Assembly (NCBI GenBank): GCA_017439305.1 | Contig: JAFSJK010000013.1 | Coordinates: forward strand, 1 to 32,463 | Source of the DNA: Bacteroidales bacterium | GTDB lineage: Bacteria > Bacteroidota > Bacteroidia > Bacteroidales > UBA932 | Direction of reading: 5' to 3' | Length of the DNA stretch: 32,463 bases | Shown here: in pieces, positions 1-32,463 of the stretch | Layout of the letters: every line of letters starts with the position of its first letter | How positions within the stretch are numbered: position 1 is the first letter of the stretch | The notes under the pieces: model-generated | What the model saw: the letters and a program-made list of their open reading frames with translations, nothing else | Told to the model about the DNA's origin: nothing | Database searches by the model: none | Made by a program: the position numbers and the translations under genes

Positions 1-27
1 ACGCTGAGCAGATTTCGTGTTTGCCAT
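1..27 (-). CDS. rpsT: 30S ribosomal protein S20, 5' end only (cut by window start)
   Basis: Reading the minus strand from position 27 gives ATG followed by MANTKSAQR, which matches the conserved N-terminus of ribosomal protein S20 (MANxKSAxKR). Only nine codons lie in the window. S20 binds 16S rRNA early in small-subunit assembly. The gene lies 20 nt downstream of tRNA-Glu on the same strand and probably shares its promoter. The call rests on a short peptide plus context, so it is likely but not certain. Confidence 0.72.
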
Positions 28-47
28 TATGTTCTTTTTTTATCTTT

Positions 48-122
48 TGGTAGTGGGTAGGAGAATCGAACTCCTATTGCGGGAATGAAAATCCCGAGTA
101 CTAACCGTTATACGAACCCACC
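48..122 (-). tRNA. tRNA-Glu (anticodon TTC)
   Basis: The minus strand folds as a complete tRNA cloverleaf. The acceptor stem GGTGGGT pairs with ACCCACT (first pair G-U). The anticodon stem CGGGA/TCCCG encloses loop TTTTCAT, giving anticodon TTC for glutamate. The T arm is AGGAG-TTCGATT-CTCCT. The discriminator is A and the 3' CCA is encoded (positions 50-48). It precedes rpsT on the same strand. Confidence 0.95.
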
Positions 123-163
123 GGCTCACCTTCAGGAACGGAGGCCCGCTCCAAAAGGGAATG

Positions 164-195
164 CAAAGGTAAGAAGATTTTCTTACTCCACCAAA
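164..195 (-). promoter_or_regulatory. Bacteroidota-type promoter for tRNA-Glu/rpsT
   Basis: On the minus strand TTTG (195-192) is followed after 20 nt by TACCTTTG (171-164), a full match to the Bacteroidota -33/-7 consensus. Transcription would start near 157-159, about 35 nt before the tRNA. The -33 element abuts the stop codon of the DUF4837 gene. A perfect inverted repeat (169-186) lies in the spacer and touches the -7 box. Confidence 0.8.
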
Positions 196-1197
196 TTATT
201 TTTCATTATTTTTCCACTCGAAGGAATAGAGGATGGACTCGACCTGGCGGAGGTACTGCCGCTTGTCATATTTCGGCGCATAGACAAAGGCCTCCAGGAC
301 GATGATGTCCTTCCCGTCCTGGCTGTAGAAGGAGTGGGAAACGAAGGGGCCGCCCATGAAATCGCCCTGCACTTCCCAAAAACCGCGGGTCTCCATGAAA
401 TCGATTCCCCGGTATTTCAGGGAGCGGGTGGTAGGTTCCACGGCCGGAGAAGTGGTCATGTAGGTGCCGTCGAACATTCCGGGTACATTCGCCTGCATCA
501 CCTCATTGCGACGGGAGATGATGTTCTCCAGCGAGAAAGGATCCTTCTCTGGCACCGGATACCGGTAAATGAGGACCGTCTGGATGGTGTACTGCTTCTC
601 GTCGGCGATCCACACGAAGTCATCCGTCTGTTTCCGGAGCTTGTAGCCCGACGGGAAATGCAGGATGCCGCCCGTGAGTTTCTCCACCGGATCACGCAAG
701 GTAAGTTCCTCATACAGGATGGAGTTCGCGATGATGCGGTCGCGCTCGGCCGCCTCGAAGAACTCGGGCAGCTGCTCCCGGGCCTCGGCGATGATAGCCA
801 GGGCCCCTTCCTGGTCATGGGCGTTGACCTGGGCCACACTCTGCGGCTTGGCCCACTGGTCCCGCTTGTACATCATCCCGGTCGTCTGATTTTGGGGATT
901 GATGTTCAGGATCAGGATGTTCCGGTGCATCTTGAACATATTGTTGAAACTTCCCGGAGGGACGTTCGCCAGGGTGAAAAGCGGTTCCCGCTGCGCGAGG
1001 TAGGGGCAATCCTCCGCCAGGATGCCGCGTAAGGCGTTGCCGATCTCGCCTTCCCAGTTGTCCTTGTCGATCACGACGACGATTTCACCGGCCTTGCCGC
1101 TCACGTTGGGGAGGAGCGGTCCGCGGTTTTTCGATTTGCAGCCCGTGAGCGAAAGAAGGACGGCCGCCAGGGCGAGGAGGAGAGTTGTCTTTTTCAT
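196..1197 (-). CDS. DUF4837 family lipoprotein
   Basis: The 333-residue product begins with a lipoprotein signal peptide (MKKTTLLLALAAVLLSLTGC), with the lipobox cysteine at residue 20, so it is probably lipid-anchored in the envelope. The remainder resembles the DUF4837 family found in Bacteroidota, for which I know no biochemical function. It is the last gene of the leftward cluster M23-dxr-rseP-DUF4837, starting 6 nt after the rseP stop, so it is likely co-transcribed. Adjacency to rseP suggests an envelope role, but this is inference. Its 3' end overlaps the region holding the rpsT/tRNA-Glu promoter. Confidence 0.85.
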   Translation of the reverse strand: MKKTTLLLALAAVLLSLTGCKSKNRGPLLPNVSGKAGEIVVVIDKDNWEGEIGNALRGILAEDCPYLAQREPLFTLANVPPGSFNNMFKMHRNILILNINPQNQTTGMMYKRDQWAKPQSVAQVNAHDQEGALAIIAEAREQLPEFFEAAERDRIIANSILYEELTLRDPVEKLTGGILHFPSGYKLRKQTDDFVWIADEKQYTIQTVLIYRYPVPEKDPFSLENIISRRNEVMQANVPGMFDGTYMTTSPAVEPTTRSLKYRGIDFMETRGFWEVQGDFMGGPFVSHSFYSQDGKDIIVLEAFVYAPKYDKRQYLRQVESILYSFEWKNNEK

Positions 1198-1203
1198 ATC
1201 CGT

Positions 1204-2535
1204 TTATCTTATCAATCTTCCGATGTCATTTCCGAAGGCCAGCATCATCAGCAGGATGAGCAGCACCATTCCCACCATCTGTGCCGCCAGGATGAACTTG
1301 TCCCCGGGCTTCCGGCCCGTCACCATCTCATACAGGCACATGACGATATGGCCGCCGTCGAGGGCCGGGATCGGGAGGAGGTTCATCACTCCCAGCATGA
1401 TGGACAGCAGGGCCAGCAGCGTCAGGAACCGGTACCAGTCCCACTCGGCCGGGAACACCTGGCCGATGGCGATGAAACTGCCCACCGACTTGTACGCCTC
1501 GGTCCGGGGCGTGGCAACGAGCCGGAGGTCCTGCAGATATCCGCCGATGGTGGAGAACGTCAGCCGGAATCCGGCCGGAATCGCCTGCAGGAAACTGTAT
1601 TCCCGTCTTTCATAACCCGGGAATACGGTATATACCCCCACCCGTCCGGTGGAATCGACCTGGAGGGCGACCTCGAGACTGTCGGCACCCCGGAGGATGG
1701 AGACCGGAACTTCCCGGCCTGCATGGACGGCAAAGACCTTCCGGGCATCCTGCAGATACGGCGTAGACTCCCCTGCCACGGCCACGATCCGGTCACCATG
1801 GAGGAGGCGTTCGCCGTTGGGGGCCGAAACGACCGTATCCACGACGAAAGGCACCGCCAGGTCAAACATCCCCGGAGAGTTCAGCACCTCTCCGATCCGG
1901 GACTGGTCGATATACAGTTCCAGGGTATCGGTTCCCCGGAGGACCGTTGCCTTGCGGACGTCCCGCCGGGCCAGGTCGATCTGCAAGGTGGAGAAATCGT
2001 CCGGGACATAGTCGTCTAGCCGGAGGATCCGGTCGCCGGAGCGGAAGCCCATATCGTAGGCCAATTCATTGACATAGATGGCATTGCCCTCATTGCGCAG
2101 ATAGGCCTCCCCCCAGATGTCCAGAATCAGGATATAGGCGAGGATGGCGAAGATGAAGTTGTTCAGCACGCCGCCGGACATCACAAGGAGGCGCTGCCAG
2201 GCAGGATGGGTGCGGAACTCCCACGGCTGGGGATCCCGCTTCATCGACTCCGTGTCCAAGGACTCGTCGATCATCCCGGCGATTTTGCAGTAGCCGCCGA
2301 GAGGAAGCCAGCCGATGCCGTATTCGGTCTCCCACTCCGCGGCCTTCGGAAACAGCTTCGTGAACCAGGCCGACTTCGTGGAGAAGAGTTTCGTCCCGCC
2401 GATGTCGAAGAACAGGAAGAACTTGTCCACCCGGATGCGGAACAGCTTGGCCCACAGGAAATGCCCGAGCTCATGCAGGAGGATGAGCACGGACAGGGCC
2501 AGGATGACCTGGAGGGTCTTGACGAGAACTACCAT
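1204..2535 (-). CDS. rseP: RseP-type site-2 intramembrane zinc metalloprotease (M50B)
   Basis: The 443-aa product has the M50 zinc motif HELGH at residues 21-25 inside the first transmembrane helix and the third-ligand motif NLLPIPALDGGH near residue 388. Two divergent PDZ-like regions lie between them (about residues 130-310), and hydrophobic helices close the C-terminus. The family cleaves membrane-embedded substrates such as anti-sigma factors or remnant signal peptides in the inner membrane. The start overlaps the end of dxr by 7 nt, which indicates translational coupling. The dxr-rseP order is common in Bacteroidota. No anti-sigma/sigma pair is present in the window, so the substrate is unknown. 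Confidence 0.93.
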   Translation of the reverse strand: MVVLVKTLQVILALSVLILLHELGHFLWAKLFRIRVDKFFLFFDIGGTKLFSTKSAWFTKLFPKAAEWETEYGIGWLPLGGYCKIAGMIDESLDTESMKRDPQPWEFRTHPAWQRLLVMSGGVLNNFIFAILAYILILDIWGEAYLRNEGNAIYVNELAYDMGFRSGDRILRLDDYVPDDFSTLQIDLARRDVRKATVLRGTDTLELYIDQSRIGEVLNSPGMFDLAVPFVVDTVVSAPNGERLLHGDRIVAVAGESTPYLQDARKVFAVHAGREVPVSILRGADSLEVALQVDSTGRVGVYTVFPGYERREYSFLQAIPAGFRLTFSTIGGYLQDLRLVATPRTEAYKSVGSFIAIGQVFPAEWDWYRFLTLLALLSIMLGVMNLLPIPALDGGHIVMCLYEMVTGRKPGDKFILAAQMVGMVLLILLMMLAFGNDIGRLIR

Positions 2536-3683
2536 ATCAGACTGCGGGCACGGGCGAAGGCTTCGTCGTTCGTGGCGAAGATCTCTTCCAGGGAGGGTTC
2601 CGCTACAAATTCCGTGCGCGCAATCGTTTCCGAGACGACGGAAGCGATATCATAGAAGCCGATCCGGTCCTCAAGGTAAGCGGCGACGGCCGCCTCATTG
2701 GCCGCATTCAGGGCGCAAGGGACATTTCCGCCACGGCCGATGGCATCGAAAGAAAGCCGGAGGCAGGGGAACTTGTCCAGGTCCGGTTCGGAAAAGGTCA
2801 GGGCACCCAGGGCGCTGAAATCCAGTTTCCGGTTGTTCAGCGACAGGCGCTCCGGATAAGCGAGCGCCAGCTGGATGGGCTCCCGCATGTCCGGACAGCC
2901 GAGCTGGGCGATGACGGCCCCGTCCACGAACTCCACCATCGAATGGATGACCGACTCGGGATGGACGACCACGTGGATCCGTTCCGGTTCCACGTCGAAA
3001 AGCCACTTGGCCTCGATCACCTCAAAGCCCTTGTTCATCATCGTGGCGGAGTCGATGGTGATCTTGGCGCCCATGCTCCAGTTGGGATGGCGGAGAGCCT
3101 GGTCCTTGCCCGCCCGCTCGATTTTCTCCCGCGGCCAGGTGCGGAAAGGACCGCCGGAGGCCGTCAGGTGAATACGTTCGACCGGATTCCCCTGCGCTGC
3201 CTGGAGGCACTGGAAGATGGCCGAATGCTCGGAATCCACCGGAAGGATCTTCACCCTGTTCCGCCGGGCTTCCGCCATCACGACGGATCCTGCGGCGACG
3301 AGGGTCTCCTTGTTCGCCAGGGCGATGTCCTTGCCGGCCCGGATGGCCGACAGCGTGGGCCTGAGCCCGCTGAAGCCCACCATGGAAGCGACGACGATGT
3401 CCACCTTCTCCCCCGTCACGAGGTCACAGGCAGCGTCGATGCCGGCATGGGCTTCCGTAGCGGTTCCGGCAAGGGCTGCTTTCACCCCGTCATACCGGGC
3501 GGTGTCGCAGATGACCGCATGAGGGACGGAAAACGCACGGGCCTGCTCCACCAGGAGAGACGCATTGCTTCCGGCCGATATCATCTCCACTTCAAAGCGG
3601 TCCGGATGCTGCCGGACCACATCCAGCGTCTGGCAACCGATCGACCCCGTCGACCCCAGGATGGCTATCCTTTTCTTTTCCAT
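2529..3683 (-). CDS. dxr: 1-deoxy-D-xylulose 5-phosphate reductoisomerase
   Basis: Dxr converts DXP to 2-C-methyl-D-erythritol 4-phosphate with NADPH, the second step of the MEP isoprenoid pathway in the cytoplasm. The 384-aa product starts MEKKRIAILGSTGSIG, with the NADPH-binding loop GSTGSIG. Further family motifs are VDSEHSAIFQCL, TASGGPFRT and KITIDSATMMNKGFE. A longer open frame reaches 3740, but the start at 3683 places the Rossmann strand at the N-terminus as in homologues and leaves 1 nt after the upstream stop. It sits between an M23-like protein and rseP. Isoprenoid output links it to uppS, which is also in this window. Confidence 0.96.
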   Translation of the reverse strand: MEKKRIAILGSTGSIGCQTLDVVRQHPDRFEVEMISAGSNASLLVEQARAFSVPHAVICDTARYDGVKAALAGTATEAHAGIDAACDLVTGEKVDIVVASMVGFSGLRPTLSAIRAGKDIALANKETLVAAGSVVMAEARRNRVKILPVDSEHSAIFQCLQAAQGNPVERIHLTASGGPFRTWPREKIERAGKDQALRHPNWSMGAKITIDSATMMNKGFEVIEAKWLFDVEPERIHVVVHPESVIHSMVEFVDGAVIAQLGCPDMREPIQLALAYPERLSLNNRKLDFSALGALTFSEPDLDKFPCLRLSFDAIGRGGNVPCALNAANEAAVAAYLEDRIGFYDIASVVSETIARTEFVAEPSLEEIFATNDEAFARARSLIW

Positions 3684-3684
3684 G

Positions 3685-4530
3685 TCAAAAACTGATATAG
3701 GCCGCAGGATCCACGGCCTCGCCCTCATACCATAATTCAAAACGGAGATGATCCCCCTTCGTGAGGGATGCGGAGCTGCCGATCAGGGCCACGGGTGTTC
3801 CGGCCTTCACGGCGTCGCCCGGCTTGCGGAGCAGCCGTTCGTTATGCTTGTACACCGACAGGATGTCCCCCTTGTGCTGGATGGCGATGGTGTAACCCTC
3901 CGCATCGTCCCATCCGGAGAAAACGACCGTGCCGTCCAGGACGGACATCACGGTGGAACCGGACGGAGCCGTCACGTCCAGATACGGATGCATGGCCCGG
4001 TCGAACCCTTGGGATACGACCCCCTTGACGGGCGTATAGAATGCAAGGGCTTCGATAGGCAGGTTCCGGCGGGGGCCGGCGACCTCGAACTGTTCCGACT
4101 CCACCACCCGGGCCCGGAGCAGGGAATCCCGGCGGGCGAGGAAAGCGGTGTCCACTTCCTCCCGGGCGGCCTGCCGCATCAGGATCAGGCTGTCCAGCAG
4201 CAGCGGCTCCTCGCCGGCCACCACTTTCTTCAGGTTTTCGGTATAGAGTTCCCACTGGAGGATCTGGGTTTCCAGGGAATCGATGCGCATCGCGTTCTGG
4301 ACGGCCTGCCGGCGCGCCCGGGCATCCGGGTAGCCCGGGATGAAGGTCCGGAGCGGCGTATAGGCAATGAGCAGGAACAGCAACAGAAGCAGCAGGACGG
4401 AAACGGAAACGATGGCAGCGATGGTGACCGGGCGGGAAAACACCCTCGACCAGATCCGCTCGTGCGAAAGGGCGTCGGTCACCGCTATCCGATATTTCCT
4501 TGTCTCGCGCTTATTATTGTCATTAGCCAT
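3685..4530 (-). CDS. Membrane-anchored M23-like (LytM) protein with a substituted metal ligand
   Basis: The 281-aa product has a cytoplasmic N-terminus, one transmembrane helix (about residues 35-57), a periplasmic predicted helical/coiled region (about 70-145) and a C-terminal LytM/M23 domain (about 165-281). The M23 zinc residues H181 and D185 (HPYLD) and the catalytic-type H229 (YKHN) are present. The usual HLHFE motif reads HLRFE: H261 is kept, but the last zinc ligand is R263 (codon at 3742-3744). This suggests a weak or inactive hydrolase, perhaps an activator or scaffold like EnvC/NlpD, though that is inference. It leads the cluster with dxr and rseP and diverges from yqgF, whose promoter overlaps its first codons. 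Confidence 0.85.
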   Translation of the reverse strand: MANDNNKRETRKYRIAVTDALSHERIWSRVFSRPVTIAAIVSVSVLLLLLLFLLIAYTPLRTFIPGYPDARARRQAVQNAMRIDSLETQILQWELYTENLKKVVAGEEPLLLDSLILMRQAAREEVDTAFLARRDSLLRARVVESEQFEVAGPRRNLPIEALAFYTPVKGVVSQGFDRAMHPYLDVTAPSGSTVMSVLDGTVVFSGWDDAEGYTIAIQHKGDILSVYKHNERLLRKPGDAVKAGTPVALIGSSASLTKGDHLRFELWYEGEAVDPAAYISF

Positions 4531-4547
4531 AAAAAATGTTATCTTTG
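4517..4547 (+). promoter_or_regulatory. Promoter of yqgF, giving a nearly leaderless transcript
   Basis: TTG (4517-4519) is followed after 20 nt by TATCTTTG (4540-4547), matching the Bacteroidota sigma-ABfA consensus. The yqgF start codon lies only 6 nt beyond the -7 box, so the transcript should begin at or next to the ATG. The -33 element lies inside the first codons of the divergent M23-like gene. Confidence 0.75.
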
Positions 4548-4553
4548 CAATCT

Positions 4554-5039
4554 ATGGACAGACTTATCGGTATTGATTATGGACGCAGACGCACCGGCCT
4601 GGCCGTGAGCGATCCGCTCCGTATCTTTGCCTCTGCCCTGGATACGGTCGATTCTGCAAAGTTAATAGATTATCTCAAAAAATATGCGGAAAAAGAGACA
4701 ATCGAACGCTTTGTCGTCGGTTATCTCACGAACCTGGACGGGCGTCCGGCCGAAGCCCGGGCCGACGTGGACGTGTTCCTGAAAGCCCTCGGAAAGGCCT
4801 TTCCCGACACGCCGGTCTCCCTGGAGGACGAACGGTTCACCTCCGTCCTCGCCCATCAGGCGATGATCGACGGCGGCATGAAGGCAAGCGACCGGCGCGA
4901 CAAGAAATCCGTGGACCGGATCAGCGCCGCCATCATCCTGCAGGGGTACATGGACCGTACTTCGGGCGCGACTTTTGCAGTGAATCCGGATTCCGTCCCG
5001 GTCAGCCTGTCCCGCAACAAGACAAGGAAAAGACGATGA
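4554..5039 (+). CDS. yqgF: YqgF/RuvX RNase H-like nuclease (putative Holliday junction resolvase)
   Basis: The 161-aa product begins MDRLIGIDYGRRRTGLAVSD, the first acidic strand of the RuvC/RNase H-like fold in YqgF proteins. SLEDERFTS and DRISAAIILQGYM supply the other conserved acidic positions. Family members act in 16S rRNA 5'-end maturation and have been proposed to process Holliday junctions. An in-frame ATG lies at 4536, but homology and the -7 box at 4540-4547 support the start at 4554. The stop overlaps the start of def by 4 nt (ATGA), so translation is coupled. Confidence 0.92.
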   Translation: MDRLIGIDYGRRRTGLAVSDPLRIFASALDTVDSAKLIDYLKKYAEKETIERFVVGYLTNLDGRPAEARADVDVFLKALGKAFPDTPVSLEDERFTSVLAHQAMIDGGMKASDRRDKKSVDRISAAIILQGYMDRTSGATFAVNPDSVPVSLSRNKTRKRR

Positions 5040-5590
5040 TACAACCGATATACCTCTATGGTTCGGAGGTCCTGCGCCGGAAGGCCCAGCCTGCCGACCT
5101 CGAAAAGAAAGACGAACTGAAGGCCCTCGTCCAGGACCTTCGCGACACCCTTGCCCGTGCCGACGGCTGCGGCCTCGCCGCACCCCAGATCGGCGTTAGC
5201 CTCCGCGTGGTGATCGTGGACGGAGACGTGGTCTCCGACGTGTACGACTACCTCAAAGATTTCCGGCGCGTGATCATCAATCCGGAGATACTGGAGGAAA
5301 GCGAGGAAAAGAACACCTATTCCGAAGGCTGCCTGAGCATCCCGAACCTGTACTGCGACGTCGTCCGCCCCGCGAAGATCACCCTCCGCTACTACAACGA
5401 GGACCTCGTCCAGGTCACCGAGACCCTGGACAAGTTCGCCGCCCGGATGGTCCAGCACGAGCTCTCGCACCTGGACGGCAACCTGTTCACGGACAACGTC
5501 CCGCCCATCCGCAAGAAGATGATTGCGGGCAAGCTCCAGAACATCGCCAAGGGAAAGGTCCATCCCCACTACAACAGCAAACTCAAATAA
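5036..5590 (+). CDS. def: Peptide deformylase
   Basis: The enzyme removes the N-formyl group from nascent proteins, using a ferrous or zinc ion. All three family motifs are visible in the 184-aa product: GCGLAAPQIG (44-53), EGCLS (97-101, metal cysteine C99) and HELSH (141-145, two metal histidines and the catalytic glutamate). The length is normal for Bacteroidota. It overlaps yqgF by 4 nt and is followed 9 nt later by the phosphohexomutase gene, consistent with one operon. Confidence 0.96.
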   Translation: MIQPIYLYGSEVLRRKAQPADLEKKDELKALVQDLRDTLARADGCGLAAPQIGVSLRVVIVDGDVVSDVYDYLKDFRRVIINPEILEESEEKNTYSEGCLSIPNLYCDVVRPAKITLRYYNEDLVQVTETLDKFAARMVQHELSHLDGNLFTDNVPPIRKKMIAGKLQNIAKGKVHPHYNSKLK

Positions 5591-5599
5591 CCAATTATC

Positions 5600-6964
5600 A
5601 TGGGAGCATTTCACGCATATGACATCCGCGGTATCTACGGCAAGGACTGGGACCGCGAAACCGCTTACAAGGTCGGATATTTCATCCCCCGGCTGCTGAA
5701 GGCTGACAAGGTCCTGGTGGGCCGCGACTGCCGTGTTTCCTCTCCGGAAATCCATGACGCTGTCATCAAAGGCATCAACGACGCCGGCGCCGACGTGTAC
5801 GACATCGGCCTGAGCTCCACCCCCATGGTGTACTTCGGTACGGCCAATTACGGCTTCCACGCCTCCATCCAGATCACCGCCTCCCACAATGCCGCCCCCT
5901 ACAACGGCATGAAGGTATCCACGACCGACGCCCAGGCCGTCGGCTATGACGCCGGCCTCAAGGAAATCAAGGCCTGGATCGAGGAAGGCGTCCCCACCCC
6001 CGTGGCGGAAAAGCGCGGCAAGGTGTACACGAAAGAGATCCTGGACGACTACATCGCCTTCATGCGCAAGTTCAAGAAGGACCTTTCCGGCATCACCATC
6101 GCCATGGACCTGTCCAACGGCATGTCCAACCTCTTCGCGAAGGAAATCTTCGGGACGGGAGAGAACGTCCACTACCTGTTCGACACCCTGGACGGCACCT
6201 TCCCCAACCACGAGCCCAACCCGCTCATCGAGGCCAACGTCCTGCCCCTGGAGAACCTCGTCCGCGAGGTGAAGGCCGACGCCGGCGTCATCTATGACGG
6301 CGACGCGGACCGCGTGGTCTTCGTGGATGAAAAGGGCGGCTTCATCTCCCCCGACCTCCTTATCGCCCTCATGGGCCGCTACTACGTGAACGAGCGGGGC
6401 CTCAAGGGCATCGTCCTGCAGGACATCCGTTCCTCCAAGGCCGTGGGTGAATACCTTGCCCCGATGGGGTGCAAAATGTACACCTGGAAGGTCGGACGCG
6501 CCTTTGCCGCAGCCAAGCTGCGCGAAATCGACGGCGTCTGGGGCGGCGAGCTGGCCGGACATTTCTACTTCCGCGACTTCTTCTACAGCGACAGCGGCCT
6601 CCTGGCCTCCCTGATCGTCCTTAACATCGTAGCGGACCTCAAGAAGGAAGGCAAGACCCTCAGCCAGGCCATCGCCGAAATCGTCCGCTACAAGAACTCC
6701 GGCGAGATCAACTACCGGGTGGAGGACAAGAAGGGCGCGATGGATGCCGTGAAGGACCATTTCATGGCCCAGGAGAAGGCGACCGCCTTCATGGACTTCG
6801 ACGGCTACCGGATCGAATTCCCCGACTGGTGGCTGAACATCCGTCCGTCCAACACCGAACCTTACCTCCGCTTCCTGTGCGAAGCGACATCCGACGAACT
6901 GCTGCAGCGGAAGATCGCCGAAACCGACGAACTCCTGAAGACCCGCTTCGGCGCAATCCGTTAA
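5600..6964 (+). CDS. Phosphomannomutase/phosphoglucomutase (alpha-D-phosphohexomutase)
   Basis: The 454-aa protein belongs to the phosphohexomutase superfamily, which interconverts hexose 1- and 6-phosphates through a phosphoserine. The active-site loop TASHN places the phosphoserine at S95. The metal-binding loop DGDADR is at 233-238, the sugar-binding GGELAGH near 322-328, and the phosphate-binding RPSNTEPYLR near 421. The overall pattern fits the ManB/AlgC (PMM/PGM) subgroup rather than GlmM, but the substrate cannot be fixed from sequence. It likely supplies activated sugars for envelope polysaccharide. It lies in the yqgF-def cluster. Confidence 0.92.
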   Translation: MGAFHAYDIRGIYGKDWDRETAYKVGYFIPRLLKADKVLVGRDCRVSSPEIHDAVIKGINDAGADVYDIGLSSTPMVYFGTANYGFHASIQITASHNAAPYNGMKVSTTDAQAVGYDAGLKEIKAWIEEGVPTPVAEKRGKVYTKEILDDYIAFMRKFKKDLSGITIAMDLSNGMSNLFAKEIFGTGENVHYLFDTLDGTFPNHEPNPLIEANVLPLENLVREVKADAGVIYDGDADRVVFVDEKGGFISPDLLIALMGRYYVNERGLKGIVLQDIRSSKAVGEYLAPMGCKMYTWKVGRAFAAAKLREIDGVWGGELAGHFYFRDFFYSDSGLLASLIVLNIVADLKKEGKTLSQAIAEIVRYKNSGEINYRVEDKKGAMDAVKDHFMAQEKATAFMDFDGYRIEFPDWWLNIRPSNTEPYLRFLCEATSDELLQRKIAETDELLKTRFGAIR

Positions 6965-6968
6965 GCCA

Positions 6969-8006
6969 ATGCATTTCAAGACGTTACTGACAACCTGCCT
7001 GCTTTCTTCCCTCTGCATCGCCGTGTCCGCCCAGGACAACAGCGCCGATTCCCTGCGCCGTGACTTCGGGCGGATGAGCGTTTCCTCTTCCCGCAGCACG
7101 GGCACCCCGTTTGCCGACACCCTGGACACGGAGAATCCCGGCGTCAAGGTCATCCTGTTCAGCAACGGTACCTTCCGCTACGTCAAGGACCCCAAGGCTG
7201 CCGCTGAAAGCAAGGTGTTCACTGAGCACTGGGATACCCGTGCCGTCAACCCCTACCATGAAGAGAAGTCCCTTCCGGACCGTTTCTCCCTCTGGATCGT
7301 GGATACTTTGGATTCCTATTGCTGCCCCAACAAGACAAGGCCGTCCTCCCAGTTCGGCTACCGGCACGGCCGTCCGCACCAGGGCATCGACCTTCCCTAC
7401 CCCACCGGCACGCCGGTCTACGCCGCCTTTGACGGCAAAGTCCGCGTGTCTGACTATGTGGGCGGCTACGGAAACCTGGTCGTCATCCGCCACGCCAACG
7501 GACTCGAGACCTTCTACGGCCACATGTCCCGCCGCGATGTGGAATCAGGCGACTGGGTGAATGCCGGCGACGTAATCGGCCTGGGCGGCTCTACCGGCCG
7601 TTCCACCGGTCCGCACCTGCATTTCGAGACCCGCTACCGGGGATACGCCTTCGATCCGGCCTGGCTCATCGACTTCGAGACCGGTACACTGCGACACCGC
7701 CTGATGCGTTTCCGCAGCTGGTACTTCAACCCCAACAGCCGCTACGTCATGACCGAAGAGGACGAGGACGAAATCAACCGCGGTGACGAGGAGCAGAAGA
7801 AACTGGCCGAAGAAAAGGCCAAGAAGGAAGCGCAAGCCCGCGCCGCCGCCCAGCGTGCCACCCAGAAGTACTACACGGTCCGCTCCGGCGACACCCTCGG
7901 CAAGATCGCCAAGAAGAACGGCACGACCGTCAAGGCCCTCTGCCGCCTCAACGGCATCAAGGAAACCACCACCCTCCAGATCGGCCGCCGGCTGCGCGTG
8001 CAGTAG
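6969..8006 (+). CDS. Secreted M23 peptidase with C-terminal LysM domain
   Basis: The 345-aa protein has a signal peptide ending near ...AVSAQ (residue 22), an N-terminal region of about 100 residues without a recognised family, and an M23 endopeptidase domain (about 120-240). A charged Lys/Glu/Ala-rich linker (about 262-298) precedes a C-terminal LysM repeat (about 301-345). The zinc residues are intact: H137 and D141 in HQGID, H185, and H216/H218 in HLHFE. It is therefore probably an active peptidoglycan endopeptidase held at the wall by LysM, unlike the M23-like protein at 3685-4530. It starts 4 nt after the mutase stop and is the last gene before a long inverted repeat. Confidence 0.92.
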   Translation: MHFKTLLTTCLLSSLCIAVSAQDNSADSLRRDFGRMSVSSSRSTGTPFADTLDTENPGVKVILFSNGTFRYVKDPKAAAESKVFTEHWDTRAVNPYHEEKSLPDRFSLWIVDTLDSYCCPNKTRPSSQFGYRHGRPHQGIDLPYPTGTPVYAAFDGKVRVSDYVGGYGNLVVIRHANGLETFYGHMSRRDVESGDWVNAGDVIGLGGSTGRSTGPHLHFETRYRGYAFDPAWLIDFETGTLRHRLMRFRSWYFNPNSRYVMTEEDEDEINRGDEEQKKLAEEKAKKEAQARAAAQRATQKYYTVRSGDTLGKIAKKNGTTVKALCRLNGIKETTTLQIGRRLRVQ

Positions 8007-8019
8007 TTCGGCAATAGCA

Positions 8020-8080
8020 GCAAGAAAGACACAGGGTTCGGGCGACTTTTTTTCGGAGCCCGAACCCTATGTCTTTCTTG
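8020..8080. terminator. Long inverted repeat between convergent genes, probable bidirectional terminator
   Basis: Positions 8021-8043 and 8058-8080 are inverted copies over 23 bp with a single mismatch, separated by a 14-nt loop that contains seven T residues. It lies between the stop codons of two convergent genes (8006 and 8125). The stem has no T tract after it on either strand, so it is not a textbook intrinsic terminator, but position and stability suit a shared transcription end. Confidence 0.65.
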
Positions 8081-8124
8081 TCCTGTTGATTTCCGGATAT
8101 TTCAGGTAGTATCAGGAACGTATC

Positions 8125-9435
8125 CTAGAAACTGAACTTGACCATCTGCTGGATCCGGTGATGGAGGACCCAGTGACCGGACTCGAAGAGGCCGCCCATG
8201 TTGAACGTGCCCTCGCCGAAGAAGGCGCCGGTGCAGTCATATTCCAGGGAGAAGGTCAGGTTTCCCAGGTTGTAGGCAATGGTAGGAGTCGCACGGAAAG
8301 CCCTCTGGATCCGGTTGCTGACGGCATTGTTGAGCCACATCGTACGGATGTTCGCATCGTCGATGCCGAACAGTTTCTTCGTCATTCCCAGGCGCTGCAT
8401 GTAACCGCCCATGCAGGAGATTTGGAACTTCCTGCCGTACTGGAATGAAAGGAAGGAAGCCCAGTCCTGCATCGGTGTATACGTAAGTTCCAGCCGGTTC
8501 CAGTCGAAGGTAGGGCCATATCCCGAGAGAAGGTTCATGTGTTCGCCGGCCTGCGCCAGGACGCTCTTGGCCTTGATCTGGAACTTCCCGCCGGTGAACT
8601 GCAGATAGACATAGGGAGAGACGGCGAAGAGCCTGGTTTCCAATTTCTTGGTAAACACCCGGCTGTAATTCACCGTCCGGTCACTGACGGAAACGTCGGT
8701 GATGGTCGGTCCTATCCAGCCGGGTTTGCTGGAGAACAGGTCCACGCCCGCCTTGCCCAGGAATCCCCCGGCCGCGAAAGATACGCCCAGATACACTTCG
8801 GGAATCATTCCGAACCGATTGTAATCCAAGGTCTTTCCAGATGGGCCGGTGGGAAGGAACTGCATCGGGAAAAGGATGCCGCCCGTCCAGGTGAACTTGT
8901 GCACGGTCCAATGGAACATGACCTGGGGACTCCAGTTGAACGGATTGAAAGGAGATCCCAATTCCTCGTTGGTGACGTGCGGTACATCCACGGCCATCGG
9001 GTGCCAGGTCTGGCCTACATTCACGACCAGGTCTCCCAGAACCAGGTTGTCCCAAAGCATGCTCAGATAGGCCTGGCGCAGACGGAGAGTGGCCGCAGTC
9101 CCATTCAGGGCGTAGAAATCGCCCTCGATAGTGCCGCTGACCTTCGTCTCCCCGACCTGATAACCGGAGGCTCGCACGCCCAGGCGGGAGGTCAGGGCCA
9201 GCATCCGGAAGGAAGGGATGGCGTTCAGGTCCACTTCTCCGGACATCTTCACGTCCTTGGGCATATAGAAGAGGTCCGGGGTACCGGCATCCACCTGACG
9301 CGCATCAAACGTCATGTAGTTGCTGACGAAGCCGTAGGCCTTCACCCTGGCCGGCTTCTCCTCCTGGGCGGAGCATACGACGCCCGGGCCCAGTGCAGAA
9401 AGGGCTGCTAACAGCGAAAGAAGAATCTTTTTCAT
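8125..9435 (-). CDS. DcaP-like outer-membrane porin
   Basis: The 436-aa protein has a signal peptide (cut near ...VVCSAQ) and a C-terminal phenylalanine typical of outer-membrane barrels. The N-terminal pattern follows DcaP-type porins: KAYGFVSNYMTFDAR, then TSRLGVRA, IEGDFYA, LRLRQAYL and VGQTWHP. DcaP of Acinetobacter is a porin linked to dicarboxylate uptake; transferring that substrate here is inference. It is the last gene of the M49-like/SLC13/OprP-like cluster, 35 nt after the OprP-like gene, and ends at the inverted repeat 8021-8080. The family assignment is from remembered motif spacing, not a search. Confidence 0.7.
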   Translation of the reverse strand: MKKILLSLLAALSALGPGVVCSAQEEKPARVKAYGFVSNYMTFDARQVDAGTPDLFYMPKDVKMSGEVDLNAIPSFRMLALTSRLGVRASGYQVGETKVSGTIEGDFYALNGTAATLRLRQAYLSMLWDNLVLGDLVVNVGQTWHPMAVDVPHVTNEELGSPFNPFNWSPQVMFHWTVHKFTWTGGILFPMQFLPTGPSGKTLDYNRFGMIPEVYLGVSFAAGGFLGKAGVDLFSSKPGWIGPTITDVSVSDRTVNYSRVFTKKLETRLFAVSPYVYLQFTGGKFQIKAKSVLAQAGEHMNLLSGYGPTFDWNRLELTYTPMQDWASFLSFQYGRKFQISCMGGYMQRLGMTKKLFGIDDANIRTMWLNNAVSNRIQRAFRATPTIAYNLGNLTFSLEYDCTGAFFGEGTFNMGGLFESGHWVLHHRIQQMVKFSF

Positions 9436-9470
9436 ACAGATGGGTCCGGAAAAAAGTTTCAGCTATACCG

Positions 9471-10517
9471 TTAGAAACGGATATAGGACATGAACCAAAG
9501 CTCGTTGAACTGGGGCGTCGGCAGCAACTTGTTGTTGTGGTGGCGGTACTCGAGCTGGAAGTTCAGGTTCTTGTGGAGACGGAAGTTCAAGCAGCCGGAA
9601 TACATGTCGTGGCTGCTCTCCGCATTGCCATGGGCGCGGAACTCATCCCACTTGAGATAAACCTTGAGCCAGTCGGCCACAGGAATGCCGGCCGTGACAT
9701 ACAGGGCATCGGCGGCACCGCTCTGCTGCTTCTCGCCGGCGATGGCCGTCGCATACTCGGCGCGGAGCGTCCAGTTGTTGACGTCGTATTTGAGGCCGGC
9801 GCTGATGCGCTCCCGTTTGAGGACGTCCCCGGCGGAATTCACCCAATTGCCCTTCCAGCCGAAAGCGCCGATATACAGGCCTTTGATGGGCTGGATCTGG
9901 ATGGTTCCGATCAGGTCCTTCGACTTGTTGGCATCGACCAGGTTGATGCCCTGGCCATTATACAGGCCTAACTGATAATGGAGCAGCCGATACTGGTCAT
10001 CCGCCATCGGGATCAGGTCGCCCTGGACCTGGATGCCCTGGTCACGGCCGCCCATGTTGGCTTCGCCCAGACGGTCCCCCATGCCGGCCATCTTCTGGAC
10101 CAGGAGGGAGAAGTCTCCCACACCCACATCCCAGGGGTTCATCGGATTCTCAAAGGTGAAGGCACGCTTGAACTGGCCCAGCTTGACGGAAAACTCCTTG
10201 TACTTCGCCCACTCGACGAAGAAGTCCTTCACATGGGGGCTGGTACCGTTGGCCTGGAACTGGATGCGGTATTTGAAGTCGTTGAAGATGCTGCCGTCCA
10301 CATACAGACGGATAAGCCGGCAGTTGAATCCGGGACCGCCGTGGGCACCTTCCTGGTCGCTGTACTTGTAGCCGCCGATGATGTAGCCGCCCACCTTGGG
10401 CACGCTGACGAAATCGGTCACTTTATAGCCGTATTCGGGTTTCTGGTTCTCCTGCGCGAAGGCAGAAAAACAGGCTGCGGACAAAAGCGTCGCCAATAAA
10501 ACGATAGTTTTTTTCAT
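9471..10517 (-). CDS. OprO/OprP-type (phosphate-selective porin family) outer-membrane porin
   Basis: The 348-aa product starts MKKTIVLLATLLSAACFSAFAQ (signal peptide) and ends SYIRF, a terminal barrel strand. Its beta-strand pattern resembles the porin O/P family: FNCRLIRLYVDGSIFNDFKYRIQFQ, KDFFVEWAKY, VKLGQFKRAFTFENPM, then alternating strands. Family members are selective anion channels; phosphate is only one known ligand. An in-frame ATG at 10541 exists, but that start would overlap the SLC13 stop region and add eight residues before the signal peptide, so 10517 is preferred. It lies 16 nt after the SLC13 gene, implying linked outer- and inner-membrane passage of one solute. Confidence 0.82.
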   Translation of the reverse strand: MKKTIVLLATLLSAACFSAFAQENQKPEYGYKVTDFVSVPKVGGYIIGGYKYSDQEGAHGGPGFNCRLIRLYVDGSIFNDFKYRIQFQANGTSPHVKDFFVEWAKYKEFSVKLGQFKRAFTFENPMNPWDVGVGDFSLLVQKMAGMGDRLGEANMGGRDQGIQVQGDLIPMADDQYRLLHYQLGLYNGQGINLVDANKSKDLIGTIQIQPIKGLYIGAFGWKGNWVNSAGDVLKRERISAGLKYDVNNWTLRAEYATAIAGEKQQSGAADALYVTAGIPVADWLKVYLKWDEFRAHGNAESSHDMYSGCLNFRLHKNLNFQLEYRHHNNKLLPTPQFNELWFMSYIRF

Positions 10518-10533
10518 ATTCTTGGTGGATTGG

Positions 10534-11979
10534 TTAAGCAAACGGGAAGATCTTGGTAAGCCAGAAGTAGCCGAGGATGAAGCCGATGCAGCCGATGATG
10601 AGACCGATCTTGGTCATATCCTTGGTTTCCACCATGCCGGTCGCCGAAGCGATGGCGTTCGGAGGGGTGGAAATCGGGAACAGCATCGCGATGGAGGCGC
10701 ACACGGCGATGAAGGTGATCATCGCGGAGGTGCCGCCCATGGCCACGAACTGCGCGTTGTTGGCAGCCTCCGGATCGGCCATGCCGTTCGCCACCACGAT
10801 CAGGATCGGGATGAGCAGGGCCGCCGTGGCGGAGTTGGAGATGAAGTTGGAGAGCAGATAGCACACCAGGCCGGCGATGATGAGCACCACCCAGACCTTC
10901 ATGCTGCCGAACGGGATCGCCTGGATCAGGACCTTCGCAAGACCGGTGTCCTGCAGGCAGTATCCGAGGCAGAATCCACCGGCGACGAGCCAGAGGACGT
11001 TCCAGTTGATCTCCTTGATTTCCTCCTTGCCGAAAAGGCCCGTGGCGGTGAAGACACCCAGCGGAATCAGGGCCACGATGTTGGAGTTGATATGGGTAAG
11101 CTGCTCAGTGGCCCAGAGGAGGATCGTGCCGATGAAGGTGATCCATACCACCGTGAGTTTCCAATCCTTCTTTTTGTTGCTCTCAGGGATCTCCAGGACC
11201 AGTTTCTTGGTCTTGAAAGGGAAGAAGACGCGCAGCAGGACCCACGCGATCAGGATCATGATCAGCACGTAGGGAATCATATGGACGCACCACTCGCCGA
11301 AGGAGATGTCGATGCCAGCCTGCTCCAGGGCGCCCTTGGCCGTGGCGTTCGGCGGGGTGCCGATCGGGGTACCGATACCGCCGAGGTTCGCGGCGACCGG
11401 GATGGACAGGGCCAGGCCGATCTTGCCCTTGTCATCGGCCGGAAGCTTGGAGAGCACCGGGGTAAGGAGGGCGAGCATCATCGCGGCGGTAGCCGTGTTG
11501 GACATGAACATGGAGAAGACGGATATCATGATCAGGAAGCCCAGGAGGACGATCTCCGGCTTGGTACCGAAGAGTTTCAGCAGAGCGCGGGCCAGGGTGA
11601 CGTCCAGGCCGTATTTCTCGGCCATGATGGCGAGGACGAAACCGCCCAGGAACAGCATCACCACCGGATCGGCCATGGAGGACATGATACGGGCGTACGG
11701 GACAAGGGTGCCGTACTGCGGGTCGCAGAACAGGCCGATACCCTTGTTGGAAACTGTCAGGAGGGAGATGACAATCACCAGAAGCGAGGTGCTCCAGTTG
11801 GGGATGATCTCGAAGATCCACATCAGGGCGGCAAACACGAACAGGGCGATCACACGCTGCTGGACGACGGTCAGGGCCTCGATGCCGAAGAAGGACACCG
11901 GAACGGCCCAGAGGAAAATGGTGACCAGCAGCACGAGCGGCAGGAAGACACCATACTTGAGATTGAATTTCTTAGCCAT
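10534..11979 (-). CDS. SLC13/DASS family sodium-coupled dicarboxylate/sulfate-type transporter
   Basis: The 481-aa protein is strongly hydrophobic, with about a dozen helices, and fits the divalent anion:Na+ symporter family. The two substrate-binding SNT motifs are visible: SNTATAAMM (160-168) and SNSATAALL (381-389, the third position Ser instead of Thr). Two matching loops, GTPIGTPPNA (around 203-212) and FPISTPPNA (around 435), follow them in the internal repeat. Family members import succinate, malate, citrate, sulfate or similar anions. It is 12 nt downstream of the M49-like lipoprotein gene and upstream of two porin genes, so the cluster looks like an uptake pathway. The exact substrate is not readable. 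Confidence 0.9.
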   Translation of the reverse strand: MAKKFNLKYGVFLPLVLLVTIFLWAVPVSFFGIEALTVVQQRVIALFVFAALMWIFEIIPNWSTSLLVIVISLLTVSNKGIGLFCDPQYGTLVPYARIMSSMADPVVMLFLGGFVLAIMAEKYGLDVTLARALLKLFGTKPEIVLLGFLIMISVFSMFMSNTATAAMMLALLTPVLSKLPADDKGKIGLALSIPVAANLGGIGTPIGTPPNATAKGALEQAGIDISFGEWCVHMIPYVLIMILIAWVLLRVFFPFKTKKLVLEIPESNKKKDWKLTVVWITFIGTILLWATEQLTHINSNIVALIPLGVFTATGLFGKEEIKEINWNVLWLVAGGFCLGYCLQDTGLAKVLIQAIPFGSMKVWVVLIIAGLVCYLLSNFISNSATAALLIPILIVVANGMADPEAANNAQFVAMGGTSAMITFIAVCASIAMLFPISTPPNAIASATGMVETKDMTKIGLIIGCIGFILGYFWLTKIFPFA

Positions 11980-11991
11980 TATCTCACTTGT

Positions 11992-13590
11992 TTATTTTTC
12001 ATAGGTAAAGCGGATGTCCACCGGGATCTTCTCCAGTTCCAGGGACACGATGTCGGCCTCGATGGTCGGAGCCGCGACGACGTATTTGTTCACGAAAGCC
12101 CGGGCGGCGTCGATGTCACCGAGCGCCTGGATCCGGAGGATTTCGGCACCGAGGGATTCAATGGCCTCCCACGTCTTGCCATAATCGATGGAATAGCGGC
12201 CGGAAGCCTTGCGGGCGAACGCGCCTTTCTCGAGCATGTAGTTGTAGACCGCAATGCTGGCCGCACCGGTAGGATCGGCCGCACCGAAGCGGCAGGAACG
12301 GATGATGTTGGCGACGAAGGTGGCCAGCACGTCCTCTTTCTGGATCAGGGCGGAAATACGGTGGGCAGCCACCTCCTGCGCGCACAGATAAGTGCCGATC
12401 ACGTTGGACTTGGCCTTCTCGAAGATGAGCGACTCGTTGCCGAGGGCCTCCCCGACCGTTCCCTTTCCATTGACCGTTTCCTTGACACCCAGTCCCTTGG
12501 CAATCTCTCGGAACACGATGTTCCAATAGAAGGCGCTGGCGTCCAGATGGGACTGGTACGCATCCTCGAACAGGGTCATTCCCACCGGGAAGACGGTCCG
12601 GTTGAATTTCTCGCGGATGATGTTGTCAAACAGGATGGTACGGGTGCCCAGTTCCTCCTGGACCTTCGCATCATACGGGAAATTGATTGCAATCACCTTG
12701 AATCCGGCGTTGGTATATCCGCAGTAGTAAATCACATTGCAGGAGAAGATGTTGGATTCGGCCCCGGGAACAAAGGCATGGTACGCAGGGTCGCCGGGCA
12801 GCATTTTCTGCAGTTCGGGAAGACGGGCGGTCAGGGCGCCCAGTTCCTCGGTGCGCTTGAGATTCTTCAGGAGCACATACGCACCATAAGAGGCTTTTTC
12901 GCCATAAAGGGCATCGTCCACGGCCTCGTTCGGTCCGAGGACGAGGTCCATCTTGCTGTCGGTCATCTCCAGCCAGGCCTTGTCGCTCGCATAATAGTCG
13001 TCCGTCTTCAGGCCGTCGATCTTCTTGAGGAGGTAGTCACGGACGCTCTCCTTGATCGTAATGTCGGCGGCCGCCTGCAGGTAGTTGCAGATCTTGCCGA
13101 TGGATTCGGCATAGGCGTCATGGTACCAGACCGTCTTCAGGGAGTCTCCGTCCCGGACGACCAGGGTGTAGGGGCTGAGCTTGTCCGGATCGGCGAAGGC
13201 GTCGAACTCCTCCGCGGTCATGTCGGCCGGATAGAAACAGGCCCCGGCGGGCTTGGCGCCGTACCCTTCCACGAAAGGCTTGCCGTCAATCCGGTCCCAG
13301 GGACCGTAATTGATTTCGGCGTACAGTTTCGCGGCAGGATCGGAGAGGGAGGAAAGGAGCGCTTCCTTGTCCCCGAAATTCTGCTTCCAGTAGATATTGT
13401 CCACCTCATCCGCGGCGAAGCGGTACAGGTTCAGAACCTCCTTTCCGTTGTCGGTGATGCCCGAAAGGTCCGGAGCGGGAATCGTCACCACGGCATAGTT
13501 CTCCACCAGGCGGGCGGCCTTGGTCCTGTGCCGGTCACAGGAGGTGGCCAGGACGGCGAGAAGAGCCAGTGCGGCTGTCAGTTTTTTCAT
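11992..13590 (-). CDS. Peptidase M49 (DPP III)-like lipoprotein lacking all zinc ligands, probable pseudoenzyme
   Basis: The 532-aa protein has a lipoprotein signal peptide (cysteine 18 in LATSC). Its body resembles the short lipoprotein branch of M49/dipeptidyl-peptidase III-like proteins of Bacteroidota. In active relatives I expect HExxH-GLG followed by EExKAD; here the equivalent residues read R361-E-I-A-K365-GLG and E391-K392-AKS-N396. Both zinc histidines and the glutamate ligand are thus replaced, while surrounding residues (KETVNGKGTVGEAL) are kept. Each histidine change needs two or more base changes from a His codon, so sequencing error is unlikely. It is probably a non-catalytic binding or accessory lipoprotein. 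It heads the cluster with the SLC13 transporter and two porins. Confidence 0.75.
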   Translation of the reverse strand: MKKLTAALALLAVLATSCDRHRTKAARLVENYAVVTIPAPDLSGITDNGKEVLNLYRFAADEVDNIYWKQNFGDKEALLSSLSDPAAKLYAEINYGPWDRIDGKPFVEGYGAKPAGACFYPADMTAEEFDAFADPDKLSPYTLVVRDGDSLKTVWYHDAYAESIGKICNYLQAAADITIKESVRDYLLKKIDGLKTDDYYASDKAWLEMTDSKMDLVLGPNEAVDDALYGEKASYGAYVLLKNLKRTEELGALTARLPELQKMLPGDPAYHAFVPGAESNIFSCNVIYYCGYTNAGFKVIAINFPYDAKVQEELGTRTILFDNIIREKFNRTVFPVGMTLFEDAYQSHLDASAFYWNIVFREIAKGLGVKETVNGKGTVGEALGNESLIFEKAKSNVIGTYLCAQEVAAHRISALIQKEDVLATFVANIIRSCRFGAADPTGAASIAVYNYMLEKGAFARKASGRYSIDYGKTWEAIESLGAEILRIQALGDIDAARAFVNKYVVAAPTIEADIVSLELEKIPVDIRFTYEK

Positions 13591-13623
13591 ATCAAATAGT
13601 TTCTTGATTCCTGATACAGTTTA

Positions 13624-13631
13624 CAAAGGTA
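13624..13631 (-). promoter_or_regulatory. -7 box of the M49-like/SLC13/porin operon
   Basis: The minus strand reads TACCTTTG, a consensus Bacteroidota -7 element, which would start transcription about 28 nt before the ATG at 13590. No clear TTG lies at the -33 distance, so the promoter may be weak or need an activator. The gdhA terminator lies immediately upstream, which isolates this operon. Confidence 0.55.
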
Positions 13632-13664
13632 ACAATTCTCTCCGAAAATCCCCCTTAAAACAGG

Positions 13665-13710
13665 CAAAAAGAAGCCCGGCGCTGTCTTGCGCCGGGCTTC
13701 GTAACTTGAA
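13665..13710 (-). terminator. Intrinsic terminator of gdhA
   Basis: On the minus strand GAAGCCCGGCGC, loop AAGACA, and GCGCCGGGCTTC form a perfect 12-bp stem followed at once by TTTTT. It begins about 18 nt after the gdhA stop codon and is a classic intrinsic terminator. Confidence 0.93.
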
Positions 13711-13719
13711 TGCTGACGA

Positions 13720-15063
13720 TTAGATCGTTCCCTGCTCGAGCATGGCCTGGGCAACCTTCATGAAGCCGGCGATGTTCGCGCCCTTCACGTAGTCGACGGT
13801 GCCGTCCGGCTGGGTGCCGAACTTGACGCACTGCTCGTGGATGGACTTCATGATGAAGTGGAGTTTCGCATCCACTTCCTCGCCGCTCCAGCTGATGTGC
13901 TCCGCGTTCTGGGTCATTTCGAGACCGGAGGTGGCGACACCGCCTGCGTTCACGGCCTTGCCCGGCGCGAAGAGGATACCGTTGTGCTGGAAGAAATGGA
14001 TGGCACCCGGCTGGCAGCCCATGTTGGACACCTCGCAGCAGCACCAGCAGCCGTTGGCAGCCAGTTCCTTCGCATCATCCTCGGAGAGTTCGTTCTGGAA
14101 GGCGCAAGGGAGGGCGATGTCCACAGGGATGGACCAGGCCTTCTTGCCGGCGGTGAAGAACGCCTTGTCCGGGAACTTGGTGGCCATGTCCTCGACCAGG
14201 TTGCGGTTGGAGGCGCGCATGACAAGCATGTAGTCGATCATCTCCTTGGTGATGCCGTCAGGCATGTGGCAGACACCGTCCGGACCGGAGATGGCAACAA
14301 CCTTCGCGCCGAGCTCCTTGGCCTTGGTGGCGGCACCCCAGGCGACGTTGCCGAAGCCGGAGAGGGCGATCTTCTTGCCCTTGATGTCCTTGCCGGCCTT
14401 CTCGAGGAGGTGCTGGGTGAAATAGAGGGCGCCGAAGCCGGTGGCCTCCGGACGGAGGATGGAACCGCCCCAGGTGCCGCCCTTGCCGGTCAGCACGCCG
14501 GTGTTGTACTGGCGGGCCAGCTTCTTGTACATGCCGTACATGTAGCCGATCTCACGGCCGCCCACGCCCACGTCGCCGGCAGGGATGTCCTGGTCGGGAC
14601 CGATGCAGTTCCAGAGCTCCAGCATGAAGGCCTGGCAGAAACGCATGATCTCGTCATTGGACTTGCCCACGGGGTCGAAGTCGGAGCCGCCCTTGGCGCC
14701 GCCCATCGGCAGGGTGGTGAGGGCATTCTTGAAGGTCTGCTCGAAGCCGAGGAACTTGAGCATGGAAGGGGTCACAGCCCGGTGGAAGCGGAGACCGCCC
14801 TTATAGGGACCGATGGCGCTGTTGAACTGGATGCGGTAGCCGAGGTTCGTCTGGACCTCGCCCTTGTCGTCGACCCAGGTCACACGGAAGGTGAAGATAC
14901 GGTCGGGTTCGACCATCCTTTCGACAATCTTCGCCTTCTCAAACTCCGGATGCTGGTTATAGACCTCTTCGATGGATTCGAGGACTTCCTGCACGGCCTG
15001 AAGATACTCCTTCTCGAGCGGGTACTTGGCCTGGAGTTTCGCCATAATGTCTTGTGTTTTCAT
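13720..15063 (-). CDS. gdhA: Glutamate dehydrogenase (hexameric class, probably NADP-dependent)
   Basis: The enzyme makes glutamate from 2-oxoglutarate and ammonium, or the reverse, in the cytoplasm. The 447-aa length is that of the hexameric bacterial class. YKGGLRFH (87-94) and PMGGAKGGSDFDP (119-131, catalytic lysine K124) form the substrate site, PDQDIPAGDVGVGGREIGYM follows, and the nucleotide fold contains SGFGNVAWGA. The NADP preference is inferred from similarity to GdhA-type enzymes. It is transcribed alone, between a full promoter (15156-15126) and a strong terminator. A palindrome in the leader may regulate it. Confidence 0.95.
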   Translation of the reverse strand: MKTQDIMAKLQAKYPLEKEYLQAVQEVLESIEEVYNQHPEFEKAKIVERMVEPDRIFTFRVTWVDDKGEVQTNLGYRIQFNSAIGPYKGGLRFHRAVTPSMLKFLGFEQTFKNALTTLPMGGAKGGSDFDPVGKSNDEIMRFCQAFMLELWNCIGPDQDIPAGDVGVGGREIGYMYGMYKKLARQYNTGVLTGKGGTWGGSILRPEATGFGALYFTQHLLEKAGKDIKGKKIALSGFGNVAWGAATKAKELGAKVVAISGPDGVCHMPDGITKEMIDYMLVMRASNRNLVEDMATKFPDKAFFTAGKKAWSIPVDIALPCAFQNELSEDDAKELAANGCWCCCEVSNMGCQPGAIHFFQHNGILFAPGKAVNAGGVATSGLEMTQNAEHISWSGEEVDAKLHFIMKSIHEQCVKFGTQPDGTVDYVKGANIAGFMKVAQAMLEQGTI

Positions 15064-15094
15064 AACGATTGATTGGTTTTTTGTGTTAATTATG

Positions 15095-15113
15095 AAGTAA
15101 AATACTTTTACTT
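15095..15113. promoter_or_regulatory. Palindrome in the gdhA leader
   Basis: AAGTAAAATACTTTTACTT is a perfect inverted repeat (8-bp arms, 3-bp centre) located about 7-25 nt downstream of the predicted gdhA start site and 32 nt before the ATG. It could be an operator for a dimeric regulator or a weak RNA hairpin. The AT-rich leader makes a chance palindrome possible. Confidence 0.45.
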
Positions 15114-15125
15114 GTTTTAAGTGTA

Positions 15126-15156
15126 CAAATGTAAGTAATAAAAAGGAATCCGCAAA
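15126..15156 (-). promoter_or_regulatory. Promoter of gdhA
   Basis: On the minus strand TTTG (15156-15153), a 19-nt spacer and TACATTTG (15133-15126) match the Bacteroidota consensus. Transcription should start near 15120, giving a leader of about 57 nt that holds the palindrome at 15095-15113. Confidence 0.82.
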
Positions 15157-15213
15157 TACTTTTTAAGCAAAAATGGCGGTCTCCCGGACCTCTTCCATTT
15201 TCCGGAAATATCG

Positions 15214-15221
15214 TATCTTTG
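15214..15221 (+). promoter_or_regulatory. -7 box of the unknown 177-aa gene
   Basis: TATCTTTG matches the -7 consensus and lies 20 nt before the ATG at 15242. No good -33 element is visible at the right spacing. Confidence 0.55.
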
Positions 15222-15241
15222 CAGCCTCAACCGACAATGCG

Positions 15242-15775
15242 ATGAAAAAAGACTTCAAGGACAGGCTCTCAGCCTGCGTCAAGGACCTCACCGGCGCCGA
15301 GATCAAGGGGATCGTGGTGGACGAGGAAGGAGGACAGGTATCGGTCGTCCTCGTCCCGGGACGGGGACACGGCCGTGTCTCCCTCTCCCAGCTGCCCGAT
15401 GTCCTGAAAGTCGCCGACGTGGATATCGTGGGAGGAGACATCACCCTCCTGGGCGCCTACGCCGGCGTCCGTGACTTCGTGGATTCCTGGAACCTGGAGG
15501 CCGACGACCCCAGGATCGGGCGCTTCATCGAAATCCTCCGCCGGGAAACCCGGGGCGAGGTGGCGAACGTAGAGTTCCGCTCCGGCGAACTCCTCTACGA
15601 ACTCACGGTCCGTACCCTTGACTTTACCGCCCCGGAATACGTCTACATCGAAGGAGTCGATTTCCGGAGCCGGGTCCTCTATTGCTACACGTTCGTGGAG
15701 GACATGAACGACATCCTGGAGACGGACTCGTTCTCCATCCTGGGATACCCGTTCTCGGGATCCCTCAAAAGCTAA
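15242..15775 (+). CDS. Hypothetical protein, 177 aa, no family recognised
   Basis: I do not recognise this family. The product starts MKKDFKDRLSACVKDLTG and has no signal peptide or membrane helix, so it is probably cytoplasmic. It is rich in acidic residues, with alternating hydrophobic stretches (IKGIVVDEEGGQVSVVLVPG, ITLLGAY) suggesting an alpha/beta or beta-rich fold. Codon use matches its neighbours, which supports a real gene, as do a -7 box 20 nt upstream and a terminator just after the stop. The frame is open from 15173, but that stretch contains the promoter, so 15242 is the better start. It stands alone between divergent gdhA and convergent skp. Confidence 0.75.
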   Translation: MKKDFKDRLSACVKDLTGAEIKGIVVDEEGGQVSVVLVPGRGHGRVSLSQLPDVLKVADVDIVGGDITLLGAYAGVRDFVDSWNLEADDPRIGRFIEILRRETRGEVANVEFRSGELLYELTVRTLDFTAPEYVYIEGVDFRSRVLYCYTFVEDMNDILETDSFSILGYPFSGSLKS

Positions 15776-15805
15776 AAAAACTCCGGCCGGACGGTCGGAG
15801 TTTTT
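15776..15805. terminator. Bidirectional intrinsic terminator between the unknown gene and skp
   Basis: AAAAACTCCG and CGGAGTTTTT flank a GC-rich centre, giving a hairpin with A/T tracts on both sides, so it can end transcription from either strand. It starts 1 nt after the stop at 15775 and lies 20 nt from the convergent skp stop at 15826. Confidence 0.9.
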
Positions 15806-15825
15806 CATTCTCAGGCAGAAGGAGA

Positions 15826-16383
15826 TTACTGCTGCGCCTGGGCGGCAGCCTGGAGCTCCTGCTGGAGCTGCTCGAGGGTACGGCCATCCTTGATGCCGAG
15901 CGCCTTGCGGGCAGCGGGAGTCAGGTCAACGACGGCGTTCTCGTCAAAGTAGAGGGCGGTTGCGGAATCGAAGACGGCGACAATGCCCTGGGCCTTGGCC
16001 AGATCCTGGACAGCCTTCTGGGCCTTTTCCATGATGGGATTCATCAGTTCGGCCTGCTTCTGCTGGATTTCCTGGGAGAACGTCTGCTGGAACTCCTGGA
16101 TACGGTTCTGGATGTCCATCAGTTCCTTCTCCTTGGCCTCCTTGATGGCGGCGGTCCAGGAAGCGGACTTCTGCTGGTACTGGTTGGCTTTGGACTGATA
16201 CTCCTCGACCATCGTGGAGAAGGTTTCCTGGCCTTCGTTCTGCATCGCATTGATCTGCTCGCGGGCGGCGTCAGCCTCGGGAGCGAGCTGATAGAGTTCG
16301 GTGAAGTTGACGCGGCCGAGCTTCTGGGCGGAAGCGGTCAGGGTCAGGAGCGCCATGGCGGCGATAGCAAAGATCTTTTTCAT
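15826..16383 (-). CDS. OmpH/Skp-like periplasmic chaperone
   Basis: The 185-aa product has a signal peptide (cut after ...LTASAQ) and the OmpH/Skp layout: an N-terminal strand (KLGRVNFTELYQLAPE), a long predicted coiled coil rich in Gln/Glu/Lys (about 35-125), and a C-terminal strand region (GIVAVFDSATALYFDENAVVDLT). Skp holds unfolded outer-membrane proteins in the periplasm on their way to BamA. It follows bamA directly, 57 nt after its stop, which supports this role. A second Skp-like protein is encoded at 21452-22066. A near-consensus -7 (AATATTTG) occurs in the gap. Confidence 0.9.
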   Translation of the reverse strand: MKKIFAIAAMALLTLTASAQKLGRVNFTELYQLAPEADAAREQINAMQNEGQETFSTMVEEYQSKANQYQQKSASWTAAIKEAKEKELMDIQNRIQEFQQTFSQEIQQKQAELMNPIMEKAQKAVQDLAKAQGIVAVFDSATALYFDENAVVDLTPAARKALGIKDGRTLEQLQQELQAAAQAQQ

Positions 16384-16440
16384 ATGAGTTATAGTTTTTG
16401 ATTTCGTGTCAGGGTCGGGTAAGACAAATATTATACCAAA

Positions 16441-19062
16441 TTAAAATTGCTGTCCGATAACGAAGTGGAACTGGCTTCCGCCGTTCTTGGCATCGTCGAA
16501 GCCGTAGCCCCAGTCGACGCCCAGCAGGCCGATCATCGGGAGGAAGACGCGGACGCCCACACCGGCGCTGCGCTTGATCTGGAAGGGATTGAAGTCGCGG
16601 ATGTCCGCCCAGCAGTTACCACCCTCCAGGAATCCGAGGACATAGATGGTGGACTGCGGCTGGAGGATCACCGGATAACGGAGCTCCACCGTGAACTTGT
16701 CATAGAGGTTACCCGCATAGGTCTGGCCCGTGGAGTACGGGGTATACCGGACCGGTGTGAGGGAATAGTCCTCGTAACCGCGCAGCGAGATGATTTCGGA
16801 ACCGTAGGTCATATAGCCCGACATACCGTCGCCGCCCACCTGGAAGCCTTCGAACGGGGAATAGCCCCAATTGCGGTTGTAATAGCCGAGGAAGCCGAAC
16901 TGGGCACGGCTCATCAGGACCAGGTCACCGATGAGTTTCGTGTACACGGCGCCGCTGAACTTCCACTTGTGGTACTCGATCCACTTGTAGCGGTTGGCGG
17001 AACTCCACTCACGCTGGACCGTACCGGTATTGTCCAGATAGGTAGCGTCGTAGTTCACGTCCTTCCAGCTCGCGACCTTGACCTTCTCGCCGTTCTTGTA
17101 AGTGTACTTCCGGAAGAGGGAATAAGGCGGCGTGAGCTGCAGGGAAGCCGAGAAGTCGGAGCCCTGACGGGGATAGATCTGCTGGTCCGTGGAGTTGCGG
17201 TTCAGGGAAAGGGTGTAGCTCAGGTTGTGCGACACGCCGTCGTTGAAGGCGAAGTAGCCGTTGTACCAGTTGGTGAGCTTATAGGTCTGCCAGCTGAGGC
17301 TGTTGTACAGGACGAAATAGTTGTCCGGCCATTTGAGCCGGTTGCCGAGGCCGGCGTTGAAGCCGAACACCTCGAACATGCGGTCCGTGGACAGGATACC
17401 GATGTACAGGTAGGAGTCGGTCATCCTGGAATAATAACCGGACAGGCTCAGGGAAGTAGGCTTCTTGCCGAAGAGCCAGGGTTCCATGAAGCTGGCGCTG
17501 AGGGTCGTGTAGTAGCGGCCGTTGGTCTGGAAGCGGAAGGAAAGCGTCTGCGCGTCACCCAGCGGAACGGGCCGCCAGGAACCCTTCTCGAACATCCGGT
17601 GCGTAGAGAAGTTGTTGAAACTCACGCCCGCAGTGGCGACGAAGGTGTTGCCGCCCCAACCGCCGGAGAGCTCCAGGGTGGAGGAAGGCTTCTCGGTGAC
17701 GTTATAGACAATGTCGACGGTATTGTTCAGCGGATTGGGAAGGATGTTGTAACCGCCGGGGCTCATGATGGCTTCCGCGTCGAACTGGCCGAGGGAAGCG
17801 ATCTCACGGACGGAACGTTCGAAGTCCGTCTGGCTGTACAGATAGCCCGGACGCGTCATGATCTGGCGGCGGACCACTTTCTCGTTCGTGAGGTCGTTGC
17901 CGTTGATGACGATGTTGTTCAGGGTGGCGGGCTTGCCTTCGGAGATGCGCATCTCCACGTCCACGGAGTCGTTCTGGATGTTCACCTCCACCGGATTGAC
18001 CTGGATAAAGAGGTAACCGTTGTCGCGGTAGAGCTTGGTGACGTCGTATTCGGTCTGCTTGCCGCCGCCGTGGAGGCGCTTGTCCATCGTGACCATGTCA
18101 TAGATGTCACCCTTCTTAATCTGGAGGATCTCGTCCAGGACCTCGGAAGGATACACCGCGTTGCCGGTCCAGGTCACGTTGCGGAAGTAGTATTTGGGCC
18201 CCTGGTCGAAGACCATGTCGATCGCCAGGTGCTTGTCGTCCACGTAATAGACGGAGTCGCGGACCAGGCGGGCGTCACGGTAGCCGGCCTCGTTGAAGGC
18301 CTCGAGGACGGTCTTCCGGTCGGTCTGGTATTCCTTCTCCTTGAACTTCTTGGATTTGAAGAAGTTATACCACCGGGACGAATGGGTATCCTTCATCGAC
18401 TTGGAAAGCTTGTATTCGCTCACGTCCTGGTTGCCGATGAAGTTGATGTCCTTGATGCGGACCTTGTTGCCTTTGTTGACGTCGAAATTCACCCGGATGG
18501 CGCTGCGGATCATCGTGTCCTTCTGGACCTGGACGTCCACGTCGCAGAGGAGATAGCCCTTTTCCTTGTAATAGCGCTTGATGATGTCGACGGAAGTCTT
18601 TTCCACATAGTCGGAGAATTCGCGGCCGGGACGGAGGTTCAGGCGCTCCTGCAAGTCTTTGCGTTCGCCGGACTTGACGCCGGTATAGGTCCAGCGGGAC
18701 ACCCTCGGGCGCTCCTTGATCACGATCTTGAACCAGGCTGTGTCGCGGGAGGCGCTCAGGGAATCCACCACCATCGCGACGTCCTCGAAGTACCGCTGGG
18801 CGACCAGGCGGCGCACCACGCCCGTGGCGGCATCGCCCGGGACCGTCAGCTGCATCCCCTTCTGGAGACCGGTCAGCGAAATGATCTGGGCCTCACCGAA
18901 ATACTGGTTTCCCTCCACGCCGATTCCCCCGATGACATAGGTCTTCGGATTGTTATAGTCAATCTCGATCGCACTGCGGTCGTTCTGGGCCTGGAGGTGG
19001 AATCCCCCGAGGCCGAGCAGAAGCAGGCAGACGGTCTTTCTTATCTTCATTCTCTCAAACAT
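16441..19062 (-). CDS. bamA: Outer-membrane protein assembly factor BamA
   Basis: BamA is the Omp85 barrel that inserts beta-barrel proteins in the outer membrane. The 873-aa product has a signal peptide (MKIRKTVCLLLLGLGGFHLQAQ), a string of POTRA domains (about residues 30-440) and a C-terminal 16-strand-type barrel ending in ...FHFVIGQQF with terminal Phe. The Omp85 signature GGDGMSGY is present in the barrel, followed by LRGYEDYSLTP. A -7 box (TATCTTTG, 19077-19070) ends 7 nt before the ATG at 19062; an alternative ATG at 19050 begins directly with the signal peptide. It follows uppS by 21 nt and precedes skp. Confidence 0.95.
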   Translation of the reverse strand: MFERMKIRKTVCLLLLGLGGFHLQAQNDRSAIEIDYNNPKTYVIGGIGVEGNQYFGEAQIISLTGLQKGMQLTVPGDAATGVVRRLVAQRYFEDVAMVVDSLSASRDTAWFKIVIKERPRVSRWTYTGVKSGERKDLQERLNLRPGREFSDYVEKTSVDIIKRYYKEKGYLLCDVDVQVQKDTMIRSAIRVNFDVNKGNKVRIKDINFIGNQDVSEYKLSKSMKDTHSSRWYNFFKSKKFKEKEYQTDRKTVLEAFNEAGYRDARLVRDSVYYVDDKHLAIDMVFDQGPKYYFRNVTWTGNAVYPSEVLDEILQIKKGDIYDMVTMDKRLHGGGKQTEYDVTKLYRDNGYLFIQVNPVEVNIQNDSVDVEMRISEGKPATLNNIVINGNDLTNEKVVRRQIMTRPGYLYSQTDFERSVREIASLGQFDAEAIMSPGGYNILPNPLNNTVDIVYNVTEKPSSTLELSGGWGGNTFVATAGVSFNNFSTHRMFEKGSWRPVPLGDAQTLSFRFQTNGRYYTTLSASFMEPWLFGKKPTSLSLSGYYSRMTDSYLYIGILSTDRMFEVFGFNAGLGNRLKWPDNYFVLYNSLSWQTYKLTNWYNGYFAFNDGVSHNLSYTLSLNRNSTDQQIYPRQGSDFSASLQLTPPYSLFRKYTYKNGEKVKVASWKDVNYDATYLDNTGTVQREWSSANRYKWIEYHKWKFSGAVYTKLIGDLVLMSRAQFGFLGYYNRNWGYSPFEGFQVGGDGMSGYMTYGSEIISLRGYEDYSLTPVRYTPYSTGQTYAGNLYDKFTVELRYPVILQPQSTIYVLGFLEGGNCWADIRDFNPFQIKRSAGVGVRVFLPMIGLLGVDWGYGFDDAKNGGSQFHFVIGQQF

Positions 19063-19069
19063 TATCCGG

Positions 19070-19077
19070 CAAAGATA
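19070..19077 (-). promoter_or_regulatory. -7 box of bamA inside the uppS-bamA gap
   Basis: The minus strand reads TATCTTTG just after the uppS stop and 7 nt before the first bamA start codon, so bamA may have its own near-leaderless transcript as well as read-through from nadK-uppS. No clear -33 element is seen inside uppS. Confidence 0.5.
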
Positions 19078-19083
19078 ACTCTT

Positions 19084-19782
19084 TTATTTCACTTTTCCAT
19101 ACCTGCGGTCCCGGGAGGCGTACGTTTCCAGGGCGGCACGGAACTCGGGCTTGCGGAAATCCGGCCAGAGGACATCCGTGAAGACGAACTCGGTGTAGGC
19201 GCACTGCCACAGGAGATAATTGGAGATGCGCTGCTCCCCGGAGGTACGGATGAGCAGGTCCGGATCCGGAATGCCGGCCGTCACCAGGTATTTCCCGAAA
19301 TCCTCCGCCGTCATGTCCTGGACGCCTTCGCTCCCCTTCTCCGCAGCCGCTTTCTTCATGGCCTGCAGGATGTCCCACTGTCCACTGTAGCTGAGGAAGA
19401 TGACGAGGGTCATCCGGTCGCAGGAGGAGGTCTTCTCCATCAGGGCGTCGATCGCCTTGTTCAGGGTGGCCGACAGCCGGGCGCGGTTGCCCAGCACGAC
19501 GAAACGGACGCCATTGTCCATCAAGGTCTTCACCTCGTTGTGGATGGCTTCCATCATCAGTTCCATCAGCCGGTCCACCTCGGCCTGGGGGCGGTTCCAG
19601 TTCTCCTCGGAAAAAGCATAGAGGGAAAGGTATCTGACGCCGGCTTCGACCGCAGCCTCCGTGACGGCGCGGACGCTTTCCACCCCTTCCAGGTGGCCAT
19701 AAACACGTTCACGGCCCCGTGCCTTCGCCCAGCGGCCGTTGCCGTCCATGATGATCGAGACGTGCTGCGGTACGTTGTTCAT
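19084..19782 (-). CDS. uppS: Undecaprenyl diphosphate synthase (cis-prenyltransferase)
   Basis: UppS makes the C55 lipid carrier for peptidoglycan and polysaccharide synthesis from farnesyl diphosphate and isopentenyl diphosphate. The 232-aa product shows the family motifs: IMDGNGRWA with the catalytic Asp (residue 13), SLYAFSEENWNRP, LVIFLSYSGQWDI and the C-terminal DLLIRTSGEQRISNYLLWQ. Length is normal. It starts 3 nt after the nadK stop, so the two are co-transcribed. Together with dxr elsewhere in the window it belongs to the isoprenoid-to-cell-wall route. Confidence 0.96.
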   Translation of the reverse strand: MNNVPQHVSIIMDGNGRWAKARGRERVYGHLEGVESVRAVTEAAVEAGVRYLSLYAFSEENWNRPQAEVDRLMELMMEAIHNEVKTLMDNGVRFVVLGNRARLSATLNKAIDALMEKTSSCDRMTLVIFLSYSGQWDILQAMKKAAAEKGSEGVQDMTAEDFGKYLVTAGIPDPDLLIRTSGEQRISNYLLWQCAYTEFVFTDVLWPDFRKPEFRAALETYASRDRRYGKVK

Positions 19783-19785
19783 TCC

Positions 19786-20610
19786 TTATCCGTTGTTTCG
19801 AATGTCCTCGCCCCAGAACAGCCTGGAAGTAAGCGCCCGGACGAAACCGGACTCGGCGAGCCGGATACGCTTGAGCGAAAACTGTGCCATCTCGACGTGG
19901 ATGGTCCAGTCCTGGTCGATTTCGACCGTGCGGTTGTCGGTGCTCATGATGGCCTTGCCGTCACGGCTCTCGAAGGAGATGTCCACCTTGGCGGTTTCGG
20001 GGAGGACCAGCGGACGCACGTTCAGGTTGTGCGGCGCCACCGGCGTGATAATCAGCACCTTCGTGTCCGGCATGCAGATAGGGCCGCCCGCGCTGAGGGA
20101 ATAGGCGGTGGAGCCGGAGGAGGTGGAGACGATCAGGCCGTCGGCCCAGTAGGTGGGAAGGGTTTCGCCATGGACGGAAACCTTGATTCCGAGGACGGCG
20201 GGGCCTTTGCGGTGGATGGCCACCTCGTTGACCGAATAGGGCAGCATGCCGATGGTCTTGCGGGCTTCCGGACCCTTCAGCGTCGCATTGAGGACCGTCC
20301 GGTACTCGATGCTGAAGTCTCCTTCCATCAAGGCCTTGAGGACCGCCTCGGGACGGTTCTCGCACAGGAAGCCGATGCGGCCGAAATTGACGCCCAGGAT
20401 GGGAAGGCCGATGTCGGACACCACGTGTGCGGCGGACAGGAACGTACCGTCACCACCCATGGACAGGACCAGGTCGGTATCCGGGCGGACATCGTTCTTG
20501 TTCCGGATTTCATATACCTCATAGGAAGCCGCCTGCAGTTCCGCAAGGAGCGAGCACATATGCGGGTTGTCCCGCAGTTCATCTTTCAGGATGAAATAAC
20601 CTATTTTCAT
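19786..20610 (-). CDS. nadK: NAD kinase
   Basis: NadK phosphorylates NAD to NADP in the cytoplasm. The 274-aa product carries the ATP-NAD kinase signature SMGGDGTFLSAAH (around residues 50-62) with its catalytic-type Asp, the conserved NFGRIGFL, a conserved NE (SVNEVAIHR) and the STSSGSTAYSLSAGGPI loop. It begins the leftward cluster nadK-uppS-bamA-skp and is divergent from pdxJ, with 81 nt between the two start codons. Confidence 0.95.
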   Translation of the reverse strand: MKIGYFILKDELRDNPHMCSLLAELQAASYEVYEIRNKNDVRPDTDLVLSMGGDGTFLSAAHVVSDIGLPILGVNFGRIGFLCENRPEAVLKALMEGDFSIEYRTVLNATLKGPEARKTIGMLPYSVNEVAIHRKGPAVLGIKVSVHGETLPTYWADGLIVSTSSGSTAYSLSAGGPICMPDTKVLIITPVAPHNLNVRPLVLPETAKVDISFESRDGKAIMSTDNRTVEIDQDWTIHVEMAQFSLKRIRLAESGFVRALTSRLFWGEDIRNNG

Positions 20611-20632
20611 TCGTCACTTACAAATCAACCGC

Positions 20633-20640
20633 CAAAAATA
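20633..20640 (-). promoter_or_regulatory. -7 box of nadK
   Basis: The minus strand reads TATTTTTG, a TAnnTTTG match 22 nt before the nadK ATG (20610). The upstream element is poor. It is arranged back to back with an identical -7 box for pdxJ at 20664-20671. Confidence 0.5.
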
Positions 20641-20663
20641 ACACTTTAAATTATAAAAATCAC

Positions 20664-20671
20664 TATTTTTG
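20664..20671 (+). promoter_or_regulatory. -7 box of pdxJ
   Basis: TATTTTTG lies 20 nt before the pdxJ ATG (20692). The surrounding DNA is very AT-rich and no clear TTG element is found at the -33 distance. Confidence 0.5.
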
Positions 20672-20691
20672 TCGCGAAAACGTGCTGAAAT

Positions 20692-21411
20692 ATGACCCGA
20701 CTGAGTGTTAACATCAATAAGATAGCCACCCTCCGCAACGCCCGCGGCGGGAATGTTCCCGACGTGACGAAGGCCGCCCTCGACTGCGAGCGGTTCGGCG
20801 CCGAGGGCATCACCGTCCATCCCAGGCCCGACGAGCGGCATATCCGCTACAGCGACGTGCGGACCATCCGTCCGCTCGTGACGACCGAATTCAATATCGA
20901 AGGCAATCCCATCCCCCGGTTCATCGAACTGGTGGACGAAGTCGTGCCCGACCAGGTGACCCTGGTCCCCGACGCACATGACGCCATCACGTCCAACGTC
21001 GGGTGGGACACTTTGAAACACAAGGGATTCCTGACCGAAGTGTGCCAGGAATTCAAGGCGAGGGGCATCCGGACATCCATCTTCATCGACCCGGACCCGT
21101 TCATGGCCGAAGGAGCCGCGGCCTGCGGCGCCGACCGCGTGGAACTGTATACGTTCGACTACGCCGCCGAATACCCGACGGATCCGGAAATCGCCATCGC
21201 CCGCTACCTGGAGACCGCGAAGGCCGTCCGTTCCTGCGGACTCGGCCTCAACGCGGGACACGACCTCTCCCTCGTGAACCTCGCCTATTTCATCCGGACC
21301 ATTCCCTGGACGGACGAGGTCTCCATCGGCCACGCCCTCATCTGCGACGCCTTGTACAGGGGGCTGGAGCCCACGATTGCGGCCTATCTTGCGGAAATCC
21401 GCAAAAAATAG
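20692..21411 (+). CDS. pdxJ: Pyridoxine 5'-phosphate synthase
   Basis: PdxJ condenses 1-deoxyxylulose 5-phosphate with 3-amino-2-oxopropyl phosphate to form pyridoxine 5'-phosphate. The 239-aa TIM-barrel product shows the family landmarks: [60 protein letters not shown] and the C-terminal [14 protein letters not shown]. Length is typical. DXP is also the substrate of Dxr, encoded about 17 kb away in this window. The promoter of the next gene overlaps the 3' end of pdxJ. Confidence 0.96.
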
Positions 21412-21420
21412 CTATCTTTG
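21389..21420 (+). promoter_or_regulatory. Promoter of the Skp-like lipoprotein gene
   Basis: TTG (21389-21391), a 21-nt spacer and TATCTTTG (21413-21420) match the consensus; the -33 element is inside pdxJ and the -7 box begins 2 nt after its stop codon. Transcription should start about 25 nt before the ATG at 21452 and could serve the long run through recN. Confidence 0.75.
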
Positions 21421-21451
21421 CATTTTGTACCGAAATAATAAACACATCATA

Positions 21452-22066
21452 ATGAAAAAGTCTGTTACCATCCTCGCCGCCGCCCTCCTGGCCGGCCTGG
21501 CCCTCACCGGCTGCAACAACGCCGCGACCACCACTCCCGCCGAAACCAAGTCCGACAGCACCGCCGTCGCCGGCAGCATCGTGTTCTTCAACATCGACAA
21601 AGTCATGGAGAGCTATGACATGGCGAACGACCTCCGCAGCGTGGTCGAAACCAAGGTCAACGGCATCCAGGCCGAAATCGACCGCCGTGGCAACAAGCTC
21701 CAGAAGGACGCCAACGATTTCCAGAACAAGATGGACAAGGGTCTCCTGACCACTTCCGTCGCGAACGCCCAATACCAGAAACTCCAGCAGCAGCAGAACG
21801 ACTACCAGCAGTACGCGATGCGCAAGCAGCAGGAAATGGCCGAGGAGCAGCAGGTGATGATCAACCAGATCATGGACGCCATCTCCGAGTATGTGAAGGA
21901 GTACAACGCCGACAAGCAGTACGCCCTCATCCTCACCACTTCCGGCGACATCCTTTCCACGCCCGTGGTGGTCGGCAGCCAGGCCCTCGACATCACCGAC
22001 GACATCCTCGCCGGCCTGAATGCCGCCTACGTCAAGACCAAGGCGGCCGAAGGCAGCGAAAAGTAG
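21452..22066 (+). CDS. OmpH/Skp-like lipoprotein
   Basis: The 204-aa product starts MKKSVTILAAALLAGLALTGC, a lipoprotein signal with cysteine at residue 21, then a Thr/Ala/Ser-rich linker, a strand (GSIVFFNIDKVMESYDMA), a long Gln-rich coiled coil (about 65-155) and a C-terminal strand region (YALILTTSGDIL). This is the OmpH/Skp plan with lipid anchoring added. It may be a membrane-tethered chaperone complementing the soluble Skp at 15826-16383, but this is inference. The open frame extends upstream through the promoter, so 21452 is the true start. It begins a rightward series that also contains bamD. Confidence 0.85.
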   Translation: MKKSVTILAAALLAGLALTGCNNAATTTPAETKSDSTAVAGSIVFFNIDKVMESYDMANDLRSVVETKVNGIQAEIDRRGNKLQKDANDFQNKMDKGLLTTSVANAQYQKLQQQQNDYQQYAMRKQQEMAEEQQVMINQIMDAISEYVKEYNADKQYALILTTSGDILSTPVVVGSQALDITDDILAGLNAAYVKTKAAEGSEK

Positions 22067-22070
22067 GCCG

Positions 22071-23192
22071 ATGCGGATCGCCATACTGTCCAGTTTCTAC
22101 CCCCTCAGGGGAGGCATTTCCCAGTTCAACGCGAGTATGCTCGCGGGACTGGGAAAGTTGCACGATACCAGGGCCTTCAGCTTCAAGCGGCAATACCCTG
22201 GAATCCTGTTTCCGGGGAAAACGCAGTATGTGACGTCCGACGACGAGGCCGTTCCTGTGGAGGCGGACGCCCTGCTGGACACGGTCAATCCCTTTTCCTG
22301 GGGAAAGACGGCCCGGGCCATCCGGAAATGGCAGCCGGACCTGCTCGTGATGAAGTACTGGATGTCGTGGTTTGCCCCGTCCCTGGGATGGGTGGAGCGT
22401 CACGTGGGGCCCCACTGCAAGGTGGTCCCGGTCCTGGACAATGTCATCCCCCACGAACCCCATTGGTTCGACAAACCCCTGACCCGCTGGTTCCTGAAAG
22501 GCTGTGACGGCTTCGTGACCATGTCGCAGAGCGTCACCGACGACCTCCTGACCCTCAGGCCCGACGCCCGGTACGCCCTCCTCCCCCATCCGCTCTATGC
22601 GCACTTCGGGGAGAAGCTTCCCCGGGAGGAAGCCGCCGCCCGGTTGGGCATCGACCCTTCCCTGAAGACCCTGCTGTTCTTCGGACTCATCCGGGACTAC
22701 AAGGGGCTGGACATCCTGCTGGAGGCTTTCCGCAACCTGCCGGAGGATTACCAGCTGGTCGTCGCCGGCGAGCCTTACGGCTCTTTCGACAAGTACCAGG
22801 CGCTGATTGACAGCATTCCCGGCAAGGAACGGATCCACGTCTTCCCCGACTATGTCCGCGATTCCGAGGTCAAGGTTTATTTCTCGACGGCCGACCTGAC
22901 CGTGCTCCCCTACCGGAGCGCGACCCAGAGCGGCATTTCGTCCGTCTCCTACCACTTCGAAGTCCCGATGGTCGTCACCGACGTGGGCGGCCTCAAGGGC
23001 ACGATCGGCGACCGCGGAACCGGCCTGGTCGCCCCGGTGCCTGAACCGGACGCCATCCGGAAAGAAATCCTCCGCTATTTTGCCGACACCTCTCTCCGTG
23101 CCCGCTGCGTCGACGCCATCCGCCGCGAGAAGGAACGGCTCAGCTGGGACCGTTTCTGCACGGACCTCACCGCCTTTGCGGAACAACTTTAA
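22071..23192 (+). CDS. GT4-type glycosyltransferase
   Basis: The 373-aa product has a GT-B fold pattern. The N-terminal strand and glycine loop are MRIAILSSFYPLRGGISQFN. The C-terminal half has LLFFGLIRDYKGLDILLEAF, a DVGGLKGTIGDRGTGLV region and the stretch around 290-310 (LTVLPYRSATQSG) that normally holds the donor-phosphate-binding residues of GT4 enzymes. No signal peptide or membrane helix is visible, so it probably acts at the cytoplasmic face on a lipid-linked or polysaccharide acceptor. Donor and acceptor are unknown. It starts 4 nt after the Skp-like stop and is followed 12 nt later by the LysM-PBP1 gene. Confidence 0.88.
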   Translation: MRIAILSSFYPLRGGISQFNASMLAGLGKLHDTRAFSFKRQYPGILFPGKTQYVTSDDEAVPVEADALLDTVNPFSWGKTARAIRKWQPDLLVMKYWMSWFAPSLGWVERHVGPHCKVVPVLDNVIPHEPHWFDKPLTRWFLKGCDGFVTMSQSVTDDLLTLRPDARYALLPHPLYAHFGEKLPREEAAARLGIDPSLKTLLFFGLIRDYKGLDILLEAFRNLPEDYQLVVAGEPYGSFDKYQALIDSIPGKERIHVFPDYVRDSEVKVYFSTADLTVLPYRSATQSGISSVSYHFEVPMVVTDVGGLKGTIGDRGTGLVAPVPEPDAIRKEILRYFADTSLRARCVDAIRREKERLSWDRFCTDLTAFAEQL

Positions 23193-23204
23193 AGCATGCT
23201 GACG

Positions 23205-25094
23205 ATGAAAAAGCATCTTCCTATCCTCCTCTGGACAGTCCTTTGTCTCATTGCGTCCCCGGCCGTCAAGGCCCAGACCTATACCCCGGTACCGGTCCAG
23301 GTATCGCAGGAGAAAGTCCGGCTCAACGGGAAAGTATACTATTCCCATCCGGTTCTGGACCGCCAGACCCTGTTCGGCATCGCCAAGGCTTACGGGGTTA
23401 CCGTGGACGACCTGTACGCCGCCAACCCCGGCCTGAAAGAATCCGGCCTGAAGAAGGATACCATCATCCTCGTACCCACGGCCTCCGGCCAGCAGGAGAC
23501 GGCAACCTCGGAAGCCCCCTCCCGGGAAACCCAGCCGCAGGCTCCCGCGTTCATCCAGCACACGGTCATGTGGTATGAAGACCTTGACGACATCGCCACC
23601 CAGTACGGCGTGACCCCCCAGGAGATCATGGAAGCGAACGGAATGCGCTCCAAGAAAGTGACCAAACGCCAGGTCCTCAAGATCCCGGTCAAGGGGACGG
23701 GAGCCCAACTGGCGCAGGTCCAGGACAAGGCCGCCCCGGTGCGGGAGGAGACCAAACCGGTCGATCCGCCCGTCATCCCCAAGATCGCCGACCCGGTCAT
23801 CGCCGATCCGGACATCACCTCCCCTACCGACTTTACACCGGTGACCGTGGACAAGATCCGCGTGGAAAAGGCCAAGGCGAAGGAAGTCCTTCCTCCGGAC
23901 CTGCCTGAGCTCGCCGATCCGGTCATTGCCGATCCGGAAGTCACCGACCCCGGACAGCTTGTCCCCATCGAAGTGGATCCCATGACCGTAGATCCCGCCA
24001 AAGCCCTGGAGACCGAGGGGACGGAAGAGCCTGCCGAAGGCATCTTCGACTGGTTCAAAGGAAGGGGGACCGTGGAAATGGCCCTGGTCCTTCCGTTCAA
24101 TTCCATCGGTTCCACCAGCGAGACGAACATGGATTTCTACGCCGGTGTCCTGCTGGCCCTGCGCGACCTCGAGGCCGAGGGCATCAAGGGGACCCTCAAC
24201 GTCTATGACCTCCAGGCCGGTGCCCCTTCCGGACTGGAACTCGCAAAGAACGACTTCATCCTGGGACCGATTTCCACGAACGACCTGACCTCCATCCTTG
24301 AGACGACGGGAGGAAAGGTTCCCATCGTCTCTCCGCTCGACCAGCGCGCCGCTTCCCTGGCGAATTCCTACCGCGGATTCATCCAGGCCCCTTCCGCCCT
24401 GGACAACCAGTATACCGAGCTCGCCGCCTGGATCGCCGCCGATACCAAACGGGGCGACAAGGTCATCCTCCTGAGCGAAAAGACCCCCGGCGGCGCCAAT
24501 GCCGCGGCCACGGGCATCCGCAACGCCCTCATCGACCAGGGCGTATCTTTCGAGACCCTGAGCCTTACCCAGGCGGAAGGACGTTCCTCCTCGCACCTGT
24601 CTGCCATGATGGGCAAGACCGGTACGAGCCGGGTGATCGTCGCCTCTGAGCGGGAGGCATTCGTGGTGGATGCCATCCGGAACATCAGCAACCTGCGCGG
24701 ACAGGGCTATAACGCCGTGATGTACGCGCTGTCAAAAGTCCGCACGTTTGACACCGTCGACGGAATGCTCATGCACCAGGACAACCTCCATATTGTCTCC
24801 GCCTATTACATCGACTACGACAATCCCAAGGTGAAAGCCTTCGCCAGTGCCTTCCGGGCCCTGTACAAGGCCGAACCGAGCCAGTTCGCCTTCCAGGGAT
24901 ACGACACCGCCCGCTACTTCGCCACCATGGTCGCCAAATACGGGAACCAGTGGACGAAAGCCCTCCTCCGCGAGGAAGGCCAGGGCCTGCATACCGATTT
25001 CCACTTCGAGCAGACCGCCTATGGAGCATACCGGAACACGGCCATCCGAAGGATCGTCTACAACAAGGATTTCACCACCGAACTTGCCCGCTGA
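23205..25094 (+). CDS. LysM-repeat protein fused to a periplasmic-binding-protein-like (PBP1-fold) domain
   Basis: The product (629 aa from this start; an ATG nine bases upstream is an alternative) has a signal peptide ending ...AVKAQ, two LysM-like domains (about residues 30-105 and 118-165), a Pro/Asp/Val-rich linker (about 170-280) with a 42-residue duplication, and a C-terminal type 1 periplasmic-binding-protein fold (about 288-629). That last domain resembles amino-acid ABC receptors and LpoA. No ABC permease or ATPase gene is nearby, so solute import is doubtful. Wall binding through LysM with a PBP1 domain suggests a sensor or an activator of peptidoglycan synthases; this is inference. 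It ends 1 nt before trxB. Confidence 0.82.
   Translation: MKKHLPILLWTVLCLIASPAVKAQTYTPVPVQVSQEKVRLNGKVYYSHPVLDRQTLFGIAKAYGVTVDDLYAANPGLKESGLKKDTIILVPTASGQQETATSEAPSRETQPQAPAFIQHTVMWYEDLDDIATQYGVTPQEIMEANGMRSKKVTKRQVLKIPVKGTGAQLAQVQDKAAPVREETKPVDPPVIPKIADPVIADPDITSPTDFTPVTVDKIRVEKAKAKEVLPPDLPELADPVIADPEVTDPGQLVPIEVDPMTVDPAKALETEGTEEPAEGIFDWFKGRGTVEMALVLPFNSIGSTSETNMDFYAGVLLALRDLEAEGIKGTLNVYDLQAGAPSGLELAKNDFILGPISTNDLTSILETTGGKVPIVSPLDQRAASLANSYRGFIQAPSALDNQYTELAAWIAADTKRGDKVILLSEKTPGGANAAATGIRNALIDQGVSFETLSLTQAEGRSSSHLSAMMGKTGTSRVIVASEREAFVVDAIRNISNLRGQGYNAVMYALSKVRTFDTVDGMLMHQDNLHIVSAYYIDYDNPKVKAFASAFRALYKAEPSQFAFQGYDTARYFATMVAKYGNQWTKALLREEGQGLHTDFHFEQTAYGAYRNTAIRRIVYNKDFTTELAR
23787..24000 (+). 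repeat. Two tandem 126-bp coding repeats in the LysM-PBP1 linker
   Basis: The peptide ADPVIADP occurs at 23787 and again at 23913, each followed by a similar stretch (DITSPTDFTPVTVDKIRV... and EVTDPGQLVPIEVDPMTV...). The copies are 42 codons apart and have diverged at the DNA level, so the duplication is old. The unit is Pro/Asp-rich and probably forms an extended spacer across the wall. Confidence 0.7.
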
Positions 25095-25095
25095 C

Positions 25096-26019
25096 ATGGA
25101 ACAGATCCGTTGCCTTATCCTCGGCGGAGGCCCTGCCGGCTTCACTGCCGCCATTTACGCTTCCCGCGCGAACCTATCTCCCGTCCTTTATGAAGGTCTC
25201 CAGCCGGGCGGCCAGCTCACCACGACGACCATCGTCGAGAACTTTCCCGGTTTTCCGGGTGGCGTGGACGCCAACACCCTGATGGAGCAGATGCGGGAAC
25301 AGGCCCGGAGTTTCGGAGCCGATATCCGGAGCGGCGTCGCGACAGCCGTAGACCTGTCCTCCCGTCCTTTCAAGGTAACCATTGACGGGGAGAAAGAGCT
25401 TTCCGCGGACGCCCTGATCATCGCCACCGGCGCCACCGCCAAGTACCTGGGCCTTCCCTCCGAGGAGAAATACAAAGGTTCCGGCGTCTCTGCCTGTGCG
25501 ACCTGCGACGGCTTCTTTTTCCGGAAACGGACCGTCGCTGTCGTGGGCGGCGGGGATACCGCCTGTGAAGAAGCGCTGTATCTGGCTTCCCTCGCCAAGA
25601 AAGTGTACATGATCGTTCGCAGGGATGTCTTCCGGGCCTCCAACGCCATGCAGAAGAAGGTCTTTGCGACGGAGAACATCGAGGTCCTCTGGAACTGCCA
25701 GACGCAGGAAGTGCTTGGAGACGGCTTCGGCGTCACCGGCGCCCGCCTCGTGCGGAAGGATGGCACTATATTTGACATCGATATCGACGGCTTCTTCCTC
25801 GCCATCGGCCACCATCCCAATTCGGAGCTGTTCTCCCCCTGGGTGGAGACCGACCCGGCCGGATACATCGTCACCGAAGGAAAATCCTCCCGTACGCGCG
25901 TGGAGGGCGTCTTTGCGGCCGGCGATGTCCAGGACCCCACCTACAGGCAGGCCGTCACGGCCGCCGCTTCGGGGTGCGCCGCGGCCCGGGATGCGGAGAA
26001 GTTCCTGCTAGAGATTTGA
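25096..26019 (+). CDS. trxB: Thioredoxin reductase
   Basis: TrxB passes electrons from NADPH through FAD to a redox-active disulfide and on to thioredoxin. The 307-aa product has the FAD-binding GGGPAGFTAAIYASRA (10-25), PGGQLTTTT, the redox centre CATC (134-137), the NADPH-binding GGGDTACEEALYL and the C-terminal GVFAAGDVQDPTYRQAVTAAASGC. All active-site features are intact. The open frame extends into the previous gene, but the start at 25096 matches homologues and lies 1 nt after the upstream stop. bamD follows 11 nt later. Confidence 0.96.
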   Translation: MEQIRCLILGGGPAGFTAAIYASRANLSPVLYEGLQPGGQLTTTTIVENFPGFPGGVDANTLMEQMREQARSFGADIRSGVATAVDLSSRPFKVTIDGEKELSADALIIATGATAKYLGLPSEEKYKGSGVSACATCDGFFFRKRTVAVVGGGDTACEEALYLASLAKKVYMIVRRDVFRASNAMQKKVFATENIEVLWNCQTQEVLGDGFGVTGARLVRKDGTIFDIDIDGFFLAIGHHPNSELFSPWVETDPAGYIVTEGKSSRTRVEGVFAAGDVQDPTYRQAVTAAASGCAAARDAEKFLLEI

Positions 26020-26030
26020 AACAACGGAAC

Positions 26031-26918
26031 ATGAAGATGAAACTCAGAACCATCGCCATCACCCTCGCCGCCCTGGCGTCGCTCGTTTCCTGCAAGTCGG
26101 AGTTCGAGACCCTGCTTGCCTCCAATGACGTGGACGCCAAATACAAGGCGGCGATGGAACTGTTCAACAACAAGAAATACCTCAAGGCCGCCCAGCTTTT
26201 CGAATCGATGGCCGTCCTGACGAACGGAACCGAGCGCGACGACACCGTCCAGTACTACTGGGGCCTGTCCAACTACCGCTACAAGGACTATTATACGGCT
26301 GAATCCAACTTCGCGAAATTCATCACGAACTTCCCGCGGAGCCCCTTCACGCCCGACGCCCGTTTCCTGCGGCTTGACTGCATGTACCGGGCGACCTACC
26401 GCTGGGAACTGGACCAGGTTCCCACCAAGAACTGCCTCGCCGCCATCCTCCAGTTCGAGCGGGAGTATCCGGAGGAGACCGAGCACATCGCTGCCTGCGA
26501 GCGGATGCGGGCCGACCTGTCCGACCGGCTGGACCGGAAAGCGTTTGAGAACGCCCGGCTCTACTACAAGATGGAAGACTATCTCGCCTCCCGGGTCGCC
26601 CTGCGGAACGTCCTGAAGGACAATGCCGAAAATGTCTACCGCGAGGATGTCCTGTATTATACCGCGATGTCTTCCTACCACTATGCCCGGCTGAGCATTC
26701 CCGCCCGGCAGAAAGAGCGTTACCTGACTTTCGTGGATGACTATCTCAACTTCATCGGCGAGTTTCCCGAGTCCAAATACCGCCGCGAACTGGATGTGAT
26801 GTACCGCCGTTCCCAGCGGGCACTCGGCAAATACGAGGGATCCGACGAGGAACTCGAGCTCAAGGCGAAGGATTTCGAGAAAGAGCGCAAGCTCCTGGAA
26901 AAGGAGTCTGGAAAATAA
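26031..26918 (+). CDS. bamD: Outer-membrane assembly lipoprotein BamD
   Basis: BamD is the essential TPR lipoprotein of the BAM complex. The 295-aa product has a lipoprotein signal (MKMKLRTIAITLAALASLVSC, cysteine 21), then TPR-like repeats: YKAAMELFNNKKYLKAAQLFES, YYWGLSNYRYKDYYTAESNFAKF and KAFENARLYYKMEDYLASRVAL. The C-terminal segment is charged and probably helical. Frame evidence supports the start at 26031. Together with bamA and two Skp-like proteins in this window it forms the outer-membrane biogenesis set. It precedes the omega-like gene. Confidence 0.92.
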   Translation: MKMKLRTIAITLAALASLVSCKSEFETLLASNDVDAKYKAAMELFNNKKYLKAAQLFESMAVLTNGTERDDTVQYYWGLSNYRYKDYYTAESNFAKFITNFPRSPFTPDARFLRLDCMYRATYRWELDQVPTKNCLAAILQFEREYPEETEHIAACERMRADLSDRLDRKAFENARLYYKMEDYLASRVALRNVLKDNAENVYREDVLYYTAMSSYHYARLSIPARQKERYLTFVDDYLNFIGEFPESKYRRELDVMYRRSQRALGKYEGSDEELELKAKDFEKERKLLEKESGK

Positions 26919-26970
26919 TTGAAACCTCCGCCGGAAATGCCCGGTACTATTATATGGAACTATAAATTTT

Positions 26971-27327
26971 ATGAACGATATGGACGCCAACAGCAAGAAG
27001 AAGATTTCCAACAACACCATCACCCGCGACATCAAGAACCTCGCCGCCCCGACCGGCAATATCTACGAATCCGTCGTGGTCCTGTACAAGCGGGCCAACC
27101 AGATCGCAGCCGCCGAGAAGAAGGAGCTCACCAAGAAACTTGAGGACTTCCGCAACGACCGCGACACGATGGACGAAGTGTTCGAGAACAAGGAGCAGAT
27201 CGAGATATCCAAATACTATGAGCGTCAGCCGAAACCGGACCTGGTGGCCATCGCCGAATTCGAGAACGGCGAACTGTACTACCGCAAGGCCCAGAGCGGC
27301 AACCCGATCGATATCAACGGCGAGTAA
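26971..27327 (+). CDS. RNA polymerase omega/Rpb6-like subunit (Bacteroidota type)
   Basis: The 118-aa product matches the small Rpb6-like omega family of Bacteroidota: NTITRDIKNLAAPTGNIYESVVVLYKRANQIAA (about 15-47) followed by EVFENKEQIEISKYYERQPKP. Omega helps assemble RNA polymerase by binding the beta-prime subunit. The alternative start MDANSKKK at 26980 fits relatives slightly better than 26971. Position right after bamD is characteristic of the phylum. Its stop overlaps the recN start by 1 nt (TAATG). The name rpoZ would be reasonable, but the protein is divergent from the proteobacterial form. Confidence 0.85.
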   Translation: MNDMDANSKKKISNNTITRDIKNLAAPTGNIYESVVVLYKRANQIAAAEKKELTKKLEDFRNDRDTMDEVFENKEQIEISKYYERQPKPDLVAIAEFENGELYYRKAQSGNPIDINGE

Positions 27328-28985
27328 TGCTCCGCGCCCTCCACGTCGAAAATTACGTACTGATCGACTCTCTGGAAATTGATTTTCCGGAGGGTCTCGT
27401 CATTATAACCGGACAGACCGGAGCGGGAAAATCCATCCTGCTCGGGGCCCTGGGCCTGGCGCTCGGCGGGAAGGCGGATGCCTCCCTGGTCGGCGGCCAT
27501 GGGGAAACCTGCGTCGTGGAGGCGGAGTTTACCCTCGGGCACGATGAGGCCCTGCACCGGCATCTTTCCGACAACGACCTGGAGGATACGGACACCCTGA
27601 CCATCCGCCGCGTGGTGAACCGGTCGGGGCGTTCGCGCAGTTTCGTCAACGACGAACCCGTCCCCCTGCCCTTCCTGCAGGAACTTTCCGGACGGCTCAT
27701 CGACATCCACTCCCAGCACCAGACGCTCCGGCTCGGAGATCCCGCCTTCCGGCTGGAACTCCTGGACCACTACGCCGGCAACGGTGCGCGGCTGTCCGCC
27801 TGCCAGGCAGCCTGGAAGGTTCTCCAGGAGAACCGGAAGGAGCTTGCCGAGGTATGCAGCCGGATTGACCGCCTGGCCGCCGAGAAGGACTACAATGAGG
27901 CCCGGTTCACCAAACTGGACAATGCCCGGCTCCGGGACGGAGAGATCGAGGAACTGGAAACTGAACAAAAGCAGCTCGCCCATGCGGAAGAGCTGAAAGA
28001 ATTCCTGACGGCTGCCGAAGAGGTCCTCACCCCGGGAGACGACCGGGAAGCGCCGATGACCGCCCGCCTCAAGGAGGCGGAAAAACAGGTCGAAAAGGCC
28101 GCCCGGCACATCCCTTCCCTGGAATCCCTGTGCCAAAGGCTGGAATCGGTCCGGGTGGAACTGGAGGACATCACCGATGAACTCCAGGGAGCCAACGCCC
28201 GCGTGGAGATATCCCCCGAACGCCTGGAGAAGGTGGAGGACCGGATGTCCCTCCTGTATGACCTGATGAACCAATACGGGGTCCAGACGGTGGCTGAACT
28301 CATCGGAATCCGGGACCGTCTGGCCGATGCCCTGTTCGACTCCACGGCCCTTCTGGACCGGAAAGCCGAGTTGGAAAAAGCCGTGTCCGCGGCGGAGTCC
28401 GCCTATGGACAGGCCGCCGGTGCCCTGCATGAAGCGCGCCTCCGGGCGACCGAAGGTTTTGCCGCCGCCATCTCGGAATCGCTGGCTTTCCTGGAGCTTG
28501 AACAAGCCGTCTTCCAGGTCGACCTGGCCGAAGCCCCGGAAGGGCCCTCCGGCCATGACACCGTCCGCTTCCTGTTTTCCTCCACGGGCAAGGCGCCTCA
28601 GGACCTCTCCAAGGTCGCGTCCGGTGGCGAATTGTCCCGTATCATGCTCAGCCTCAAGGCGATGATGGCCCGCTATACGGCCATGCCCACCCTGTTCTTC
28701 GACGAAATCGACACCGGGGTATCCGGCAGCGCCGCCGACCGGATGGGTTCGATGATCTGCCGGATGGGAGCGGACATGCAAGTGTTCGCCATCACCCATC
28801 TCCCGCAGGTCGCCGCCAAGGGCCAGGCCCACTACCTGGTGAGCAAGCAGGACGGGACGACATCCATCCGGCACCTGGACGCCCAAGAACGCGTGCAGGA
28901 GATTGCACGGCTTCTCAGCGGCTCGGTCGTTACCGATGCCGCCGTCGCCAACGCAGAGGCCCTGCTGGGCGTTTCACTCTTCTGA
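27327..28985 (+). CDS. recN: DNA repair ATPase RecN
   Basis: RecN is an SMC-like ATPase that acts early in double-strand-break repair. The 552-aa product has a Walker A motif GQTGAGKS (29-36), the ABC-type signature KVASGGELSRIMLSLK and a Walker B TLFFDEIDTGVSG near the C-terminus. A coiled-coil-rich middle (about 150-390) separates them. Length is normal. It overlaps the omega-like gene by 1 nt and is the last gene of the rightward run before the fur promoter. Confidence 0.95.
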   Translation: MLRALHVENYVLIDSLEIDFPEGLVIITGQTGAGKSILLGALGLALGGKADASLVGGHGETCVVEAEFTLGHDEALHRHLSDNDLEDTDTLTIRRVVNRSGRSRSFVNDEPVPLPFLQELSGRLIDIHSQHQTLRLGDPAFRLELLDHYAGNGARLSACQAAWKVLQENRKELAEVCSRIDRLAAEKDYNEARFTKLDNARLRDGEIEELETEQKQLAHAEELKEFLTAAEEVLTPGDDREAPMTARLKEAEKQVEKAARHIPSLESLCQRLESVRVELEDITDELQGANARVEISPERLEKVEDRMSLLYDLMNQYGVQTVAELIGIRDRLADALFDSTALLDRKAELEKAVSAAESAYGQAAGALHEARLRATEGFAAAISESLAFLELEQAVFQVDLAEAPEGPSGHDTVRFLFSSTGKAPQDLSKVASGGELSRIMLSLKAMMARYTAMPTLFFDEIDTGVSGSAADRMGSMICRMGADMQVFAITHLPQVAAKGQAHYLVSKQDGTTSIRHLDAQERVQEIARLLSGSVVTDAAVANAEALLGVSLF

Positions 28986-28987
28986 TT

Positions 28988-29017
28988 TTGAATCATTCAA
29001 TTTTAATCCTATCTTTG
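28988..29017 (+). promoter_or_regulatory. Promoter of the Fur-family gene
   Basis: TTG (28988-28990, within TTTTG), a 19-nt spacer and TATCTTTG (29010-29017) match the Bacteroidota consensus. The ATG at 29023 lies 5 nt past the -7 box, so the transcript is predicted to be essentially leaderless. Confidence 0.8.
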
Positions 29018-29022
29018 CATCC

Positions 29023-29481
29023 ATGGCAACGCAAAGCAATTCTCCCGTACCGACCCTGGACGAGTTCCGCACCCGTCTCAAGCGCCACGGCCTCAAGGCG
29101 ACCCGCCAGCGGCTGGAGGTGCACGGGGCGATGATGACGCTGGGACACGCCTCGGCCGACATGGTGACCGAAGAAATCCAGCGCCGGGCCACCGTGAAGG
29201 TGACCGTGGCGTCGGTCTACAACATCTTGTCGCAGCTGGCGGACCTGAGGATCTACTCCCGCCGGCTCAGCAACAACAACAAGATGTACTTCGACATCAA
29301 TAACTTCCGGCATATCCACCTGTACGACAAGGAGAACCACTACTACCGCGACGTTTTCGACGAGGAACTGATGGAACTGGTCCAATCCCACCTGAAAAGA
29401 CGCAAGTTCCGCGGATTCACGGTCGAGGACATCGACATCCAGCTCATCGCCCGTCCCACCCGGAAATCCAAGGCCGTATGA
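29023..29481 (+). CDS. Fur-family metalloregulator without cysteines
   Basis: The 152-aa product has the Fur winged-helix domain: FRTRLKRHGLKATRQRLEVHGAM, the recognition-helix segment VTVASVYNILSQLADL, and the following wing. The dimerisation half contains RHIHLYDKENHYYRDVFDEEL, where His, Asp and Glu side chains could bind a metal. There is no cysteine anywhere, so the CxxC structural zinc site of many Fur/PerR proteins is absent. It could be a peroxide, iron or manganese sensor; the metal is not readable. The stop overlaps the next gene by 4 nt, so a NigD-like lipoprotein is co-expressed. Confidence 0.88.
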   Translation: MATQSNSPVPTLDEFRTRLKRHGLKATRQRLEVHGAMMTLGHASADMVTEEIQRRATVKVTVASVYNILSQLADLRIYSRRLSNNNKMYFDINNFRHIHLYDKENHYYRDVFDEELMELVQSHLKRRKFRGFTVEDIDIQLIARPTRKSKAV

Positions 29482-30161
29482 GAAAGTTCCTCCTTCCTTT
29501 CCTGGTCAGCCTCCTTGCGCTGGCCGGCTGCAACAAGCAGGAACCGCCTGTCTTCTCCGGTTTCGAAGCCGGAACCATGGCCGGCGGCGTCTTCACCTCC
29601 GACAGCGGAACAAAGATGTATGTGACTGAAAACGGGCAGAATTTCGACATCAGCCGCTCCCGCCGGGTAATCGTCCAGTACGAGACCCTGTCGGTATCCG
29701 ATCCGGACCGCATCGAGATCAGCATCCAGGGACTCCTGGATGCCTTCATCCGCGATCCGTACGCGGTCGACGCCCTGTCAGACCAGCCAGAAGGCAGCCC
29801 GATCGAAGTGACGGACGCCTGGTTCAGCGGAGGATTCCTGAACCTCCTCGTCTCCGCCGAAGGCAAGGATTACGGCAAGCACCGGTGCTCGGCCACCTAC
29901 CTGGTGGACAAGGACAAGATCGTCATCCGGCTCCTGCATCATGATTCTGAAGACGTTACGGATTCCATGATCAACGCCTTCCTGTCCATTCCGATGGAAG
30001 AACCGGCCTTGTCCTATGACCAATACGCCCAATCCATCGGCAAAAAGGACGGTCTCTATCCGGCCCCCGTCCTCTTCCAATGGACGGCCCGCACCCTGGA
30101 AGGCGGTCCCCTGAACCTCTACGAACGGGAAGGCTCCTACATGCCTCCGTCCGCAAAGTGA
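29478..30161 (+). CDS. Putative NigD-like lipoprotein
   Basis: The 227-aa product has a lipoprotein signal (MRKFLLPFLVSLLALAGC, cysteine 18), then a beta-rich N-terminal part (TMAGGVFTSDSGTKMYVTENG...RVIVQYETLSV) and a C-terminal beta-rich part (IEVTDAWFSGGFLNLLVSAEG... YLVDKDKIVIRLLHH). This two-part plan resembles NigD-like proteins of Bacteroidota, but the match is by memory and moderate. Function is unknown. It overlaps the Fur-family gene by 4 nt, so it may be part of that regulator's response or simply read through from its promoter. Confidence 0.6.
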   Translation: MRKFLLPFLVSLLALAGCNKQEPPVFSGFEAGTMAGGVFTSDSGTKMYVTENGQNFDISRSRRVIVQYETLSVSDPDRIEISIQGLLDAFIRDPYAVDALSDQPEGSPIEVTDAWFSGGFLNLLVSAEGKDYGKHRCSATYLVDKDKIVIRLLHHDSEDVTDSMINAFLSIPMEEPALSYDQYAQSIGKKDGLYPAPVLFQWTARTLEGGPLNLYEREGSYMPPSAK

Positions 30162-30189
30162 TTTTTTGACGGTTTTTTCCGGCTAACCC

Positions 30190-30219
30190 TTGCAGGGAAC
30201 GATTTTTTTCGTACCTTTG
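30190..30219 (+). promoter_or_regulatory. Promoter of tRNA-His
   Basis: TTG (30190-30192), a 19-nt spacer and TACCTTTG (30212-30219) match the consensus; transcription should begin only a few nucleotides before the mature tRNA 5' end at 30232. Confidence 0.8.
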
Positions 30220-30231
30220 CAGTCCTTACAT

Positions 30232-30305
30232 GGTGGATGTAGTTCAGCTGGTAGAGCATCGGATTGTGGTTCCGAGTGTCGTGGGTTCGAGCCCCATCAT
30301 CCACC
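30232..30305 (+). tRNA. tRNA-His (anticodon GTG)
   Basis: A full cloverleaf is visible: acceptor GTGGATG/CATCCAC, anticodon stem TCGGA/TCCGA with loop TTGTGGT (anticodon GTG), and T loop TTCGAGC. An extra G at 30232 faces C at 30305, the G-1:C73 pair that identifies histidine tRNAs. The genome continues CCT, so the CCA end is not encoded, unlike tRNA-Glu in this window. Confidence 0.96.
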
Positions 30306-30311
30306 CCTGCT

Positions 30312-30347
30312 GCAGCTCTCGGAGGAATCCGGGAGTTGCTTTGTTTT
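30312..30347 (+). terminator. Intrinsic terminator of tRNA-His
   Basis: GCAGCTCTCGG (30312-30322), loop AGGAAT and CCGGGAGTTGC (30329-30339) form an 11-bp stem with two G-U pairs, followed by TTTGTTTT. It starts 6 nt after the tRNA. Confidence 0.82.
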
Positions 30348-30365
30348 ATAAATTCCGTATCTTTG
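30336..30365 (+). promoter_or_regulatory. Promoter of the FMN oxidoreductase/esterase pair
   Basis: TTG (30336-30338), a 19-nt spacer and TATCTTTG (30358-30365) match the consensus. The -33 element overlaps the terminator stem of tRNA-His. The start codon at 30413 lies about 40 nt after the expected start site. Confidence 0.7.
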
Positions 30366-30412
30366 TAAGAATCAACAAAGATTTGAAACCACGAAAAAGA
30401 TAACAGGTTGCC

Positions 30413-30991
30413 ATGAAGAAACTGGTCGTTATCGATGCATGCATCCGGGGAGAGGAATCCCGGACAAGAAGGCTTGCGGAGCCCATCATCGCCTCGCTGT
30501 CAAAGAGATATGAAATCAAGCGGTATGATTTGACGGAGATGGCCATCGAGCCGCTGACGTCCCGGACGTACGCTGACCGCGCCGCCGGCATCGTGCCGGA
30601 ATGGGCCGCCGAGGCCGCCCGGACCATCGCCGAAGCGGACCGGATCCTCATCGCCGCCCCTTTCTGGGACATGAGTTTCCCGGCCGTGGTGAAGGTGTTC
30701 TTCGAGCACGTCTCCCTGTTTGACATAACCTTTACGGACAACGGACGCTCCTGCGTGGGCCTGTGCAAATGTGAGAAAGTGATGCTCGTAACCACCCGAG
30801 GGATGAACATCCCGACGGGAGATGCCCGCGAGCAGGCCACGTCCTATCTGCAAGCCCTGTCCCGCCTCTGGGACCTGGGAACGGTCCTCACCGTCGCGGC
30901 TTGGAACCTGGATTACAGCACCCCGGAGGAACTGGAAGAAAAGATCGAGAACGCGACCCGGTTCGGCCTGAGGCTGGCTGAAAGCTTCTGA
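30413..30991 (+). CDS. NAD(P)H-dependent FMN oxidoreductase of the flavodoxin-like (AzoR/Flavodoxin_2) type
   Basis: The 192-aa product has a flavodoxin-like fold: first strand and phosphate loop KKLVVIDACIRGEESRTRRL, then ADRILIAAPFWDMSFPAVVKVFFEHV, the typical FMN-edge segment of AzoR-like enzymes, and VMLVTTRGMNIPTG. Such enzymes reduce quinones, azo dyes or nitro compounds with NAD(P)H in the cytoplasm; the physiological substrate is unclear. It is separated by only 2 nt from the following esterase gene, which suggests a joint function or regulation. Confidence 0.85.
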   Translation: MKKLVVIDACIRGEESRTRRLAEPIIASLSKRYEIKRYDLTEMAIEPLTSRTYADRAAGIVPEWAAEAARTIAEADRILIAAPFWDMSFPAVVKVFFEHVSLFDITFTDNGRSCVGLCKCEKVMLVTTRGMNIPTGDAREQATSYLQALSRLWDLGTVLTVAAWNLDYSTPEELEEKIENATRFGLRLAESF

Positions 30992-30993
30992 CC

Positions 30994-31920
30994 ATGCAAA
31001 TCCTGGCACTGATCCTGGCCATGGCTCTTCCGCATCTGACGCCATCTTACCAAGTCACCGTTGAAAAGGACGTCCCTTATGCTACGGCGATGGGATATTA
31101 TACCCACGCCCCGGTGGGCGACAAGGGGTCGACATTCAAGTTGCTGTTTCACAGCGGCATACCGAAACCCGTCACCCTGGAAATGGACATTTACCGCCCT
31201 TCCGACGACACGAATACGCCCAGGCCGCTTCTTTTGATGATGCATGGCGGCTCTTTCTTCATCGGCCATAAGAGCGAACCGGGCCAGGCCGGATGGTGCG
31301 AGTATTTCGCATCCCTCGGATATGTGGCGGTTTCCATCAACTACCGGCTCGGATTCCATCCCACGAAAAAGGAGATCCGGCAGGCGGAATACCGGGCCCT
31401 GGAGGATGCCGACGCCGCCTTGGAATACCTTTTCGGCCGGGAGGACCTTCTTATCGACAAGGACCGTGTTTTCATTGCAGGGACGAGCGCCGGTGCGATG
31501 ACCGCCCTGAATCTGGCCTTCCGGCTCTATGGTTCCCAGCCGATGAAAGAGGTGCAGCCCCGGCTCGGGCGGGAGGACTTCCGCATCCGCGCCATCGCGA
31601 ATCTCTGGGGCTCCGTCCACGACCTCTCTGTCCTGGAGAATGCTTCCGTGCCCATCCTCTCCTTCCAGTCCGTCAACGATCCCGTGATGCCCTATGACTT
31701 CGGTTATCCGCTCGGTTTTGCCGGCAGGCTGCTTTCGGATCCGATGTACGGAACGCATGCCGTCTACGAGAAAGCGCTGGAACTTGGCCTGCGGGCGGAA
31801 CACCATCCCTGCCCCGAGGCCCGGCACCGCCTCCACCTGGATGATGCCATGGCCTACACGGAGCGGTTTTATGAAATTCGCGACGCGATGGTGAAATTCT
31901 TCGCTGCGGAAATGGAATAA
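30994..31920 (+). CDS. Alpha/beta-hydrolase esterase (carboxylesterase/BD-FAE-like)
   Basis: The 308-aa product begins with a hydrophobic segment (MQILALILAMALPHLTPS) that may be a short signal peptide. The esterase features are in order: oxyanion-hole HGGSF (84-88), nucleophile elbow GTSAG (163-167, Ser165), candidate acid D229 in SVNDPV and candidate His 278 or 281 near the C-terminus. Members hydrolyse short acyl or feruloyl/acetyl esters on sugars; the substrate here is unknown. It is translated together with the FMN oxidoreductase (2-nt gap). Confidence 0.85.
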   Translation: MQILALILAMALPHLTPSYQVTVEKDVPYATAMGYYTHAPVGDKGSTFKLLFHSGIPKPVTLEMDIYRPSDDTNTPRPLLLMMHGGSFFIGHKSEPGQAGWCEYFASLGYVAVSINYRLGFHPTKKEIRQAEYRALEDADAALEYLFGREDLLIDKDRVFIAGTSAGAMTALNLAFRLYGSQPMKEVQPRLGREDFRIRAIANLWGSVHDLSVLENASVPILSFQSVNDPVMPYDFGYPLGFAGRLLSDPMYGTHAVYEKALELGLRAEHHPCPEARHRLHLDDAMAYTERFYEIRDAMVKFFAAEME

Positions 31921-31925
31921 TTTCT

Positions 31926-31933
31926 TATATTTG
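31926..31933 (+). promoter_or_regulatory. -7 box of the carboxyltransferase gene
   Basis: TATATTTG matches TAnnTTTG and lies 24 nt before the ATG at 31958, directly after the esterase stop. The -33 position inside the esterase gene shows no clear TTG. Confidence 0.5.
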
Positions 31934-31957
31934 TGAATTATTGACAAACACACTGAT

Positions 31958-32463
31958 ATGGCAAAACGTGAAATCAAGTTCTCCCTGGTGTACAGGGACA
32001 TGTGGCAGAGTTCCGGCAGGTATCAACCGCGTGTGGATCAGTTGGTTCGGGTAGCCCCGGCCATCGTGGACATGGGCTGCTTCGACCGCGTGGAAACCAA
32101 CGGCGGCGCCTTCGAGCAGGTGAATCTGCTCTATGGCGAGAATCCGAATGTCTCCGTCCGCCAATGGACGGCCCCGCTCCGCAAGGCGGGCATCCAGACC
32201 CATATGCTGGAACGCGGCCTCAACGCCATCCGCATGTATCCTGTTCCTGCGGACGTCCGCGAGCTGATGTTCAAGGTGAAGAAGGCGCAGGGCACCGACA
32301 TCGCCCGTTCCTTCTGCGGCCTGAACGACCACCGTAACCTCAAGCTCTCCGTCGAATATGCCAAGAAAGCCGGCATGATTTCGCAGGCTGCCCTGTCCAT
32401 CACCCACTCCCCCGTCCACACGGTGGAATACTATCTGGGCGTCGTGGAGAAGCTGGTCGAGTA
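31958..32463 (+). CDS. Biotin-dependent carboxyltransferase subunit (oxaloacetate decarboxylase alpha/pyruvate carboxylase subunit B type), 5' part
   Basis: The 168 codons present encode MAKREIKFSLVYRDMWQSSG (metal- and substrate-binding RD at 13-14), DMGCFDRVETNGGAFEQVNLLYGENP, HMLERGLNAIRMYPVPADV and MISQAALSITHSPVHTVEYY, the N-terminal TIM barrel of carboxyltransferase enzymes. These move CO2 between biotin and pyruvate/oxaloacetate. Which complex it belongs to (decarboxylase sodium pump, pyruvate carboxylase or methylmalonyl transcarboxylase) depends on genes beyond the window. The reading frame is open to the last base. Confidence 0.88.
   Translation, partial: MAKREIKFSLVYRDMWQSSGRYQPRVDQLVRVAPAIVDMGCFDRVETNGGAFEQVNLLYGENPNVSVRQWTAPLRKAGIQTHMLERGLNAIRMYPVPADVRELMFKVKKAQGTDIARSFCGLNDHRNLKLSVEYAKKAGMISQAALSITHSPVHTVEYYLGVVEKLVE

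Follow-up and report, generated by a model that had tools for sequence, protein, structure and literature searches.

Our analysis suggests that, in rumen Bacteroidales, a dead peptidase was reused as the periplasmic partner of a membrane carrier. The window, the whole stretch of 32,463 nucleotides that we analysed, contains the gene set M49L-DASS-OprP-DcaP, placed in a Candidatus Cryptobacteroides-like rumen lineage. With a probability of about 0.6, this unit is an anion transport system made of a DASS elevator carrier and the periplasmic, zinc-less, DPP III-derived M49L. The partnership of M49L with the carrier is well supported, and M49L is very likely a functional partner subunit. That its job is ligand capture has about an even chance. 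We infer the ligand, the direction of transport and the binding. A DcaP- or OprP-type porin would bring the ligand over the outer membrane. M49L might then capture a small anionic ligand in the former active-site cleft, and would hand it to the outward-facing carrier or gate the carrier. The candidate ligands are a carboxylate, an acidic amino acid or a short acidic peptide. According to PMC8652582, purified VcINDY binds neither aspartate nor glutamate, so acidic amino acids are just one option.

An ORF check confirmed four minus-strand ORFs with the order and spacing first described, with gaps of 12, 16 and 35 nt (Table 1). The unit had also been credited with its own -7 box. This agrees with TACCTTTG at 13631-13624, which would be such a box by the Bacteroidales consensus, and no further minus-strand match occurs inside the four genes. 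The motif TAnnTTTG is present at -35 to -41 in 8/9 upstream regions displayed, the window's among them. Of the 80 DASS-adjacent copies whose upstream sequence is long enough, some of which are not first genes, 51 have it somewhere from -110 to -15. The arms of the inverted repeat behind DcaP (8021-8043/8058-8080) have 23 nt and are 96% complementary. The terminator scan found four candidates against a shuffle mean of 4.7, so the total is not above the shuffles.

Table 1. Features of the M49L-DASS-OprP-DcaP unit and its flanks in the window.
Feature	Positions	Strand	Remarks
M49L lipoprotein, zinc site lost	11992-13590	-	532 aa; homology to short-type dipeptidyl peptidase III over near the whole length
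Lipobox LATSC of M49L, Cys18	13537-13551	-	Sequence and regex survey
REIAK, M49L residues 361-365	12496-12510	-	Replaces zinc motif HEISH/HExxH
EKAKSN, M49L residues 391-396	12403-12420	-	Replaces EECKAD; Lys392 stands in for the second Glu, the third zinc ligand
DASS carrier, DASS1 type	10534-11979	-	481 aa
OprP-like outer-membrane porin (Porin_4 / Porin_O_P)	9471-10517	-	348 aa counted from ATG
DcaP-like outer-membrane porin	8125-9435	-	436 aa
Putative Bacteroidales-type -7 box TACCTTTG	13624-13631	-	Upstream of M49L
Intrinsic terminator-like hairpin behind upstream gdhA	13671-13700	-	12 pairs and T run
Terminator-like inverted repeat	8021-8080	.	Interval between DcaP and convergent M23 peptidase gene
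Glutamate dehydrogenase gene (gdhA)	13720-15063	-	Frequent DASS1-unit neighbour; not claimed as subunit

M49L has two Pfam matches, and only Peptidase_M49 (PF03571) clears its cut-off (21.1 bits, cut-off 21). The homology to the short-type DPP III of Caldithrix abyssi and Corallococcus (6eom, 5zum; PMC5805324, PMC9820243) is near full-length. It covers residues 9-529 of 532 for 6eom (E 7.4e-71) and 27-530 for 5zum (E 7.2e-59). Judged from this homology alone, M49L would be a two-domain clamshell facing the periplasm. Ligand binding makes DPP III close, as described in PMC5805324. Unlike the short-type enzymes, M49L has lost the zinc ligands and most of the acids that hold substrate side chains. 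The motifs HExxH/HExxGH and EEC(K/R)A(D/E) are missing from the window protein, which presents REIAK and FEKAKSN instead. All three zinc ligands are replaced, and the label of degenerate peptidase lipoprotein given to M49L is therefore apt. We rejected an active zinc peptidase, and from the sequence peptidase activity is not expected.

The preliminary description left a surface or a periplasmic site open for the lipoprotein; the surface site found no support, and we rejected it. The Bacteroidetes surface export signal is K-(D/E)2 or Q-A-(D/E)2, according to PMC5080379. The window protein continues after the lipobox as CDRHRTK, with no such acidic cluster behind the cysteine. At most one acidic residue at +2 to +6, a proxy and not the export motif itself, was counted in 38/42 RxxK/Q and 72/76 RxxH copies with a recognised lipobox. 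In this survey, three genus-set fusions were trimmed and tallied without lipobox, and several other rows missed by the regex visibly have the cysteine.

In the former pocket, all 52 of the 52 RxxK/Q copies lack the two zinc histidines and the Glu ligand. In RxxH copies one His persists, and most of them (72/87) have the Glu ligand as well. Among the 141 copies whose motif is not intact, 139 have Arg361; residues 361 and 365 are also what defines the classes. RxxK/Q copies also have Lys392 (50/52) and Tyr292 (48/52). Asn303 is retained in 139/139 degenerate copies. The position of CaDPP III Asn321, which binds the peptide N-terminus, is likewise conserved in all 139, and Glu240 in 129. The mean pocket charge moves from -7.1 in intact copies to -3.2 in RxxH and -1.1 in RxxK/Q, although the three metal ligands themselves account for about 3.8 of the 6.0 units by which the RxxK/Q charge is shifted. 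A shift this large appeared in 0/20000 matched column sets, with columns taken as independent.

Glu380, which we take to be the catalytic glutamate of the motif, is retained in 139/139 degenerates. Together with the ligands kept in RxxH copies and the purifying selection described below, it would fit a protein that has kept enzymatic activity. Using altered chemistry or a different metal site, such an enzyme could free the carrier substrate from periplasmic peptides or conjugates. However, the RxxK/Q copies have lost every zinc ligand, and His460, present in 28/28 intact copies, is lost from 139/139 degenerates. We consider this explanation very unlikely.

The ratio dN/dS was 0.05-0.16 across nine degenerate M49L pairs, which indicates purifying selection and led us to reject pseudogene decay. 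The constraint is weaker than on the adjacent DASS in 8/9 pairs. It is also weaker than in five intact pairs (dN/dS 0.02-0.06), where dS is partly saturated. One locus (L124) holds a single decayed M49L remnant.

The degenerate copies accompany carriers. A DASS or YidE/AspT-type carrier lies within 700 bp of, or is fused to, 123/139 degenerate M49 homologues versus 0/28 intact ones; 80 of the M49 loci were chosen by likeness to the window protein, and three degenerate and three intact copies lie at contig edges. By class, the linkage is 73/87 for RxxH and 50/52 for RxxK/Q, with fusions contributing 8 of the 123. Twelve RxxH copies have neither carrier nearby (nine were viewed). M49L pairs not only with DASS1, but also with a second DASS type (DASS2) and with YidE/AspT-type carriers. 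Across the 74 draft genomes that hold classed copies, none has intact and degenerate forms together. In the tree, a 99* branch separates the degenerates from the rest, and at least 22 changes are needed to explain the neighbour labels (DASS, YidE type, neither). Only two independent evolutionary pairs are available for zinc loss against carrier linkage. Both traits trace to one branch, so the association is without independent replicates. The preliminary description overlooked this link, and in the open-access literature no paper among the matches listed joins DASS and DPP III.

Eight distinct DASS-M49L single ORFs were found, three in 121 genomes of the genus and five in named MAGs; one of them (L159) lost its 5' end at a contig start. 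L134_8001 and L151_7944 are M49L genes (532 and 534 aa) and were left out of the count. In the fusions, the DASS homology runs to the last helix and is followed by 1-18 residues, then by M49L from its residue 17-32. The lipoprotein signal peptide of M49L is absent. TM10b of VcINDY ends on the cytoplasmic side, and the final residues of the protein pack next to TM10a (PMC7553777); hence we deduce that the DASS C-terminus lies in the periplasm. The fusions occupy two places of the M49 tree. They, too, had escaped the earlier reading.

Neighbouring genes might share an operon for regulation only, with no joint action. Loosely related genes are common within bacterial operons, and DASS1 with its porin is found without M49L. 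Nevertheless, the degenerates are linked to carriers of two families, and the eight fusions lie in two tree places. This leaves sole co-regulation with a very small chance.

M49L is not a fixed part of the DASS-porin core but an optional addition: of the 109 DASS1 rows, drawn from the 121 genomes, 22 have it as a neighbour or fused. The carriers without M49L are 87/109 DASS1, 14/32 DASS2 and 89/113 YidE-type rows. The DASS1 number would also suit an ancillary subunit that binds no ligand and serves to stabilise, target or regulate the carrier, the pocket changes being mere loss of the enzyme. Animals offer an analogue in the glucosidase-like SLC3 heavy chains of SLC7 transporters. Those heteromers are alike in carrying a dead or altered hydrolase ectodomain on a carrier, and differ in their folds, their animal hosts and their trafficking role. 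Fusion and carrier linkage fit an ancillary subunit equally well. Two carrier families served by one partner type and the weaker constraint on degenerate copies also speak for it. On the other hand, the former pocket fixed new residues (Arg361, Lys392, Tyr292) and kept Asn303, and plain decay is not expected to fix new residues. We regard the ancillary subunit as unlikely, and retain a ligand-capturing partner as the preferred reading.

Regarding the carrier, the window protein scores 240.3 bits with TIGR00785, above the curated cut-off of 198.6. Like VcINDY and the SLC13 carriers, it belongs to the DASS family and has SNT-type substrate motifs. In DASS1, the first SNT is intact, and unlike VcINDY the second motif is SNS (mostly SHS in DASS2). 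To our knowledge, VcINDY has no partner protein. The unit could instead export a fermentation acid, for example succinate, with M49L as a regulator or periplasmic sink. Rumen Prevotellaceae make succinate (PMC8516057), and some DASS proteins are exchangers (PMC7553777). However, the first SNT motif is intact in DASS1, whose score is that of a DASS symporter, and a clamshell partner with a dedicated porin would be better suited to uptake. Export therefore seems quite improbable.

By analogy, the best reading of the unit is a system comparable to TRAP and TAXI-GltS, with another origin. PMC12344293 states that, before 2025, TRAP and TTT were the only families of secondary carriers for which a soluble binding protein was known. 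In TAXI-GltS of Bordetella pertussis (BP0403; PMC12344293), a lipoprotein binding protein is likewise linked to a Na+ elevator-type carrier whose family was not known for such a partner, with natural fusions in other bacteria. Its partner is a TAXI protein, N-terminal to GltS in fusions, whereas the present one, a dead DPP III, lies C-terminal to DASS. Also, BP0403 binds glutamate (PMC12344293), while M49L is a putative binding protein and is found beside YidE-type carriers as well. With a DASS carrier and an M49 partner, the unit does not belong to TAXI-GltS. TRAP transporters (DctPQM/SiaPQM) have the carrier fold of DASS and a periplasmic binding protein; their membrane parts are monomers versus DASS dimers (PMC9971032), and the partner here is of the M49 family. 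TRAP membership was rejected (DctM 20.3 bits, cut-off 23.8), and in Pfam M49L has no match to a DctP or TAXI binding protein.

If the main reading is true, an enzyme turned partner, with surviving intermediates and fusions, would show how such systems arise. The M49 intermediates are present in genomes: copies that are intact, copies short of one His and copies without any of the ligands. It would also give a role to rumen Bacteroidales lipoproteins that family searches call M49 peptidases, and would supply soluble proteins open to direct expression and testing.

The core of the unit is DASS1 followed directly by an outer-membrane porin (98/109 rows). The anion carrier and porin route of the preliminary description is supported. 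Its conserved gene unit also stands: the condition set there for refuting it, that the genes are apart in relatives, does not refute it, and the order M49L-DASS-OprP-DcaP is seen again at L135, L136 and L137. In contrast, its two porin families within one system look like alternatives. Behind DASS1 there is DcaP only in 79 rows, OprP only in 17, both in 2 (window included) and none directly in 11. We thus rejected them as a required pair, yet 8 of the DcaP units carry two DcaP genes in tandem.

The OprP-like protein matches Porin_4 (42.7 bits, above cut-off) better than Porin_O_P (24.1 bits, cut-off 20.9), the latter a partial match at residues 62-124. Alone or as a profile, it found no PDB chain. 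The DcaP label holds at the profile level: 27 homologues match the solved DcaP-like 6eus (E 1.1e-6) over profile positions 64-178 of 424. Pfam DcaP (PF19577) is matched by 4/27 homologues, the window protein alone not among them. By itself, this protein has zero Pfam matches up to E 1 and nothing useful in the PDB. The literature search on DcaP and dicarboxylates found no relevant paper, and the dicarboxylate-like substrate first proposed is a plausible guess. Finally, a glutamate dehydrogenase gene lies within 4 kb of 70/109 DASS1 genes, a link absent from the preliminary description.

Checked against the window sequence, the four ORFs, their strand and spacing, and the flanking signals agree with the preliminary description. 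The window spans an entire contig of 32463 bases from a 2.99 Mb draft genome. Its M49L lipoprotein scores barely over the cut-off of the M49 peptidase family, the carrier scores far over that of the DASS family, and the third protein exceeds that of Porin_4/Porin_O_P. The fourth protein on its own had no Pfam match. As a profile of 27 homologues, it matches the solved DcaP-like protein 6eus (E 1.1e-6), and Pfam DcaP is found in 4 of the 27. Of 9 loci inspected, 8 (one being the window's) have the -7 box at a near-identical position 5' of M49L. This motif (TAnnTTTG) occurs 16 times in the window vs 4.5 expected from shuffling, which makes it useful for promoter calling here. The closest named relative found, the rumen MAG RUG12336 (L137), has the gene order of the window, with identities of 96% (M49L), 96% (DASS), 90% (OprP) and 92% (DcaP).

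Coordinates of the genes and ORFs in the window and in collected M49L loci (L numbers)
Feature	Sequence	Position	Strand	Remark
M49L	window	11992..13590	minus	lipoprotein homologous to short-type dipeptidyl peptidase III (DPP III)
DASS1	window	10534..11979	minus	window-type DASS (SLC13-type) carrier
OprP	window	9471..10517	minus	OprP-like porin
DcaP	window	8125..9435	minus	DcaP-like porin
Phosphomannomutase-type and M23/LysM peptidase genes	window	5600-8006		in many relatives next to the DASS1 unit, oriented either way
DASS2	L027	9201-10664		example of the SHS motif
LysR-type-like regulator	L057	11048-11992		beside M49L, as in L161; judged by eye
LysR-type-like regulator	L161	6974-7858		beside M49L; judged by eye
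114-aa ORF	L124 (G060)	5245-5589		matches M49L residues 1-75; between gdhA and DASS

With one search per gene, we surveyed 121 genomes from the genus, among them that of the window and many incomplete ones. DASS1 (at least 512 bits and 56% identity) gave 109 rows. In 98 of them, a porin lies directly downstream in the same orientation, with a limit of 500 bp (2 kb for DcaP behind OprP) and a median gap of 28 bp. It is DcaP only in 79 rows and OprP only in 17; the window and G017 are the two rows with both. Among the other 11 rows, three are fusions in which the porin comes after the fused gene. The rows of G067 and G119 reach the end of their contigs, in G077 and G116 one of the set's porins adjoins DASS1 in a different orientation, and G090 has a DcaP fragment at 502 bp, just past the limit. 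No porin was seen at DASS1 in G109, G113 and the second copy of G083. A second porin is not rare in these units, since eight hold tandem DcaP genes (G020, G049, G058, G065, G087, G098, G105, G108), yet the DcaP and OprP families are seldom together. On the DASS protein tree, the porin type switches at least seven times (approximate count). Seven MAG loci carry an M49L-DASS-OprP module (L171, L172, L179, L184, L185, L189, L196), with 55-56% identity in M49L and 76-80% in DASS; three of them are titled Bacteroidaceae or Prevotellaceae.

M49L aligns with the DPP III of Caldithrix abyssi (CaDPP III, 6eom; residues 9-529, E 7.4e-71) and with the short-type enzyme of Corallococcus (5zum; residues 27-530, E 7.2e-59). 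CaDPP III binds zinc through the two histidines of HEISH (His379, His383) and the second Glu residue in EECKAD (PMC5805324, in part). The window protein has REIAK and FEKAKSN at these positions. We collected 197 copies, which gave 169 distinct sequences above 480 aa: 28 with intact HExxH, 87 with RxxH, 52 with RxxK or RxxQ, and 2 others. We also fetched 30 best-match M49 loci from a broader set of 295 Bacteroidales genomes. Of the 28 with a readable motif, 26 have HExxH, which suggests that the intact form is the widespread one. The two exceptions are the window's own locus (RxxK) and G349 (RxxH), from another family and beside a YidE-type carrier. Degenerate copies come here from the window's genus, G349, and some MAGs titled Bacteroidaceae, Prevotellaceae or Paludibacteraceae.

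In the M49L tree (154 of the 169 rows, active-site columns blanked), all degenerate copies fall on one side of a branch with support 99, and the motif class requires 6 changes. The copy of Candidatus Cryptobacteroides merdigallinarum (L213) pairs there with one from the window's genus. Classed copies occur in 74 draft genomes: 19 have the intact form, 55 the degenerate (up to three copies), and none both. The ancestral enzyme therefore appears to have been converted, not retained alongside a degenerate copy. The short ORF in G060 looks like the remnant of a lost M49L partner.

The motif classes differ in carrier linkage, defined as fusion of M49L to a DASS or YidE/AspT-type gene or a distance of no more than 700 bp from one. 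It was found in 73 of the 87 RxxH copies (41 DASS, 32 YidE type), 50 of the 52 RxxK/Q copies (47 and 3) and 0 of the 28 intact copies, in a sample of drafts and MAGs biased by 80 loci chosen for likeness to the window M49L and with a degenerate clade of one evolutionary origin. The others lie at contig edges (RxxH 2, RxxK/Q 1, intact 3) or have neither carrier near (12, 1 and 25). The 12 carrier-less RxxH copies are L026, L035, L072, L081, L082, L086, L088, L099, L161, L165, L187 and L204; neighbours were varied in the nine viewed. The second carrier matches PRK03818 ('putative transporter'), which we take to be YidE, with 655 bits (cut-off 449), and is below the AspT equivalog cut-off (246 vs 547). 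The association runs from M49L to the carrier. The carriers are common and often without M49L, which adjoins or is fused to DASS1 in 22 of 109 rows, and adjoins DASS2, a second DASS type, in 18 of 32 (genus genomes) and the YidE type in 24 of 113. On the M49L tree, the neighbour label (DASS, YidE type, neither) requires 22 changes.

His460 of M49L, presumably the equivalent of human DPP III His568, is present in 0 of 139 degenerate copies. The former pocket, as measured here, comprises this residue plus 18 substrate and zinc-site positions of CaDPP III (PMC5805324, in part), hand-mapped via the 6eom alignment. Its mean net charge is -7.1 in intact, -3.2 in RxxH and -1.1 in RxxK/Q copies; the remaining mature protein has -15.0, -19.5 and -18.3. 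Among 20000 column sets of matching acidity and conservation, none reached the pocket shift, and the zinc ligands alone contribute about 3.8 of the 6.0 units shifted in RxxK/Q. Asn321 of CaDPP III (Asn303 in M49L), described in part of PMC5805324 as binding the peptide N-terminus, is retained in 139/139 degenerates, and Glu240 (Glu222) in 129/139. The dN/dS values are 0.05-0.16 in nine degenerate pairs and 0.02-0.06 in five intact pairs, where dS is partly saturated. Selection on degenerate M49L is still purifying, though weaker than in intact copies. The adjacent DASS has the lower value in 8 of the 9 degenerate pairs.

DASS and M49L also occur in one frame, in three genus genomes (L101 in G088, L104 in G085, L123 in G107) and in L159, L160, L203, L205 and L208. 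The L159 fusion is truncated at its 5' end, where the contig begins. In the other seven, which are complete, DASS homology ends at residue 481-483, corresponding to window residue 480 of 481. M49L homology restarts at 483-502, from M49L residue 17-32; therefore, the lipoprotein signal and Cys are absent. Fusions fall at two tree places, six rows (99) and two rows (100), the first with long branches meeting. In VcINDY, the reference DASS carrier, TM10b ends on the cytoplasmic side and TM11 follows; the last residues pack near TM10a, which starts on the periplasmic side (PMC7553777, in part). By analogy with this packing, we expect the fused M49L domain to lie in the periplasm and to be joined to the transport domain, the part of the carrier that moves.

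In the proposed mechanism, a ligand would cross the outer membrane via the porin and be captured by a periplasmic M49L clamshell, predicted from homology to 6eom and 5zum. M49L would pass it to the outward-facing DASS, and Na+ would drive the inward movement. Comparison shows that the carrier is paired with the porin and with M49L; the capture step, the nature of the ligand, the direction of transport and the coupling to Na+ we infer. A C4/C5 dicarboxylate is the likeliest ligand, or else an acidic amino acid or peptide. Bacterial DASS proteins carry C4-dicarboxylates (PMC5413979, in part). A glutamate dehydrogenase gene within 4 kb of DASS1 in 70 of 109 rows, counting only the stronger dehydrogenase rows, is a hint only. 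Purified VcINDY did not bind aspartate or glutamate, with which some other DASS proteins interact (part of PMC8652582). Among known systems, TRAP carriers are folded like DASS and work with a binding protein (PMC9971032, PMC12344293, both in part). The closest precedent for the logic of the unit is TAXI-GltS, which was proposed in 2025 and has natural fusions (PMC12344293, in part). The M49L-DASS unit belongs to neither, as partner family and carrier both differ. Among the papers listed by our search of an open-access collection, none connects DASS with DPP III.

DASS2 is about 50% identical to DASS1, and of its 32 rows a single one has a porin downstream. In some loci, a fully degenerate RxxK copy and a half-degenerate RxxH copy of M49L flank one DASS2 (L025; L027, which shares its contig with L144; L057; L059; L063; L139; L157; L175; L193), as if one carrier were served by two different partners. 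The second substrate motif of DASS2 is SHS in 30 of 34 copies, replacing SNT/SNS, which may alter ion coupling or specificity.
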